From contig JARLUB010000002.1 of assembly GCA_030920305.1 (NCBI GenBank), positions 124,001-188,000 of the forward strand: 64,000 bases of DNA, given 5' to 3'. The position numbers and the translations under genes are program-made. Numbering within the stretch: position 1 is the first letter of the stretch; each line of letters begins with the position of its first letter. A model generated the notes under the pieces. That model had not been told where the DNA came from. It did no database searches and saw nothing but the letters and a program-made list of their open reading frames with translations. Positions 1 to 64,000 of the stretch are shown in pieces. Source of the DNA: Eubacteriales bacterium SKADARSKE-1. GTDB taxonomy: Bacteria > Bacillota > Clostridia > Oscillospirales > Acutalibacteraceae.

Positions 1-15
1 AATTTAGATAATTTT

Positions 16-885
16 TTAAAGAGGAAAATTTAATAAAGAACTATCTACGATCTGTACAGCCTCTGTAATAGAACTTTCATATATATCAAAAAAGCTATCT
101 GTACGAATTTTGTTAGAGTCAATGGGCCAAGCCCATTGACTTTTTTGAAAATTTGCATAGTCATAATCATCATTTTCCGTAATATCTCTGATGACACCAG
201 AAATGCTATTATCTTTTTTAAAATATGCTTCTAATTTTTTTATAAATTTTTTTTTCAAACCTGTTCTATCTATCATAAGGGATACAAATAATTTAAAATC
301 TTTTAAAGCTTCAGCTATTTCCCTGCTTGTTATAGTTTTATCGTAATTTTCTATTAAAATGTTTAAGTAAAAATCTTTAATAAAATTTTCTAAATTACGG
401 TCATTTGGGATAAGCTTTTTTAAATTTATTTCAGTTGGTAATTTTTGTTCTTCATATCTTAACAGAATAATATCAAGTGCCGATTTCTGTTCATTTCTTG
501 AACCTTTTGTGCTGCTACGAGGAATTATTTCACTTAATTTTTTAGCATTAAAGCTCACAAAATCATATGCGTTTTTATCAAGGATAAGATGACTTAAAAA
601 GCTAATAATATAAGAAAGTTCAAGAGAATTAATAGTTTTATCTTTAAAATAATTTTTTATCATATTGATGATATCTTCTATAGACCCTTTTTGCAAAAAT
701 GCCCCACTTCTTTTAATACTTCTGTGATTTTTTTGCCATGGTAAAAATTTATGGGAGAAAAGAAAATCAGGTCCTTGTGCACCCCACAAATATGCATTAT
801 CATTTATTGAAAATTTTGGATAAGCTTGAGAAATTTTTGTAAGAACCCTTTTAGAAAAAAGGTAGTGGCTTATCATAGCAGGCAT
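16..885 (-). CDS. Zinc-dependent phospholipase C-like protein
   Basis: A 289-residue protein that resembles the bacterial zinc-dependent phospholipase C family (the short, roughly 270-290 residue branch). The N-terminus reads MPAMISHYLFSKRVL, followed by a WGAQGPDFLFSH segment near residue 35 and an ISFLSHLILD helix near residue 95. These His/Asp-containing pieces match the metal-ligand helices of the family. No signal peptide or membrane helix is visible, so it is probably cytosolic, and true lipase activity is unproven. A GAGGAG ribosome binding site sits just upstream of the ATG. It is complete, with its stop at the window edge, and is divergent from the small Asn/Gln-rich gene. The family call is fairly safe; the substrate is unknown. 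Confidence 0.7.
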   Translation of the reverse strand: MPAMISHYLFSKRVLTKISQAYPKFSINDNAYLWGAQGPDFLFSHKFLPWQKNHRSIKRSGAFLQKGSIEDIINMIKNYFKDKTINSLELSYIISFLSHLILDKNAYDFVSFNAKKLSEIIPRSSTKGSRNEQKSALDIILLRYEEQKLPTEINLKKLIPNDRNLENFIKDFYLNILIENYDKTITSREIAEALKDFKLFVSLMIDRTGLKKKFIKKLEAYFKKDNSISGVIRDITENDDYDYANFQKSQWAWPIDSNKIRTDSFFDIYESSITEAVQIVDSSLLNFPL

Positions 886-1074
886 AGTTTAAATTCTCCT
901 CTATAGAAAATTTTTTAATTAAAAATTACGAAGGCAAAAAAATCAAATTGTTTTTAATCAGAATAAAAATAATGATATAGTAAATAATATTATTGCAAGC
1001 CTTTTAAGCAAGGTGAGCCGGGCACTTTAGTGCTCTGATTATTTTAATATTGAGCAAATGAGGGGGTGGATCTG

Positions 1075-1197
1075 ATGGCAAACGACCAAAACAGACAAAA
1101 CGATCAGAATAAACAAAACAATCAGAACAAACAGAACAACCAAAATAAAAAACCTTCAACTAATAAACCAGAAGAAAGAGAACAGAACTGCAGATAA
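1075..1197 (+). CDS. Small Asn/Gln/Lys-rich protein (40 aa)
   Basis: A 40-codon reading frame with a very strong ribosome binding site (AGGGGGTGG, 1060-1069) just before its ATG and a strong hairpin terminator 15 bases after its stop. The product is almost entirely Asn, Gln, Lys and Asp in QNKQNNQNKQN-type repeats and ends PEEREQNCR with a single Cys. No signal peptide. The composition recalls gamma-type small acid-soluble spore proteins and the short NQ-rich proteins seen in Clostridia, but I cannot assign a family. The leader upstream (990-1045) can fold a small hairpin (GGGCAC/GTGCTC). The strong translation signals and tight terminator argue for a real, well-expressed gene. Confidence 0.6.
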   Translation: MANDQNRQNDQNKQNNQNKQNNQNKKPSTNKPEEREQNCR

Positions 1198-1211
1198 CTA
1201 AATCTTCTCAT

Positions 1212-1250
1212 AAAATACCATCTTCTATTATATATAGAAGGTGGTATTTT
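1212..1250. terminator. Bidirectional intrinsic terminator
   Basis: A near-perfect hairpin with arms of about 17 bases (ATACCATCTTCTAT / ATAGAAGGTGGTAT core) flanked by A-run and T-run on opposite sides. It can therefore stop the small gene from the left and mrnC from the right. Confidence 0.85.
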
Positions 1251-1281
1251 AAAGATGAAAGTACTTACAAACAGGTTTTAG

Positions 1282-1668
1282 CTAACTTATAATAGAAAAT
1301 AATTCTCGCAACCTCTTTATGTCGGTTTTTAAATAAAGATAACCCAATAGGGCCTCAAATCCTGTCGCATTATGATAATCTGATTCAGATGCATTTTTTG
1401 GTGTGTTTTTTGTATGTGCGTTTCGGCCTCTTTTGTAAATAGCTAATTCTTCTTCAGATAAAACAGGTAAAAGTTTTTCTATAAATAACGACTGAGACGT
1501 ACAACAGACTTTTTCAACACTTTTTTTGTGAAGCTTATTCACAGGGCAATTTCCTATACATAATAATTGCTCTCTGACAAAAAGTTCAAAAACACAGTCA
1601 CCCACAAATGCAAGAGATAACGGACTTAAATTTTTATAGTCGCAATTTTCATTATATAATCTTTCCAA
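1282..1668 (-). CDS. mrnC: Mini-ribonuclease 3 (Mini-III)
   Basis: A 128-residue RNase III-like nuclease without a dsRNA-binding domain. In Bacillus this enzyme trims 23S rRNA precursor ends. The RNase III signature is present as LAFVGDCVFELFVRE near residue 19, and a second acidic helix, GFEALLGYLYL, lies near residue 103; together they supply the metal-binding Asp/Glu residues. The start is TTG at 1668, preceded six bases upstream by AGGAGT, whose bases overlap the obg stop codon, so translation is probably coupled to obg. Length fits the family (about 130-140). It ends just before a shared bidirectional terminator. Confidence 0.9.
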   Translation of the reverse strand: MERLYNENCDYKNLSPLSLAFVGDCVFELFVREQLLCIGNCPVNKLHKKSVEKVCCTSQSLFIEKLLPVLSEEELAIYKRGRNAHTKNTPKNASESDYHNATGFEALLGYLYLKTDIKRLRELFSIIS

Positions 1669-1678
1669 ATTTTTACTC

Positions 1679-2950
1679 CTACTCTATAAAATCAAATTCA
1701 AAGCCGTGGATTTTGACAGTGTCTCCGTTTTTTATCCCAGAATCAAGAAGGGCTTGATTTATACCAGATGAGATTAATATTTTTTGGAAATATTGTAAAG
1801 ACTCATAGTCATCAAAGTTAATAGAATTTATAAGGCGAATTAACCATTTCCCTTCAACTGTGTAGATGCCATTTTCTTTTATAATTTTAAAAGACTGATC
1901 ACTATCATTTTCTAAAGTGCTAATAGAAGGTTTTTCAGCTTCATATATTTTAATAGGAGGAAGTTTAGACAGGGACTCCTCAATAGCATTTAAAAGAGGT
2001 TCAGTTCCATAATTTATAGCAGCCATTATAGGGAAAAATTTAAAACCGAGATCATTTATATATTTTCTAAAATTTTCAATTTGGTCTTCACTGGCAAGAT
2101 CACACTTGTTACCAACAACTAACATTGGGCGATTTGCAAGTTCTGGATTGAATTTTTTTAACTCATTATTGATAATTTTAAAATCGGAAATAGGATCACG
2201 GCCTTCACTTCCAGAAACATCCACAACATGGACCAAAAGCCTACATCTTTCTATGTGTCGCAAAAACTGATGCCCAAGACCAACGCCTTGCTCAGCTCCC
2301 TCTATAAGACCTGGAATATCTGCCATAACAAATGAGCGACCATCTGCACGCCTTACAACACCTAATACGGGTGTGATTGTAGTGAAATGATAGTTAGAAA
2401 TAACAGGTTTAGCTTCACTGACAACAGAAATCAGAGTGGACTTTCCAACATTCGGATACCCTATAAGAGCAACATCTGCTAAAAGTTTTAATTCAAGCTG
2501 AACTTCAAGTTCTTCACCATCCATACCAGGTTTTGCAAAACGGGGGGCTTGCCTTGTGGGGGTGGCAAAATGCATGTTACCAAAACCGCCTTTTCCACCG
2601 TGGGCCACTATATTTTCTTCATCTGTCGAGATATCAGCAATAATTTGTCCAGTTTCAATATCTTTAATAAGAGTTCCTCTTGGAACCTTTATAACAAGAT
2701 CAGGTGCACTTTTTCCCGAAGATCTAGCAGCTTTTCCGTTTTGCCCATTTTGTGCTATATATTTTCGTTTGTAACGAAAGTCTGCTAGGGTAGATAAATT
2801 ATCATCAGCTTTAAACATAATGTTTCCACCACGGCCACCATCGCCACCGTCAGGGCCGCCGGCGGCAACATATTTTTCTCTGTGAAAAGAAACAGCACCA
2901 TTTCCACCATTTCCTGCTTTTATTTTAATTTTTGCAATGTCTACAAACAT
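1679..2950 (-). CDS. obg: GTPase Obg/CgtA
   Basis: A 423-residue GTPase of the Obg family, involved in 50S subunit assembly and stress or sporulation signalling. The glycine-rich Obg fold (GNGGNGAVSFHREKYV start, many GG turns) occupies about residues 1-158. The G domain has G1 GYPNVGKST near 165, G3 DIPGLIEGA and G4 NKCD. A C-terminal OCT-type domain follows (roughly 350-423). A GGAG Shine-Dalgarno lies just upstream of the ATG. The gene follows rpmA in the conserved rplU-prp-rpmA-obg order, but an intrinsic terminator lies between rpmA and obg, so part of its expression may depend on readthrough. Confidence 0.96.
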   Translation of the reverse strand: MFVDIAKIKIKAGNGGNGAVSFHREKYVAAGGPDGGDGGRGGNIMFKADDNLSTLADFRYKRKYIAQNGQNGKAARSSGKSAPDLVIKVPRGTLIKDIETGQIIADISTDEENIVAHGGKGGFGNMHFATPTRQAPRFAKPGMDGEELEVQLELKLLADVALIGYPNVGKSTLISVVSEAKPVISNYHFTTITPVLGVVRRADGRSFVMADIPGLIEGAEQGVGLGHQFLRHIERCRLLVHVVDVSGSEGRDPISDFKIINNELKKFNPELANRPMLVVGNKCDLASEDQIENFRKYINDLGFKFFPIMAAINYGTEPLLNAIEESLSKLPPIKIYEAEKPSISTLENDSDQSFKIIKENGIYTVEGKWLIRLINSINFDDYESLQYFQKILISSGINQALLDSGIKNGDTVKIHGFEFDFIE

Positions 2951-3046
2951 AATAGGTCTCCTTTCTTTGTTAAAATGTTACTAAATTTATTTAAACCAAT
3001 ATTTTGAAAAATATTTGTCATATTGTTATATAAAGGATTAACTAAT

Positions 3047-3079
3047 AAAAAAGCCTTAGGCAAGAGGTTTACCTAAGAC
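3047..3079 (-). terminator. Intrinsic terminator between rpmA and obg
   Basis: Read on the minus strand, GTCTTAGG pairs with CCTAAGGC (8-bp stem with one G-U pair) and is followed directly by six T residues. It lies 27 bases after the rpmA stop and about 100 bases before obg, so it would attenuate obg relative to the ribosomal-protein genes. Confidence 0.75.
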
Positions 3080-3105
3080 TTAAAATTTGACCTTTAAAAC
3101 AAAGG

Positions 3106-3390
3106 CTATTGTTCAGTAGAATAAACGCATACACATTTTCTGTCGCGGCCAAGGCGTTCAAACTTTACTTTACCATCAATTAATGAAAATAAAGTATCAT
3201 CAGAACCACGTCCAACGTTTTCTCCGGGATGAATGTGAGTTCCTCTTTGTTTTACAAGAATGTTTCCAGCAAGAACAAATTGACCATCAGCACGTTTAAC
3301 ACCTAAACGCTTTGACTCAGAATCGCGACCGTTTTTTGTTGAACCCATTCCTTTTTTGTGAGCGAACAGTTGAATATTTATCTTAAGCAT
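3106..3390 (-). CDS. rpmA: 50S ribosomal protein L27
   Basis: A 94-residue L27 with the typical [21 protein letters not shown] start of the mature protein. It carries the Firmicutes-specific N-terminal extension MLKINIQLF. In Staphylococcus this extension is removed by Prp at the F/A junction before ribosome assembly, exposing the N-terminus that reaches the peptidyl transferase centre. The gene start overlaps the end of prp by 8 bases, which couples substrate and protease. The C-terminus (VCVYSTEQ) is ordinary. Confidence 0.96.
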
Positions 3391-3718
3391 TATCTTGCAC
3401 CTCCGTATAATTTACAATAATATTTTCAGGGTATTGTTCTTCAAGAGCTATCATATGAAGTTTAAAGCCTAGTAAAATATCACGGCAAAAATTAATATCT
3501 TTTGTGTTTATTTTTAAATACATTTCGCCAGAATCAAAAACAGAAACATCAGCATCGGCTTTTATAATTTCAGACATTGTATTAGCTGTCATATATGCAG
3601 CTGAAGAAACAGCGGCACAAATTATGTCCTTACCGGATTCTTCTGTTTTTGCATGACCTTTAATGTGAAACCCTAATATTGTACCCTGAGCAGTAATAAA
3701 AAAATTTACTTTTATCAT
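3383..3718 (-). CDS. prp: Ribosomal-processing cysteine protease Prp
   Basis: A 111-residue protease lying between rplU and rpmA, the conserved Firmicutes position. The catalytic His and Cys are visible as H22 ([11 protein letters not shown]) and C34 ([11 protein letters not shown]), matching the numbering of the characterised staphylococcal enzyme. Its substrate is the N-terminal extension of L27 encoded immediately downstream with overlap. It starts 3 bases after the rplU stop, indicating one transcript. Confidence 0.93.
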
Positions 3719-3721
3719 GAT

Positions 3722-4030
3722 TTATGCATTAATTTCTTCAATTTGCACTTTGGAATATGGCTGCCTATGACCGAGTTTGCGCTTTTGACCTTTTTTCGGT
3801 TTGTAGGTAAATACAATAATTTTTTTCCCTTTACCATTTTTAAGAATTTTTGCAGAAACTTTAGCAGAATCGACATATGGTGATCCTAATGTTAAATTAC
3901 CTTCATTTGATAAAGCAATAACCTTAAACTCAACATTTGAGCCTTCGTCGTTATTAAGCTTTTCAACAAAGATAACGTCACCTTTTTCAACTTTGTATTG
4001 CTTGCCACCAGCTTCAATAATTGCAAACAT
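3722..4030 (-). CDS. rplU: 50S ribosomal protein L21
   Basis: A 102-residue L21 ([18 protein letters not shown] start, [20 protein letters not shown] end), full length for the family. It is the first gene of the rplU-prp-rpmA operon, preceded by a strong promoter and a structured leader that ends in the AGGTGC ribosome binding region typical of L21 leaders. Confidence 0.96.
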
Positions 4031-4112
4031 AATAGATTGGCACCTGCCCTTTTTTATTAAGACTCGCTATTTTAGGTGAGAAATATAATCTCTTAAAAAA
4101 CCTAAAACATGC
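4031..4112 (-). ncRNA. Putative L21 leader of rplU mRNA
   Basis: The 5' untranslated region between the rplU promoter and start is about 85 bases. It contains the elements CACCTAAAATAGCGAGTC and GGGCAGGTGCC, which can pair (CACCT with AGGTG) and would enclose the ribosome binding site. From memory, L21 leaders of Firmicutes carry a similar GCGAGTC segment and terminal AGGTGC. The call rests on this similarity and position; a covariance-model search would decide. Confidence 0.5.
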
Positions 4113-4122
4113 GGCAAAGTTA

Positions 4123-4151
4123 ATAATAACATATGCCAAAGGGTTTGTCAA
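4123..4151 (-). promoter_or_regulatory. Sigma-A promoter of rplU operon
   Basis: On the minus strand, TTGACA (4151-4146), a 17-base spacer and TATTAT (4128-4123). This is close to consensus and drives rplU-prp-rpmA. Confidence 0.85.
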
Positions 4152-4184
4152 TATAGATGGACGTAGGTTTTCATTGGCAAAATG

Positions 4185-4214
4185 TTGACAGAAAATTTAA
4201 AAAGCTGGTAAAAT
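4185..4214 (+). promoter_or_regulatory. Sigma-A promoter of remA-gmk-rpoZ
   Basis: TTGACA (4185-4190), an 18-base spacer and TAAAAT (4209-4214), divergent from the rplU promoter and about 50 bases before the remA start. Confidence 0.75.
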
Positions 4215-4266
4215 AAAATTTAAACATGTGGACAATAGTTTAATAAGTTGTAAAAGGAGGGAATTT

Positions 4267-4542
4267 ATTATCAAATTTATCAATATTGGATTTGGCAACA
4301 TGATATCTGCTACCAGAATTGTTGCAATTGTAAGCCCAGATGCAGCACCAATTAAACGAATTGTAAGTGATGCAAAGGAAAAAAATGAAGCAATAGATGC
4401 AACATGTGGAAGAAGAACTAGGGCAGTCATTATAACAGATAGTGAGCATGTTATACTTTCTGCGCTGCAGCCAGAAACAATAGCTAATAGACTACGTAAT
4501 GAAGAAGTAGTTGAAGGGGATGACATTAATATAAATGGGTAA
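4267..4542 (+). CDS. remA: RemA-family DNA-binding regulator (DUF370)
   Basis: About 91 residues, matching RemA along its length: [20 protein letters not shown] at the start, then APIKRIV, the [19 protein letters not shown] core and the QPETIANRL end. RemA forms DNA-binding rings and in Bacillus activates matrix and osmoprotection genes; in Clostridia it sits beside gmk as here. The chosen start is ATT at 4267, because AGGAGG (4255-4260) is spaced six bases before it and the resulting N-terminus matches the family exactly. The only canonical upstream start, GTG at 4228, would translate the Shine-Dalgarno and add 13 unrelated residues. It overlaps gmk by 8 bases. Confidence 0.85.
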
Positions 4543-5140
4543 AAGAGGCTTATTGATTGTTTTTTCTGGCCCTTCTGGAGTTGGCAAAGGCACAGTTTTA
4601 AAAGAACTTCTAAAAATAAATAAAAATATTAAACTTTCAATTTCAGCTACAACGAGACCAAAAAGGGATTTTGAAGAAAACGGGAAAGACTATTATTTTT
4701 TAAGTGAAAAAGAGTTTTTAGATGTTGCACTAAACGGTGGTATGTTGGAATATGCAAAATATTGTGGTAACTATTATGGATCGCCAAAACAGCAAATTAA
4801 AAAATGGCTAAATAGCGGGTTTGATGTAGTTCTTGAAATTGAAGTGGAAGGCGGAAAGAAAGTAAGAAAAAATTGTTCTGATGCTGTTGGTATTTTTATT
4901 TTACCACCATCTATTAAGGCCTTAGAGAAAAGGCTAAAAGGAAGAGGAACAGAATCAAAAGATGTTATAATTAACCGATTAGATAGGGCTAGAAAAGAAA
5001 TACAAGTGGCTTTTGAATATGACTATGCTGTTGTTAATGACGAGATTGAAAAATGTGCGCAAAACATGAATGCCATTATAATTGCGGAAAAGATGAAAAT
5101 AAAAAATATTAAAAATTTTATAGAAGAGGTGCTAATATAA
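4535..5140 (+). CDS. gmk: Guanylate kinase
   Basis: A 201-residue GMP kinase (GMP + ATP to GDP + ADP). The P-loop [12 protein letters not shown] lies near residues 9-20. The GMP-binding region includes [19 protein letters not shown] and [11 protein letters not shown]. The lid region is [17 protein letters not shown]. It overlaps remA at its 5' end and shares its last base with the rpoZ start codon (TAATG), so the three genes form a tightly coupled operon. Confidence 0.96.
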
Positions 5141-5343
5141 TGTTTAAACCTTCAATAGATGATATGATGTCAGGGAAAAAAAGTAGATATGCCTTAGTTA
5201 TTGGTGTGGCAAAAAGAGCACGAGAAATAGCTGATGACATGGTTAAGACAAGCTCTACAGAAACAGAAAAGTCAGTAAATTTAGCAATAAAAGACTTTAA
5301 GGAACATAAATATGAAATTTTAGAGCAGCAAATCAACGAATAA
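5140..5343 (+). CDS. rpoZ: RNA polymerase omega subunit
   Basis: A 67-residue omega subunit with the typical start [20 protein letters not shown] and the VAKRAREIADD helix. It assists folding and assembly of the beta' subunit. The position directly after gmk is the standard Firmicutes arrangement. Its ATG overlaps the gmk stop by one base. Confidence 0.93.
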   Translation: MFKPSIDDMMSGKKSRYALVIGVAKRAREIADDMVKTSSTETEKSVNLAIKDFKEHKYEILEQQINE

Positions 5344-5359
5344 TAAAGAACATAAAAAA

Positions 5360-5387
5360 TTACTTACTAGATTGAATTTTTTATAAT
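5360..5387 (+). promoter_or_regulatory. Possible promoter of priA operon
   Basis: TTACTT (5360-5365), a 16-base spacer and a perfect TATAAT (5382-5387), about 35 bases before the priA start. The -35 match is weak. Confidence 0.45.
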
Positions 5388-5422
5388 GGTTTTGGTCTCT
5401 TCAACTGCTAAAGGAGATATAA

Positions 5423-7885
5423 ATGGATCTTAAAGTTGTAGCTAAAATAGCTGTTGACAAATTAGTTTACTCTGTAGACAAGCTTTATGATTATATAGTT
5501 TTAGATGAGCAGCTTAATAAAGTTAAAATTGGAAGTCGGGTTTTGGTGCCTTTTGGAAACGGCAATAAAAAAAGACAAGCTATAATTTTTGAACTTATTA
5601 AAGTTCAAGAGGAAGACACAAAAAAGTTAAAGGTTATTTCCGATGTTCTTGACGAAGAATTACTTCTTGATGATGAAATGCTGCAACTTGCGGTTTACAT
5701 GAAAGATAAATATTATTGTACTCTTTTTGATGCAATAAAATGTATGGTACCATCCGGGTCTAACATAAAAACTATAGATTCATATTATCTGGAAAATAAT
5801 TTTGAAATATCAAATTGTAATTTGAATGAAGATCAAAAGAAAATTATAAATTACTTGAAATTAGCTGAAAAACCAGTTGCAAGTAAAAAAATAATAAAAG
5901 ATTGTAATTTATGCGATGATATTCAACTAAAAAAAATGTTAAAGATAGATGTTATTAAAAAAATAGAGACTGCTTTGCAAAAAGTTTTAGATGCAAAAGT
6001 AAAAATGATAAAACTTAGACCTAATGTAATTATCACTGATTTTAAATTAACAGAAAAACAAAAATCAGTTTTTGGGGCACTTTTAAATGTTGATGACGGG
6101 TTATCGATAAAAGAAATACAATATCTCACCGGGATTAGCCAAAGTGTGGTTGAATCACTATTAAAGAAAAAAATAGTGCAAAGTTTTGACAACACGGTTT
6201 ACAGGGATCCATATAAAAATATATCTTTTAATCTTGATGATAAAAAAATAAATTTAACCGAGGAACAGCAGCTAGCCTATCGAGCTCTTTATGAAAAATA
6301 TAAGGCTAACAAATATGAGGTTTCTTTATTATATGGAGTGACTGGAAGCGGGAAAACCTCTGTCTTTATGAAATTGATTGATGACGTTCACAAAGAAGGT
6401 CGTGGAGTTATTGTTATGGTGCCTGAAATAGCTTTGACTCCTCAAATGGTAGCTATTTTCAAATCAAGGTTTCAAGATAAAGTTGCGGTAATTCATAGCG
6501 GTTTGTCAGCTGGTGAGCGTTTTGATGAATTTAAAAGGATAAGGGCTAGCACAGCAAATATAGTCGTTGGAACGAGATCTGCTGTGTTTTGCCCGCTTAA
6601 AAATATAGGTCTTATTATAATGGACGAAGAGCAAGAATATACATACAAATCTGATGCTAGCCCACGCTACCACGCTAGAGAAATTGCAAAGTTTAGGTGC
6701 TCTTATCACAAAAGTTTACTTTTATTATCTTCAGCAACACCTTCAATTGAAAGCTTTTATTTGGCCAAAAACCAAAAGTATTCATTAAATAAATTAGAAA
6801 ACCGTTATGGAAATGCTAAGTTACCCAAAGTTACAATTGTGGATATGAATTTAGAAACTCAAAATGGAAATTTTTCAAGTTTTAGCTCCACATTAACAGA
6901 ACAATTAGATGAAAATTTGCAAAAGGGGCATCAGTCAATTTTGTTGTTAAATAGGCGGGGATATAATACATTTGTTTCTTGCAGAAGTTGTGGTGAAGTC
7001 GTAACTTGCCCTAACTGTAGCATCTCCATGACCTACCACAGTGCGAATAGTAGGCTAATGTGTCATTACTGTGGCTATTCTTTAAAAACTACAGACGACT
7101 GCCCTAATTGCCATGAAAAAGGAATTAAATATTCAGGTGTTGGTACACAAAAAGTTGAAGAAGATTTAAAAAGACTTTTTCCAAAAGCTGGAGTTTTGCG
7201 AATGGATACCGATACTACAATGGCTAAATTTTCTTATGAGCAAAAGCTGAAAGATTTTTCTAGTGGCAATTATGACATTATGTTGGGAACACAGATGGTC
7301 GCAAAAGGCCTAGATTTCCCAAATGTTACCCTGGTTGGCGTTTTGTCGGTTGATCAAACACTATACAATGATGACTTTAGAAGCTATGAGAGAGCTTTTT
7401 CTCTTTTAACTCAAGTGGTTGGTCGCTCTGGCAGGGCTGATAAAGAAGGTAAAGCCGTAATTCAAACTTTCACTCCAGAAAATTCAATTATAAGATTTGC
7501 AGCAAAACAAAATTATGAGCCTTTTTTTAGTAGCGAAATAGAACTAAGAAAAGCAATGCTTTACCCACCGTTTTCAAATATATGCGTTGTAGGGTTTGTT
7601 GGAGCTAATGAAAAAAAAGTAGTGCTGGCGGCAAAAGACTTTTTTGGCCAATTGAAGCAAGCCTCCCAAAAAGATTATAGTTCAATGCCTCTTCGAGTTT
7701 TGGGGCCTTCACCTGCTAAAGTTTTAAAAGTTAGCAACAAATATAGATACAAAATAATTATAAAATATAAGAATGAAAAAAATTTTAGAGAGTTTATGAA
7801 AACTTTACTTAGTGAATTCAATAATAATGGCACCTATTTTGGTGTAAATTTATTTGTAGATATAAATCCTGATATGATAATTTAG
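5423..7885 (+). CDS. priA: Primosomal replication restart helicase PriA
   Basis: An 820-residue superfamily 2 helicase that restarts stalled forks. An N-terminal 3'BD-like domain (about 1-110) is followed by a winged-helix region. Walker A GVTGSGKT is near residue 305, and the Walker B/DExx motif reads DEEQ near residue 401 where the best-known enzymes have DEEH. Zinc-binding cysteines follow (CRSCG, CPNC, CHYCG, CPNCH) at about 520-565. Motifs V-VI include GTQMVAKGLDF and VVGRSGRADKEG. It heads the priA-def-fmt run typical of Firmicutes. Full length for the family. Confidence 0.95.
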   Translation: MDLKVVAKIAVDKLVYSVDKLYDYIVLDEQLNKVKIGSRVLVPFGNGNKKRQAIIFELIKVQEEDTKKLKVISDVLDEELLLDDEMLQLAVYMKDKYYCTLFDAIKCMVPSGSNIKTIDSYYLENNFEISNCNLNEDQKKIINYLKLAEKPVASKKIIKDCNLCDDIQLKKMLKIDVIKKIETALQKVLDAKVKMIKLRPNVIITDFKLTEKQKSVFGALLNVDDGLSIKEIQYLTGISQSVVESLLKKKIVQSFDNTVYRDPYKNISFNLDDKKINLTEEQQLAYRALYEKYKANKYEVSLLYGVTGSGKTSVFMKLIDDVHKEGRGVIVMVPEIALTPQMVAIFKSRFQDKVAVIHSGLSAGERFDEFKRIRASTANIVVGTRSAVFCPLKNIGLIIMDEEQEYTYKSDASPRYHAREIAKFRCSYHKSLLLLSSATPSIESFYLAKNQKYSLNKLENRYGNAKLPKVTIVDMNLETQNGNFSSFSSTLTEQLDENLQKGHQSILLLNRRGYNTFVSCRSCGEVVTCPNCSISMTYHSANSRLMCHYCGYSLKTTDDCPNCHEKGIKYSGVGTQKVEEDLKRLFPKAGVLRMDTDTTMAKFSYEQKLKDFSSGNYDIMLGTQMVAKGLDFPNVTLVGVLSVDQTLYNDDFRSYERAFSLLTQVVGRSGRADKEGKAVIQTFTPENSIIRFAAKQNYEPFFSSEIELRKAMLYPPFSNICVVGFVGANEKKVVLAAKDFFGQLKQASQKDYSSMPLRVLGPSPAKVLKVSNKYRYKIIIKYKNEKNFREFMKTLLSEFNNNGTYFGVNLFVDINPDMII

Positions 7886-7918
7886 AAGCAGGATATTAAG
7901 ACAAGAAAGGAAAAAATT

Positions 7919-8383
7919 ATGGCAATAAGAAACATTTTGTTAGAGGGAGAGCCGACTCTTAGTAAGAAGTCAAGAGTAGTAGAAAAGTTTGATGAGCGTT
8001 TGGCTATACTTATTGATGATATGAAAGAAATTTTATTAAAAGAGAATGGGGTTGGCCTTGCAGCGCCTCAGGTTGGGGTTTTAAAAAGAGTAATAATTGT
8101 AGATATTGGCGAAGAAATGGTTGAACTTGTAAACCCTGAAATTACAAAAAGGCTTGGAAAACAAGAAGATGTTGAAGGTTGTCTTTCTTGCCCTGGAGAA
8201 TATGGGATAACAGCTCGTCCAATGAAAGTTACAATAAAGGGCAAAAATAGGTTTGGAAAAGATGTTATGTATGAAGGTGAAGCATTAACAGCAAGGGCCT
8301 TTTGCCATGAAGTTGACCATTTAGATGGAGTTTTGTTTAAAAGGCACGTAATTAGAATGTTGACTAAAGAAGAATTGGAATAG
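7919..8383 (+). CDS. def: Peptide deformylase
   Basis: A 154-residue metalloenzyme removing formyl from the N-terminal Met of nascent proteins. All three motifs are intact: GVGLAAPQVG near residue 44, EGCLSCPGE (metal-binding Cys) and HEVDHLDG (two His and catalytic Glu). Length is that of the short type found in Clostridia. A GAAAGGA ribosome binding site lies upstream. It belongs with fmt, which adds the formyl group that this enzyme removes. Confidence 0.96.
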   Translation: MAIRNILLEGEPTLSKKSRVVEKFDERLAILIDDMKEILLKENGVGLAAPQVGVLKRVIIVDIGEEMVELVNPEITKRLGKQEDVEGCLSCPGEYGITARPMKVTIKGKNRFGKDVMYEGEALTARAFCHEVDHLDGVLFKRHVIRMLTKEELE

Positions 8384-8479
8384 AAAAATACCAGTATGAC
8401 TTGATATTTGTTAAATTTTAGTATATAGTTTATCGGGGTATCTGCGTTTATAAAGATCTTTTTATAAAAGTATTAAAAG

Positions 8480-8596
8480 TTTTTGGAGATCCAAGCCCTT
8501 TTTTTAAAAAGGGTTTGGCCAAGGTGCAGGGATGGAATCCCTGCTGGGGTTTGGGGTGAAACACCAAGCGGGTTTGGGCGGCAGCCCAACAGGAGG
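8480..8596. repeat. GC-rich multi-hairpin intergenic repeat, copy 1
   Basis: Between def and fmt lies a block much richer in G+C than its surroundings, made of consecutive hairpins: AAGCCCTTTTT/AAAAAGGGTTT, GCAGGGAT/ATCCCTGC, TTGGGGTG/CACCAAG and TTGGGC/GCCCAA. The last module (TTTGGGCGGCAGCCCAACAG) recurs at 47764-47783 with one substitution. The terminal GGAGG of the block acts as the fmt Shine-Dalgarno. It looks like a dispersed non-coding repeat family. Confidence 0.65.
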
Positions 8597-8603
8597 GATG
8601 TTA

Positions 8604-9524
8604 GTGAAAATAGTTTTTATGGGGACACCAGATTTTGCGGTGCCGAGCTTGGAGGCTCTAATAAATTCAGATTACAAGGTTGTTGGAGTCTTTACTCAAC
8701 CTGATAAAAAAAGGGGGAGAGGCTATGAGCTTTCTTTACCACCAGTAAAAAAGACTGCAGATAAATATCATATTGCGGTTTTCCAGCCTCAAACTTTAAA
8801 AAATGATGAAGCCTATGAAAAACTTTTAGAATTACAACCTGATCTTATAATAGTTGTAGCATATGGAAAAATATTGCCTGAGAATGTTTTGAAGTTACCA
8901 AAACTCGGTTGTATAAATGTGCATGGTTCGCTTTTGCCAGAATATAGAGGAGCTGCGCCAATACAGTGGGCAGTTATTGATGGGAAAGAAAAAACAGGTA
9001 TTACCACAATGTATATGGACAAGGGCCTTGATACTGGAGACATGCTTCTGAAAGAAGAAGTAACGATAGATCCGAATGAAACATCAGGTGAACTTTATGA
9101 TAGACTTTCAAAAATTGGAGCCAATCTTTTAATAAAAACACTAAATGGCCTTGACAGTGGAACAATAAAACGAGAAAAACAAGACGATGCAAAAGCAACA
9201 TATGCTAAAATATTAACGAAAGATCTATCATTAATTGATTGGAATAAAAACGCTTTTGATATTCATAATTTAGTGAGAGGACTTAACCCTTGGCCAGTTG
9301 CTTCAACTGTTCTTGACAGCAAGACTTTAAAGATATATAAAACCAAATTAGCAAACGCAATTGCTTCTAAGCCCGGAATTGTTTTAAATGAATCACCATT
9401 TGTTGTTTCTTGCGGCAACAATACTGCTATAGAAATTTTAGAACTTCAGATGGAAAACAAAAAACGAATGCAATCGGATGCCTTTTTAAGAGGTTATAAA
9501 ATAAAAAATATAAACTTAAGTTAG
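8604..9524 (+). CDS. fmt: Methionyl-tRNA formyltransferase
   Basis: About 306 residues. It transfers formyl from 10-formyl-THF to initiator Met-tRNA. The start VKIVFMGTPDFAVPSLEAL matches the family; the catalytic region NVHGSLLPEYRGAAPIQWAV carries the conserved Asn and His, with the catalytic Asp in GLDTGDML. The C-terminal OB-type tRNA-binding domain starts around residue 205. The GTG start at 8604 is chosen because AGGAGG is spaced seven bases ahead. Starts further upstream (from 8532) would translate the intergenic repeat. Confidence 0.93.
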   Translation: MKIVFMGTPDFAVPSLEALINSDYKVVGVFTQPDKKRGRGYELSLPPVKKTADKYHIAVFQPQTLKNDEAYEKLLELQPDLIIVVAYGKILPENVLKLPKLGCINVHGSLLPEYRGAAPIQWAVIDGKEKTGITTMYMDKGLDTGDMLLKEEVTIDPNETSGELYDRLSKIGANLLIKTLNGLDSGTIKREKQDDAKATYAKILTKDLSLIDWNKNAFDIHNLVRGLNPWPVASTVLDSKTLKIYKTKLANAIASKPGIVLNESPFVVSCGNNTAIEILELQMENKKRMQSDAFLRGYKIKNINLS

Positions 9525-9538
9525 GATGTTGATTTATT

Positions 9539-10252
9539 ATGTACAGGTATGGTCTTTATGGTTTTGATTATACTTATTTTATATTTATGATCCCGGCAAT
9601 AATTATTTCGCTTTGGGCACAAATAAAAGTAAAAACTACGTTTAGCAAATACTCAAAAGTACCGAACTCAAGAGGGATGACTGGCGCTGATGCTGCACAC
9701 AGGGTTTTAAGTTATAACGAAGTGACGGATGTTACTTTGCAGCATGTATCTGGAGAACTAACAGATAATTTTAATCCTAAAGATAAGACTTTAAATCTTT
9801 CTGATCCTGTATATTCTAAAACTTCAGTTGCAGCAGTTGGTGTAGCAGCACATGAAGCAGGTCATGCGGTGCAACACGCACAAGGGTATGCACCAATGAA
9901 ATTAAGGTCGTTTTTAGTTCCAGCAGCCAATATTGGTTCTACTTTATCATTTCCGCTGATATTAGTTGGCCTTATTTTACCAGTTCAATATATCTATGTT
10001 GTATATTTTGGAATAGCACTTTTTAGTTTAGCTGTTTTATTTCAGCTTGTGACATTACCAGTTGAAATTGATGCTAGTCGTCGTGCGTTAAAAACACTGG
10101 AAAACTCTGGCGATTTATATGATGAAGAATTAGATGGAGCTAAAAAGGTTTTAAAAGCTGCAGCTATGACGTATCTTGCAGCGACATTTGTAGCGCTTTT
10201 GAATTTACTCAGAATTTTATTGCTGGTAAGTGGCAGAAGAGGAAATGACTAA
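9539..10252 (+). CDS. YugP-type membrane zinc metallopeptidase
   Basis: A 237-residue membrane protein of the YugP/DUF zinc metallopeptidase family. It has an N-terminal membrane helix (YFIFMIPAIIISLWAQIKV), a zincin motif HEAGHAVQHAQGY near residue 105, and two or three hydrophobic helices toward the C-terminus. The sequence LQHVSGELTDNFNPKD and the LSDPVYS segment are typical of the family. The physiological substrate is unknown. Its stop overlaps the rsmB start (TAATG), placing it firmly in the translation operon, as in many Clostridia. Confidence 0.85.
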   Translation: MYRYGLYGFDYTYFIFMIPAIIISLWAQIKVKTTFSKYSKVPNSRGMTGADAAHRVLSYNEVTDVTLQHVSGELTDNFNPKDKTLNLSDPVYSKTSVAAVGVAAHEAGHAVQHAQGYAPMKLRSFLVPAANIGSTLSFPLILVGLILPVQYIYVVYFGIALFSLAVLFQLVTLPVEIDASRRALKTLENSGDLYDEELDGAKKVLKAAAMTYLAATFVALLNLLRILLLVSGRRGND

Positions 10253-11589
10253 TGTCCAATGCAAGAGAAACAGCATTTGAGGCCCTTTTAAAGGTTGAAA
10301 AGGAAGAAGCTTATTCAAATATAGTTTTGAACAATATAATAAAAATTTCTGATTTAAGTTCTAAAGACATATCTCTTTGCTCAGCCATTTTTTACGGGGT
10401 TTTAGAGAAAAAATTAACATTAAATTATATTATTTCAAAGTATTCTAAAATGCCAATAAAAAAGTTATCGATTGAAGTTTTATTAATATTTTATATTGGA
10501 ATTTATCAACTTTTCTATATGAATAAGATCCCAAAAAGTGCTGCAGTTAATGAATCAGTAAAACTTTCTAAGTGTAAAAAACTGTATAGCGCAGCTGGTT
10601 TTATAAATGGAATTTTAAGATCTATTGTGAGAGATGGAACAAAGCTTTCTCTAGATGATCTAGAAGAAAATTCTTTGAAGTATTTGAGTATAAAATATTC
10701 TTGTCCTGAATGGATAATTAGTATGTGGCAAAGCTCTTATGGCGATCAGTGCACTATTGGCATTTTAAAGTCGCTCGAAATTAAAGTGCCAATAAACATA
10801 AGAGTTAATACTTTAAAAACCACTAAAAAAGAACTTATGAATATTTTAGTAAACGAGGGATTAAAAGTTTGTGACATTAATCTCTTGGAAAATTCATTAG
10901 AAATCAGTGGGACAGGTTCTATTGAAAGTCTTAAAAGTTTTAAAGATGGACTTTTTCATGTTCAGGACATATCTTCTCAAATTTGCTGTAAAATTTTAGA
11001 CCCAAAGCCAGGCTATAAAGTTGCAGATGTTTGTGCTGCACCGGGAGGCAAATCTTTTACAATTGCTGAGCTTATGAAAAACAATGGCGAAATTTTATCT
11101 TTTGATCTGTATGAACAAAAGGTTAATTTGATTAAAAACGGTGCCAAACGTCTTGGGATAGAAATAATAAAATCTAAAGTAAAAGACGCTAAGCTACCAA
11201 TGGAAAGTGGCACTTTAGTGGACCGAGTTTTATGCGATGCTCCATGCTCTGGTTTTGGTATAATTCGACGAAAGCCGGAAATTCGCTATAAAGATAAAGA
11301 TCTTTTTAAAGATCTGCCAAAATTGCAGTATGAGATTTTGTCGGCATCTGAAAAAAAGCTAAAACCAAGTGGAACTTTAGTTTATTCGACTTGTACATTA
11401 AACCAAAAAGAAAATGGTGAAGTAGCAGACAAATTTTTAATTGAACACAAGAATTATGAGCCATTACCCATTTTATTAGAAGGAGTAGACAAAGCTATTG
11501 ACGAGCCGAAGAATCAGCTGACTTTAATGCCGCATATACATAATACGGATGGATTTTTTATAGCATGTTTCAGAAAGTTGAGTGATTAA
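10252..11589 (+). CDS. rsmB: 16S rRNA m5C967 methyltransferase
   Basis: A 445-residue protein with an N-terminal NusB-like RNA-binding domain (about 1-130) and a C-terminal SAM-dependent m5C methyltransferase. The SAM motif VCAAPGGKSFTIAELM is near residue 260. The two catalytic cysteines occur in DAPCSGFGIIRRKPE near 328 and STCTLNQKENGE near 380. It is preceded by the metallopeptidase with a one-base overlap and followed immediately by rlmN. Confidence 0.93.
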   Translation: MSNARETAFEALLKVEKEEAYSNIVLNNIIKISDLSSKDISLCSAIFYGVLEKKLTLNYIISKYSKMPIKKLSIEVLLIFYIGIYQLFYMNKIPKSAAVNESVKLSKCKKLYSAAGFINGILRSIVRDGTKLSLDDLEENSLKYLSIKYSCPEWIISMWQSSYGDQCTIGILKSLEIKVPINIRVNTLKTTKKELMNILVNEGLKVCDINLLENSLEISGTGSIESLKSFKDGLFHVQDISSQICCKILDPKPGYKVADVCAAPGGKSFTIAELMKNNGEILSFDLYEQKVNLIKNGAKRLGIEIIKSKVKDAKLPMESGTLVDRVLCDAPCSGFGIIRRKPEIRYKDKDLFKDLPKLQYEILSASEKKLKPSGTLVYSTCTLNQKENGEVADKFLIEHKNYEPLPILLEGVDKAIDEPKNQLTLMPHIHNTDGFFIACFRKLSD

Positions 11590-12657
11590 TTGCCAAGCGT
11601 TGACATAAAGTCTATGTTTTTAGATGAAATTATAACTGATTTTGAAAAGCTTTCTTTGCCACCATATAAAGCTAAACAAGTTTTTAGGTGGCTTTCAAAA
11701 GGTGCGCAAAATTTTGATGAAATGTCAGATTTATCTATTGAATTGCGAAATACCTTAAAGACTAAATATTATATCTCAAAAGTGAATATTGAAAAAAAAT
11801 TAATTTCAGCTTATGATGGAACTATAAAATATTTATTTAAATTAGATGATGGAGAGTATATTGAGTCTGTTATTATGAAGTACCATCATGGCTACTCAAT
11901 TTGCATTTCAACTCAAGTTGGGTGTAAGATGGGATGTAAATTTTGTGCTACTGGCAAGAGCGGATTTTCAAGAAATCTTACTCCCGCTGAAATGCTTTCA
12001 CAAGTTCAAACTGCCGAGCTAGACAACAATATTAGAATTTCCAATATTGTTTTAATGGGAATGGGTGAACCACTTGATAATTATGATAATGTTGTAAGAT
12101 TTTTAAAACTGGTTTCAAGCCCTGATGGTATGAATATTGGTATGCGGCATATTTCGCTTTCAACTTGTGGTATAATAGACAAGATTTATGATTTGGCAAA
12201 AGAAAAGTTTCAGCTTACTTTGTCGGTGTCTCTTCATGCGCCAAACAATGTAATAAGAAATAAAATAATGCCTATTAACAATGGGTTTGATATAGATGAA
12301 TTATTAAAAGCTTGTAGATTTTATATTGAAAAAACAAATAGGAGGATTTCTTTTGAATATGCTATGATATCCGGGCTAAATGATAGCACTGAATGTGCTC
12401 TTGAGCTATCTAAAAAGCTAAGATCAATGCTGTGTCATGTGAATTTAATTCCAGTAAATAGCAGTGGGGATAATGATGGATATAAAAAAAGTGATTGGAA
12501 AGCTCTTGAAAATTTTAGTGGAGTTCTACTAAAAACTGGAATACCGGTTACAGTAAGAAGAACGCTGGGTTCTGATATAAATGCATCTTGTGGGCAGCTA
12601 AGACGCAATATTGGGCAAAAGAGAGGTAGATTTAGTGAAAATATACGGAAAAACTGA
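11590..12657 (+). CDS. rlmN: 23S rRNA m2A2503 / tRNA m2A37 methyltransferase
   Basis: A 355-residue radical SAM enzyme. The cluster motif CKMGCKFCATG is near residue 115. The C-terminal catalytic Cys is in NASCGQLRRN near residue 333, and the other methyl-accepting region is intact. It begins with TTG directly after the rsmB stop, so it depends on translational coupling. Its end overlaps the stp start by 23 bases. The gene order is standard in Firmicutes. Confidence 0.94.
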   Translation: MPSVDIKSMFLDEIITDFEKLSLPPYKAKQVFRWLSKGAQNFDEMSDLSIELRNTLKTKYYISKVNIEKKLISAYDGTIKYLFKLDDGEYIESVIMKYHHGYSICISTQVGCKMGCKFCATGKSGFSRNLTPAEMLSQVQTAELDNNIRISNIVLMGMGEPLDNYDNVVRFLKLVSSPDGMNIGMRHISLSTCGIIDKIYDLAKEKFQLTLSVSLHAPNNVIRNKIMPINNGFDIDELLKACRFYIEKTNRRISFEYAMISGLNDSTECALELSKKLRSMLCHVNLIPVNSSGDNDGYKKSDWKALENFSGVLLKTGIPVTVRRTLGSDINASCGQLRRNIGQKRGRFSENIRKN

Positions 12658-13363
12658 TACGGGTGTTGTAAGAAAAACAAATCAAGACAGTTTTAATTTT
12701 GGTGTTATAAATGAGTCTTTTGTGTGGGCAGTAGTTTGTGATGGAGTCGGAGGAAATAATTCTGGAGACGTTGCAAGCCATTTAGCAACAGAAGTTGTTC
12801 AGAAAAAGATAAACGATGTTTATAGAGAAAATATGACAGATGATGAAATAAAATCATTACTTAGCAGTTGTATTGAGTTTGCTAGTTCTGAGATTTTTAA
12901 TAAATCAAATGAAAAGCAAGAATATTTTGGAATGCGCACAACAATAGTTTTAGTAGCTGTTCGAAATGATATAATCCATGTAGCACACGTAGGGGACAGT
13001 CGTGCATATTTAATTTCAGAAAACAGTATAAAACAATTAACGGTTGATCATTCAATAGTACAAGAGTTAGTAAAAAAGGGTGAAATAACAACAGAAGAAG
13101 CAAAAAATCATCCAAAGAAAAATATTATTACTAGGTCTTTGGGAGCACAAAGTGATGTAGAGGTTGATTATGTTCAGCAAAATTTTCCCAAAGATAGTGC
13201 CATTTTAGTTTGTACAGATGGTTTGTCAAATTACATGGAAAAACAAGAATTACTTAATTATTTTAAGGATTTAGAAGGACAGCAGCTAGTTGATTCTTTG
13301 ATTAACTATGCTAATGATATGGGTGGAAACGATAATATTACAGCGCTTGTAATTACAAGATAA
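12635..13363 (+). CDS. stp: PP2C-type Ser/Thr protein phosphatase
   Basis: About 242 residues. It dephosphorylates targets of the adjacent PrkC kinase. Metal-binding Asp motifs are clear: VVCDGVGGNNSGDVAS, AHVGDSRAYL, VCTDGLSNYM and GGNDNITALVI. The start is GTG at 12635, preceded by GAGAGGTAG, giving MKIYGKTDTG. It lies partly inside the 3' end of rlmN and 50 bases before prkC. Confidence 0.93.
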   Translation: MKIYGKTDTGVVRKTNQDSFNFGVINESFVWAVVCDGVGGNNSGDVASHLATEVVQKKINDVYRENMTDDEIKSLLSSCIEFASSEIFNKSNEKQEYFGMRTTIVLVAVRNDIIHVAHVGDSRAYLISENSIKQLTVDHSIVQELVKKGEITTEEAKNHPKKNIITRSLGAQSDVEVDYVQQNFPKDSAILVCTDGLSNYMEKQELLNYFKDLEGQQLVDSLINYANDMGGNDNITALVITR

Positions 13364-13413
13364 AAATATTGCGCTAATTTTGATCAATATTTAGAAATTC
13401 GGAGGTTGGGTTA

Positions 13414-15510
13414 GTGGTAGATAGATATACCGGAAAAAAACTTGATGATCGCTATGAAATTCATGAATTATTAGGCTGTGGTGGAATGGCCATGGTTTAT
13501 AGCGCTTATGATACTGTAAACAAAAGAACTGTAGCTATAAAAATATTAAAGGATGAATTTTCAGGTAATGAAGATTTTATAAGAAGATTTAAAAATGAGT
13601 CTAAAACCATAGCGATGTTATCTCATAATAATATTGTTAAAGTGTACGATGTTAGCTTTGGTGATAAAATTCAATATATAGTTATGGAGTATATAGACGG
13701 GATTACTTTAAAGGAATATATAGATAAACAACATACGATAAAATGGAAAGAAGCTGTACATTTCACTACTCAGATTTTACAAGCATTGTCACATGCTCAT
13801 GAAAAGGGCGTAATTCATAGAGATATAAAACCACAAAACATAATGCTTCTTCGCGATGGAACAATTAAGGTAACTGATTTTGGAATAGCAAAGTTTTCAA
13901 AGTATGAAACAAGAACAATGACAGATAAGGCTATTGGATCTGTACATTACATTTCTCCTGAACAGGCCAGAGGCGATTTAACAGATGAAAAGACAGATGT
14001 TTATTCTGTTGGGGTATTACTTTACGAAATGTTAACAGGAACACTGCCTTTTGAAGCTGAAAATGCTGTATCTGTAGCTATTATGCAACTTCAATCAAAT
14101 CCAAAACCCCTACGCGAAGTAAACCCTGATATTCCAGAGGGCCTTGAGGAAATTACATTAAAAGCTATGCAAAAAAATCCTAAGTATAGATATGATTCTG
14201 CTGAAGATATGTTGTTTGCAATAGGTCAATTTCAGAAAAATCTTAGTGTAAGGTTTGAATACAAATATTTTAATGATGACAATCCAACTAAGTATATTGA
14301 TGCTGTAAATAGTGTAAAAGACGCTAGACACAAATTAAATTACGGAGATGAATACTTAGACGAGGATGATAAAGAAAAGTCTTCAAAAGCTATAAATATA
14401 GTTATTGGTGTAGGTATTGCTATTGTTATTCTTTCTGTTATTTTAATATCTGGACTTCTTACAGGCTGGTTTGGACTAGGTGCAAAAGATGTTGATGTTC
14501 CTAATTTTGTTGGTATGAAGGTTACTGAAGTTGCTGACAATAAAGATTATAAGTTTACCTGGGAAATAAAATATGCATATGACTCTAGCAAAGAGGAGGG
14601 AATAATAATTGATCAGGATCCCAAAGCTGGATCCAAAAGAGTTAAAGAAAATTCTAAAATTGTTTTGGTTGTTAACAGTTCAGGCACCAAGGTAGCAGTA
14701 CCAGCAGTTAAAGGAAAGACCGCGGAAGTAGCTATGGCTGAGCTAAAGGATGTTGGACTGCTATATGAGATATTAAAAGTTGAAGACAGTGAAACAGCTG
14801 AAGGTATAGTTGTTGGAACAGATCCGCAAGAAGGCAAAGAGATTACAGTAAATAGCATTGTAAAAGTATTTGTAAGCCGAGGAGCTGGAGATAAAAAAGT
14901 TACGATTCCAAATGTTATAAATAAAACATTAAGCGAAGCGACTGCCGAGCTTGTTTCAAAAGGGCTTAAAGTTTCAGAAAATATAATTAAAGAAAACAGT
15001 TCAAAAGCAAAAGATGTAGTTCTTTCAACAAATCCTTTGCCAGGAATAGAGGTAGAAGAAGGCTCAACTATTACATTAACGGTAAGCTCAGGCGAGGTGG
15101 CGAAAAAAACAATTTCTATATACGTAGATCTACCAGCAAGTGTTACAAAGGAAGTAAGCCTTAAGGTATATATTGATGGAGTGTTAGACACTGATCATTC
15201 AAAAACACTTGTACCTGCTTATAATACAACATATACTTTACCTGTTACTGGAGCAAGTGGCAAAAAATCTGTTGTAGTTAATTTAGACGGAAAGCAGTAT
15301 AGAGCTTATGAGGTTGATTTTGACCAAGGAACAGTTAAAACTATAGCAGCATATGCATATACTTCAGTTTCCAACAAAAATACTTCATCAAACTCCACAC
15401 CATCATTTTCTTCAAATTCTTCTACTTTTTCCGATGCGAGGGAAAGAAATGAAGTAAAAACCAAGGTTGTAAAAAAGGGCAATACTCGCACAAACAATAG
15501 GGGTTATTGA
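13414..15510 (+). CDS. prkC: PASTA-domain Ser/Thr protein kinase PrkC
   Basis: A 698-residue transmembrane kinase. The kinase domain (about 1-270) has a glycine loop LLGCGGMAMVYSA, catalytic HRDIKPQN near 135 and DFGIAKF near 155. A single membrane helix lies at about 328-355. Three PASTA repeats follow (about 360-565), which bind muropeptides or beta-lactam-like ligands. The C-terminus adds a beta-rich segment and a Ser/Asn/Thr-rich tail (NKNTSSNSTPSFSSNSSTF) with a basic end, longer than in many homologues. In Bacillus this kinase wakes spores in response to muropeptides, which fits the sporulation genes nearby. GTG start with GGAGG upstream. Confidence 0.94.
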   Translation: MVDRYTGKKLDDRYEIHELLGCGGMAMVYSAYDTVNKRTVAIKILKDEFSGNEDFIRRFKNESKTIAMLSHNNIVKVYDVSFGDKIQYIVMEYIDGITLKEYIDKQHTIKWKEAVHFTTQILQALSHAHEKGVIHRDIKPQNIMLLRDGTIKVTDFGIAKFSKYETRTMTDKAIGSVHYISPEQARGDLTDEKTDVYSVGVLLYEMLTGTLPFEAENAVSVAIMQLQSNPKPLREVNPDIPEGLEEITLKAMQKNPKYRYDSAEDMLFAIGQFQKNLSVRFEYKYFNDDNPTKYIDAVNSVKDARHKLNYGDEYLDEDDKEKSSKAINIVIGVGIAIVILSVILISGLLTGWFGLGAKDVDVPNFVGMKVTEVADNKDYKFTWEIKYAYDSSKEEGIIIDQDPKAGSKRVKENSKIVLVVNSSGTKVAVPAVKGKTAEVAMAELKDVGLLYEILKVEDSETAEGIVVGTDPQEGKEITVNSIVKVFVSRGAGDKKVTIPNVINKTLSEATAELVSKGLKVSENIIKENSSKAKDVVLSTNPLPGIEVEEGSTITLTVSSGEVAKKTISIYVDLPASVTKEVSLKVYIDGVLDTDHSKTLVPAYNTTYTLPVTGASGKKSVVVNLDGKQYRAYEVDFDQGTVKTIAAYAYTSVSNKNTSSNSTPSFSSNSSTFSDARERNEVKTKVVKKGNTRTNNRGY

Positions 15511-15518
15511 GGATAAAT

Positions 15519-16421
15519 ATGGAGGAGTATAAGGGAACTATATTAAAGGGTATAGGCGGTTTTTATTATGTGAATACAACCGCTGGTGTTTTTGAATGCA
15601 AAGCTGCTGGAAAATTTAGAAAAGATAAATTGATTCCGCTTGTTGGAGACACAGTGTTTATTGAAACCTATGACAATGAAACAGGTGGTTATGCGGCCAT
15701 TAAATCAATAAAAAAAAGAAAAAATCAACTGATAAGACCACCAATTGCCAATATAGATAAGCTTTTAATAGTTTTATCTGTTTGTGATCCAGCCCCTAAT
15801 ACTATAATTATAGACAAATTAATAGCAATGGCCATTTCCAATAATATTGAGCCTGTACTTATAATATCAAAAATAGATCTTTCATCTGCTGAAAAAATTT
15901 TGGATATATATAAATTATCAGGAATAAAATCAATTTTGTTTTCTAGGGTTGATGGTTCAGGTGAGGATTTAGAAGAAATAAAAAGCGTTTTAAAAGGGAA
16001 TATAAGTGCTTTTACAGGTAATTCTGGTGTTGGAAAATCTACTATATTAAATTGTTTAGATAAAACTTTGGGTTTGCAAACTGGAGATATTAGTAAAAAG
16101 TTGGGTAGAGGTCGGCACACAACTAGACATGTGGAATTATTTTTGTTGCCTTTTGGAGGTTATGTCGCAGATACTCCTGGATTTTCAAGTATAGATATTG
16201 GTAAGTTTAATATTATAAAAAAAAGTGAATTGGCCTACTGTTTTAAAGAATTTAGGTCATTCATAAATTTTTGTAAATTTACTTCTTGCAGTCATACAGG
16301 AGAAGTAGGGTGTGCAGTTGTTGAAGCTGTTAATAAAGGTGAAATTAACCTTTATAGGTATAAAAGTTATATTTCAATATATAATGAAATAAAAAGTAAC
16401 AAAGAGTGGGAAAAATCATAA
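15519..16421 (+). CDS. rsgA: Ribosome small-subunit GTPase RsgA
   Basis: About 300 residues, a circularly permuted GTPase acting in late 30S maturation. There is an OB fold at the N-terminus, then the permuted motifs IISKIDLS (G4), GNSGVGKST (G1) and DTPGFSS (G3). A C-terminal zinc knuckle (C, CKFTSCSH, GC) follows. The ATG at 15519 has GAGG at a good distance; an in-frame TTG four codons earlier would overlap the prkC stop. It is the last gene of the operon; the frequently adjacent rpe is absent. Confidence 0.94.
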   Translation: MEEYKGTILKGIGGFYYVNTTAGVFECKAAGKFRKDKLIPLVGDTVFIETYDNETGGYAAIKSIKKRKNQLIRPPIANIDKLLIVLSVCDPAPNTIIIDKLIAMAISNNIEPVLIISKIDLSSAEKILDIYKLSGIKSILFSRVDGSGEDLEEIKSVLKGNISAFTGNSGVGKSTILNCLDKTLGLQTGDISKKLGRGRHTTRHVELFLLPFGGYVADTPGFSSIDIGKFNIIKKSELAYCFKEFRSFINFCKFTSCSHTGEVGCAVVEAVNKGEINLYRYKSYISIYNEIKSNKEWEKS

Positions 16422-16455
16422 AAGTTTGCTGCGGTTAAGCAGCAAACTTTTTTTT
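16420..16455 (+). terminator. Intrinsic terminator of priA-rsgA operon
   Basis: A perfect 12-bp stem AAAGTTTGCTGC/GCAGCAAACTTT with a six-base loop, followed by further T residues directly after the rsgA stop. Confidence 0.93.
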
Positions 16456-16513
16456 GAATAGATATGTAAATTATATTGCTAAAATAAGTAAAACAATGCA
16501 AACAGGTTTTTTA

Positions 16514-17032
16514 TTAAGAAAGTATTGCAACAAATCCAGGGATTAGTAAAGCAAATCCACTTATTAAAGCTTCAAAAGATGAAGCACCGGAGATGCGGTT
16601 ACAATCTGCAGATATTGGAGGTTCGCCTTTTACTAATAGGTTTCCTGTAAAATTTTCAGATTCCCCAACATCATTGGTAACTGTAAAGTAGCATGGATTT
16701 AAATTATCAGCGGTAAAATTAAGTTCACCTTTACCAGTAAATCGAGGACTAATAATTGAATCTTTTGAATCGCACGTAACTGCAGCTAAATTAAAAATTG
16801 TAGAATTATCAAAAGCCACAACAGAAAAAGTTCCGCTATCGATATTCACTAATGAGCATTCATATGGAAATATTCCAACATCGTATGGTGCGACCTCAAC
16901 AGTACCCAAGGGAAACCCCGCACTACTATCGGCAAAAACAGGTATTGACAACATACTTGACATCATCAAAATAGATAACATAATTGGCAAAGTTGCACCC
17001 CAAGAGCATAATTTTTTTACATGATTTTTCAT
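16514..17032 (-). CDS. Small secreted or membrane-anchored protein, unknown
   Basis: A 172-residue protein I do not recognise. It has a signal peptide: basic start (MKNHVKKLC), a hydrophobic core and an AxA-like site VFADSS near residue 35. A beta-rich domain of about 100 residues with four cysteines follows. The C-terminal hydrophobic helix (FEALISGFALLIPGFVAIL) could anchor it. AGGACG lies upstream of the ATG and an extended -10 promoter precedes it. It stands alone between rsgA and the CNNM gene. It could be a cell-surface protein. Confidence 0.65.
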   Translation of the reverse strand: MKNHVKKLCSWGATLPIMLSILMMSSMLSIPVFADSSAGFPLGTVEVAPYDVGIFPYECSLVNIDSGTFSVVAFDNSTIFNLAAVTCDSKDSIISPRFTGKGELNFTADNLNPCYFTVTNDVGESENFTGNLLVKGEPPISADCNRISGASSFEALISGFALLIPGFVAILS

Positions 17033-17095
17033 GAAACTTACGTCCTTTCTGAGTAAATATTAGATTTAAGTTGCTTTTTGCATTGTTTCTTACAA

Positions 17096-17104
17096 ATTAT
17101 ACCA
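17096..17104 (-). promoter_or_regulatory. Extended -10 promoter of the small secreted protein
   Basis: On the minus strand TGGTATAAT, i.e. a TG extension and a perfect TATAAT, about 65 bases before the gene. No good -35 is visible. The remainder of 17033-17244 shows nothing else I can name. Confidence 0.5.
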
Positions 17105-17244
17105 TGCGATTAAATGAATAATTTGAAGATTTTTGTATTTTATGAAGCAATTTAATGGCTAATATAAATGGAGATAAATTTCATTTTTAATAAAGTTCGT
17201 TGGCGGTATAAAAACATGCAAATTTTTTTAATTTAAAAATTATT

Positions 17245-18639
17245 TTATTTATCATCATCAATTATTTTTTTTACTAAAACTTTTAAAATGCGTCTATCTT
17301 TTACGCCACATACTGTGAATTGGTAGTCTTCAAATTTAATTGAAGGATGTTCATTATCATTTGGAATTTTACCAAGATGCTCCACTATAAATCCAGCTAA
17401 AGTTTCATAATCATTGTCGGGTAATTTAATATTTAGCAATTCTGAAACTTCGTCAAGAGGGGTGTTTCCTTGAATTTCAAAAGTACTATTGCCCGTTTTA
17501 TGAATTTCTTCATTATCGTTGTCATATTCATCTCTAATATCTCCAACAATAGATTCAACCAAATCTTCTATAGTAACAAGGCCTTCTGTACCACCGTATT
17601 CATCTACAACTATCGCAATTTGAGTTTTGCACTCAACCATTTCACTAAAAAGTTCACTGCAACGTTTTGTTTCTGGAATATAAATAGCCTTTCTCATAAT
17701 ATCGGTAATTTTAATAGCCGATGGATCTTCACGGCTTATATATTTAAGTAAATCTTTTACATAAACAATACCAATGATGTCGTCAAGGTCTTCATGGAAC
17801 ACCGGTATTCTAGAGCAGCCAAAAGAAAGTGAGATTTCAACAGCCTCTTCAATCGTTTTAGTATCTTCAATGACAAACATATTAGTCCTATGTGTCATTA
17901 TTTCACTTGCAGTTTTATCGTCAAATTCAAACACATTTTTAATCATATCTTTGGTGGTACCTTCAATAACTCCTTTTTCTTCACCAACGTCAACCATCAT
18001 CAATATTTCTTCTTCGCTTACAGCGTTATTTATGCGGTTTGGATCAAAACCTAACAATTTTAAAACAAGATTTGTAGAGGAAGATAAAAGTTTTATAAAA
18101 GGGTTAAAAATGGTTTCAATACCTTTTAATATACTTACTATTTTAAAGGAAATTTCTTCTGCGTTTTGCATTGCAATTTTTTTAGGTACCAATTCGCCAA
18201 GAACTAATGAAAAATAAGATAAAACAATAGTTACTATAATCATAGAAATTACTTGAACTATATTTTGGGGTATTGGCAAAAATGATAAACTATTTACTAC
18301 TTTATCTGCAAATAGGCTTGAAGCTGAAGCAGAAGTTAAAAATCCAGACAGGGTAACACCAACTTGAATGGTTGCTAAAAACTTGCTAGAGTTTTTTGTA
18401 AGATTTAAAATTTTTATAGCACCTTTATGACCATTGTTGGCCATTCTTTTTATTTTATTGTCATTTAATGTGATAATTGAAATTTCAGCTAAGGCAAAAA
18501 ACGCATTTAACAAAATCAGTAAAAAAATAATTAAAATTTGTAAAAGAAGGTTGCCCCAAGATTCGTTTGTTTCAATATTACTGGTATCAAGAAAAAATTT
18601 GCAAGGATTAATATTTATTTGATCTAAACCTAACATCAT
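17245..18639 (-). CDS. CNNM/CorC-family (hemolysin-like) membrane protein
   Basis: About 464 residues. An N-terminal CNNM membrane domain with several helices (LLQILIIFLLILLNAFFALAE, then others to about residue 180) is followed by two CBS domains (about 200-325) and a C-terminal CorC_HlyC domain. These proteins act in divalent cation (Mg2+/Co2+) homeostasis; the old name hemolysin is not evidence of toxicity. The start is the ATG at 18639, because AAGGAG sits five bases ahead. It is divergent from nifJ and shares its control region. Confidence 0.88.
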   Translation of the reverse strand: MMLGLDQININPCKFFLDTSNIETNESWGNLLLQILIIFLLILLNAFFALAEISIITLNDNKIKRMANNGHKGAIKILNLTKNSSKFLATIQVGVTLSGFLTSASASSLFADKVVNSLSFLPIPQNIVQVISMIIVTIVLSYFSLVLGELVPKKIAMQNAEEISFKIVSILKGIETIFNPFIKLLSSSTNLVLKLLGFDPNRINNAVSEEEILMMVDVGEEKGVIEGTTKDMIKNVFEFDDKTASEIMTHRTNMFVIEDTKTIEEAVEISLSFGCSRIPVFHEDLDDIIGIVYVKDLLKYISREDPSAIKITDIMRKAIYIPETKRCSELFSEMVECKTQIAIVVDEYGGTEGLVTIEDLVESIVGDIRDEYDNDNEEIHKTGNSTFEIQGNTPLDEVSELLNIKLPDNDYETLAGFIVEHLGKIPNDNEHPSIKFEDYQFTVCGVKDRRILKVLVKKIIDDDK

Positions 18640-18726
18640 TATTTCTCCTTTTTTGAAACTATCTATGGGAAAGACAGTTTCTAACATTTATGTGTTTACA
18701 TGATATCATAAAAGTGATAAAATTTA

Positions 18727-18770
18727 TAGTATACAATGTTAATATGTTGTCAATGTTAATTTGTATACTA
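18727..18770. promoter_or_regulatory. Inverted/direct repeat control region between CNNM gene and nifJ
   Basis: A perfect 10-bp inverted repeat, TAGTATACAA (18727-18736) and TTGTATACTA (18761-18770), each arm carrying a TATACT -10-like sequence facing outward. Inside it the sequence CAATGTTAAT is repeated directly at 18734-18743 and 18751-18760 (17-base period). It lies 20 bases before nifJ and 87 bases before the divergent gene, so it probably holds promoters and an operator for both. Confidence 0.55.
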
Positions 18771-18790
18771 TTGCTATAGGGGGAAAATGA

Positions 18791-21700
18791 ATGACTAGAA
18801 AAATGAAAACCATGGATGGAAATACGGCAGCGGCACATGTTTCATATGCTTTTACTGAGGTTGCAGCAATTTATCCAATTACACCTTCATCTGTTATGGC
18901 AGACGAAACTGATAAATATGCAGTTGCAGGTAGAAAAAACCTTTTTGGAAAAGAGGTTAAAGTGGCAGAAATGCAGTCAGAAGCTGGTGCAGCTGGAGCT
19001 GTTCATGGAGCACTTGCTGCAGGTGCTTTAACTACAACGTATACAGCATCACAAGGTTTACTTTTAATGATACCAAACATGTACAAAATGGCAGGAGAAC
19101 TCTTGCCAAGTGTTATACATGTTTCAGCAAGAGCACTTACAACACACGCACTTTCTATTTTTGGAGATCATTCCGATATATATGCATGCCGTCAAACCGG
19201 CTATGCTATGTTATGCTCAAACAGTCCTCAAGAAGCTATGGATTTAGGTGCAGTTGGACACCTTTCTGCTATAAAAGGCAAGGTGCCGTTTTTGCATTTT
19301 TTCGATGGGTTTAGAACTTCGCATGAGATTCAAAAAGTTGCAATGTGGGACTACGAAGATTTAAGCGAAATGCTTAATTGGGATGCGGTTGAAAAATTTC
19401 GTCGTCATGCTTTAAGCCCTGAACACCCGGTTCTTCGCGGTTCAGCTCAAAACGATGATATTTTCTTTCAAGCTAGGGAAGCTTGCAATAAGTATTATGA
19501 TGCTCTTCCTGAAATAGTAGTTGATTATATGGATAAAGTTAATAATAAAATAGGTACTGACTATAAGCCTTTTAATTATTATGGTGCACCTGATGCCGAA
19601 AGAATAATTGTGGCTATGGGCTCTGTTTGTGAGACAATCGAAGAGGTTGCTGATTATTTAAATGCTTCTGGTGAAAAAGTAGGGCTTATTAAAGTTAGAC
19701 TTTATAGACCATTTGTATCAAAATATTTAACCGATGTTATGCCAAAAACAGTGAAGACTATTTCGGTATTAGATAGAACAAAAGAGCCAGGTTCAATTGG
19801 TGAACCTCTGTATCTTGATGTTTTAGCAGCTCTTTCAAATACTGAATATAGTTCTGTTCCGGTTTATACTGGTCGTTATGGCTTAGCATCAAAAGATACC
19901 ACTCCGGGTGATATAATTGCAGTGTATCGCAACATGCACAGTGCGGTACCTAAAAAAAGATTTACAATTTGCATAGTTGATGATGTAACCAATACATCAT
20001 TAGAAGTAACAGAAAGTCCAGACACTACACCAGAAGGAACAAGCTCTTGCAAATTTTGGGGTTTGGGAGCAGATGGAACAGTTGGTGCAAATAAAAATTC
20101 CATTAAAATTATTGGAGATTATACTTCGATGTATGCGCAAGGGTACTTTGCATATGATTCCAAAAAATCCGGAGGGTTGACAGTTTCGCACCTTCGTTTT
20201 GGAAATAACCCTATAAAATCAACTTACTATATTAATAAGGCTGATTTTGTTGCATGTCACAATCCATCATATGTAACTAAATATGATATGGTGGAAGACT
20301 TAAAGCCGGGCGGAAAGTTTTTACTTAACTGTTCATGGGATGACTCTGAACTTGATAAGAGATTGCCAGCAAAAATGAAGAGATATATTGCTGAAAACAA
20401 TATAAAGCTTTACACAATTGATGGAATTAAAATTGGTAAAGAAATAGGTCTTGGTGGTAGAATTAATACTATTTTGCAATCTGCTTTCTTTAAAATTGCA
20501 AATATTATTCCAATTGAAGATGCTATTAAATATATGAAAGATGCAGCTACTAAATCATACTCTAAAAAGGGTGAAAAGATAGTTGCAATGAATCATTTAG
20601 CTATTGAACGCGGCACAACCGATTTAAAAGAAGTAAAAGTTCCGGAATATTGGAAAGATGCAATAGATAATACTGAAAAAATTATGGCAAACGGCGATCG
20701 ACCTGAACTTGTTAAATATGTAAACAATATTTTAAAGCCGGTTAACGAATATAAGGGTAATGACTTGCCAGTGTCAGCCTTTGTTGATTATGTGGATGGT
20801 ACAGTTCCTCAAGGGTCTGCTGCATATGAAAAGCGTGGTATAGCTGTAGATGTACCAGAATGGAAACCAGAAAATTGTATAGAGTGTAACTTCTGCTCAT
20901 ATGTTTGCCCTCATGCTGTTATTCGGCCAGTTGTAATGACAGAGGAGGAATTAAAAAATGCTCCAGCACAAACAAAATCAAAGGATATGGCAGGAATTCC
21001 AGGTAAAAAGTTCGCAATGGCAATTTCAACTTTAGATTGTACTGGCTGTGGTATATGTGCTAATGTGTGTCCAGGCAAAAAAGGTGAAAAAGCTCTTGTT
21101 ATGAAACCAATAGATTCTCAAAGACCTGAACAAGCGGTGTTTGATTATTCAATTAAATTGCCAAAAAAAGAAGATGTTTTAGAAAAATTCAAAGAAACAA
21201 CTGTTAAGGGAAGTCAGTTTAAACAACCACTTTTAGAGTTTTCGGGTGCTTGTGCTGGTTGTGGAGAAACTCCTTATGCCAAACTTGCAACTCAGCTTTT
21301 TGGAGATAGAATGTTTATAGCAAATGCTACCGGTTGTTCTTCAATTTGGGGTGGTTCTGCTCCTGCAACGCCTTATACCGTAAATGATAGAGGCCAAGGA
21401 CCTGCATGGCAAAATTCTTTATTTGAAGATAATGCTGAATTTGGCTTTGGTATGGCACTGGCTCAAAATGCAATTAGAGACAGGTTAAAAGACTATATTG
21501 AAGATATTCAAAAATTATCAAATAACAAGGCGTTAACAAATGCTTGCCAAGACTTTTTAGATACATTTAGTGATAGTAATAAAAACAGGTTGGCTACAGG
21601 TGTTCTTATTAATGAGTTGAAAAAAACAGAAAATGAAAACACACCAATTGGAGATTTAGCTAAAAAAGTTTTGCAAGATAAAGACTACCTTGTTAAGAAA

Positions 21701-22348
21701 TCAATGTGGATTTTAGGTGGAGACGGTTGGGCTTATGATATTGGTTTTGGAGGACTTGATCATGTTATAGCTTCTGGTGAAAATGTAAATATTTTAGTGT
21801 TTGACACTGAGGTATATTCAAATACCGGAGGGCAAGCATCAAAAGCAACGCCAATGGGTTCAATAGCGCAGTTTGCAGCAGGTGGTAAATCCACAAAGAA
21901 AAAGGATTTAGCTGCGATTGCTATGAGTTATGGTTATGTATATGTGGCACAAATAGCTATGGGTGCCGATTATAATCAATGCATAAAAGCTTTTGTTGAA
22001 GCTGAAAGTTATAATGGCCCATCAATTATAATTGCATATGCTCCTTGTATCAATCATGGAATAAAAGGCAACTTGGGTGTTGCTCAGCAGGAAGAGAAAA
22101 AGGCAGTCTTATCTGGATACTGGAATCTTTTCCATTACGATCCACGTCGGGCAGTGGGGGGCGAAAATCCGTTCGTTTTAGATAGTAAAAAGCCAACTGA
22201 AAGTTACCGCAATTTTATAATGAATGAAGTTCGTTACAATGCCTTAGCAAGATCATTTCCAGAAAAGGCTGAGAGACTATTTTCCAAAGCTGAAAAACAA
22301 GCAGCGGATAAGTATGAACATTTGTTGAAACTTTCAGAAAAAATGTAA
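18791..22348 (+). CDS. nifJ: Pyruvate:ferredoxin (flavodoxin) oxidoreductase
   Basis: An 1185-residue single-chain PFOR that oxidises pyruvate to acetyl-CoA and CO2, reducing ferredoxin; a central enzyme of anaerobic fermentation. Domains in order: the pyruvate-binding N-terminal domain (YPITPSSVMADE), the transketolase C-like domain, the gamma domain, and a two-cluster ferredoxin domain (CIECNFCSYVCP near 696, CTGCGICANVC near 750). The TPP domain follows, with the proximal cluster Cys in CAGCGETPYAKL and GDGWAYDIGFGG near 976. Full length. Monocistronic, with a strong terminator after it. The ATG is preceded by AGGGGG. Confidence 0.97.
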   Translation: MTRKMKTMDGNTAAAHVSYAFTEVAAIYPITPSSVMADETDKYAVAGRKNLFGKEVKVAEMQSEAGAAGAVHGALAAGALTTTYTASQGLLLMIPNMYKMAGELLPSVIHVSARALTTHALSIFGDHSDIYACRQTGYAMLCSNSPQEAMDLGAVGHLSAIKGKVPFLHFFDGFRTSHEIQKVAMWDYEDLSEMLNWDAVEKFRRHALSPEHPVLRGSAQNDDIFFQAREACNKYYDALPEIVVDYMDKVNNKIGTDYKPFNYYGAPDAERIIVAMGSVCETIEEVADYLNASGEKVGLIKVRLYRPFVSKYLTDVMPKTVKTISVLDRTKEPGSIGEPLYLDVLAALSNTEYSSVPVYTGRYGLASKDTTPGDIIAVYRNMHSAVPKKRFTICIVDDVTNTSLEVTESPDTTPEGTSSCKFWGLGADGTVGANKNSIKIIGDYTSMYAQGYFAYDSKKSGGLTVSHLRFGNNPIKSTYYINKADFVACHNPSYVTKYDMVEDLKPGGKFLLNCSWDDSELDKRLPAKMKRYIAENNIKLYTIDGIKIGKEIGLGGRINTILQSAFFKIANIIPIEDAIKYMKDAATKSYSKKGEKIVAMNHLAIERGTTDLKEVKVPEYWKDAIDNTEKIMANGDRPELVKYVNNILKPVNEYKGNDLPVSAFVDYVDGTVPQGSAAYEKRGIAVDVPEWKPENCIECNFCSYVCPHAVIRPVVMTEEELKNAPAQTKSKDMAGIPGKKFAMAISTLDCTGCGICANVCPGKKGEKALVMKPIDSQRPEQAVFDYSIKLPKKEDVLEKFKETTVKGSQFKQPLLEFSGACAGCGETPYAKLATQLFGDRMFIANATGCSSIWGGSAPATPYTVNDRGQGPAWQNSLFEDNAEFGFGMALAQNAIRDRLKDYIEDIQKLSNNKALTNACQDFLDTFSDSNKNRLATGVLINELKKTENENTPIGDLAKKVLQDKDYLVKKSMWILGGDGWAYDIGFGGLDHVIASGENVNILVFDTEVYSNTGGQASKATPMGSIAQFAAGGKSTKKKDLAAIAMSYGYVYVAQIAMGADYNQCIKAFVEAESYNGPSIIIAYAPCINHGIKGNLGVAQQEEKKAVLSGYWNLFHYDPRRAVGGENPFVLDSKKPTESYRNFIMNEVRYNALARSFPEKAERLFSKAEKQAADKYEHLLKLSEKM

Positions 22349-22352
22349 TATT

Positions 22353-22395
22353 AAAAGCAAAAAACCGCAGTTTTATACTGTGGTTTTGCTTTTTG
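22353..22395 (+). terminator. Intrinsic terminator of nifJ
   Basis: Stem AAAGCAAAA..CCGCAG with CTGTGGTTTTGCTTT around a seven-base loop, ending in a T run, right after the nifJ stop. Confidence 0.88.
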
Positions 22396-22516
22396 GACAT
22401 ATAAGCTAACGAATGCCTGTTTTTATTTGTAAGAATATACAAAAAACGCTTTATTTCTTTTTAGGAATAAAAATGTTGAAATATGTGTTAAAATAAAATA
22501 GTGTAAGTTAGGTTGA

Positions 22517-22544
22517 TTGTCAAATAAATATTTTTATTTATAAA
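22517..22544 (+). promoter_or_regulatory. Possible promoter of the repeat-tailed secreted protein
   Basis: TTGTCA (22517-22522), a 16-base spacer and TATAAA (22539-22544), about 65 bases before the start codon. A moderate match. Confidence 0.4.
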
Positions 22545-22610
22545 ATATGTTAGGAATGATCGGCTTTTAATTTAAAAACACAACTTAGTTTTAAAAAGGA
22601 GAGTGTTTTT

Positions 22611-24617
22611 ATGAAGATGAGAAAATTTATTGCAATACCACTGGTTTTTGCTCTTTTTTCTTGTTCTATCTCTCAAGGAGCAATGGCAGCAGGAAGGGCA
22701 GATGCTGCTTTGCAGATACAATATGATGGAGCAGATGTGAATCTTGGAAATTATGCAGATTGTGTAATACCGGCTTTTCACGGCATACCAGAGCACAGCA
22801 GAAGTATGGATGTTTTTTATTCGGATAAAGGTACTTTGAAATTAAAGTTTGCTAATCCTGCAATTGAAAGAAGAATGTTTGAAAATGGTGCTAAAGTTGA
22901 AGTGTGGCTTGCACCTAAAACAGCGCCAAGGTGGCATTTTAATCCATTTCATTGGGATAGCTTTTTGTCATATTCTAAAGATGGCGGTGACGTTAATAGG
23001 TTTTCTATTAAAGGGCCACAAAGTAATAGTAATTCTATTTTATCGTTACTAGGAAAATTTTATGATAAGATACCTAGAGGAGTAAAGTTTATTTTAGCCG
23101 CCTTACCTGCTTATTTAAGTTATAATTTATCAAATGCAGCATATAATTTTGTGGAAAATTTGCTAACATATAAAACTTGCTTACCAATAAATGATTCAGA
23201 AGCAAAGAAATCAAGTGACAAAGCAGCCGCAATAGAAGCTGCACAAAGCTTAATAGATGATTTTAAACAAAAACTGTCTAAAGCCAAGGCTTCAGATAAA
23301 TTCAATTTAAATTCACAGTTGGAAACTGCAAGATTAAAATTAGCAAAAGTAAATCTTCTTCCAGATGCAATAGAAAAGTGTAGTTGGGATCCAGATATGT
23401 CGTGGAAAATGTATGCTACCCTTTTAGGCCTTTCATGGGTTCCAGTAGCTTCATCAATATATACATATATTAATTTTTTAGTTAGTGGAGGAACGATTTC
23501 CAATTTTATTAAAGCAAAGTTTGCTCCAGCGTTTAATCTTTTTGATGCTTTTGATTTAATCAAAAAATCAGCAAGTGCTGATTTTAAATACGGAATAGTT
23601 CTAACCGACAGGGATGATGAAAAAGGCCTTTCAAATGACCCACTTCCAAGAGAAGGAGATTTAGATCCAGACTTTGCAACTAGTGAAGAACAACGTAAAA
23701 AAGCAAACGTATTGCTAAAGGAAAGATTGTCGAAAATACAAGACCCAGCAGAGGCTGCACAACTTAGAGCCAGATATCCTAGAATTTTTGATGATTTGGA
23801 AGTAAAACTTTTAAGTAAAGAGAAGGCCCAAAAAATATCAGAAGATTATAAATCAGCAAGAGAAAGATCATTACAAAAGTTGGCTAAAGCTAAACCAATT
23901 ACCGAAGGATTGGTTTGCGTATTGGATGCTGAACACCCAGAACAAACATTTAGGCTTGCCATGAATAACAATATTGATGGACATGATGCAGATTTGTTTT
24001 CAATGGCTCTTAATGCGGGTGTAAATTTAAATACATGCGGTAAGGCAGATACATTGCACTTTATCTTTAAGCATGTAGTACCATCAAGCACCGGAGCAGA
24101 GGCATTATGTAATGATGCAGCATTTAATGGCACCTTTATTTCTGAAGAGAACCGAAAGTTAAAAGAAAAGGTTGATATTATAACTGGAAATGGCAAATCA
24201 GATGGTATAGGTTTCAATATAATTAATTGGATTAATCAACGGCTAGCACCACCACAACCACAGCCGCCACATGCAGGAGGGGGCGCAGGTCAACCACAGC
24301 CACAACCAGCAGGTGGAGTTCAACCACAACAACCAGGTGGAGTTCAACCACAACAACCAGGTGGAGTTCAACCACAACAACCAGGTGGAGTTCAACCACA
24401 ACAACCAGGTGGAGTTCAACCACAACAACCAGGTGGAGGTCAACCACAGCAGTTACCACTACCAGGTCAGCTGCTTCTGCAGCAACTAGGTGGAGGCCAG
24501 CCGCAAATACTAGGCCAACCAGGGGTAGGCCAGCCACAAATAATTGTATTACCTATTCAAATGCCGCAAGCAGGAGTTCAACCACAGCCGGGGGGAATAC
24601 CGCTTCAGCAACCATAA
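22611..24617 (+). CDS. Large secreted protein with QPQQPGGV repeat tail, unknown
   Basis: A 668-residue protein I cannot assign to a family. A signal peptide is present (MKMRKFIAIP, hydrophobic core, AMAAG site near residue 26). Residues about 30-560 form an ordinary-looking domain region with two more hydrophobic stretches (around 160 and 275) and an acidic/lysine-rich helical segment. The C-terminal 110 residues are Gln/Pro/Gly-rich, with five perfect GGVQPQQP units and degenerate neighbours, like wall-spanning or adhesive linkers. After the TAA stop the frame continues for nine more codons of similar composition (GLVLQQQNP) before a second stop, suggesting a recent shortening. AAAGGAG lies upstream; a terminator follows. 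Confidence 0.7.
   Translation: MKMRKFIAIPLVFALFSCSISQGAMAAGRADAALQIQYDGADVNLGNYADCVIPAFHGIPEHSRSMDVFYSDKGTLKLKFANPAIERRMFENGAKVEVWLAPKTAPRWHFNPFHWDSFLSYSKDGGDVNRFSIKGPQSNSNSILSLLGKFYDKIPRGVKFILAALPAYLSYNLSNAAYNFVENLLTYKTCLPINDSEAKKSSDKAAAIEAAQSLIDDFKQKLSKAKASDKFNLNSQLETARLKLAKVNLLPDAIEKCSWDPDMSWKMYATLLGLSWVPVASSIYTYINFLVSGGTISNFIKAKFAPAFNLFDAFDLIKKSASADFKYGIVLTDRDDEKGLSNDPLPREGDLDPDFATSEEQRKKANVLLKERLSKIQDPAEAAQLRARYPRIFDDLEVKLLSKEKAQKISEDYKSARERSLQKLAKAKPITEGLVCVLDAEHPEQTFRLAMNNNIDGHDADLFSMALNAGVNLNTCGKADTLHFIFKHVVPSSTGAEALCNDAAFNGTFISEENRKLKEKVDIITGNGKSDGIGFNIINWINQRLAPPQPQPPHAGGGAGQPQPQPAGGVQPQQPGGVQPQQPGGVQPQQPGGVQPQQPGGVQPQQPGGGQPQQLPLPGQLLLQQLGGGQPQILGQPGVGQPQIIVLPIQMPQAGVQPQPGGIPLQQP
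24312..24431 (+). repeat. Five perfect 24-bp tandem repeats (coding)
   Basis: The 24-base unit beginning GGTGGAGTTCAACCA occurs five times without a single mismatch and encodes GGVQPQQP. Flanking copies are degenerate. Perfect identity implies recent expansion by slippage or recombination, so copy number may vary between strains. Confidence 0.92.
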
Positions 24618-24645
24618 GGACTTGTATTACAACAGCAAAATCCAT

Positions 24646-24682
24646 AAAAAACAATCCGCCAAATTGGCGGATTGTTTTTTAT
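24646..24682. terminator. Bidirectional terminator
   Basis: Stem ACAATCCGCC/GGCGGATTGT with a five-base AAATT loop, A run on the left and T run on the right. It serves the secreted-protein gene and the convergent ABC transporter operon. Confidence 0.93.
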
Positions 24683-24707
24683 ACAAATTTAGAAAGTGTA
24701 CTTCGAG

Positions 24708-25442
24708 CTAACGAACTTTAGATAAAAATTCTTTTACCCGAGAGTGCTTTGGGTTATAAAAAAATTGTTCGGGCGGGGCATCTTCTACAATTTTTCCCTC
24801 ATGCACAAATAACATTCTAGTTGCAACCTCTTTCGCAAAAGACATTTCATGTGTTACAATAAGCATGGTTAGGCCACTGCTAGCAAGTTCTTTCATAACA
24901 GCCAAAACTTCACCTACCATTTCAGGGTCAAGTGCAGAAGTTGGTTCGTCAAACAGCATAACTTCAGGTTCCATAGCTAGTGCTCTAACAATTGCAATTC
25001 TCTGCTGTTGACCGCCAGACAATTGAGTTGGGTAAGCATCTTTTTTATTTTCCAAACCAACTCTTTTTAATAAGTTTAGTGCAATTGAATCAGCTTCAAT
25101 TTGTGTTTTTAATTTAAGAAGAACGGGAGCTAAAGTAATGTTTTGCATCACTGTAAGGTGTGGAAATAAATTAAAGCGTTGAAAAACCATGCCCATTTTT
25201 TGGCGTATTAAATTAATATCGCAATCTTTATCTGTTATATTTTTTCCTTCAAATATAATTTCTCCAGAACTGGGTGCTTCTAATAAGTTAAGGCAACGCA
25301 GAAAGGTGCTTTTGCCAGAACCTGAGGGACCTACAATAACTACTTTTTCACCTTTGCTTATATTACAAGTAATACCGTTTAAAACTTCAGTTTTTTTGCC
25401 ATTATGATAAAATGTTTTATGTAAATGATTAATGCGTATCAT
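24708..25442 (-). CDS. glnQ: Polar amino acid ABC transporter ATPase
   Basis: About 244 residues, an ABC ATPase of the glutamine/polar amino acid import type. Walker [10 protein letters not shown], signature LSGGQQQR and Walker [15 protein letters not shown] are intact, with the H-loop in [11 protein letters not shown]. The start is the ATG at 25442; AAGGAG precedes it. It overlaps the permease gene by 14 bases and forms a two-gene importer with it. The substrate is not determinable from sequence; glutamine, arginine or cystine type are all possible. Confidence 0.88.
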
Positions 25443-26880
25443 TATTGTGTATTCTCCTTTCGTATTTTGAAAGTAGGCTAGTAAAACCAACTACAAGTAT
25501 TAGGTATATACCGGCAACAATAGCTAAAGGCAGTAATGGTTCATAAGAAAGGCTTCTAATTTTATCTCCAGCACGTGATAAATCCATGACGCCAATAAAC
25601 CCAGCAACTGAAGTTTCTTTCAATAAGGTTATAGCTTCACTTGCTAGTGACGGTAAAATATTTTTTAATGCTTGTGGAATTATTATCTTTATCATAGTAT
25701 AATTTTGCGAAAGACCTAACGACAGCCCTGCTTCCATTTGACCTTTATCTACTGATAAAATTCCGCCTCTTATGTGTTCGGCAACATAAGCGCCAGAATT
25801 AATTCCAAATGCCAAAATGGCAGCTATAATTTTACTGGTTCCAAAAGCACTTAAAATTACATAGTACATAATAAAAAGTTGAATTAACGCAGGAGTTCCA
25901 CGTATTACGGTGGTATAAATATTTGCTACCCACCCTAAAAATTTTAACTTTTTGTTGCTATTTGATAAAACTTTTATGCTAGCTATAAAAAGACCAATAA
26001 CAATGCCAATAACGGCTGCCGATAAAGTCATTATAATGGTATTTTTAAAACCATCTAATATATAATAGCTATACTCTGAAAATTTATTTGATGAAGCTTT
26101 TTCTGTTGTATAGTAATTATTTATTATATTATTGAGTTCTCCGGAACTTTTAAGTTCAGATAAAACATCATTTATTACGCCTAGCAATTCAGTTTCGCCT
26201 TTTAAAACTGCAAAGCTATAATTTTCGTCTGTAAGTTTTTTATCTAATTTATAAATCTTATCAGAGTTTGCAGCAACTAATTTATCTGCTGTAAAGTCAT
26301 CAATAACAACAGCGTCTATTTGATTATTTATAAGATCAACAACAGCATCAATTGGTTTACTAAGTCGGACCACGGTACCAATAGCTTTACTACTGGTACA
26401 AAAAGTATCTCCTGTGGTACCAAGCTGCACGCCAACTTTTTTACCAGCTAAATCTTCAAATGACTTTATATTGCTACCCTTTAAAACAAGCATAACTTGT
26501 GATGCACTAAAATATGGGTTAGAAAAGTCAACGTTTTTAGCTCGTTCTTCATCATAACTCATACCAGCAGCTATAAAATCGCAAGAATGATTTTTCAATT
26601 CGAATATTAAAGAGTCAAGTGATACATCATTTACTTTAAGTTGAACTCCCAATTTATTTGCTATTTTTTTTGCTATATCTATATCAATTCCGACAACGTG
26701 ATTTGATTCTAAATAATCAAACGGCTCAAAGTCTGCACTGGTACTCATTGTAATGTTACCTTGACGCTTAATTTTATCAATAGTGTTTTCTTGGGTATTG
26801 GCAAAGGTACCGAAACTATTTGTTATAAATATTACAAAAACAGCAAAAAAATAGCCTGCTGTTCTGAAAAAGCACTTCAT
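25429..26880 (-). CDS. Amino acid ABC transporter, substrate-binding/permease fusion
   Basis: A 483-residue fusion. A signal peptide ([22 protein letters not shown]) is followed by one family 3 solute-binding domain (about 35-265, with DFEPFDY and the [11 protein letters not shown] motif). A transmembrane permease domain follows (about 270-480) with the [23 protein letters not shown] coupling region. Such fusions keep the receptor tethered and are known in Firmicutes GlnP-type importers. The gene starts the operon behind a good promoter and overlaps glnQ. Confidence 0.9.
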
Positions 26881-26921
26881 ATTATCCCTCCAAAAGTAGC
26901 ATAAATATGCCCATAAAAATA

Positions 26922-26951
26922 ATTATAATGCAAATTTTGCAAGGAACGCAA
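26922..26951 (-). promoter_or_regulatory. Promoter of the amino acid ABC operon with internal palindrome
   Basis: On the minus strand TTGCGT, an 18-base spacer and TATAAT. The spacer contains the 13-base palindrome TGCAAAATTTGCA (26929-26941), a likely repressor site. Confidence 0.6.
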
Positions 26952-26992
26952 GGACTATTTTGTTTAAACATGCAATTGGTGTAAATAAAGTA

Positions 26993-27028
26993 AAAAAATA
27001 GAGTAGAATTTATTCTACTCTACTTTTT
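26993..27028. terminator. Terminator overlapping the lysW stop codon
   Basis: A hairpin TAGAGTAGAAT/ATTCTACTCTA with A and T runs on either side. Its arm includes the last codons and the stop of the NhaC-family gene. Confidence 0.85.
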
Positions 27029-28533
27029 TGGGTGGCTGTTTTTTGTCTATACTTAATGCTAAATAAGATAATAAGTAGTAGTGTTACAGCACATAAAAGA
27101 ACAATTATAGGATTTTTAACAAAACCTGCAATAACGTAACCCACAGCACTAATACTTGCAACAAGTAGTGCATAAGGAAACTGCGTTGTAACATGGTTTA
27201 TTAAATTGCATTTTGTGCCAGCAGATGACATGATCATAGTGTCAGAAATAGGGGACACATGGTCGCCACAAGTTGAACCTGCTAAAACAGCAGCAATTGT
27301 TATTACAAGAAGTTCGTTGTTAACTGCAAATAACGGGAATGAAATTGGAATAAGCATTGCAAAAGTTCCCCAAGAAGTGCCAGTTGAAAATGATAAAACC
27401 ACAGAAAGAACAAACATGATAACAGGAATGAATATAATGGACGAAGTATTATTTCCAATAAGACTTGAGATAAATTCTCCGGCTTTCATATATTTTTCTG
27501 TAATATTTCCTAAAGTCCAAGCCATAGAAAGAACAATAATTGCAGAAGACATTTCTTTAAAACCAGAGGGGAGTGAGGCAATAAATTCTTTGAAAGAAAT
27601 GACTTTTCTTGGAATGTAGAGAATAAAAGTGACAATAAGTGCAATAAAAGCACCAATTAAAAGGCCACGAGAGGATTCACAATGAGAAAACGCCTCAAAC
27701 ACGCTGGCACCACTTAAGATACCTCCGGTATATAAAAGTCCAAATATACAACCGCCTATAAGAGTTATAATTGGGATTATAAGGTCAATAACCTTGCCTT
27801 TTGAATTTATTATAGGTTCTTCTTCAAAATTATCTTCACCTTTTGACGTAAAAAGGTCACCATTTTGTGCGTTGTTTTCGTGTTTTAACATTGAGGAAAA
27901 GTCTATATTAAACATAGATGTTGTAAAGACCATCAGAATAGTTAAAATGGCATATAGGTTGTAGGGGATGGTTTTTATAAAAAATTGAAATCCATCGGTT
28001 GCGCCGCTTTCAGATAGAGAGCTGGCAACTGCAGCTGCCCAACTTGATAAAGGAGCTAAAATGCAAATGGGTACAGCCGTTGAGTCAACTATGTAAGCTA
28101 ATTTTGCCCTAGATACTCGATTACGATCTGTTATAGGGCGCATGACATTACCTGTTGTTAAGCAAATAAAGTAGTCATCAATAAAAAGCATAAGAGCAAA
28201 CGCGAGCGTAGAAAGCTTTGCGGAGCGTTCAGTTTTTATTTTATTTCCAGCCCAGTGGCCAAAAGCCATTGAACCTCCAGACTTGTTTACAAGAGAAACA
28301 ATTGTTCCTAAAAGAACAAGAAAAATGATAATTCTTATATTAGTTCCTTTACCATAAACACTTTCTGTCATTGCAAAAAAGGTTGTATCTATAGTTTTAA
28401 GTATATCAAATCCCGAATAAAAGAGAGCTCCGGTTAATATTCCAATAAATAAAGATACATACACTTCTTTTGTAATAAGGGCCAAAACTATAGCCGCTAA
28501 AGGCGGCAGTAGTGCCCAAAAAGTTCCTTGCAT
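27010..28533 (-). CDS. lysW: NhaC-family transporter, probable lysine carrier LysW
   Basis: A 507-residue polytopic membrane protein of the NhaC Na+/H+ antiporter family (about a dozen hydrophobic helices). It has the family-typical stretches LFIDDYFICLTTGNVMRP near residue 115 and GSTCGDHVSPISDTMIMSSAG in the C-terminal half. The gene is preceded by a complete lysine riboswitch with its own terminator. By established knowledge, NhaC-like carriers under LYS elements (named LysW) are predicted lysine importers. I therefore call lysine uptake, probably Na+-coupled, rather than sodium export. An AGGAGG ribosome binding site follows immediately after the riboswitch terminator. Confidence 0.82.
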   Translation of the reverse strand: MQGTFWALLPPLAAIVLALITKEVYVSLFIGILTGALFYSGFDILKTIDTTFFAMTESVYGKGTNIRIIIFLVLLGTIVSLVNKSGGSMAFGHWAGNKIKTERSAKLSTLAFALMLFIDDYFICLTTGNVMRPITDRNRVSRAKLAYIVDSTAVPICILAPLSSWAAAVASSLSESGATDGFQFFIKTIPYNLYAILTILMVFTTSMFNIDFSSMLKHENNAQNGDLFTSKGEDNFEEEPIINSKGKVIDLIIPIITLIGGCIFGLLYTGGILSGASVFEAFSHCESSRGLLIGAFIALIVTFILYIPRKVISFKEFIASLPSGFKEMSSAIIVLSMAWTLGNITEKYMKAGEFISSLIGNNTSSIIFIPVIMFVLSVVLSFSTGTSWGTFAMLIPISFPLFAVNNELLVITIAAVLAGSTCGDHVSPISDTMIMSSAGTKCNLINHVTTQFPYALLVASISAVGYVIAGFVKNPIIVLLCAVTLLLIILFSIKYRQKTATQKSRVE

Positions 28534-28546
28534 TTAATATACCTCC

Positions 28547-28600
28547 TAAAAAAACAAACACCTAAAGTATTCACATTAAAACTGGAGATACTTTAGGTGT
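28547..28600 (-). terminator. Riboswitch expression-platform terminator
   Basis: On the minus strand ACACCTAAAGTAT pairs with ATACTTTAGGTGT and is followed by a TTTGTTTTTTT tract, ending a few bases before the lysW ribosome binding site. Lysine binding to the upstream aptamer would favour this off-state. Confidence 0.88.
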
Positions 28601-28651
28601 TAAAAAACATATTTAACAAAAAATAATAAAAATATAAATGTGTTTTGAAAA

Positions 28652-28826
28652 ACCTATGGTAGCGCTCCACATTAAATGTGACAGTACGTTACATGTTTTG
28701 CAACGTCCCAGCATTGTAATAATTATGTGTTATCACAATGCTTCGGCAGCAATCCCTTTTAAGTCAGTTAGTCACATAACCATAAAATTCTGACTTTACT
28801 ATTAATTACTGCACCTCTAACATAGC
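28652..28826 (-). ncRNA. Lysine riboswitch (L box)
   Basis: The 175-base leader carries the conserved lysine-aptamer blocks in the right order on the minus strand: AGAGGTGC, AGTAAAGTCAG, AAGGGATTGCTGCCGAAG, GCTGGGACG, ACTGTCACA and GGAGCGCTACC. The P1 stem forms between CTATG and CATAG at the two ends. It is followed by an intrinsic terminator and then the NhaC-family gene. Confidence 0.95.
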
Positions 28827-28849
28827 TAATTTTTATAAAATTATTTAAA

Positions 28850-28878
28850 ATAATAGCATAAAATTTTATCTATGTCAA
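28850..28878 (-). promoter_or_regulatory. Promoter of the lysine riboswitch-lysW unit
   Basis: On the minus strand a perfect TTGACA (28878-28873), a 17-base spacer and TATTAT (28855-28850), placing the transcript start near the first aptamer bases. Confidence 0.9.
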
Positions 28879-29001
28879 GAATTTTTTATATAAAATTAAA
28901 AAGAAAAAAATACAATTGTTTGAAAAAGCAAGTACCCCTAAAATAAATAGCATAAAATATATTTTTGATTTTGTGATTATAATATTGAGCTAAAATCAAA
29001 T

Positions 29002-29059
29002 GACACTTTAACCTTTTTATTGACTTTTTTTTTCTTTGCATATATATTGTTAAAGTGTC
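29002..29059 (+). promoter_or_regulatory. pot promoter framed by an 11-bp perfect inverted repeat
   Basis: TTGACT (29020-29025), a 17-base spacer and TATATT (29043-29048). The arms GACACTTTAAC (29002-29012) and GTTAAAGTGTC (29049-29059) are perfect inverted copies flanking the promoter; the right arm covers the expected start point. This looks like a two-site operator for a repressor of the polyamine operon. Confidence 0.7.
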
Positions 29060-29128
29060 TGTTAAAATAAATCATTAAATGCTAAAATGGATTTATTAAT
29101 AAAACTTAATTTTATAGGGGGTAGAGAG

Positions 29129-30253
29129 TTGACAAAAAGCTCAATAATTTCACTAAAAAATATAACAGTTTCATTTAATAATCAAATAATTTTAAAAAAT
29201 TTTAATTTGGATATAAAAAATGGCGATTTCGTAACGCTACTTGGACCATCTGGTTGTGGAAAAACAACTACTTTAAGAATAATAGCTGGCTTTGTAAGGC
29301 CCGACGTTGGTGACATCTTTTTTGATGGTAAACGAGTAAATGATGTTCCTGCACACAAAAGAGAAGTTAACACTATATTTCAAAGCTATGCATTGTTTCC
29401 CCATCTGAACGTTTATGATAATGTTGCTTTTGGATTAAGACTTATTAAAAAGAGCGAATCTTTCATAAAAGATCAGGTTATTAAGATGTTAAGATTAGTG
29501 GGTCTTTCAGATTTTTCAAATAGGGATATAGTTTCGCTTTCTGGCGGCCAGCAGCAAAGAGTTGCAATAGCTAGGGCACTTGTAAACAAACCAAAAGTTT
29601 TGTTGCTTGATGAACCACTTGGGGCGCTTGATTTAAAGTTGCGAAAAGATATGCAAACAGAACTAAAAAATATTCAGCAGCAAACAGGAATAACATTTAT
29701 ATTTGTTACCCATGACCAGGAAGAGGCACTTTCAATGTCCGATACTGTTATTGTAATGGATAAAGGCAGAATTCAGCAAATAGGCTCTCCTCAAGATATT
29801 TACAATGAGCCTCAAAATGCTTTTGTTGCAGATTTTATTGGAGAAAGTAACATAATAGATGGTATAATGAAAAAGGATTATTTAGTTGAATTTGCAGGAC
29901 GTGAATTTGAATGTTTAGATTCAGGTTTTTCACCAAAAGAAAAAGTTGATATTGTTATAAGACCTGAAGATATAGAAGTTACAGCACCACTTTTAGGACA
30001 TATTTCAGGTAAAGTTACCTCGGTAACGTTTAAGGGTGTTCACTATGAAATAATTGTTGATATTGATGGTTTTAAGTGGATGATTCAATCAACTGAGATA
30101 CAATTGCCAGGAGATACCATTGGCTTATTACTTCAGCCTGATGATATACACATAATGAAAAAATCAGAACACTCTGGTGAATATGGCGATTATAGGGCGT
30201 TTAGTGACGAAATGTATGAGGTATATGAAGAACAAGGTCAAAAAGAAAATTAG
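29129..30253 (+). CDS. potA: Spermidine/putrescine ABC transporter ATPase
   Basis: About 374 residues. ATPase domain with Walker [11 protein letters not shown] near residue 40, signature LSGGQQQR near 136 and Walker [16 protein letters not shown] near 161. A C-terminal TOBE domain follows (about 285-360). The TTG at 29129 is chosen because AGGGGG is spaced seven bases before it; an ATG 14 codons earlier would translate that site. The substrate is assigned from the operon, which has PotB, PotC and PotD partners. Confidence 0.92.
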
Positions 30254-30264
30254 GAGGGATATAT

Positions 30265-31086
30265 TTGAAATCAAAATATTTATCAGTCCCTTACCTTTTA
30301 TGGATGTTAATATTTACAATTGTCCCGCTATTTTTAGTAGTTTTCTTTGCATTAACCGATAAAAACGGCAACTTTACTTTAGATAATTTAATTAGTGTTG
30401 GAAAGTATTCAAATGTTTTTATACGTTCAATTTATTTAGGTGGATTATCAACCTTGCTTTGCTTAATTTTGGGTTACCCACTGGCATACATAATATCGAA
30501 AACACCGGCAAAAAATCAAAATATAATTATACTTTTAATAATGCTTCCTATGTGGATGAACTTTTTACTTAGAACATATGCATGGATGACAATTTTAGAA
30601 AACAACGGTATTGTAAATCATCTCTTGTCGTTTTTAGGTTTTGGACCAATCAATTTAATTAATACTCAAGGTGCAGTTGTTTTTGGAATGGTATATAATT
30701 TTTTACCATATATGATTTTACCAATTTATTCTGTTATTGTAAAAATAGATCACCGAATAATTGAAGCAGCACAAGACTTAGGTGCAGGAAAAAGAAAAGT
30801 ATTTTCAAAAATTTTATTACCACTTAGTATTTCGGGGATAATTTCAGGTGTAACTATGGTTTTTGTTCCGGCAGTTAGCACATTTATAATATCGAAAATG
30901 TTGGGTGGGGGGTCAAGCATCTTAATTGGAGATTTAATAGAGATGCAATTTTTAGGATCATCTTATAATCCCCATTTAGGTTCCGCTATTTCATTTGTTT
31001 TGATGATTCTAATTTTAATATGCATTGGGATTATGAACCAGTTTGACGATATTGAAATTGAGGATTCGCCACAGAAACTAATGTAA
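30265..31086 (+). CDS. potB: Spermidine/putrescine ABC transporter permease PotB
   Basis: A 273-residue permease with about six membrane helices. The EAA-type coupling motif is EAAQDLGAGKRKVFSKILLPLSISGI near residue 170. TTG start with AGGAGG eight bases upstream, 11 bases after potA. It pairs with PotC, but the two genes are separated here by a degraded nucleotidyltransferase-like gene. Confidence 0.92.
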   Translation: MKSKYLSVPYLLWMLIFTIVPLFLVVFFALTDKNGNFTLDNLISVGKYSNVFIRSIYLGGLSTLLCLILGYPLAYIISKTPAKNQNIIILLIMLPMWMNFLLRTYAWMTILENNGIVNHLLSFLGFGPINLINTQGAVVFGMVYNFLPYMILPIYSVIVKIDHRIIEAAQDLGAGKRKVFSKILLPLSISGIISGVTMVFVPAVSTFIISKMLGGGSSILIGDLIEMQFLGSSYNPHLGSAISFVLMILILICIGIMNQFDDIEIEDSPQKLM

Positions 31087-31159
31087 TGATGTGTAACAAG
31101 TTTGTTTAGCTTAAATTAGTATAAGCTTCATAAATTATGGTATTGTAGAGAGGATTTAA

Positions 31160-31551
31160 ATGAACAAAATACAAATGATTTCTTTACTTGAAAACTTAGA
31201 TTTACCCGAAGATGATTATTATATATTGTCGGGAGGCTGTCTTTTGCTTTATGGGATAAGAGAAGAAGCCCAAGATCTAGATTTATGTGTCTCATCAAAA
31301 TTATTTAATCAGCTAAAAAAAGAATATAATATTGATGAAAAAAGCAAAAATCCAGTTGGATTTTATAAGCTTATGGATGATGTGGAAATAGTTGTCCAAC
31401 CGAAAAAAATTTTCAAAGAGAATATAAAGATGGTTATCCCGTTGAAAAGCTGGAAACTATACTAGCATTTAAAACAAAAAGGAAAAGTTCAAAAGATATG
31501 GTTGATATTGATAACATACGAAACTTTTTATTGAAAAAACAAATCCAATAA
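31160..31551 (+). pseudogene. Frameshifted nucleotidyltransferase-like gene
   Basis: The first frame (from ATG at 31160) encodes a nucleotidyltransferase-type start: YYILSGGCLLLYGIRE then DLDLCVSSKLF, with the expected GG and D-x-D pattern. It runs into a stop at 31465. From about 31415 a different frame continues sensible protein (REYKDGYPVEKLETILAFK, then SSKDMVDIDNIRNFLL) to a TAA at 31549-31551. One base is missing in or beside the run AAAAAAATTTT near 31404-31414. The intact protein would be about 130 residues, like stand-alone nucleotidyltransferase (AbiEii/DUF6036-like) proteins. Either it is a pseudogene or the run was misread in sequencing. Confidence 0.75.
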
Positions 31552-31581
31552 TAGGTTAGCGGTATTCGGAAAGGAGAAAAA

Positions 31582-32388
31582 ATGAAACAAATAACTAAAA
31601 TATATTCAGCGATTATTTTTGCATTTTTATATTTGCCAATTTTAGTTCTTGTAGTATTCTCTTTCAATGAATCAAAAAGCCGTGTTTCATGGACAGGATT
31701 TACATTAAAATGGTACATTAAGCTTTTTAATGACAATGAAATATTGAAAGCTCTTTTTAATACTTTTATTATAGCGGTAGCCTCGGCACTTTTGGCAACA
31801 TTATTAGGTTCATTAGCTGCAGTTGGCATTAAATCAATGAAAAAATTTCCGAGGAAATTTTTAATGACGATAACAGATTTTCCCATCATAAATCCTGAAA
31901 TAGTTACGGGAGTATCTCTAATGTTGCTGTTTGTATTTGCTTTTACTACTATAGGCTTTTTGAAACCTGGGATAGCCACGCTAATACTTGCACATACAAC
32001 TTTTTGTACGCCATATGTTATTTTATCTGTACTTCCAAAACTAAGACAAATAAGTCCTCATTTATACGAAGCTGCCCAAGACCTAGGTTGTCCACCAATT
32101 AAAGCCTTTTTAAAAGTAGTTTTACCAGATATAATACCTGGAATTATAACGGGTATGGTTATGGCATTTACCCTATCTTTGGATGATTTTGTTATAAGTT
32201 ATTTTAATAGTGGGACCACTCAAACACTTCCAATTGCTATTTATTCTATGACAAGAAAAATAGTAAGCCCTGAAATAAATGCATTATCAACACTTTTATT
32301 CGTGGTTATATTGGTTTTGCTTGTTATGATAAACATAAGACAAAACAAAGAGATTAAATTAAAGAAGGTGGGTGAGACGTACAGTTGA
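31582..32388 (+). CDS. potC: Spermidine/putrescine ABC transporter permease PotC
   Basis: A 268-residue permease with six membrane helices. The coupling motif is EAAQDLGCPPIKAFLKVVLPDIIPGI near residue 165. ATG start with AAAGGAG upstream. The stop overlaps the potD start codon (TTGA), so both are translated together. Confidence 0.92.
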   Translation: MKQITKIYSAIIFAFLYLPILVLVVFSFNESKSRVSWTGFTLKWYIKLFNDNEILKALFNTFIIAVASALLATLLGSLAAVGIKSMKKFPRKFLMTITDFPIINPEIVTGVSLMLLFVFAFTTIGFLKPGIATLILAHTTFCTPYVILSVLPKLRQISPHLYEAAQDLGCPPIKAFLKVVLPDIIPGIITGMVMAFTLSLDDFVISYFNSGTTQTLPIAIYSMTRKIVSPEINALSTLLFVVILVLLVMINIRQNKEIKLKKVGETYS

Positions 32389-33557
32389 AAAAAAAGATAT
32401 TATTTAGTTCACTGTGCTTGGGATTAATAATACTGGCTAGCTTTATGATATTTAAAAAAGGAAATCAAATATCAGCTGTTACAATAAATGTTTATAACTG
32501 GGGAGAATTCATATCTGATGGATCAGATGGAGCAATAGATACTAATAAAGAATTTACCAAAAAAACAGGCATAAAGGTAAATTACACTACATTTCAAAGT
32601 AATGAATCACTTTTTGCAAAATTGCAAGGGGGAGCTGCAAAATATGATGTTATCATTCCGTCTGATTATATGGTATCTAAATTGATACAAAATAACATGT
32701 TGCAAAAGGTAAATTTTTCTCAAATTCCTAATAGTTCCTTAGTATCAGATAACTTTAAAAATTCAACATATGATCCAACCAATGAATATTCTATTCCTTA
32801 TGTTTGGGGTACGGTTGGCTTGTTTTACAATAAAACTATGGTTGATGAAGCAGAAGAAAGTATAGATTGGGATATACTTTGGAATGAGAAATATGCTGGT
32901 AAAATTTTAATGTTTGATAACCCACGCGATGCTTTTGCAATAGCTCAATTTAAATTGGGGTTATCTGTTAACAGTACGAACAAACAAGATTGGAGTAATG
33001 CTGCTCTTGAATTAAAAAAACAACGTCCACTTGTACAAGCATATGTTATGGACCAAATCTTTGATAAGATGGGAAATAATGAGGCAGCACTTGCACCGTA
33101 TTATGTCGGAGATGCTGCAGTATTAATTAAGAGAAACCCTGACATTGGTGTGGTAGTCCCCAAAAGTGGCACAAATAAATTTATAGATGCTATGTGTATT
33201 CCGGTTGGTGCTGAGCATCCTAATGAAGCACAAGCATATATAAACTTTATGTGTGAACCTGATATTGCTTTAGCTAATGTACAAGCTACCGGATATTCTT
33301 CACCTTTAGATTTTGAAAAATGTGGGATTTTTTCTGAAGAGGCAAAAGAAAAATTTTATGATAAACATAGTGACAATTTAAGAAATACACAGGTTTTTGC
33401 AAACCTACAAGAAACTTTCGCAGAAGACTTAGAAAATCTATGGGTTATGATAAAAATTGGAGGGCCCGGGAAACCACTTAATCTTATAGCCACTTTGGCA
33501 ATTTTTTTCTTGGCTTATGTATTAGTAGTTATATATAAAAAATCAAAAAGCAGATAA
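32385..33557 (+). CDS. potD: Spermidine/putrescine-binding protein PotD, C-terminally anchored
   Basis: A 390-residue extracellular polyamine-binding protein (family 1-type spermidine/putrescine receptor) with NVYNWGEFISDG near residue 40 and IPYVWGTVGLFYNK in the middle. It has an N-terminal hydrophobic segment but no lipobox cysteine. Instead, the C-terminus has a membrane helix (LIATLAIFFLAYVLVVIY) and a basic tail, so it is probably tethered as a transmembrane protein rather than as a lipoprotein. TTG start overlapping the potC stop. Last gene of the operon. Confidence 0.92.
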   Translation: MKKKILFSSLCLGLIILASFMIFKKGNQISAVTINVYNWGEFISDGSDGAIDTNKEFTKKTGIKVNYTTFQSNESLFAKLQGGAAKYDVIIPSDYMVSKLIQNNMLQKVNFSQIPNSSLVSDNFKNSTYDPTNEYSIPYVWGTVGLFYNKTMVDEAEESIDWDILWNEKYAGKILMFDNPRDAFAIAQFKLGLSVNSTNKQDWSNAALELKKQRPLVQAYVMDQIFDKMGNNEAALAPYYVGDAAVLIKRNPDIGVVVPKSGTNKFIDAMCIPVGAEHPNEAQAYINFMCEPDIALANVQATGYSSPLDFEKCGIFSEEAKEKFYDKHSDNLRNTQVFANLQETFAEDLENLWVMIKIGGPGKPLNLIATLAIFFLAYVLVVIYKKSKSR

Positions 33558-33561
33558 AAAT

Positions 33562-33604
33562 CGCCGAAAGACTTTTATTTTAGTCTTTCGGCATTTTTGT
33601 TTTA
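33562..33604 (+). terminator. Intrinsic terminator of pot operon
   Basis: Perfect 11-bp stem GCCGAAAGACT/AGTCTTTCGGC with an eight-base loop, followed by ATTTTTGTTTT. Confidence 0.94.
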
Positions 33605-33680
33605 AAAACCAAAAATTTACATCGTTATATTAGTGTAATTTTATAATTATAGTGAAATAATAACATTTAAAAAAGAAATA

Positions 33681-33709
33681 TTGACAAATTTAAATTAAGT
33701 TTGTACTAT
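33681..33709 (+). promoter_or_regulatory. Promoter of the Nif11-leader protein gene
   Basis: A perfect TTGACA (33681-33686), a 17-base spacer and TACTAT (33704-33709), with an overlapping TATAAT at 33707-33712; about 40 bases before the start. Confidence 0.75.
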
Positions 33710-33750
33710 AATGTTAGCTTGTTTTCAAGTAAATTAAAAGGGGTGTTTTT

Positions 33751-35445
33751 ATGTCTGACGCTAAAATAAGAGAATTTTATGGGAGGATGGAGGAAAATAA
33801 AGACTTTTACAAAAAGCTTGTAGAGACAAAAGACAATATAAAAGATGATGAGGAAAAACTCAGTAAAATAATCAAAGAAGCAGTTATTCCCTTTGCTAAA
33901 AAAAGTGGTTATGACTTTACGTTAGAAGAGTTATTAAAATATGAAGAAAAAAAGGAACCAAATATAAAAAAGTTAACCATTTCCAATCTTGAAATGGTTA
34001 GTGGAGGTATTGGGCGTCGTACTGCAGGGACACTTTTATCACTTTTAACAATTGCCTCAGGCATTGGTACAGCAGGTGCGGCATTTGCTGGTGCAGAGGA
34101 CAATCCTTCAACAATAGTGGCTTCCGAGCCTGATGTAGTGGAGACAACTAGTGTAAAAGATAGAATGAGATCTATGAAGGGAACGTTAGAAAAAACTATA
34201 AGGCCAGGAGTAAGCCCTGAAGACATATTTAGAGAAAGGGTAGCTGCGAAGCGTGCAGCAAAATCAAAAAGTCCTGGCACAAGTGCACCAACAACAGAAG
34301 GAAGCTCTTTTGCGGGCATTAAGCTTTTGGGTACAGTAATGAATGCAATGACGGGCAAAACACAACCAGCATTTACATTGGTTAATTGGTATAACACATA
34401 TGTTTCGCAATTTAACTTGATGGTTTTACAATCAGATAATGACCAAGCGGCGTTAGCATATAGTTATGCACAAGAAGTAGCCCTGGTTTTAAATCAAAGC
34501 AATCCAAATGATAAACAAACAAAATCAATAAATGTTGGTTATGAATTATTCAAAGTAGCTTATGAAAAGTGGAAGGACAATTTAGATGGAAAACTGCCAG
34601 AAGGTTGTGAAACTGAACCAACTGACCCATTTAATGTTCAAGCAATTAAGGCAGTTGCTGCAGTTTCTATTAGTGCTAAGCAGGAAACAGGAGTTCCAAC
34701 ACCCCCACCAGCACCACCAATGCCACCAACTTCTCCATCAAGTTCACCGGGCCCTTCTGATAAAGCTGGCTTATTTGCTGATATTCAACGAGGTGTTAAA
34801 TTAAGGAAGCCTGGCTCCAGTGTACAACAAGCAACCCCACAAGAGAAAAAGCAAGAACCGAGTGCTCCTAAACAAGATATAACACCTCAAAAAAAGACTG
34901 CAGGTGAAGAGGTAAGGACTTCAAAAGCTGAAGAAGTAAGAAAAAGCGGTTCAATAATCACGTATGAGAAAAAGTTAAAAAATGGAGAAACCACAATTTT
35001 GGTATACAATTCTCAATCGCATGTCTTAGATGGTGATGTTTCAGAATTGACTTCAAGTGATCTTGATAAAATGGGTGTTAAGTATGATTTTGAATGTCGT
35101 GATGCAGTACCATTAGGAAAAGATTTAGTCTCTAAAGGCTGGGAGAAAGTAACAAAAATTTCAGGTTTATTTAAGAGTAATTATAGATATGCAAAAGTAG
35201 TGTCTGAAAAAGCTTCTACTAATGGAGTTTTATTGATGAAAAAAAATGATGGCAATGTTTATGTAGAGGATCATAGGTCTGACAAAACTTCTCCTGTGAA
35301 ATTAACAAAAGAAGACCTTGAAAAGGTAAAAAAATTGGGGGCAAATGCAGTTTGGTGTGCGGATAAGTTTGAATTGTCTGAAGATGTACAAAGCTCTTGG
35401 GAACAAAAAAATGGATGGGTATATTATGGTTATCATATGAAATAA
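33751..35445 (+). CDS. Nif11-like double-glycine leader fused to a long secreted-type protein
   Basis: 564 residues. Residues 1-86 match a Nif11/NHLP-type RiPP leader: helical start (IREFYGRMEENKDFYKKL), the conserved AKKSGYDFTLEELL block near 49-62, and the terminal LEMVSGG with GG at 85-86. Directly after it, GRRTAGTLLSLLTIASGIG plus AAFAGAED resembles a signal peptide with an AFA site near 113. Then come a Ser/Lys-rich region, a helical part, a Pro-rich linker (about 310-335), another charged linker, and a C-terminal domain of about 160 residues. The post-leader part is far too long for a typical RiPP core. No modifying enzyme or peptidase-transporter is nearby. Function unknown; export through a GG-cleaving transporter is an inference. 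Confidence 0.65.
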   Translation: MSDAKIREFYGRMEENKDFYKKLVETKDNIKDDEEKLSKIIKEAVIPFAKKSGYDFTLEELLKYEEKKEPNIKKLTISNLEMVSGGIGRRTAGTLLSLLTIASGIGTAGAAFAGAEDNPSTIVASEPDVVETTSVKDRMRSMKGTLEKTIRPGVSPEDIFRERVAAKRAAKSKSPGTSAPTTEGSSFAGIKLLGTVMNAMTGKTQPAFTLVNWYNTYVSQFNLMVLQSDNDQAALAYSYAQEVALVLNQSNPNDKQTKSINVGYELFKVAYEKWKDNLDGKLPEGCETEPTDPFNVQAIKAVAAVSISAKQETGVPTPPPAPPMPPTSPSSSPGPSDKAGLFADIQRGVKLRKPGSSVQQATPQEKKQEPSAPKQDITPQKKTAGEEVRTSKAEEVRKSGSIITYEKKLKNGETTILVYNSQSHVLDGDVSELTSSDLDKMGVKYDFECRDAVPLGKDLVSKGWEKVTKISGLFKSNYRYAKVVSEKASTNGVLLMKKNDGNVYVEDHRSDKTSPVKLTKEDLEKVKKLGANAVWCADKFELSEDVQSSWEQKNGWVYYGYHMK

Positions 35446-35473
35446 GGATAAAATTTTATAAAATTGTAGAGTA

Positions 35474-35530
35474 TTAACCTCTGCCTTTTTGCCAATAATT
35501 ATATTGGTATAGAAAAAGGGCGGAGGTTAA
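35474..35530 (+). promoter_or_regulatory. Hairpin sequestering the sigG ribosome binding site
   Basis: TTAACCTCTGCCTTTTT (35474-35490) pairs almost completely with AAAAAGGGCGGAGGTTAA (35513-35530), with one G-U pair and one bulge, plus an inner stem CCAATA/TATTGG. The 3' arm contains the sigG Shine-Dalgarno GGAGG (35522-35526). Folding would hide it, as described for the sigG leader in Bacillus subtilis. Confidence 0.7.
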
Positions 35531-35534
35531 TTTT

Positions 35535-36317
35535 ATGCATTACAATAAGGTAGAAATTTGTGGGGTTAATACAGCAAAATTAAAAGTTTTAACAGAAGCC
35601 CAAAAACGCGAACTTTTTAAAAAAATAAATGATGGTAAATTAAATGAAAAAAAGGCAGCAAGAGAAGAATTAATAAATGGAAATTTGAGGCTTGTTTTAA
35701 GTGTTATACAAAGATTTACAAATAGAGGAGAGAATTTAGATGATCTTTTTCAAGTGGGTTGTATAGGCTTAATGAAAGCAATTGACAATTTTAATATTAA
35801 TTTAAATGTAAAATTTTCTACTTATGGTGTACCCATGATAATAGGTGAAATAAGGAGGCACTTAAGAGATAATAATGCAATTAGAGTGAGCAGATCCATG
35901 AGAGATATAGCTTACAGGGCCATGCATATAAAAGAACAAATGATTTATGAAAATGACAAAGAGCCAACTTTAGATGAGTTGGCAAAAGCTTTAGAAATTT
36001 CACGTGAAAGCTTAGTTTTAGCATTAGAGGCTATTGTTGAGCCGATATCTCTTTATGAACCAGTGTTTTCAGATGGTAATGACACTGTGTATGTTATGGA
36101 TCAAATCGGAGACAAAAATGAAGATACGAATTGGCTTGATGAGATTGTTTTAAAGGAATCAATAAAGAATTTAACTGATCGAGAAAAAAAAATACTTGGG
36201 TTACGCTTTTTTCAAGGGAAAACACAAATGGAAGTAGCTGCGCAAATAGGTATAAGCCAAGCACAAGTTTCAAGACTTGAAAAAAATGCACTTGAACGAA
36301 TAAAAGGTCAAATGTAA
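35535..36317 (+). CDS. sigG: Sporulation sigma factor SigG
   Basis: A 260-residue forespore-specific late sigma factor. The start NKVEICGVNTAKLKVL is the diagnostic SigG N-terminus. Regions 2 (NLRLVLSVIQRFTNRGENLDD then FQVGCIGLMKAIDNF), 3 and 4 (FQGKTQMEVAAQIGISQAQVSRLEK) are complete. The ATG is 9 bases after a GGAGG buried in a long hairpin. gerKA starts 16 bases after the stop, suggesting that sigG and the germination receptor genes share a transcript; SigG normally controls ger operons. Confidence 0.96.
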   Translation: MHYNKVEICGVNTAKLKVLTEAQKRELFKKINDGKLNEKKAAREELINGNLRLVLSVIQRFTNRGENLDDLFQVGCIGLMKAIDNFNINLNVKFSTYGVPMIIGEIRRHLRDNNAIRVSRSMRDIAYRAMHIKEQMIYENDKEPTLDELAKALEISRESLVLALEAIVEPISLYEPVFSDGNDTVYVMDQIGDKNEDTNWLDEIVLKESIKNLTDREKKILGLRFFQGKTQMEVAAQIGISQAQVSRLEKNALERIKGQM

Positions 36318-36333
36318 CAAGGGAGGGATTGTT

Positions 36334-37857
36334 TTGTTTTACTTAATAAAAAATATTTTAGAAAGAAAGATTTTACCGGGAACAGAAAAAAAATTGATAA
36401 AAAAGATAATGCCTGTGTCAGGTTCACTTGAAGAAAACCTAACGTATTTTGAAAGTTCCTTTGAAAATTGTATTGATTTAAGAGTTAGAAAATTTAAAAT
36501 AAAGTCGAACAATGCTGCTATAATAACGCTTGATGGAATGGTAGATAAAGAGACTTTAGCTATAAGCGTTTTAAATCCTATTTTGAAATCTAATTTACCT
36601 GAAAATGAACAGATATTAAAACAGTATGAATATATGAAAGATGAAGTGTTGTCAACTTCAGAGCAAATGGAATGTTTTAACTATGAAGATGCAATGTCTT
36701 CTTTAATGGCTGGATGCACACTTTTTTTAATAGAGGGAGTTCCTAGAATACTATCCATAGAAGTTCAGGGGTTTGAATCTCGCCCTATTTCAGAACCGGT
36801 AACAGAAGTTACTCAAAAAGGATCAAGAGAGGGTTTTGTAGAAAAAATAAAAGTTAATATTACACTTATTAGAAGACGCATTAAAAATCCAAATTTAAAA
36901 TTTGAACGTATGGTTATAGGATCGGTTAGTAAGACTCCAATATGTTTATTTTATTTGGATGATATGGTATCTCCTAAAATTTTAGATGATGTAAAAAAAA
37001 GATTAAAAGAAGTTAATCTTAAATATGTTCTATCGGCAGAATATCTTATACCATATCTTGAAGAAAAAAATAGCTTTTCATTGTTTAATGCAGTTTGGGT
37101 GTCAGAAAGACCTGATAGTGTATGTGGAAAAATTTCAGAAGGTAGAATAGGAATTTTAGTAGATGGAGCTCCAAATGCTGTAATTTTGCCATACCTATTT
37201 GCTGAATATTTTCAAACAATGGATGATTATAATCAAAGACCATACTTTGCCTCATTAATAAGAATTTTAAAATACATGTCTTTTTTTATATCAATGCTTT
37301 TACCAGGAATATATGTAGCGCTGGGCACTTTTAATCCAGAGGTTTTTCCAACCGAAGTTATAAATAAGCTCGCAGCTTCAATTGGGGATACGCCTTTTCC
37401 CTTACTTTTTGAAACACTAATCATTCTTTTCATATATGAAATAATGAGAGAAGCGGGGCTTAGATTGCCAAGAGCACTAGGGCATGCTGTAAGTATTGTA
37501 GGAGCTTTGGTAATTGGCGAAACCGCAGTAACTTCTGGGCTAATCGGCGCACCAACATTAATGGTGGTAGCGTTAACGGCAATATCATCTTATGTTATAC
37601 CAAACTTATATGAACCGGTAGCATTGTTGAGACTTGTTTTTGCAGTTGTAGGTGGAGTAATGGGAGTTTTGGGAATAACACTATTGTTTACTATGACTTT
37701 GATTGGTGTTTGTGCAAAAAATAATTATGGTGTACCGTTTACAACATCAATATCACCATTTAAATTTGGTGAAATGCGTGATGTGTTTATTAGAGCGGGA
37801 TGGAAAGTGCTTTCAAGAAATTATAAAAAAGTACAAAATACAACAAAAAATAAATAG
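36334..37857 (+). CDS. gerKA: Spore germination receptor subunit A (GerA/SpoVAF family)
   Basis: A 507-residue member of the GerA family. The cytosolic N-terminal half (about 1-290) includes SEGRIGILVDGAPNAVILP. The C-terminal half has five to six membrane helices and the family block RLPRALGHAVSIVGALVIGETAV. It forms the inner-membrane germinant receptor with the B and C subunits encoded next. TTG start with GGGAGGG upstream. SpoVAF-type is an alternative within the same family, but the neighbouring B and C genes favour a receptor. Confidence 0.9.
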   Translation: MFYLIKNILERKILPGTEKKLIKKIMPVSGSLEENLTYFESSFENCIDLRVRKFKIKSNNAAIITLDGMVDKETLAISVLNPILKSNLPENEQILKQYEYMKDEVLSTSEQMECFNYEDAMSSLMAGCTLFLIEGVPRILSIEVQGFESRPISEPVTEVTQKGSREGFVEKIKVNITLIRRRIKNPNLKFERMVIGSVSKTPICLFYLDDMVSPKILDDVKKRLKEVNLKYVLSAEYLIPYLEEKNSFSLFNAVWVSERPDSVCGKISEGRIGILVDGAPNAVILPYLFAEYFQTMDDYNQRPYFASLIRILKYMSFFISMLLPGIYVALGTFNPEVFPTEVINKLAASIGDTPFPLLFETLIILFIYEIMREAGLRLPRALGHAVSIVGALVIGETAVTSGLIGAPTLMVVALTAISSYVIPNLYEPVALLRLVFAVVGGVMGVLGITLLFTMTLIGVCAKNNYGVPFTTSISPFKFGEMRDVFIRAGWKVLSRNYKKVQNTTKNK

Positions 37858-37879
37858 TAAGAGATAGAGGGAGTTTTAA

Positions 37880-38947
37880 TTGGGAAAAGAATATAAAATA
37901 TCACCTTATCAAATTTTTTCTATGTTTTTTTTAATCCACATATTTACAGCACTAACATATAGTCCAAAGCTGTCCTTTAGTAAAGGCCTTTGGGATCTTA
38001 TGTTGTCAGCAATTATATCTCTTTTACTAAGCTTTGTTTTAGAAACTCCTTCATATGTGTTATATAAAAAATACCAGAGTTGTAATATGTTTTCAGGTAA
38101 ATTGGGTGTAGTATATATGATTATATATGCTATATATTTTATTTGGGTAGCATGCTATGTTTTTTCATTAATGAGAGTTTTTATTATAAGTGTTATGTCG
38201 CCTGAAACACCTGTAATTTTATTATCTATATTCGCTTTTATGGGTGCAATGTATTCTGCTCATAAAGGTGTGCATGCAATAGCTAGAACTTCTGTGATGA
38301 TTGTTTTTTTTGTTTTTTTATCTTTAATATTTATTGCTCTTTCGCTTCTACCAAAAATTAAAACAGAAAATTACTTACCATTTATGAGCTCCGGAGCAGA
38401 AGAAACTATAAATGGGGTCATTTACATGATGTCTAGAAATTTTTCGTTGCCTGCCATAGCAGTGATTTTACCACTAATAGAGGGAAATAAAAAAGCAACA
38501 TTAACTATTTGGAATGTAGTTACACATTTTTTTTCATTAATTATTATCTTTTTAACTGTTGGAAGTTTAGGGAAGTATTTAGAAACACAGATATTTCAAA
38601 TATATTCTGTTACCCGTATTGCTGAGGTGGGAGTTTTTAGGCGGCTTGATGCAGTATATGTAGCAACTCTTGCAATGGGAAGCTTTATTACATTTTCTGA
38701 GTTTTGTTATTTTTTTTCTTTTGTATGTTCAAATATAAAAAAACAGACTGTGAAAGAAATATCCGTATTATTAGGTGCAATTGCAATATTTGTGTTTGGT
38801 CTTTGTATTCCACAATCAAAAGAATTTTATTATTTTATATTTAATAGATATATTCTTTTAATTTATAACATTATTGCAGCTTTTATTTTACCTCTAATAT
38901 TTTTGGTTAAAAAGTTAATCATTGAAAACAGGAGTAAAAGAAAATGA
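37880..38947 (+). CDS. gerKB: Spore germination receptor subunit B
   Basis: A 355-residue membrane protein with about ten helices of the GerB (APC superfamily-like) family, thought to bind the germinant. It starts MGKEYKISPYQIFSMFFL, and a typical EVGVFRRLDAVYVATLAMG segment lies near 250. TTG start after GAGGGAG. It overlaps gerKC by 4 bases (ATGA). Confidence 0.88.
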   Translation: MGKEYKISPYQIFSMFFLIHIFTALTYSPKLSFSKGLWDLMLSAIISLLLSFVLETPSYVLYKKYQSCNMFSGKLGVVYMIIYAIYFIWVACYVFSLMRVFIISVMSPETPVILLSIFAFMGAMYSAHKGVHAIARTSVMIVFFVFLSLIFIALSLLPKIKTENYLPFMSSGAEETINGVIYMMSRNFSLPAIAVILPLIEGNKKATLTIWNVVTHFFSLIIIFLTVGSLGKYLETQIFQIYSVTRIAEVGVFRRLDAVYVATLAMGSFITFSEFCYFFSFVCSNIKKQTVKEISVLLGAIAIFVFGLCIPQSKEFYYFIFNRYILLIYNIIAAFILPLIFLVKKLIIENRSKRK

Positions 38948-40056
38948 AAAAGGTATCGATTATTATAATTAGTTTTTTATTACTTGTTTTTATTTCAGGC
39001 TGTATGCAGGTTGCACAAGTTAATGAAAAATTAATAATTCAAGCAATGGGTGTGGATCTATCTGATGAAGAGTATATTATTACAGTACAGGCTTTAGATG
39101 TTGAAAGTGCAGGGGGAAAAGATCTTGTTGCAGCGAAAAAAGTTAAAATTTTTAAAGCTCGTGGATATTCAATCCAAGATGCGATGGTTAATATAAAAAG
39201 TCAATCAGGGGGGAAACCCATATATTCGCAAGCTATATTGCTAATAATGGGTGAAGAAATTGCAAAGTCTGGTGTGGGAGTATTTATAGATTTTTTCATA
39301 AGAAATTATGATTTTAGCCCGGGTGTTAATGTTTTAGTAGCACGTGGAAAAGCTTGTGATATTTTAACTACTAAAATAGATGAAAAAATAATAACTGCTG
39401 AAAAATTAGCGTCCATTTCAAAAGAGGGAATGGATGCCAATAACAGCGTGAATTCTAATATGGGGCAATTTATTGGAGATGTAAAGTGTGAAAACAGGGG
39501 AGCAATTGCCGGTTATATAATGTCTGAAGAGTTGGATGAAAAAAATGCTCTTGTGGTAGATAAAATAGCATTTTTTAATGGAGATAAACTGGTAGGGGTT
39601 TTGGACCCAGAAGAAAGTAAGGGATATTTATTTATAAAAGGAAAAAGTTTTGGAATTAGCGACCTTGTTTACTCACCAGACTTTTTAGATATAACGTATA
39701 CTGCTTCAAATTCAAAATCTAAAATAAAAGTATATTTACAAGAAGACAAGTTATCAGTTTCAATAGACATGAATGTTAGTTTATATGTGAGCGAGTCTAA
39801 TGTTGGTGTAAATTGTGAAAGTGATTCAAGCAATATAGAGAGTTTAGTGTCGGATAGAATTAAAGATTTAGCAAAAAAAGCGATAAAAAAATCTATTATA
39901 GATAATAAAACTGATATATTTGGGTTTTCGTGCAGATTTCTAAAGTTTAATTTTCAGTATGTAAAAGAGAATGACTTGGATTTAGTAGAAATGCTGCAAG
40001 ATGCTGAGTATAACATAAAAGTAAAAACAAAACTTGTTTCTGCTAAGTCTTATTAA
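38944..40056 (+). CDS. gerKC: Spore germination receptor subunit C (lipoprotein)
   Basis: A 370-residue lipoprotein with signal peptide and lipobox FISGC (Cys at about residue 20), followed by the Ger(x)C family domains (IIQAMGVDLSDEEYIITVQALD start). It completes the A-B-C receptor set. Its end is 23 bases from the convergent S1-domain gene, with no obvious terminator between. Confidence 0.9.
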   Translation: MKKVSIIIISFLLLVFISGCMQVAQVNEKLIIQAMGVDLSDEEYIITVQALDVESAGGKDLVAAKKVKIFKARGYSIQDAMVNIKSQSGGKPIYSQAILLIMGEEIAKSGVGVFIDFFIRNYDFSPGVNVLVARGKACDILTTKIDEKIITAEKLASISKEGMDANNSVNSNMGQFIGDVKCENRGAIAGYIMSEELDEKNALVVDKIAFFNGDKLVGVLDPEESKGYLFIKGKSFGISDLVYSPDFLDITYTASNSKSKIKVYLQEDKLSVSIDMNVSLYVSESNVGVNCESDSSNIESLVSDRIKDLAKKAIKKSIIDNKTDIFGFSCRFLKFNFQYVKENDLDLVEMLQDAEYNIKVKTKLVSAKSY

Positions 40057-40079
40057 TCAAACTACCAGTAAAATTTATT

Positions 40080-41042
40080 TTAGAAACTGTTTGATAAAAT
40101 AGCTTTTGAAGATGATTCATCATTAAATACTGTTTTAATATTTCTTTCGGCATTTATTGGTGAATATAAAAATTCATTTATATGATTTTCGGTGTAAAAA
40201 TAGACCGGTTTTGTTGGTTTATAATCATAATTAAAAGTATCAATTATAATAAGTTTAATTTTCATTCTAGATGGAATAATGTTTTTTATATAAACACTTG
40301 CTTGTTGGCCAGAAGCTATACCTTCTCTAATTTCAGCCAGGCCGGCAAGGTTAGGTGAAAGTTCTACAAATGCACCATAGTCTTCAACGGAACGAATTAT
40401 TCCAGCTACGGTTTCGCCAACTGAAAAGAATTTAGCGTTTTCTTCCCAAGTCCCTAAAAGCTCTTTATGAGAAAGGCTAATTCTATCATTTTCAATTGCC
40501 TTAATAACAACTCTTATATCCATACCAACGCTAAATCTTTCTCGTGGATGATCTATTCTTGAAACAGAAATAGTATCTATTGGTAACAGCGAAACTATGC
40601 CACAGCCTACGTCACAAAAGGCACCAAAAGGTTCTAGGTGTGTAACTCTAGCATTTATTATATCTCCAGAAACACAATTTCTTAAATATTCTTCCATGCA
40701 AATTTCTTGTGCTTGGCGTCTTGAAAGAATAGCATAGGTGTGACCATCTTTATCCTTTTGAAAGTTGTTTATAATAAAGCATACAGGCCGGTTAACCTTT
40801 GATATAACAGCAATATCACGAACAGTGCCTTCACGTATACCAATTGCTCCTTCAATGCGGGGAATAATTCCTTTCATACAGCCTAAGTTAACTACCAAAT
40901 TGTGTTGGCCGTCGCATACAATTGCTCTAGATTCCAATATTTTTTTTTCATGGCAAGCTTCTGCTAAAGTTGCAGCACTTTGAAGTGCTAATTTATTTTC
41001 TATAGTATCAATTAACCATCCTTCAGGATAAAAATCTGTCAT
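40080..41042 (-). CDS. S1 RNA-binding domain protein (S1-like)
   Basis: A 320-residue protein with at least two S1 folds: about 128-200 (GDIINARVTHLEPFGAFCDV) and about 215-280 (GETVAGIIRSVEDYGAFVEL). A third, divergent one at the N-terminus (IVCDGQHNLVVNLGCMKGIIP) is possible. Shorter than ribosomal protein S1 of Proteobacteria but similar to short S1-like proteins of Clostridia. A GGAGG site lies upstream. Probably binds RNA or ribosomes; precise role unknown. Confidence 0.8.
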   Translation of the reverse strand: MTDFYPEGWLIDTIENKLALQSAATLAEACHEKKILESRAIVCDGQHNLVVNLGCMKGIIPRIEGAIGIREGTVRDIAVISKVNRPVCFIINNFQKDKDGHTYAILSRRQAQEICMEEYLRNCVSGDIINARVTHLEPFGAFCDVGCGIVSLLPIDTISVSRIDHPRERFSVGMDIRVVIKAIENDRISLSHKELLGTWEENAKFFSVGETVAGIIRSVEDYGAFVELSPNLAGLAEIREGIASGQQASVYIKNIIPSRMKIKLIIIDTFNYDYKPTKPVYFYTENHINEFLYSPINAERNIKTVFNDESSSKAILSNSF

Positions 41043-41124
41043 TTCATTTCCTCCTATTTTTGTATATGTGTATTTATATGCTGAATTTAATCTTTAATAT
41101 AACCTGGACTTTGAAAACTATAGC

Positions 41125-41153
41125 TTGAAATATTAGCATAAATGTAATAAAAT
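41125..41153 (+). promoter_or_regulatory. Promoter of the cyclophilin operon
   Basis: TTGAAA (41125-41130), a 17-base spacer and TAAAAT (41148-41153), about 37 bases before the start codon. Confidence 0.65.
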
Positions 41154-41189
41154 GACTTGAGACAGTTTATAAAAGGAGGTAAAATTTAA

Positions 41190-42026
41190 ATGAAAAAGGG
41201 AATTTTGAAATCTATTTTTTTAACTTCTTTAGTGCCACTTGTAACTCTTTGTGGTTGCACAGGTGGAGATAGTGCAGAAAATAACTCTTCACAAAATTCA
41301 GAGGTAAAGCCAACATCTGCACTTACATCAGAGGATAATCTACATGTTGGGGTTCAGCTTGAAAAACCTAATAAAGGTGAGGAAATTGCTACTATAAATA
41401 CAAACATGGGAATTATAAAGTTGAGGTTTTTTCCATCTGCAGCGCCAAAAGCTTGTGAAAATTTTAAAGAACATGCAAAGCAAGGCTATTATAACGGTTT
41501 AATTTTTCATAGAGTAATAAATAATTTTATGATTCAGGGTGGAGCCCCTAATGGAAACGGAACTGGGGGCCAAAGCATTTGGGGTCAGCCGTTTGAAGAT
41601 GAGTTTAGTAAAAACTTATTTAATATAACAGGTGCTGTTTCTATGGCAAACAGTGGGAAAGACACTAATGGTAGCCAGTTTTTTATAAATCAAGTAAATC
41701 CTGAAAATTTTATCGGATTTGATAGGTTTGAGGCAGCTTATAAAGATTACAAACAAAATCCAGAATCATTTACTGAGCAATATGATTCAACTATTGATAT
41801 GTCAAAGGTAACAGATGAAATTAAGAGTCTTTACTCTAAAAACGGTGGAAACCCATTTTTAGATGGATCACTTAGTACGATACAAAAAGGGCACACTGTT
41901 TTTGCTCAAGTCTTTGAAGGTCTTGATGTAGTAAACAAAATTTCTGAAGTTAAAACGGACGCTTTGAATAAGCCGCTTAAAGATGTAGTTATTAAAAATA
42001 TTGAAATTATAAATTATGAGGGTTAA
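41190..42026 (+). CDS. Cyclophilin-type peptidyl-prolyl isomerase lipoprotein
   Basis: A 278-residue exported foldase. A signal peptide with lipobox TLCGC (Cys near 25) is followed by a Ser/Asn linker and a cyclophilin domain. The catalytic Arg lies in IFHRVINNFMIQGG, and the SMANSGKDTNGSQFFI and HTVFAQVFEGLDVVNKI blocks are present. There is an insertion of about 40 residues (EAAYKDYKQNPESFTEQYDS region) before the last block. It helps fold secreted proteins at the outer face of the membrane. AAAGGAGG upstream. Confidence 0.92.
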   Translation: MKKGILKSIFLTSLVPLVTLCGCTGGDSAENNSSQNSEVKPTSALTSEDNLHVGVQLEKPNKGEEIATINTNMGIIKLRFFPSAAPKACENFKEHAKQGYYNGLIFHRVINNFMIQGGAPNGNGTGGQSIWGQPFEDEFSKNLFNITGAVSMANSGKDTNGSQFFINQVNPENFIGFDRFEAAYKDYKQNPESFTEQYDSTIDMSKVTDEIKSLYSKNGGNPFLDGSLSTIQKGHTVFAQVFEGLDVVNKISEVKTDALNKPLKDVVIKNIEIINYEG

Positions 42027-42030
42027 GCTC

Positions 42031-42381
42031 ATGAAAGAATCGGACATATTAAATATTAAAATATTATCTGCATTGTCATATGTAGGTCCACTTTTTATAA
42101 TAGGAAAATTTGCAGTTGAAAAAAATTCACCTGAAGTTAAATTCCATTCAGATCAAGGGAAAGTTTTATTTTCTTTAATGTTGATTGTTTTACTAGTTAT
42201 TATATCGTTAGATATATTTTTAACTTCATTTTCAGAATCAATCTCAGTGATATTTTTTTTAATTTATATTGGTGCAGGTGTTGCATGGGCTATTTTAGCT
42301 TCTATGGGGATTTTTGGTGTAATTAAAAACAAACAAATTCAATTGCCATTAGTTTATGATATTGCTAAAAAATTCAATTAA
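42031..42381 (+). CDS. Small membrane protein, DUF4870-like
   Basis: About 116 residues with three membrane helices. The sequence IKILSALSYVGPLFIIGKF then VKFHSDQGKVLF resembles the DUF4870/Tic20-like small membrane proteins. It starts 4 bases after the cyclophilin stop and is similar to the next gene. Function unknown. An alternative ATG five codons upstream overlaps the previous gene. Confidence 0.65.
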   Translation: MKESDILNIKILSALSYVGPLFIIGKFAVEKNSPEVKFHSDQGKVLFSLMLIVLLVIISLDIFLTSFSESISVIFFLIYIGAGVAWAILASMGIFGVIKNKQIQLPLVYDIAKKFN

Positions 42382-42394
42382 AAGAGGATGCTTT

Positions 42395-42808
42395 ATGAGT
42401 AAAAAGCAAAAACCTAAAAAAGAAGACTTTCAAGGTCAAAATGGTTATAAAAAACAGGAATTTTCAATTAGTTCAGAAAAGCAAATTAAATTGTATTGCC
42501 TTTTATCATATATATACATATTATGGATAGTTGGCCTTCTTGCTGAAAATAAAAATCCGAAGGTTAGGTTTCATGTTAACCAGGGGATTATTTTATCTAT
42601 ATTCTCCTTTTCGTCTTTATTTGTAATACAATTATTATCAGCTATTTTATTTTTTATAGCGCCAATACTAACTTTTTTTTCAGCGTTCTTCCAAATAGCA
42701 TGGATTATTATATTTGTTACTTTTGTTGTTATTGGTATAAAAAATGCAATTAAAGGTTGCGAGGAGCCCCTGCCTTTTATAGGGGATTTGTTTATTATTT
42801 TACGGTAA
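42395..42808 (+). CDS. Small membrane protein, DUF4870-like paralogue
   Basis: About 137 residues. It has a charged N-terminus (KKQKPKKEDFQGQNGYKKQ) and then helices with the same pattern as the preceding gene: LLSYIYILWIVGLL, VRFHVNQGIILSIF, and IGIKNAIKGCEEPLPFIG at the end. ATG at 42395 after AGAGG. The two genes look like a tandem duplication that diverged. Function unknown. Confidence 0.65.
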   Translation: MSKKQKPKKEDFQGQNGYKKQEFSISSEKQIKLYCLLSYIYILWIVGLLAENKNPKVRFHVNQGIILSIFSFSSLFVIQLLSAILFFIAPILTFFSAFFQIAWIIIFVTFVVIGIKNAIKGCEEPLPFIGDLFIILR

Positions 42809-42861
42809 TTTTTTTACTTAGTTGTGATAATAAAACTTTTTTATAGAAAGTGTGTTAGTTT

Positions 42862-43377
42862 ATGAAGGCACGCAAAAGGATTTTATCTATATTAATCAGT
42901 CTAATCTCATTAATAAGTATGATAAAGTTACCGTGCTATGCAGATTCTTTTTCTTTGACACTAAGTTATCCTACTAAGTCAGAGATCAAAAAGCAAATTT
43001 TGCTTTTTGAAGACATGAGTAAACAAGAATATTCTGAAGATTTGTTAAGCTTGCTTCAAATTTCCCAACTTAACAAAATAAGGGTATTTACAACAACACT
43101 CGCGTATCATAATAATTATGGTACTGAACTAATATGGGATAGTATTAATGTTGTTGGTGGCATTGATGAAATAAGTGATGATATAAGAGACTTTTTGTCA
43201 TTTTTTGTAATAATAAATGATTATAATAAATCATATGATAAAGTCTTAAGTGCGGTTGAAAAACTAGAAATGATAAATGTGCCAAATAATCCACAAGCCG
43301 TATGTAATTTTTATCATGCAAACAATAGCCAATATAGACATGCAGTAATAGATGTGTTAAAGGCATTTGGATTCTAA
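42862..43377 (+). CDS. Secreted protein, unknown
   Basis: A 171-residue protein I do not recognise. Signal peptide at residues 1-27 (basic start, hydrophobic core, CYADS site), then a mostly helical domain (SEIKKQILLFEDMSKQEYS, then LLSLLQISQLNKIRVF). No metal-binding or catalytic motif is evident. It ends 17 bases before an intrinsic terminator that closes the cyclophilin gene group. Confidence 0.6.
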   Translation: MKARKRILSILISLISLISMIKLPCYADSFSLTLSYPTKSEIKKQILLFEDMSKQEYSEDLLSLLQISQLNKIRVFTTTLAYHNNYGTELIWDSINVVGGIDEISDDIRDFLSFFVIINDYNKSYDKVLSAVEKLEMINVPNNPQAVCNFYHANNSQYRHAVIDVLKAFGF

Positions 43378-43394
43378 ATATTATTACCACAACA

Positions 43395-43420
43395 GCTAGC
43401 CTTAATTAGGCTAGCTTTTT
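43395..43420 (+). terminator. Intrinsic terminator
   Basis: Stem GCTAGCCT/AGGCTAGC with loop TAATT and a five-T tail. Confidence 0.9.
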
Positions 43421-43443
43421 ACTTTCACTATATTAAAATGATC

Positions 43444-43472
43444 TTTACATAGTTGCAAGCTTATTGTAAAAT
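43444..43472 (+). promoter_or_regulatory. Promoter of pyrH-polC operon
   Basis: TTTACA (43444-43449), a 17-base spacer and TAAAAT (43467-43472), about 30 bases before pyrH. Confidence 0.65.
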
Positions 43473-43503
43473 AAAATAAAGCTAATCTTAGGGAGTTGTT
43501 TTT

Positions 43504-44208
43504 TTGAAACCAAAGTATAAAAGAGTATTATTAAAACTTAGTGGAGAGTCACTTTCAGGCCCAAGCAAACATGGCATAGACTTTGATACGGTTTTGTCTA
43601 TTTGTAAGCCAATTAAAGAATGTATTGATATGGGTGTACAAGTAGGAATAGTTGTTGGAGGCGGAAACTTTTGGAGAGGAAGATCTAGTGGGAAAATGGA
43701 TAGAACAAGAGCTGACCACATGGGAATGCTTGCAACTGTTATAAACGCTTTAGGTGTTGCTGATGCCCTTGAACAATATGGTGTTGATGTAAGGGTACAA
43801 ACGGCTATTTCAATGCAAGAAGTTGCAGAACCTTACATAAGAAATCGAGCTGTTCGTCATCTCCAAAAAGGAAGAGTTGTTGTTTTTGGTTGCGGAACTG
43901 GTAACCCATTTTTTTCAACAGATACAGCCGCAGCATTGAGAGCTGCAGAAGTTGATGCCGATATAATATTAAAAGCTACTATGGTTGATGGTGTTTATGA
44001 CAGTGATCCTAAGGTAAATAAAAATGCAAAAAAATATGACACACTTAATTTTATTGACGTATTAAACAAGGACCTTAAAGTTATGGATAGTACAGCGGCT
44101 TCACTTTGTAAGGATAATAATATACCGCTTTTAGTGTTTAGTATATTAAAACCACAAAATATAGTAGATGCAATAATAGGAAAACCTATTGGAACAATAG
44201 TTTGCTAA
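43504..44208 (+). CDS. pyrH: UMP kinase
   Basis: A 234-residue amino acid kinase-fold UMP kinase (UMP to UDP). Motifs: [54 protein letters not shown] and [15 protein letters not shown] start after GGGAG. First gene of the conserved pyrH-frr-uppS-cdsA-dxr-rseP-ispG-polC series. Confidence 0.96.
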
Positions 44209-44232
44209 ATAGATTAAAGGAGGAACTTATAT

Positions 44233-44787
44233 ATGGAACAAATTTTTTCAAAAACACAGGAGAACATGAATAAATCTTTAGATGTGTTATCATCTGATTA
44301 TTTAGCGATTAGGGCAGGACGAGCAAACCCAGCTGTTCTTGATAAAATAATGGTTGATTATTATGGTACACCAACGCCTATTAATCAATTAGCCGCTGTA
44401 TCTGTTTCTGAGGCAAGAGTTTTAGTTATACAGCCTTGGGACGCTTCAGCTGTAAAAGAAGTTGAGAAAGCAATCCAAACATCAAGTTTGGGAATAAATC
44501 CGCAAAGTGATGGGAAAATCATTCGCCTAATATTTCCCCAAATTACAGAAGATCATCGTCGCAATTTAGTAAAAGATATAGCTAAAATGTCTGAAGAAAC
44601 TAAAATCGCTATTAGATCAATTAGGCGTGATTCGATTGATAAGATAAAAAAGATGAAAAAAGACTCAAAAATAACAGAAGACGATATGAAACAAGCAGAA
44701 AAACATATTCAAGATTTGACAGACAAATTTTGCAAAAAAGCTGATGAGATGTCTGTTAAAAAGCAAAAGGAAATAATGGAAATTTAA
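44233..44787 (+). CDS. frr: Ribosome recycling factor
   Basis: A 184-residue RRF. It has the typical IRAGRANPAVLDKIMVDYYGTPTPINQLA region and the C-terminal coiled helix with IRRDSIDKIKKMKKDSKITEDD; EHIQDLTDKF-like motifs match the family. With EF-G it splits post-termination ribosomes. AAAGGAGG upstream of the ATG. Confidence 0.96.
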   Translation: MEQIFSKTQENMNKSLDVLSSDYLAIRAGRANPAVLDKIMVDYYGTPTPINQLAAVSVSEARVLVIQPWDASAVKEVEKAIQTSSLGINPQSDGKIIRLIFPQITEDHRRNLVKDIAKMSEETKIAIRSIRRDSIDKIKKMKKDSKITEDDMKQAEKHIQDLTDKFCKKADEMSVKKQKEIMEI

Positions 44788-44862
44788 TGGTTTTTAGTTG
44801 TGCGCAATTAAAAATTAGGCTAAATTTTGCTTTATGTAGTTGTTAGTATTGGTTGTGATAAA

Positions 44863-45597
44863 GTGGCTTTTTGGAAAAAACAAAAAACACAAAAAAATAA
44901 GGTTTTACCTGTACACATTGGTATTATAATGGATGGAAATGGTAGATGGGCAAAAAAAAGAGGTCTTCCTAGGTCAGCTGGGCATAAGGCAGGTGCTGAC
45001 AACTTTAGAAAAATAGCAAAATATTGCAGTAAGATAGGCATTAAATATCTTACCGTATATGCTTTTTCAACAGAAAATTGGCGACGTCCATCAGATGAAG
45101 TTGATTTTTTGATGCGCCTATTTAAGCAATATCTTGAAGAGTCATTGAGAGATTTTAAAGAAGAAAATATACGAGTTATATTTATTGGAGACAGGAACGC
45201 TTTTTCAGAAGATCTTCAAACTCGTATAAATGAAGTTGAGGCATCATCTAAAATATGCACAGGTATGGTTTTAAATATTGCTATGAATTATGGTGGTCGT
45301 AGTGAGATATTAAAAGCCGTAAAATCCATTTCAGAGGATGTAAAAGAAAGTAAACTTTCTATAGAAGATATAACTGAACAAACTTTATCAGACAAAATGT
45401 ATACGTACAATCAACCTGACCCAGATTTAATTATTAGACCTAGCGGTGAATTTAGAACTTCAAACTTTTTAATTTGGCAGTCTGCTTATTCAGAGTATTT
45501 ATTTTTAGATACACTTTGGCCAGACTTTAAACCTGTTGATTTAGAAAAAGCTTTAGATAAATATGCTCTAAGAAATCGGCGCTTTGGGGGGATATGA
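44863..45597 (+). CDS. uppS: Undecaprenyl diphosphate synthase
   Basis: About 244 residues, a cis-prenyltransferase that makes the C55 carrier lipid for wall synthesis. HIGIIMDGNGRWAKKRGLPR (catalytic Asp), AGADNFRKI, YAFSTENWRRP and DLIIRPSGEFRTSNFLIWQS are all intact. The start is uncertain: I use GTG at 44863 (MAFWKKQ); a TTG at 44827 would add 12 residues. Neither has a strong Shine-Dalgarno. It is followed directly by cdsA. Confidence 0.93.
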   Translation: MAFWKKQKTQKNKVLPVHIGIIMDGNGRWAKKRGLPRSAGHKAGADNFRKIAKYCSKIGIKYLTVYAFSTENWRRPSDEVDFLMRLFKQYLEESLRDFKEENIRVIFIGDRNAFSEDLQTRINEVEASSKICTGMVLNIAMNYGGRSEILKAVKSISEDVKESKLSIEDITEQTLSDKMYTYNQPDPDLIIRPSGEFRTSNFLIWQSAYSEYLFLDTLWPDFKPVDLEKALDKYALRNRRFGGI

Positions 45598-46419
45598 GTG
45601 GTTACAAGAACAGTATCTGGAATTATCGGTGGGCTTCTTATTTTAATGATACTTATTTTTAATCAGAGTATTCCTATTTTAATCAATCTCTTTGTTGCGT
45701 TGATTTGTATTCTTACAATATATGAAATTTGTATAGCCATGGGGATCAATAAAATATTTAAAATCATGTTGCCCAGCGTGGTATTCTCAGCAATTCTTCC
45801 TATATTTGGGCACGGAGCAGTTTGGAAAGCATCATGGTACATATATACTTTAGTCATGGTTGTTATAATGATTTTTTTTAGAAAGTCATTGAGTTTTAAA
45901 AATATTGCAGTTATATATTGCATGACAATTTTAATATCTCTTTCATTAAGTGCTATTATAGACCTTAGAAATTGGGGAGGAAATTATAGTAATTTCTATG
46001 TTTTGTTTGCGCTTTGTATTCCTTGGATGGCCGATACAGGTGCATATTTTTGTGGGAATCTTTTTGGAAAAACAAAACTTTGTCCTGATGTTAGCCCCAA
46101 AAAAACTGTAGAGGGAGCAGTGGGGGGTATATTTTTCTGCATAACAACTAACATAATAATCGCGTTTGTTTTTGAAACTTGGTTGTTTAAGCCACCCGCT
46201 AACATAAATTACTTTTACCTTGTGTTAATAGTAGTCATTGGTTCTATAATTTCTATTATTGGGGACTTGTGTTTTTCTTTAGTGAAAAGAAGTTATAGGG
46301 TGAAAGACTTCGGGAATGTAATACCAGGGCATGGGGGAGTACTTGACCGATTTGATAGTGTTATTTTCGTAGTGCCTTTTGTTTATTTTATTGTTAAGCA
46401 TTTGGATCTGTTAAGCTAA
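45598..46419 (+). CDS. cdsA: Phosphatidate cytidylyltransferase
   Basis: A 273-residue integral membrane enzyme (phosphatidic acid + CTP to CDP-diacylglycerol) with about eight helices. The C-terminal signature VKDFGNVIPGHGGVLDRFDS is complete. GTG start immediately after the uppS stop, with a GGGGGG ribosome binding site inside uppS. Confidence 0.93.
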   Translation: MVTRTVSGIIGGLLILMILIFNQSIPILINLFVALICILTIYEICIAMGINKIFKIMLPSVVFSAILPIFGHGAVWKASWYIYTLVMVVIMIFFRKSLSFKNIAVIYCMTILISLSLSAIIDLRNWGGNYSNFYVLFALCIPWMADTGAYFCGNLFGKTKLCPDVSPKKTVEGAVGGIFFCITTNIIIAFVFETWLFKPPANINYFYLVLIVVIGSIISIIGDLCFSLVKRSYRVKDFGNVIPGHGGVLDRFDSVIFVVPFVYFIVKHLDLLS

Positions 46420-46474
46420 TGTTTGCTTATGGGATACTAAAAATAGCGGGCGTTTGTTTATTAAAGGAGTTTTT

Positions 46475-47668
46475 ATGACTAAAAATTTAGCAATATTGGG
46501 GTCAACTGGTTCTATTGGAAAACAAAGTTTGGAAGTTGCTAAAGAACTTAATATAAATGTTGTGGCACTTTCAGCCGGGAAAAATATAAAACTTTTAGAA
46601 GAGCAGATAAGAGAATTCCATCCAAAAATTGTAGCTGTATATGAAAAAGAAGCTGCAACTGTGCTTTCAAAAAACATTAAAGATACCTCTACTAAAGTTT
46701 TATCTGGCACGGAAGGTCTGTGTGAAGTTGCTACGGCAAATGATGCTGATACAATTTTAAATTCTGTTGTTGGAATGGTTGGATTAGAACCAACACTTGC
46801 TGCGATTAATGCAAAAAAACGTATTGCATTAGCAAATAAAGAAACACTTGTAGCTGGTGGCAAGCTTGTTATGGAAGAAGCTAAAAAAAATGGTGTTGAA
46901 ATTTTGCCGGTTGATAGTGAACATTCTGCAATTTTTCAGTGCCTTAGAGGTTGCCCAGAAAAGAAAGCATTAAAAAAAGTTATACTTACGGCGTCAGGTG
47001 GACCTTTTTGGGGGAAAAATATTAATGATTTAAAAAATGTAAAAAAAGAAGATGCGCTAAAACATCCAAATTGGAGTATGGGCGCAAAAATTACTATAGA
47101 TTCAGCAACAATGATGAATAAAGGGCTTGAAATTATTGAAGCAGTTTGGCTGTTTGATGTTTCTCCAAGCAAAATTGAAGTCGTTGTTCATAGAGAAAGC
47201 GTAGTTCACTCATTAATAGAATACCAAGACAACTCAGTAATTGCACAGCTAGGAATACCAAGCATGAAAATTCCAATTCAATATTCTTTAACTTACCCTG
47301 AAAGGTTTCAATCAAAGGTAGATGAACTAAATTTAACGGCTATTAGAAACTTGACTTTTTTTGAGCCAGATTATAAAACTTTTGATTGTTTAAATATCTG
47401 CAAAGAAGCAATAGCTTTGGGAGGCACAGTTCCGGCTGTAGTAAATGCAGCAAATGAAGAAGCCGTTAAACTGTTTTTAGAAGATAAAATTTCTTTTTTA
47501 GATATACCTAAAATTGTAAGAAAAGTTATGGTTAGCCATAAAAAAGAAGAGATAAATTCACTGGAAGATATTTTAAAGGCAGATAAGTGGGCACGAGCTT
47601 ACATAGCGGGCAAAAGCGGCGGAAGTACCGCAGCTAATTCGCACACGAAGCTTGGTTGGAAAGCATAG
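46475..47668 (+). CDS. dxr: 1-Deoxy-D-xylulose 5-phosphate reductoisomerase
   Basis: About 397 residues, the second enzyme of the MEP isoprenoid pathway. NADPH-binding ILGSTGSIGKQSLEV at the start; LANKETLVAGG; catalytic VDSEHSAIFQCL near 150; SATMMNKGLE and HRESVVHSLIEY follow. ATG at 46475 is chosen for the AAAGGAG ahead of it. Together with ispG further down, it commits this operon to isoprenoid and carrier-lipid supply. Confidence 0.95.
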   Translation: MTKNLAILGSTGSIGKQSLEVAKELNINVVALSAGKNIKLLEEQIREFHPKIVAVYEKEAATVLSKNIKDTSTKVLSGTEGLCEVATANDADTILNSVVGMVGLEPTLAAINAKKRIALANKETLVAGGKLVMEEAKKNGVEILPVDSEHSAIFQCLRGCPEKKALKKVILTASGGPFWGKNINDLKNVKKEDALKHPNWSMGAKITIDSATMMNKGLEIIEAVWLFDVSPSKIEVVVHRESVVHSLIEYQDNSVIAQLGIPSMKIPIQYSLTYPERFQSKVDELNLTAIRNLTFFEPDYKTFDCLNICKEAIALGGTVPAVVNAANEEAVKLFLEDKISFLDIPKIVRKVMVSHKKEEINSLEDILKADKWARAYIAGKSGGSTAANSHTKLGWKA

Positions 47669-47699
47669 TTATCGTTCCTGCAAGGTTAACTAAAAGTTT

Positions 47700-47790
47700 T
47701 TTAAAGTGCAGAACCTTTTTTGAAAAAAAGATTCTGCCGGGGTTCGGGGCTGGCCCCGAGTAGGTTTGGGCGACAGCCCAACAGAAGGAG
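47700..47790. repeat. GC-rich multi-hairpin intergenic repeat, copy 2
   Basis: Between dxr and rseP. Hairpins GCAGAA.CTTTTTT/AAAAAAAGATTCTGC, TTCGGGGC/GCCCCGAG and TTGGGC/GCCCAA follow each other. The last module (47764-47783) is the same as in copy 1 except one base, and the repeat end again merges with the Shine-Dalgarno (AAGGAG) of the next gene. Confidence 0.65.
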
Positions 47791-47796
47791 AGGATA

Positions 47797-48873
47797 ATTA
47801 TTACTGGGATATTTTTATTTATTATAGCTGTACTGCTATTTCTATTCATCGTGTTGTTTCATGAGTTTGGTCATTTTATTACTGCAAAACTTTCAGGAGT
47901 TCAAGTAAATGAGTTTGCTATTGGAATGGGTCCTACGCTATTTAAAATTCAAAAAGGCGAAACTAAATATTCTTTACGACTGTTTCCAATTGGAGGCTTT
48001 TGTTCGATGGAAGGTGAAGATGAAAAAAGCACAAATGAAAAGGCTTTTTCAAATAAACCTGTTGGAAAAAGAATAATAATCATTGTAGCTGGGGCCATTA
48101 TGAATATCATCTTGGCATTTATTTTAATGATGATCGTTTTATCACAGCAAAGCCAGTTTGCTTCTACACAGATTTCAAAATTTATGGACAACTCAGTTAC
48201 AAATCACTATGGACTAAAAATTGGAGACACAATTAAAAAAATAAATGGATATAGCATTTTAACGTATACTGATATTGCTTTTATATTAGCAACAGATAAA
48301 GATTTTACAGCCGATGTTGTGGTTGAAAGAAACAGCGAAATTAAAAAAATTGAAGGTGTACATTTTGCAACCACACAAGACAGTAATGGAAAAGAAGTTT
48401 TAGTTCGTGACTTTTATGTTGCACCAATAGAAAAAAACTTCTTTACATTTTTCCAGCAGACATTTAATGAGGTAGTATCTAATGTTAGACTAACTTATAT
48501 GAGCTTTTGGAAAATAATAACAGGTGAATTTGGTTTAAATGCGGTATCAGGGCCTGTTGGAATTGCATCTGCTGTTACAGACGCTGCAACTTCTGGTCTT
48601 GAGGTAAACTTCTTGCAAGCGGTTAACAATATAATCACCATTATGATGGTTTTATCTGTTAGCCTTGGCGTTATGAATCTTTTGCCGTTTCCAGCCTTAG
48701 ATGGTGGACGATTAATATTTTTATTTATAGAGGCGATTATAAAAAGACCGGTTAGCCCTAAATATGAAGGTTTAATTCATACTATAGGCTTTGTGATATT
48801 GATGGCTTTGGCTTTATTTGTAACTTTTAATGATGTTTTTAAGTTAATTATGGGAAAGAGTTTGGGCGGCTAG
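47797..48873 (+). CDS. rseP: Site-2 (RseP/RasP) intramembrane metalloprotease
   Basis: About 358 residues. Zinc motif HEFGH at about 22-26 inside the first membrane helix, a PDZ domain in the middle (about 120-190), and the second active-site helix MNLLPFPALDGGR near 295. It performs regulated intramembrane proteolysis. No ATG, GTG or TTG exists in frame between an upstream stop (47761-47763) and GTG 47851, which would delete the first helix. The best start is ATT at 47797 (or 47800), with AAGGAG six bases before. This is a second apparent AUU start in the window. Confidence 0.88.
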   Translation: MITGIFLFIIAVLLFLFIVLFHEFGHFITAKLSGVQVNEFAIGMGPTLFKIQKGETKYSLRLFPIGGFCSMEGEDEKSTNEKAFSNKPVGKRIIIIVAGAIMNIILAFILMMIVLSQQSQFASTQISKFMDNSVTNHYGLKIGDTIKKINGYSILTYTDIAFILATDKDFTADVVVERNSEIKKIEGVHFATTQDSNGKEVLVRDFYVAPIEKNFFTFFQQTFNEVVSNVRLTYMSFWKIITGEFGLNAVSGPVGIASAVTDAATSGLEVNFLQAVNNIITIMMVLSVSLGVMNLLPFPALDGGRLIFLFIEAIIKRPVSPKYEGLIHTIGFVILMALALFVTFNDVFKLIMGKSLGG

Positions 48874-48874
48874 T

Positions 48875-49921
48875 ATGAGAAGAGTATCGAGAACTGTAAA
48901 AGTCGGCAATATAAAAATTGGCGGTAACGAAAAAATATCTATTCAATCCATGCTAAACGTGCCGTCTGAAGATATAGAAGGTAATATTCTTCAGGCAATA
49001 AGGCTAGAAAATGCCGGGTGCGATATAATAAGGGTAGCTATACCTGACATGAACGCTATAAAATTAATTTCTGCTATAAAAAACAAAGTTGATATACCGC
49101 TTGTTGCAGATATACATTTTGATTATAAATTAGCAATTGAATCAGTTGCGGCAGGAATAGACAAAATAAGGATTAATCCTGGCAATATTGGCAATGAATC
49201 TAGAATTAAAGCAGTTGTTGATGCTTGCAAAGAAAGCAACATACCAATTAGAATTGGTGTTAATTCTGGCTCCTTAGAAAAGAAAATATTGAAAAAATAT
49301 GAACAACCAACTGCCGAGGCACTTTATGAAAGTGCTATGTATCATGCATCACTTTTAGAAAAATTTGATTTTTGCGATATAGTTTTATCGATGAAATCTT
49401 CAAATGTTGCTACAATGGTAAAGGCGTATGAATTAGCAGCCGCTAATTGTAACTATCCACTTCATTTGGGGGTTACAGAAACGGGCACAGAACAACTTGG
49501 CATTATAAAATCTTCAATTGGGATAGGTTCATTACTTCTTTCTGGAATAGGTGATACTATTAGGGTATCACTTACAGCTGAACCTGAAAAAGAAATTTAT
49601 TGTGCAAAGGATATATTGAAAGCTGTCGGATTAAGACAAGAAGGAATAGAAATGATTTCGTGCCCCACTTGTGGAAGAACAAAAATTAATTTAATAAAAA
49701 TTGTAAAAGAAGTAGAAAAAAAGCTTAAAGGCTGCAATAAAAATTTAAAAGTGGCTATTATGGGTTGCTGTGTAAACGGACCGGGTGAAGCGCGAGAAGC
49801 TGATATTGGCATTGCTGGAGGCAACGGAGTTGGTATAATTTTTAAAAAAGGAGAAATTGTCAGAAAAGTTAAAGAAACAGAGCTAGTTGATGAGCTTTGT
49901 TTAGAGATTGAAAAAATGTAA
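48875..49921 (+). CDS. ispG: 4-Hydroxy-3-methylbut-2-enyl diphosphate synthase
   Basis: A 348-residue iron-sulfur enzyme of the MEP pathway. TIM barrel with the N-terminal SIQSMLNVP and PLVADIHFDYKLA, and 4Fe-4S ligand cysteines in ISCPTCGRT near 263 and MGCCVNGPGEAREADIG near 297. It starts one base after the rseP stop and ends two bases before the polC region. Confidence 0.95.
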   Translation: MRRVSRTVKVGNIKIGGNEKISIQSMLNVPSEDIEGNILQAIRLENAGCDIIRVAIPDMNAIKLISAIKNKVDIPLVADIHFDYKLAIESVAAGIDKIRINPGNIGNESRIKAVVDACKESNIPIRIGVNSGSLEKKILKKYEQPTAEALYESAMYHASLLEKFDFCDIVLSMKSSNVATMVKAYELAAANCNYPLHLGVTETGTEQLGIIKSSIGIGSLLLSGIGDTIRVSLTAEPEKEIYCAKDILKAVGLRQEGIEMISCPTCGRTKINLIKIVKEVEKKLKGCNKNLKVAIMGCCVNGPGEAREADIGIAGGNGVGIIFKKGEIVRKVKETELVDELCLEIEKM

Positions 49922-49941
49922 TTTTGAGAGGTTTTTTATTT

Positions 49942-52900
49942 GTGGAAAAATTAGTAAGCTTTTTAAATAATTATATTGACCCTAAATTTGTGACGGCTAT
50001 TGATGAAGCAAAATTTAAGGCAATTAATATAAACCCTGAAAAAAGGGATCTGTCAATGAATATTTTTTTCCCTCAACCGATTGAGAGAGAAGTTCTCTTT
50101 GATATAGAAAAAAGCCTTGAGAGTTCTGAATTAAATTTAAACAAAGCCACTATTATTCCTCAATTTCCTAAAGAAACCTTTACAGATAAATATTATAATG
50201 AATTAATAAAGGAAATAAGCCGCAGCAACGCTACTATAACTAGTATGGTACAAGATTCTAGTGCAAAACTTGAAAATGATAATTTGATAGTGTCACTAAA
50301 ACACGGTGGCTGCGACATATTACTCAAAAAAAAGTTTGATAAAGCGCTGCAAGCTTTAATAAGACAGGAATTTAACTTCTCAGTTAACGTTTCATTTGAT
50401 GGAAATTTATCTATAACACAAGAAAACAAGTCATACATAAATAAAGAGATAATTCGAGAAGAAAAGGCTAAACGTGAAGCATTAGTTCAAGAAATGGAGC
50501 ATTATGAAAGCTCAAACAAGTTGCAAAATTCATCTGTTCAAATAAACATTAGAAATAAAGAAAACTTATATCCTTCTATAGTTCCAGCTAGTGCGAAATC
50601 TCTTTTAGGCGGAGTTATAAAAGGAACCCCAACTGCAATAAAAGGGCTCAATTCAGAAAGCGGAATAGTTACAGTTTGGGGAGATGTGTTTTCAGTTGAT
50701 GATAGAATAACAAAAGATGGTTCTAAAAAGATATATAGTATAAATATTACTGATTATACAGGTTCCATAACTTTAAAAATAATAGCAGACAAAGATAGAT
50801 GGCGCACTTTTGACACAATAAATAAAGATGCTACGTTGCTTGTTCGTGGCGAAGTCAGCTATGATAAGTACGATCATGACATAACTTTAAGGCCAAAAAG
50901 CATATCGACTGTAGAAAAGGTAAAAGTGGCTGACACGGCTTTAGAAAAGAGAGTTGAACTTCATTTACATACAAATATGTCAGCTATGGATGGAATAAAT
51001 ACGACAGCTGATTTAATTAATCGGGCATGTAGTTGGGGACACAAAGCCATAGCTATCACTGACCATGGCATAGCACAAGCTTTTCCTGAGGCTATGAACA
51101 CGGTAAATAAGCTTAAAAAAGAGGGCAAAGACATAAAAGTCATTTATGGAGTAGAAGCTTATTTTGTTAATGATGAAAATTATGATGGGGAAGACGCTTT
51201 TAAAAAATTAAAGTCATACCATCAAGTAATTTTAGTAAAAAACAAAATTGGGCTTAAAAATTTATATAAATTAATTTCTAAAGCTCATTTAAATTATTTT
51301 TATAAAAAACCAAGAATTTTAAAAAGTGAGCTTATAAAACATAGAGATGGTTTACTAATAGGAAGTGCTTGCGAAGCAGGTGAACTGTTTCGAGCTATTG
51401 TGCAAAATGAAAGCCATGAAAGGCTTTGCGCCATTGCAAAGTTTTATGATTACCTTGAAATACAACCGCTTGGAAACAACAATTTTATGATACGAGATTT
51501 AATTGTCAATGATGAGGAGGCACTCAAGAATTTTAATCGCACTGTAGTTAAGTTGGGAGAAGAACTCAACATCCCTGTAGTTGCAACGTGTGATGTGCAT
51601 TTTTTAGATCCTAAAGATTCGCAGCTTAGAAAGATTTTAATGGCTGGTCAAGGTTATGCTGATGCTGATTGTCAAGCTCCACTGTTTTTTAGAACTACAG
51701 ATGAAATGTTAGAAGAATTTTCATACCTTGGAAAAGATAAGGCTTTTGAAATAGTTGTAGAAAATACTAATAAAATTTCAGATATGATAGATCTTATAAA
51801 GCCAATTCCAGATGGAGTTTATCCGCCATTTATAGATGGTGCAGAAGAAGAGCTTGTAAAAATAACTTGGGAAAGAACTAAAAAAAAGTATGGAGACCCT
51901 CTACCACAAATAGTAAAAGAAAGACTTGACCGAGAGCTTTCATCGATTACTAAGCACGGATTTTCTGTGCTTTATATGACTGCGCAAAAATTAGTGGCCG
52001 ATTCTGAAGCACATGGGTATTTGGTTGGATCCAGAGGTTCCGTTGGTTCATCATTTGTGGCAACCATGTCCGGAATTTCTGAAGTTAATCCTCTATATCC
52101 ACACTATGTTTGCCCTAAGTGTCAAAACAGCGAATTTATAACAGATGGAGGTTATGGTTCTGGTTTTGATTTACCCGAAAAAGAGTGTCCAAACTGCGGG
52201 ACAATGTATGACAGAGATGGGCACAATATTCCATTTGAAACTTTTCTTGGCTTTGATGGCGACAAGACACCCGATATAGACCTTAATTTTTCCGGTGAAT
52301 ATCAAAGTGACGCGCACAGATATACAGAAGAACTTTTCGGAAAAGATAAAGTCTTTAAAGCGGGAACCATTGCAACAATTGCTGATAAAACAGGTATTGG
52401 TTTTGTAAAAAAATATGCTGAAGAAAAGGGGATAACTCTACACAAAGCTGAAGAAGTAAGACTTGCAAAGGGCTGTACGGGTATAAAAAGAACCACTGGT
52501 CAGCATCCCGGTGGAATGGTTGTTGTGCCAAAAGGTATGGAAATATATGATTTTTGCCCAGTGCAAAGACCGGCAAATGACCAAAAGTCTGACAATATAA
52601 CAACGCACTTTGACTTTCACTCAATACACGATACCATTTGCAAATTAGATGAGTTAGGGCATGATGTCCCGTCAATTTATCGCTATCTAGAAGATTATAC
52701 TGGAATTCCAGTTATGAATGTGCCAATGAGCGATGAAAAGGTTATGTCATTGTTTACTTCCACAAAGGCCTTAGGAGTAACTCCAGAGGCAATAAATTCC
52801 CAAACGGGAACATTTTCCTTACCAGAAGTTGGAACAAGTTTTGTTCGACAAATGATGATAGAAGCAAAACCTAAAACATTTTCTGATTTATTGCAAATTT

Positions 52901-53700
52901 CAGGGCTTTCTCACGGAACCGATGTCTGGCTTGGCAACGCCCGTGATTTAATAAAAGATAATGTCTGTACAATTTCTGAGGTTATTGGAACAAGAGACAG
53001 TATTATGACCTACCTTTTGCAAAAGGGTTTGGATCCTAAGATGTCATTTAAAATAATGGAAATTGTAAGAAAAGGCAAGGCTAAAAAGCTTTTAACTGCG
53101 GAACATATAAATGCAATGAAAGAGCATGGGGTACCAGACTGGTATATAGACTCTTGCATGAAAATAAAATATATGTTTCCAAAGGCGCATGCTACAGCTT
53201 ATATGATCTCAACTTTAAGGCTTGGCTGGTATAAAGTTTATAAGCCACTTGAATATTATGCTGCTTATTTTACAGTTAGAGGAGAAGACTTTGATGGTTC
53301 TATAGCTATTAAGGGCAAAGACGCTGTCAAACAAAAAATGCGGGAAATAGAAGAAAAGGGTAAAGAGGCTACCGCAAAAGATTATGCAGCTTTTTCAACC
53401 TTTCAAATTGTAAACGAAATGATGGAACGTGGAATTGATGTTCTACCAGTTAATATTTATAAATCGAATGCCTATAAGTATGTAGTTGAAGACGGTAAGA
53501 TAAGACTGCCCTTTTCTTCTTTAGCTGGAATAGGTGAAAATGCAGCTAAAGGTTTAGAATCAGAAGGTAAGTTAGGAAAATACATTTCAGTTGATGATCT
53601 TCAAGCGAGAACAGGGGTTACTAAAAGTGTTGTTGAAGCATTAGATGAAATAGGTGCTTTAAAAGAAATACCTAGAAGTAGTCAAATAAGTTTCTTTTAG
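49942..53700 (+). CDS. polC: DNA polymerase III PolC-type, lacking the 3'-5' exonuclease domain
   Basis: About 1252 residues against roughly 1430-1450 in typical PolC. OB domain at about 225-320; PHP domain begins at VELHLHT near 338. After VIYGVEAYFVNDEN near 402 the sequence passes through only about 20 residues to YHQVILVKNKIGLKNLYKL. Typical PolC carries a DnaQ-like exonuclease of about 185 residues there, with DxE and HNASFD motifs; none are present. The PHP ligands look complete (HLHT, DG, TDHG, VEA, YH, SAC, CDVH). Polymerase residues PDIDLNFSG and the zinc motif CPKC/CPNC are intact. GTG start at 49942 after GAGAGG; a TTG at 49924 is possible. Confidence 0.93.
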   Translation: MEKLVSFLNNYIDPKFVTAIDEAKFKAININPEKRDLSMNIFFPQPIEREVLFDIEKSLESSELNLNKATIIPQFPKETFTDKYYNELIKEISRSNATITSMVQDSSAKLENDNLIVSLKHGGCDILLKKKFDKALQALIRQEFNFSVNVSFDGNLSITQENKSYINKEIIREEKAKREALVQEMEHYESSNKLQNSSVQINIRNKENLYPSIVPASAKSLLGGVIKGTPTAIKGLNSESGIVTVWGDVFSVDDRITKDGSKKIYSINITDYTGSITLKIIADKDRWRTFDTINKDATLLVRGEVSYDKYDHDITLRPKSISTVEKVKVADTALEKRVELHLHTNMSAMDGINTTADLINRACSWGHKAIAITDHGIAQAFPEAMNTVNKLKKEGKDIKVIYGVEAYFVNDENYDGEDAFKKLKSYHQVILVKNKIGLKNLYKLISKAHLNYFYKKPRILKSELIKHRDGLLIGSACEAGELFRAIVQNESHERLCAIAKFYDYLEIQPLGNNNFMIRDLIVNDEEALKNFNRTVVKLGEELNIPVVATCDVHFLDPKDSQLRKILMAGQGYADADCQAPLFFRTTDEMLEEFSYLGKDKAFEIVVENTNKISDMIDLIKPIPDGVYPPFIDGAEEELVKITWERTKKKYGDPLPQIVKERLDRELSSITKHGFSVLYMTAQKLVADSEAHGYLVGSRGSVGSSFVATMSGISEVNPLYPHYVCPKCQNSEFITDGGYGSGFDLPEKECPNCGTMYDRDGHNIPFETFLGFDGDKTPDIDLNFSGEYQSDAHRYTEELFGKDKVFKAGTIATIADKTGIGFVKKYAEEKGITLHKAEEVRLAKGCTGIKRTTGQHPGGMVVVPKGMEIYDFCPVQRPANDQKSDNITTHFDFHSIHDTICKLDELGHDVPSIYRYLEDYTGIPVMNVPMSDEKVMSLFTSTKALGVTPEAINSQTGTFSLPEVGTSFVRQMMIEAKPKTFSDLLQISGLSHGTDVWLGNARDLIKDNVCTISEVIGTRDSIMTYLLQKGLDPKMSFKIMEIVRKGKAKKLLTAEHINAMKEHGVPDWYIDSCMKIKYMFPKAHATAYMISTLRLGWYKVYKPLEYYAAYFTVRGEDFDGSIAIKGKDAVKQKMREIEEKGKEATAKDYAAFSTFQIVNEMMERGIDVLPVNIYKSNAYKYVVEDGKIRLPFSSLAGIGENAAKGLESEGKLGKYISVDDLQARTGVTKSVVEALDEIGALKEIPRSSQISFF

Positions 53701-53754
53701 CAAAATTTTGGAATCAGAAAATTTTCCAATTTAAATTATACTGTTTAAAATTTT

Positions 53755-54789
53755 TTAGAAGCACCTTTCCCTGCGTTTCTTTTTGCATTGAGCACTTCGA
53801 CCACAATGGTAACAAATTTCATTTTTTATGATACCATCCTCAAAGAAATTTTTAATATTATTTATAGTTGTTTTAGCAATATTATTCAACGCCTCTTCTG
53901 TTAAAAATGCTTGGTGAGAAGTTATTAAAACATTTGGCATAGATAGTAATCTTGCGAGTGTATCATCTTGTAAAATATGGTTCGATTTATCTTCAAAGAA
54001 AATATCAGATTCTTCTTCGTAAACATCAAGGCACGTTGCGCCAACTTTTTTATTTTTAATTTCTTCTAAAAGGTCTTCTGTATCAACTAAAGAACCACGT
54101 GAAGTATTAATTAATATGACGCCGTCCTTCATTTTTGCGATACTTTTACTATTTATAAAATGATAATTTTCAGGGGTAAGCGGGCAATGCAATGATATAA
54201 TATCGCTGTGTTTGAAAAGATTTTCAAGAGAGACATATTCGACATTAATTGATGTATCGGGGCACAAATCATAAGCTAAAACATGCATTCCAAATCCATT
54301 ACAAATGTTTGCAAATACCTTCCCAATTCTTCCTGTTCCAATAATTCCAACTGTTTTACCATGCAAATCAAAACCTTTAAGTCCGTTAAGGCTAAAGTTG
54401 TAGTCTCTTGTGCGGTTATATGCTTTATGAATGTGGCGTATTGAAGTTAAAAGTAACGCCATTGTATGTTCTGCGACGGCATATGGTGAATAGTTAGGTA
54501 CATTTACAACATGAATTTTTCCAAAAGCCTCTTTAACATCTACATTATTGAAGCCAGAACATCTAAGAGCGATTAATTTTACGCCATACTTGTAAAGTTG
54601 ATTTATTACATTGGAATTCAAAGTATCATTTACAAATACTACAACACAATCAAATCCATTGGATAAGCTAACAGTATCTTCATTTAACTTAGTTTCGTAA
54701 AATGTAAATGACATTTCATTTTTATAGCTGTTATGTTTTTCAAAAACTTCTTTGTCATAAGGTTTCGTATCAAATAAAGCTATTTTCAT
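53755..54789 (-). CDS. ldhA: D-lactate dehydrogenase (2-hydroxyacid family)
   Basis: A 344-residue NAD-dependent D-isomer dehydrogenase. NAD-binding GKTVGIIGTGRIGKVFANI near 150. The catalytic Arg is in LINTSRGSLVDT, Glu in DVYEEESD and His in ITSHQAFLTEEA. It probably reduces pyruvate to D-lactate and regenerates NAD. The C-terminus is unusual: CYHCGRSAQCKKKRRERCF, four cysteines in a basic tail that could bind a metal. A single gene, minus strand, convergent with polC. Confidence 0.9.
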   Translation of the reverse strand: MKIALFDTKPYDKEVFEKHNSYKNEMSFTFYETKLNEDTVSLSNGFDCVVVFVNDTLNSNVINQLYKYGVKLIALRCSGFNNVDVKEAFGKIHVVNVPNYSPYAVAEHTMALLLTSIRHIHKAYNRTRDYNFSLNGLKGFDLHGKTVGIIGTGRIGKVFANICNGFGMHVLAYDLCPDTSINVEYVSLENLFKHSDIISLHCPLTPENYHFINSKSIAKMKDGVILINTSRGSLVDTEDLLEEIKNKKVGATCLDVYEEESDIFFEDKSNHILQDDTLARLLSMPNVLITSHQAFLTEEALNNIAKTTINNIKNFFEDGIIKNEICYHCGRSAQCKKKRRERCF

Positions 54790-54826
54790 TTTATCATTTC
54801 TCCCTTTAAATTATTTTTGCTTAATA

Positions 54827-55807
54827 TTACCTAGGTTTTACTTTTGACAAGGGGTTAGAAGAGACTGCTTGTTCAATTTGTTTACTTGAAAGATGGGTAT
54901 ATATTTCGGTGGTACCTAAGTTTGCATGACCTAAAATATCTTTTAAAATTCTTATATCTACATTTCCATGCTGATACATAAGTGTGGCAGCCGTGTGCCT
55001 AAGTTTATGAACAGAATAACCCTGACCGTCAAGTTCAATGCAATTTAAGTATTTATATACTAAAGCTTGAACGGTTTTAGGGCTTATTCTTTTTTTTCGC
55101 TTACTAATAAAAAGGGCATTTTTATCACTCGTTCCAGCATTGGGGTTAGACCTAACTTTTAAATAGTTTTGGAGTGCATTAACACATGCATCGTTTAGGT
55201 AAACTATTCTTTCTTTGTTTCCTTTACCTATAACTTTTAAGGTATTATTGTTTCTGATATCATTTAGATTTATTCCTACAAGCTCTGACAAGCGCATGCC
55301 ACAATTGAGGAATAAAGTTAAAATGCAGTAATCTCTTTCGTGGTAAATACCATTAACACAATTTAACAAATCAAGGCTTTGCTCAAGGGTCAAAAACTTT
55401 GGAAGAGATTTTTTTTTCTTTGGCATATCAAGTTCTTTTGTTGGATCAATTTCTAAAAGATCGGTTTTGTTTGTAAGGTATTTAAAAAAAGACTTTAAAC
55501 TAGAAATTTTTCTAGAACGGGTTGAAGCATTGTTATTTCGTTCAGTTAAAACATAGTTGAGGTAATCATATAAATCAGTTAAATTAATTTGCTTTATTAA
55601 ATCAATAGTAATATCTTCAATAGTAATTTCATTAAAAGGAGTATTGGGGCAAACTAAGTTTTTAGAAATCTTAATAAATCTAAAAAATGTTCGAAGATCT
55701 AAATAGTACTCATCTACAGTTTTGGGAGACTTTCCTTTTATAGTTTGCAAATAACCTAAAAAATCTTTTATTACTTTAGGAGCGTTTGCCATTATTTTTT
55801 GATTCAT
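54827..55807 (-). CDS. Tyrosine recombinase, XerC/XerD-like
   Basis: A 326-residue site-specific recombinase. SAM-like N-terminal core-binding domain (about 10-125), then the catalytic domain with all active-site residues: Arg in GMRLSEL, Lys in KGNKER, HxxR in HKLRHTAATL, His in LGHANLGTTEIY and Tyr in the EIYTH motif. AAGGAG upstream of the ATG. Chromosome-dimer resolution is possible, but the lineage may have several Xer-like copies, so I give no symbol. Its promoter is preceded by a perfect 38-base palindrome. Confidence 0.88.
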   Translation of the reverse strand: MNQKIMANAPKVIKDFLGYLQTIKGKSPKTVDEYYLDLRTFFRFIKISKNLVCPNTPFNEITIEDITIDLIKQINLTDLYDYLNYVLTERNNNASTRSRKISSLKSFFKYLTNKTDLLEIDPTKELDMPKKKKSLPKFLTLEQSLDLLNCVNGIYHERDYCILTLFLNCGMRLSELVGINLNDIRNNNTLKVIGKGNKERIVYLNDACVNALQNYLKVRSNPNAGTSDKNALFISKRKKRISPKTVQALVYKYLNCIELDGQGYSVHKLRHTAATLMYQHGNVDIRILKDILGHANLGTTEIYTHLSSKQIEQAVSSNPLSKVKPR

Positions 55808-55852
55808 TTTTTTTACTCCTTAAAAAGAAGTTTATTTTCTTAATTAAATTTA

Positions 55853-55881
55853 ATTATATCTCTTTTTAGTATTATTTTAAA
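55853..55881 (-). promoter_or_regulatory. Promoter of the Xer-like gene
   Basis: On the minus strand a perfect TATAAT (55858-55853), a 17-base spacer and TTTAAA as a weak -35 (55881-55876). Confidence 0.5.
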
Positions 55882-55882
55882 G

Positions 55883-55920
55883 TATTAATTATACAAAATA
55901 TTTATTTTGTATAATTAATA
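55883..55920. repeat. 38-base perfect palindrome upstream of the Xer-like gene
   Basis: Two perfect 18-base arms (TATTAATTATACAAAATA and its complement) separated by only TT, ending one base from the -35 of the Xer-like gene. Too AT-rich and lacking a T run to be a usual terminator. A dimeric regulator site, a recombination site or an extruding cruciform are the options. Confidence 0.7.
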
Positions 55921-55926
55921 TAGAAA

Positions 55927-55970
55927 TAAAAAAAGAAAAGTGCATTTTTTCATTATTAAAACACTTTTCC
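55927..55970 (-). terminator. Intrinsic terminator of the MacB operon
   Basis: On the minus strand GAAAAGTG and CACTTTTC enclose a 19-base loop and are followed by seven T residues, about 30 bases after the MacB permease stop. Confidence 0.65.
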
Positions 55971-56000
55971 CTTTTTAATCCTCACAAATTTTAATAAAAC

Positions 56001-57197
56001 TTAATTTTTAAAGCTTAATGCATCTACAGGTTTCATTTTTGAAGCTTTATATGCTGGATAAATTCCAAAAGCTACAGCACTTACTACAGAAAATGCAATA
56101 GTAATAAAAATAATATCTGGTCTAATGTTTAAAGGTACACCAACACAAACAGCTCCAATATAAGAAATTACCATTCCCAAAAACAAGCCCAATAAATTTC
56201 CTATTGCTGTTAATAACAAAGACTCAAATAAAAATTCTAACATTATATGGATTTTTTTTGCACCAATAGATTTTTTTATACCAATTTCTCTTTTTCGCTC
56301 GTTTACAGAAACTAACATAATAGTAATAATATTTAAGCTGGCCACAAGAAGCGATATTGCGCCAACTGCTGAAAGTATAATTGTTATATTATCCATTAAT
56401 TTCATAAGACCATCTTTTTGCTTTACTAAATTACTAGCTTTATATGATGAACCAGCTTCACTTTCTCTATTTAAAACATTAACTATATTTTTGCTAACAG
56501 CTTCAACGTCTGCCTTTTCATTAATTTTTACAGCAATTTGATCAAATTGCTGCGCACCTGTAATGTTTTGCATGGTAGTATAAGGTATATAAATAAAATT
56601 TGGTATATAATCCCCCATCATATTTTGAAGAATACCAGAACCCGTTTTTATAATGCCAACAATTTCATACTTATCAGTACAAGAGTTTATAACTAAAGAA
56701 ATTTTTTTCCCAACAGCATTGTCTCGCTTATACATTGCTTTTGATAAGTTTTGATCTATTAAGCAGATATTAGAACAATTATTAATGTCTTTATTATTAA
56801 TCATACGTCCATATAAAACTTTTAAAGAAATTATTTGATTTGCCTTTGAGTCTATTCCCCAAATTAAGGCTGTATTAGAAAAATTCTGAGTAAATATTTC
56901 GGCGTTTTTCATCATAACAGGCATAGCACTTTTTACACTAGAAATCTTTTCTATTGAACTTAGCTCTTTATTAGATAAGTTCCCTGGTACTCCACCTGTA
57001 ATATCAGAACTTATGGAAATACCCCCAAGCCCCAAGCTATTTATTTCGTTTCCAATAACACAAGTTCCGCAGTTGCTTATATTACTAATTATTATAACAG
57101 AAGCTGTACCAATTGCTATTCCAATTATCGTTAGAAAATTTCTCCCTCTTTTTCTGAAGATGTTTTTGACAGCGCATTTTACAATATCAATTACCAT
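56001..57197 (-). CDS. MacB/FtsX-type ABC transporter permease
   Basis: A 398-residue permease with the MacB topology: a membrane helix at about 20-40 (NFLTIIGIAIGTASVIII), a large extracytoplasmic MacB_PCD domain (about 45-240), then three C-terminal helices with an ERKREIGIKKSIGAKK motif near 300. It overlaps its adaptor gene by 11 bases. No ATPase gene lies beside it, so the partner must be encoded elsewhere. Substrate unknown. Confidence 0.88.
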   Translation of the reverse strand: MVIDIVKCAVKNIFRKRGRNFLTIIGIAIGTASVIIISNISNCGTCVIGNEINSLGLGGISISSDITGGVPGNLSNKELSSIEKISSVKSAMPVMMKNAEIFTQNFSNTALIWGIDSKANQIISLKVLYGRMINNKDINNCSNICLIDQNLSKAMYKRDNAVGKKISLVINSCTDKYEIVGIIKTGSGILQNMMGDYIPNFIYIPYTTMQNITGAQQFDQIAVKINEKADVEAVSKNIVNVLNRESEAGSSYKASNLVKQKDGLMKLMDNITIILSAVGAISLLVASLNIITIMLVSVNERKREIGIKKSIGAKKIHIMLEFLFESLLLTAIGNLLGLFLGMVISYIGAVCVGVPLNIRPDIIFITIAFSVVSAVAFGIYPAYKASKMKPVDALSFKN

Positions 57198-58233
57198 TAT
57201 TGTTGCACTCTTCTCTTAAAAGTTTTACAAATGACTTATCTTTAATCGAATCTGGCAAAGTGATTATTTTATCGGTGTTCTCAATTCCAGATAAAACTTC
57301 AAGTCCCGACTCGAATTCCTTCCCAGTAGTAATATAATTTTTAATAGCCTTACCTTTTTCGTATTTATATACATATTCTTGTCCATTTTCATCAGCTTTT
57401 ACTGATTCATATGGAACTATAAGCATATCACTTTTTTCATCAGTGATGATCTTACACTTAGCAGTAAATCCTGGTTTTATATCATTATTGTCTTTTTGAG
57501 AGTTTATCCCAACAATTACTTCGATAACAGTTTCAGATCCAGTCGGATTAATTACCTGTTTTGCTTCATTAGATATACTTTTTACATACCCACTCTTTTC
57601 GCCATTTTTCAAGCCCACTCCAGAAATAATAACCTTTTGCCCAACGTTTATATCAGATATTCTTGATTCATTAACACAAAGTTTAACCTGAAAAGCATCT
57701 TTTTCAGATATAGTTAGCGCTGGAGTACTTGTATCTGTTACAGAATTTTTTTTTATATTAATTGAAGAAACCCAACCAGTAAATGGTGACTTTAAAGTAG
57801 ATACAGCACTGTTTTTGCTGTTTACTGTTGAATTGTTTTTTATAGCTTTATTTGTGCTGTTATTTATAAAATTGTTATAAACATCTTCAGCCGCATTTTC
57901 GCCTATTAAATTTGGAATATTACCTTTTATGCTTTCCAATTTATCTGGTTCAATATTTTGAGTACCACTAATATACGCTAACGTATCCCCCTTTTTTATC
58001 TTGTCTCCTACATTAACACAAACATCTTGTACAATAGATGTTTGCTGAACAAATATGTTGTGCGCATCACTATACTCTATTTTTCCAGAACAGGTTATAA
58101 AGTTTTCAGCTTTAGTAGGTTTTAAGCAAATGGTTTCTACTGTTTTTATAGAGGATTTTTTATAATTGCCTGTAAGAATAATTGAAACCACAGTTATTAC
58201 CGTAATAAAAAATAATATCCCATACTTTTTCAT
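57187..58233 (-). CDS. Membrane fusion (HlyD/MacA-like) adaptor
   Basis: About 348 residues. An N-terminal membrane helix (YGILFFITVITVVSIIL), a split lipoyl/barrel-sandwich region (VCVNVGDKIKKGDTLAYI and STLKSPFTGWVSSI), and beta-barrel domains to the end. A short helical hairpin lies between the lipoyl halves. ATG at 58233 chosen for GAGGTG six bases ahead. It works with the downstream MacB-type permease as an exporter in a Gram-positive envelope. Confidence 0.87.
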   Translation of the reverse strand: MKKYGILFFITVITVVSIILTGNYKKSSIKTVETICLKPTKAENFITCSGKIEYSDAHNIFVQQTSIVQDVCVNVGDKIKKGDTLAYISGTQNIEPDKLESIKGNIPNLIGENAAEDVYNNFINNSTNKAIKNNSTVNSKNSAVSTLKSPFTGWVSSINIKKNSVTDTSTPALTISEKDAFQVKLCVNESRISDINVGQKVIISGVGLKNGEKSGYVKSISNEAKQVINPTGSETVIEVIVGINSQKDNNDIKPGFTAKCKIITDEKSDMLIVPYESVKADENGQEYVYKYEKGKAIKNYITTGKEFESGLEVLSGIENTDKIITLPDSIKDKSFVKLLREECNNNGN

Positions 58234-58381
58234 TAGCAACACCTCATTGGTAGTTGATTTGTATAACTTTTCATAGGGTTATTATTTGAAATAATGGTTT
58301 TATTATACAAGTATACTGTAGCTAATCTATGAATAATTTTAAAAAAACATAGAACGATATTATAAAATAGGGGTGATAAAA

Positions 58382-58561
58382 GTGTCTTTAATACCATGTG
58401 ATGATGATTGTTTATATCAAAAAGAGGGTTACTGTATGTTAGAAGTACCCTCAATAATAACAAACCACACGAAAAAAGGTTGTGCACATTATATTAAATT
58501 AGAAAATAATACCAATGAAAAACAATATTCTATTGACAAAGAGCCAAAAGAATTTTTTTAA
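58382..58561 (+). CDS. Small Cys-rich protein
   Basis: About 59 residues: MSLIPCDDDCLYQKEGYCMLE at the start, then TKKGCAHYIKLEN. The C-x3-C-x6-C and later Cys spacing with YQ and G.C is a pattern I know from short clostridial proteins often mislabelled as hydroxymyristoyl-ACP dehydratase. It may bind a metal; no function is assigned. AGGGGTGAT precedes the GTG start at 58382. It is divergent from the adaptor gene and convergent with cwlD. Confidence 0.65.
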   Translation: MSLIPCDDDCLYQKEGYCMLEVPSIITNHTKKGCAHYIKLENNTNEKQYSIDKEPKEFF

Positions 58562-58624
58562 TTGCTTTAGTACAAAATAATCAGCCCTTATTTCTCTCGA
58601 AAGTGTACTGCTAACATTAGGGAT

Positions 58625-59350
58625 TTAGTCAGTTTTTGTAATTTTACAGTTTAAAATTCCGCAATATATTGAAAAAGCCAGTTTTTTGCGATATTCTTCA
58701 TTTGTAAGTTTTTCAAGTTCAGAGTCATTTGAAATAAAGCCACATTCTACAATTACAGCGGGAATCTTTGAATTATGTAAAATATAAATATTTTTATCTG
58801 CAGGTTTTGTTTCTCTTTTATTTTCAGGCTGAATTAATTCTGAAAAAGACAATTTAATGCTTTCTGCTAACTCTTTACTTGCTGGGTGATTTTTTGAGTA
58901 AAAAATTTGAGTGCCACAATATTGTTTCTCAGTAAACTTATTTTGATGTATACTTATTAAAATATTGTTGGGATTAGAATTAATTATATTGAGCCGATTT
59001 TTCATGTCTGAAGCTTTTTTTTCGCGCAGAGTTTTACTATCCCTTTCATGTATGGAAACATCGTGTTCCCTTGTCATTATGGTGTTGAAACCTGAAGCTA
59101 CCAACATATTGTTAAGCCTTTGAGCAATGTCAAGATTTATGTCTTTTTCAAGAGTGCCATTGTCGGCCACTGCACCGCTATCTTCTCCACCATGGCCTGC
59201 ATCTATAACAATAGTAGCTGGAGCTTTACAGGTTAAAGCCAAGACTGTTTTTTCCATGTTAATGCAAAGGTTTCCTATAAGCACTACAAAAATAACACAT
59301 CCCACTAATAAAACAAAGTAAAAAAGTAGATCTCTAGTAGAATTTTTCAA
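58625..59350 (-). CDS. cwlD: N-acetylmuramoyl-L-alanine amidase CwlD
   Basis: A 241-residue amidase_3 with an N-terminal membrane anchor (about 8-30). Zinc and catalytic motifs: VIDAGHGGEDSG, LEKDINLDIA, ISIHQN and VECGFISND. With PdaA it makes muramic-delta-lactam in the spore cortex, so it fits the sporulation gene set. TTG start after GGGTGAT. Confidence 0.9.
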   Translation of the reverse strand: MKNSTRDLLFYFVLLVGCVIFVVLIGNLCINMEKTVLALTCKAPATIVIDAGHGGEDSGAVADNGTLEKDINLDIAQRLNNMLVASGFNTIMTREHDVSIHERDSKTLREKKASDMKNRLNIINSNPNNILISIHQNKFTEKQYCGTQIFYSKNHPASKELAESIKLSFSELIQPENKRETKPADKNIYILHNSKIPAVIVECGFISNDSELEKLTNEEYRKKLAFSIYCGILNCKITKTD

Positions 59351-59373
59351 AACAAATCACCCGTTAGTATTGT

Positions 59374-60285
59374 TTACTGTTTCGTGCCCAATTCCAATAG
59401 TTTTTTTAACCTATGATTTACCCCAGACCGGCTAAGTGGTTTGGAGAGCGTTTTGCCTAAATCACGTAATGACATATCGGGGTTTAAAAGGCGTAAATTT
59501 GCAATTTCCTTTAAGTCTTCAGATAAGTTTTCAAACTCTTTATTCTTTTTTATTTCCTCTATTGCACGAACTTGCTTAACAGCTGCACAGGCAGTTTTAC
59601 TAATGTTAGCTGCCTCAAAGTTTGTAGTTCTATTTATGTCATTTCTAACTTCTTTGATCATTTTTATCTGAATTATTTCCATTGCACAAATGGGTGCTCC
59701 AATTAATGTAAGTATATCACTTATGTTTTCAGAACCTTTTATATATACAACATACGCATTTTTCCTTTGCGTTATTCCAACATTAATATTTAATTTTGAA
59801 ATACTTAAAATAAGTTGTTTCAAGTATTCTGCTAAAATTTTATTCTGTACACACCATTCTAAATGATAATCAGAGTTTGGATCAGTTATGGTTCCACTAA
59901 AAAGAAAAACGCCCCTTAAAAATGCGGCTATAATTTTTATATTTTGTGATAATTTTTCTCCGAAGGAGATCAAAAAATCTTTTGAAAAATTTTTATGTTG
60001 TTCTAAAAGAGTAATCCGATCAGATTTATAAGGAACTAGCAGTGTAAATTTACTTTTTTTTAAGTTTTTATGTGTAACAATATCGCTTGTTACTTTAAAT
60101 TCTTCTGCAAGTAAATAAGATAATTTTTTACAAATATTTTTATTTTCTGTTATAAATGAAATATTGTCTGCATTAAATTTTTTCGCACATAATAACATTC
60201 CATAGAGCTCAGAATTACTGCAAAAAAAAGAAGGTTCGTTTTGTATTTTACATAACTCGTTTTTCACTTTTGATGAAAACGTCAC
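59374..60285 (-). CDS. whiA: WhiA, sporulation/cell-division regulator
   Basis: A 303-residue protein with an N-terminal LAGLIDADG-like fold (FLRGVFLFSGTITDPN near 115) and a C-terminal helix-turn-helix (LRDLGKTLSKPLSRSGVNHRL). In Firmicutes it binds DNA and affects division and chromosome segregation. GTG start with a perfect AGGAGGTGAT. It follows rapZ as in most Firmicutes. Confidence 0.94.
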   Translation of the reverse strand: MTFSSKVKNELCKIQNEPSFFCSNSELYGMLLCAKKFNADNISFITENKNICKKLSYLLAEEFKVTSDIVTHKNLKKSKFTLLVPYKSDRITLLEQHKNFSKDFLISFGEKLSQNIKIIAAFLRGVFLFSGTITDPNSDYHLEWCVQNKILAEYLKQLILSISKLNINVGITQRKNAYVVYIKGSENISDILTLIGAPICAMEIIQIKMIKEVRNDINRTTNFEAANISKTACAAVKQVRAIEEIKKNKEFENLSEDLKEIANLRLLNPDMSLRDLGKTLSKPLSRSGVNHRLKKLLELGTKQ

Positions 60286-60312
60286 AAAATCACCTCCTGA
60301 AAGTATAAGTTT

Positions 60313-61176
60313 CTATTTTTTTTGAATATCCCTATGCGTTACATTAACATATAAATTCTGTTTTTTTAAGTGATCACATAGTAAGTTGGTAAGTGTAACA
60401 GAACGATGTCTACCGCCTGTACAACCGATTGCTATAACAAGCTGGGATTTCCCTTCTGCACAGTAAAGAGGAACCATATAATCTATTAGAAGAAAAAGTC
60501 TTTTTATAAAACCTATAGTTTGTTCCCATTTTAATACATAATTCTTAACCATTTCGTCATTACCAGTGAGGTCTCGTAATTCATTTATATAATACGGATT
60601 TGGAAGACACCTTACATCAAAAACTAAATCCGCTTCTGTGGGGAGAGAATATTTAAAGCCAAACGACATACAAGTTATTGAAAGAGATAATGAGGAATTT
60701 TTTAAGAATATAGACGAAATTCTCTCCTTTAATTGTGATGGCAAAAGAAATGAGGTATCAATAACATAATCGGATCGATCCTTTAATGGTTTTAAAATAT
60801 TGCGTTCAAATTCAATAGACCGGCAAATAGATCCCTTGTGATTTTCAAGAAGCGGATGTTTTCGACGACTTTCGTGAAATCGTCGGATTAAAATATCGTC
60901 TGTTGCATCCAAAAATAAAACTTTATATTCTTTTTCAGAGGCCTTTAGCTTGTCAATTGATTCAATTAAGCTGTCAAACAGACTGTCAGCTCTTACATCG
61001 GCAACAACAGCCACCCGTTTTGTTAGTTTATCTTCAGTTTTTTTGCATAGCTCATAAAATGTAGAAATAAGTTGAGGAGGAATGTTATCAACACAATAAA
61101 AACCGATATCCTCAAATATATGCATAGCTCTTGTTTTACCAGCACCGGATAATCCAGTAATAATTATAAATTCCAT
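60313..61176 (-). CDS. rapZ: RNase adapter/nucleotide-binding protein RapZ (YvcJ)
   Basis: A 287-residue P-loop protein with Walker A ITGLSGAGKTRAM at the start, FLDATDDILIRRFHESRRKHPL in the middle, and the C-terminal IGCTGGRHRSVTL. In E. coli it controls GlmS via small RNAs; in Bacillus it binds UDP-GlcNAc-type ligands. Between whiA and murB, in the usual order. Confidence 0.94.
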   Translation of the reverse strand: MEFIIITGLSGAGKTRAMHIFEDIGFYCVDNIPPQLISTFYELCKKTEDKLTKRVAVVADVRADSLFDSLIESIDKLKASEKEYKVLFLDATDDILIRRFHESRRKHPLLENHKGSICRSIEFERNILKPLKDRSDYVIDTSFLLPSQLKERISSIFLKNSSLSLSITCMSFGFKYSLPTEADLVFDVRCLPNPYYINELRDLTGNDEMVKNYVLKWEQTIGFIKRLFLLIDYMVPLYCAEGKSQLVIAIGCTGGRHRSVTLTNLLCDHLKKQNLYVNVTHRDIQKK

Positions 61177-61211
61177 GGATTTTATGCCCTCTTATTTTTT
61201 ATTTAAAAAAC

Positions 61212-62117
61212 TTACAGTACTTTTATCTCAGGCTCTAATAGAATGCCTGTTTTTTCAAAAACTGTAGATTTAATAAGTTCTATTAAATCTAAAACATTTT
61301 GGCAAGTAGCATTACCAAGATTAACTATAAAACCTCCATGCTTTTCACTTACCTTAGCATCTCCTATTGTTTTCCCTTTAAGGCCACACTCCTCTATTAA
61401 GGTACCTACAAAATTTCCACTAGGGCGCTTAAATACACTTCCTGCACTTGGATAATCAAGCGGTTGTTTACTTTTTCGCTGTTTTATTAAGTTATCCATA
61501 ATTTCTCTAATATGTAACTGATTTGACTCAACAAGTTCAAACTCAACTGATGTTATTATATCTTTGGTTTTTGAATATATGCTGTGCCTATAAGATAAGT
61601 CCATTTGATTTTTATTTAATTCTACTTTTTCACCTTGTTTTGTAATATGTACACTAGAAACGATAATATCTTTTATTTCTCTTCCATAAGCCCCTGCATT
61701 CATAAAAACAGCTCCGCCAACAGTCCCGGGAATTCCCCACAAAAATTCAGCACCAGACAAGGCATTATTTTCTGCAAAAAGGCATAATTTAGATAAAGAA
61801 ATGCCTGCTCCACAAATTATTTTTTTTCTTTCAGTTAACCTTATATTTTTAAAATTTTTACTAAGCTTAAGTACAGCTCCTTTAAAACCTACGTCTCTTA
61901 CCAATAAATTTGATCCATTACCAAGTAAAAAAAATAGGATACTAAATTCATTTAATATTTTTATTGTCTCTAAAAGAGCTGCTTCTGTGTTAATCTCTAT
62001 AAATAAGTCAGCAGGTCCTCCAATTTTAAATGAGGTATGGTTTGACATTGGTTCATCTTTTAATACTATACAATCCAGCTTTTCAAATAAATTTAATGCT
62101 TTTTTATAATTATACAT
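61212..62117 (-). CDS. murB: UDP-N-acetylenolpyruvoylglucosamine reductase
   Basis: About 301 residues, a type II MurB flavoenzyme of peptidoglycan precursor synthesis. SNHTSFKIGGPADLFIE, LGNGSNLLVRD, GIPGTVGGAVFMNAGAYG, YPSAGSVFKRP (catalytic Ser) and HGGFIVN (type II signature region) are present. ATG at 62117 chosen because GGGGG sits just before it. Confidence 0.95.
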   Translation of the reverse strand: MYNYKKALNLFEKLDCIVLKDEPMSNHTSFKIGGPADLFIEINTEAALLETIKILNEFSILFFLLGNGSNLLVRDVGFKGAVLKLSKNFKNIRLTERKKIICGAGISLSKLCLFAENNALSGAEFLWGIPGTVGGAVFMNAGAYGREIKDIIVSSVHITKQGEKVELNKNQMDLSYRHSIYSKTKDIITSVEFELVESNQLHIREIMDNLIKQRKSKQPLDYPSAGSVFKRPSGNFVGTLIEECGLKGKTIGDAKVSEKHGGFIVNLGNATCQNVLDLIELIKSTVFEKTGILLEPEIKVL

Positions 62118-62173
62118 AAGTTCCCCCAAAATGTTTATCCATTTAAAGCCACTGGATATCTGCTATTAAATAA

Positions 62174-62911
62174 TTAATTTTTGTTATGAATCAATGCTGT
62201 TTTTGGTCTAGATTTTAAGTATGATTTAAACCTATCAATGTCAGAGTTAACAACTAAATCTTCAGGAAAATCTATTTCCTTTAATAAAGAAATTGCATTA
62301 TCAAAAATACCAACCTGAGAAGAAAAGTGTGCATCTGAATTAACTACAATGCGAACTCCATGCTTTTTACAAATTTGAGCTATCTTTTTACAGTTTTCAA
62401 TACCACTTTTTCTAATTATAAAAGAATTGTTATTTATTTCAACAAGCTTACCATAACGCCCAAATTCAGGTATAACTTTTTCGTAGTCAAATTTAAAAGC
62501 TTTAACTCCACTATGCCCAATGACATCCACATACGGATTTTTTGCTACATTTAACCAGGCCGCCGTACAAGCATCTATATCACAAATCGGCTCTAAAGTA
62601 ATTTCATGCATTGATGCAATAACCCACTCCAGATAACCAAGACTTGAATCTTCTACATCTAAATTTCCATCATAATCACAAACATTAGCTTCAATTCCTT
62701 TAATTACTCTAACACCATCTATTTTCTTTGGAATTATCCTTAAGTTTTCAAAATACCATTGTCCAGGTGCACCAGGCATTAATCTGCCATGATCAGTAAT
62801 TGCTATAGCATACAAATTTTTTTTTTGTGCTGCCTTTACCATTTCCTCTAGAGAACTATAGGCATGTGTTGAAGCAGTTGTATGGCAATGAGTATCGGCA
62901 ATTATTTTCAT
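62174..62911 (-). CDS. PHP-family phosphatase (YcdX-like)
   Basis: A 245-residue PHP-domain metal hydrolase. DTHCHTTASTHAYS, AITDHGRLMPG, KGIEANV, ASMHE, IGHSG and NSDAHFSS supply the expected His/Asp/Glu ligands. It probably cleaves a phosphomonoester; the substrate is unknown. Lies between murB and hprK, a common position in Clostridia. Confidence 0.9.
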   Translation of the reverse strand: MKIIADTHCHTTASTHAYSSLEEMVKAAQKKNLYAIAITDHGRLMPGAPGQWYFENLRIIPKKIDGVRVIKGIEANVCDYDGNLDVEDSSLGYLEWVIASMHEITLEPICDIDACTAAWLNVAKNPYVDVIGHSGVKAFKFDYEKVIPEFGRYGKLVEINNNSFIIRKSGIENCKKIAQICKKHGVRIVVNSDAHFSSQVGIFDNAISLLKEIDFPEDLVVNSDIDRFKSYLKSRPKTALIHNKN

Positions 62912-62969
62912 TTGTTTTTTCGTCCTTTCTTTCTAAATTACAAAAATTTAATGGTTTTATAATGCGGGT

Positions 62970-63938
62970 TTATATTTCTAAAGTTGTCTGATAGGAGCTT
63001 GTGGTATCGTCACCAGAATAATCCAACCCAAGATTTTCAAGCAATTCTTTAGCAGCATTATAACCCATTTTTTTCTGGCGATTGTTCATAGCTGCAACTT
63101 CTATAATTACAGCAAGGTTTCTTCCAGGCTTTACAGGTATTGTAACGATTGGAATATCAACATCTAATATTTTTGTATATTCATTGTCCATTCCCATTCT
63201 ATCATATACTTTAGAATTATCCCAAATCTCGAGATTTATAACAATATCTATATCTTTTGTCATTTTAACAGAACCCATACCAAAAATGCTCCTGGCATTT
63301 ATAATTCCTATTCCACGAAGCTCTATAAAATGACGTATGTTTTTAGGGGAAGACCCAATAATACAATGTTCATTAACTTTTCTTATTTGGACGGCATCGT
63401 CAGCTACCAATCTATGCCCCCTTTTGATAAGTTCAATTGCAGTTTCGCTTTTTCCAACCCCACTATCTCCAACAATAAATACTCCTTGGCCATAAACCTC
63501 CATTAAAACACCGTGCCTTACTATTCTTTGTGCTAACTGAACATTCATATACGAAACAAGGCTTGCAATAAAACTTGAAGTAGGTTCAGAGGTTCTCAAA
63601 ATAGGGACATTATTTTTTTTAGCCGTTTTCATTATTTCAGGGTAAGGCTCTCTATTTCTAGTTACAATAATGGCAGGAGGATTATGTAGAAAAACATTTT
63701 TCATTATTGTATGCCGTTCTTCTTTTGTAAATTTTGATAAAAATGAAAACTCAGTGTTACCCATTATTAAAAGACGTGTACTATCAAAGTGCTCAAAAAA
63801 GCCTGTTAATTCAAGGCCTAATCGGTTAACATCTTTTGAAGATATTAATATATTATTTGGATCATCAGGCATGAACATTATTTGCAGTGAGAGTTCTTTT
63901 ATTATATTTGCAAGAGATACGGTAAATTTATTTTTCAT
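62970..63938 (-). CDS. hprK: HPr kinase/phosphorylase
   Basis: A 322-residue bifunctional enzyme that phosphorylates HPr on Ser46 and reverses it, setting carbon catabolite control. Walker A GDSGVGKSETAIELIKRGH near 155, the family signature LRGIGIINARSIFGMGSV near 205 and the C-terminal PIVTIPVKPGRNLAVIIEVAA. AGAGG upstream of the ATG. First complete gene of the hprK-PHP-murB-rapZ-whiA-cwlD series in this window. Confidence 0.95.
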   Translation of the reverse strand: MKNKFTVSLANIIKELSLQIMFMPDDPNNILISSKDVNRLGLELTGFFEHFDSTRLLIMGNTEFSFLSKFTKEERHTIMKNVFLHNPPAIIVTRNREPYPEIMKTAKKNNVPILRTSEPTSSFIASLVSYMNVQLAQRIVRHGVLMEVYGQGVFIVGDSGVGKSETAIELIKRGHRLVADDAVQIRKVNEHCIIGSSPKNIRHFIELRGIGIINARSIFGMGSVKMTKDIDIVINLEIWDNSKVYDRMGMDNEYTKILDVDIPIVTIPVKPGRNLAVIIEVAAMNNRQKKMGYNAAKELLENLGLDYSGDDTTSSYQTTLEI

Positions 63939-64000
63939 TTGAGAAAACCTCTTATAATATTAAAATTTTAGTTACCATTTTACTTGAGAGGCCTGCTTTA

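Follow-up and report, generated by a model that had tools for sequence, protein, structure and literature searches.

A PolC without its inserted exonuclease and with an intact PHP metal site in an Acutalibacteraceae genome: candidate proofreading by the PHP domain

Introduction

The locus described here raises the question of what removes misincorporated nucleotides when PolC lacks the 3'-5' exonuclease that is normally inserted in its PHP domain. The gene lies in a window of 64,000 nucleotides (contig JARLUB010000002.1, positions 124,001 to 188,000, forward strand) from the genome of Eubacteriales bacterium SKADARSKE-1, called G000 below. This genome of 1.38 Mb is 98.3% complete and is a draft in 23 contigs. 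We compared it with a family of 151 genomes, which we take to be Acutalibacteraceae in the GTDB sense. The original prediction, made from the nucleotide sequence of the window, offered three possibilities: the replicase does not proofread, it uses a DnaQ subunit in trans, or it proofreads with its PHP domain.

PolCs without the exonuclease (exo-less) have been known since 2013 in Clostridia and Negativicutes, and their share was 6% of PolCs and 16% of the PolCs paired with DnaE1 (Timinskas et al., PMC3919608). The same paper raised the question of whether DnaE1 is the chief replicase. As of that publication, no PolC plus DnaE1 system had been characterised and the sharing of work in such a replisome was unsettled. 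The exo-less architecture in Clostridia and the DnaE1 question are thus already published. What is new is that no RNase_T/DnaQ domain was found in G000, that the loss is repeated within one family, that a decayed intermediate exists, and that there is a candidate reciprocal loss of polymerases. A literature search reaching few subscription papers found no earlier report of repeated loss of the PolC exonuclease, of a decayed remnant or of DnaQ-free genomes, and the passages of PMC3919608 covered, including its Discussion, describe none of the three. The family is a natural experiment, comprising PolC with an exonuclease (exo+), exo-less PolC, PolC with a degenerate exonuclease, and genomes in which PolC or dnaE1 appears to be missing. 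Where no DnaQ-type domain is detected and both PHP sites are intact, a single purified protein would suffice to test the PHP domain as the sole replicative proofreader outside the few cases known.

Results and Discussion

The polC gene and its product

The open reading frame at the locus occupies positions 49924–53700 of the window on the forward strand, begins with TTG and encodes 1258 amino acids. Six codons past the TTG, a GTG at 49942 is preceded by GAGAGG. We chose this start by eye, which places polC at 49942–53700 (+) and reproduces the predicted protein size of about 1252 residues. All residue numbers below refer to the 1258-aa frame from TTG 49924. Upstream of polC lie dxr, the gene of an rseP-type protease and ispG, named by eye from the ORF translations. 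The C-terminal clamp-binding motif QISFF, also identified by eye, is encoded at 53683–53697 (+).

A Pfam search of the whole protein detected the PolC N-terminal II, PHP (PF02811, residues 345–512), Pol, fingers and HHH domains and did not find an RNase_T domain; an OB-like match was slightly below its cut-off (23.6 bits against 27). The NCBIfam models NF001688 (1496 bits, cut-off 873) and TIGR01405 (1371 bits, cut-off 1043) each matched in two stretches, the best of which begins at residue 420 or 423. Alignment to Geobacillus PolC had been proposed as a check. It turned out that residues 245–1258 align with the Geobacillus chain 3f2b in a single stretch, straight across the engineered junction and with no exonuclease insert in the window PolC. 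In the 3f2b construct the exonuclease was deliberately deleted for crystallisation (PMC3656037, PMC12592400). The domain order is that of the canonical PolC structures from Geobacillus and Enterococcus; unlike them, the window PolC has no DEDDh domain within PHP, and its eighth PHP ligand is D (D557), where both structures have N.

Between E411 and H433, at the site of the DEDDh exonuclease in canonical PolC, the window protein has a loop of 21 residues (51157–51219, +) that replaces a domain of about 190 residues. The prediction of a PolC without the DnaQ-type exonuclease, with about 20 residues at this place, is thus borne out: the gene encodes a genuine PolC without the inserted DEDDh 3'-5' exonuclease. 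Like the exo-less clostridial PolCs of PMC3919608, it has no Exo insertion in PHP, occurs in a genome with DnaE1 and keeps a conserved metal site. It is also a natural counterpart of an engineered exo-deleted PolC. Deletion of the exonuclease in a Staphylococcus PolC construct leaves a fast polymerase (PMC3656037); unlike such constructs, the natural protein retains the N-terminal domain and a linker of its own.

The span from F415 to the residue before H433 is 19 residues in the window PolC, 16–37 in the 41 exo-less PolCs of the family described below, and 207–215 in intact exo+ PolCs. The stubs flanking the loop resemble the flanks of exo+ proteins on both sides, and the length and sequence of the loop vary between exo-less lineages.

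Repeated loss of the exonuclease in the family

Twenty of the 151 genomes gave no match to the PolC core and 12 gave only fragments, which were excluded. Of the 119 PolCs taken, 118 were scored, as G111 was dropped for an internal stop. For each genome, these family searches scored only a few first-look candidates (in one search, 5 of 11). We treated two extra PolC-like genes separately: a second gene of G169 (G169b) was aligned but kept outside the state counts, and a gene of G096 (L210), 38% identical, was kept outside the analysis.

Comparison across related genomes, which had also been suggested with the original prediction, showed the same architecture in 41 of the 118 PolCs; the other 77 carry an insert, degenerate in two cases. 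On a PolC tree of 123 rows built with the exonuclease columns left out, the state changes 13 times, and at least nine changes are forced by branches with SH-aLRT of at least 95. The PolC exonuclease state mapped on a DnaE1 tree (87 rows) also changes 13 times, at least ten of them forced. The window clade (G000, G069, G139, G064, G116 and G109; 98% support) comprises six genera, all exo-less and each with its own loop. It belongs to a 13-row PolC clade together with six exo+ rows and G154. The loops that differ by lineage and the stubs that resemble exo+ proteins fit separate in-frame deletions. We infer that the ancestor had the exonuclease and that the direction was loss and not gain, which the counts of state changes alone cannot tell apart.

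Distances between exonuclease domains correlate with distances between PolC bodies (Spearman 0.71 over 2701 non-independent pairs). The nearest neighbour by body was among the five nearest by exonuclease in only 48 of 74 rows, and therefore some exchange of the exonuclease by transfer may have occurred. In a survey of the order (197 genomes), the exo-less type was found, among the matches listed, in 11 genomes of three further families (f2, f19 and f24).

Low GC3 of polC was considered as a correlate of the loss. Overall, GC3 was 0.45 in exo-less and 0.59 in exo+ genes (p=0.002), but within the 13-row clade the ranges overlap (0.20–0.31 exo-less, 0.22–0.38 exo+), and the association was rejected.

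PolCs of genus g17 keep an insert of 183 residues in G016 (L125) and 179 in G169 (L129). Profile comparison relates this insert to intact exonucleases with 99.5% probability. Both genomes have lost three of the DEDDh residues (E, H and the last D), and G169 has lost the first D as well; the D of motif II is retained in both. The remaining 75 inserts have all five residues, except one that is truncated. We read the g17 insert as an exonuclease that is probably dead and being lost. The second PolC-like gene of G169 (L209, G169:C11:170034-174573) is exo-less and fast-evolving, on a long branch, and has lost six of the nine PHP ligands (HRDNENGNS).

The PHP metal site and its possible role in proofreading

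The PHP domain covers about residues 343–565 (50950–51618, +), its end being approximate. The original prediction held that its ligand set looks intact, and alignment columns located all nine ligands: H347 and H349 of the motif HLH (50962–50970), D356 (50989–50991), H381 (51064–51066), E411 (51154–51156), H433 (51220–51222), C483 (51370–51372), and D557 and H559 of the motif DVH (51592–51600), all on the forward strand. A 2026 survey calls a PHP site active by the nine ligands HHDHEH[C/H]DH (PMC12926913), and the window PolC has this full set of a PHP-type proofreading polymerase.

We suggest that the PHP domain of the window PolC proofreads, as does that of DnaE1, and that mismatch repair follows; we put the probability of this reading at slightly above one half (about 0.52). 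The inserted DEDDh exonuclease would have been lost by an in-frame deletion, leaving a short free loop next to the intact PHP active site. The PHP domain, with its nine-ligand metal site, would then excise misincorporated nucleotides from the 3' end; DnaE1, whose PHP site is likewise intact, would do so too, and MutS-dependent repair would act afterwards. That PHP binds metal and acts as an exonuclease, and how PolC shares the work with DnaE1, are presumed here.

Precedents are found among DnaE proteins. The PHP domain of mycobacterial DnaE1 proofreads; its three zincs are bound by nine ligands of this kind, and mutants in the metal ligands lose the exonuclease (PMC5636811). The path of the DNA is lined by a loop beside this site, and it is in the equivalent loop that Geobacillus PolC bears the inserted DEDD exonuclease (PMC5636811). 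Since the exonuclease sat in the loop of the DNA path, its deletion would restore a free loop beside an intact PHP site. The PHP domain of Thermus DnaE is also active as an exonuclease (PMC3666897). Measured between the equivalents of E411 and H433, the loop has 22 residues in Thermus DnaE and 20 in the DnaE1 of G000, close to the 21 of the window PolC; by the borders used in PMC5636811, the lengths are 18 in Thermus and 29 in mycobacteria. The window protein thus shares with mycobacterial DnaE1 nine ligands of the same kind and a free loop at the site; unlike it, the window protein is a PolC, has a shorter loop and is so far a candidate exonuclease. Proofreading by PHP fits this anatomy. In its favour are the loop size near that of Thermus DnaE, the invariant ligands, the recurrent losses, the decayed g17 insert and the conservation of PolC in the window clade.

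Other observations speak against PHP proofreading. The passages of the literature covered report no exonuclease activity for the PHP domain of any PolC. The PHP domain of Geobacillus PolC, the one PolC PHP found described as tested, had none (PMC3666897), although it carries N at one ligand (PMC5636811); in E. coli Pol III with a rebuilt metal site the authors credited no activity to the PHP domain (PMC3666897). The nine ligands are intact in 40 of the 41 exo-less PolCs and, to the same extent, in 76 of 77 exo+ PolCs; the one exception on each side is truncated. Conservation of the ligands therefore does not track loss of the exonuclease, and we rejected it as a signature of the loss. It may instead reflect a structural role or a different reaction. 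A rate ratio, given in the next section, hints at slightly relaxed constraint.

The absence of reported activity for a PolC PHP domain and the equal conservation of the ligands also favour the alternative of a PolC without proofreading, PHP being structural and fidelity resting on base selection and mismatch repair. G000 has a MutS gene (882-aa frame), and PF00488, which also covers MutS2-type proteins, matched in 149 of the 151 family genomes. By a naive test, exo-less genomes, with a median of 1.8 Mb, are smaller than exo+ genomes, with 2.3 Mb (p=0.00015), as would be expected under relaxed selection. This difference lost its support on independent tree pairs (median p=1), and we do not tie exonuclease loss to a small genome. 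Moreover, across the 28 exo-less PolCs placed in one alignment the nine ligands do not vary, while the fast-evolving paralogue of G169 lost most of its set. We consider a PolC without any proofreading unlikely.

DnaE1, PolC and the choice of replicase

G000 also encodes a full DnaE1 of 1154 residues with all nine PHP ligands intact and the clamp motif QIGFF, and for this reason the description of PolC as the main replicase of G000 is an assumption. DnaE1 might instead be the bulk replicase and proofread by its PHP domain, with PolC in a lesser role in which its exonuclease became dispensable. The intact ligands and clamp motif of DnaE1 would suit this arrangement, and so would the existence of relatives that seem to lack PolC.

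We took 88 DnaE1 proteins and placed 87 in the tree; G162, whose gene is interrupted, was left out, and G109 was represented by its longest open piece. All nine PHP ligands are present in 83 of the 87; G116 and G079 deviate, and two proteins are truncated. Nine genera without a PolC match (G008, G013, G066, G067, G079, G083, G099, G103 and G131), seven with a completeness of at least 95%, form one DnaE1 clade with 100% SH-aLRT. Thus, DnaE1 alone probably suffices as a replicase in this clade. In family f10 of the same order, 13 of the 14 sampled genomes gave only weak PolC cross-matches among the matches listed, and this family may be without PolC. Because some genomes of the order appear to be PolC-less, this pattern may matter for the range of bacteria on which PolC inhibitors such as ibezapolstat (PMC11963600) act.

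DnaQ-like proteins occur in the PolC-less genomes G066 (L322) and G103 (L323), the latter matching best to the exonuclease part of PolC, and by eye an ORF of G099 (L324) is similar to them. G112 was labelled PolC-less, but one of its contigs has, at its end, a 589-aa frame matching RNase_T, which suggests a PolC fragment.

Evolutionary rates bear on the same alternative. The median ratio of the PolC core to the comparable DnaE1 core was 0.98–0.99 in exo-less and 0.905 in exo+ genomes (p about 1e-10 to 1e-12, from non-independent pairs). PolC is therefore relatively less constrained in exo-less genomes, as a lesser role would predict; its core is nevertheless as conserved there as that of DnaE1. 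In the window clade it is more so, the distance from G000 to G069 being 0.20 for the PolC core and 0.34 for the comparable DnaE1 core. These ratios and distances indicate continued selection on exo-less PolC, which may be slightly relaxed. Earlier ratios of 0.80 (exo-less) and 0.72 (exo+) compared the PolC core with whole DnaE1, minus G154, G023, G145, G119 and G109. With comparable cores, the idea that PolC is more constrained than DnaE1 across the family was dropped and retained for the window clade only.

A further argument against DnaE1 as the bulk replicase comes from exo+ relatives in which dnaE1 was not found. In G000, G139, G069, G116, G120, G122, G152 and G109, pfkA follows dnaE1. In G005, G033 and G090, which are exo+ members of the 13-row clade, drafts with a handful of candidates scored per genome, dnaE1 was found neither before pfkA nor elsewhere, and the DnaE1 query was answered only by PolC. 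By eye, ackA or ispF lies upstream of pfkA instead (G005:C37, L306; G033:C10, L309; G090:C36, L308). An exo+ PolC is thus the candidate sole Pol III alpha subunit of these three genomes. In G154 dnaE1 is present, cut at a contig end, with pfkA located elsewhere, and therefore the pfkA test alone cannot settle the absence of dnaE1. G064 and G009 also gave no dnaE1 match; pfkA is missing in G064 and represented in G009 only by a 40% paralogue, and both were left out of the count. Every species is said to have a DnaE (PMC12926913). If closed genomes confirm the loss, G005, G033 and G090 would be PolC-only bacteria, against this statement. On balance, DnaE1 as the bulk replicase of G000 appears improbable to us, and we keep to PHP proofreading by both polymerases.

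Two other genes were observed near this subject. The dnaE1 match of G162 (L287, G162:C24:19947-27049) is interrupted by about 3.4 kb, which contains a 621-aa ORF with an HNH-like motif, by eye perhaps a group II intron protein. G120 has an extra DnaE-like gene (G120:C39:78217-80754; 1040-aa frame) with 29% identity to the DnaE1 of G000.

Search for an exonuclease acting in trans

A DnaQ-type exonuclease encoded elsewhere in the genome could proofread for PolC in trans. We searched two Pfam families of the DEDD fold, PF00929 (RNase_T) and PF01612, in G000, about 2% of which is estimated to be missing. PF00929 gave no match in G000, so no stand-alone RNase_T exonuclease was found there, and the same search was positive in 10 of 14 control genomes. 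The five clade mates (G069, G139, G064, G116 and G109) had no match either; in the family as a whole the search was positive in 129 of 151 genomes. G154, which stands apart from the window clade on the PolC tree beside an exo+ row, likewise has no match. A profile built from 18 PolC exonuclease domains of relatives found both exo+ controls and, with E allowed up to 1, nothing in the ten exo-less genomes given.

The only PF01612 match in G000 is Pol I. Its DEDDy site is presumably kept in part: by eye, the first motif DTE is present and the later catalytic residues are not. G000 has four PHP matches and no PolX among them: PolC, DnaE1 and two proteins that are HisJ-like and YcdX-like, respectively. 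The YcdX-like stand-alone PHP protein is encoded in the window at 62174–62911 (−), between murB-like and hprK-like genes named by eye.

Some exo-less relatives outside the window clade do have stand-alone RNase_T proteins. These occur in 26 of 35 exo-less genomes that are at least 90% complete, and exo+ genomes carry them about as often (60 of 68). We thus rejected them as compensation for the loss. With no PF00929 match in G000 or its clade mates and no match to the PolC exonuclease profile, a DnaQ subunit in trans, one of the options first proposed, is highly unlikely.

A broader version of PHP proofreading, which we hold tentatively and at somewhat below even odds, is that the whole replisome of the window clade gave up DEDDh proofreading. 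Excision of the exonuclease from the PHP loop would have reopened the DNA path to a trinuclear PHP site, leaving PolC and DnaE1 to proofread by PHP only; the switch would have taken place some ten times within the family, and one lineage would still carry a dead exonuclease.

An assembly or binning artefact, including a segment lost at this point, is so unlikely as to be negligible: G000 is a draft, but the gap is in frame, the polC ORF is intact, five other genera of the window clade share the architecture with different loops, and it recurs across the family with lineage-specific loops.

Many family genomes have stand-alone RNase_T frames of 280–295 aa among the matches listed; the window clade yielded none. 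At L321 and L326, a DEDDh protein of this size lies beside a typA-like gene (by eye); the one at L321 matches best to KapD, below the cut-off.
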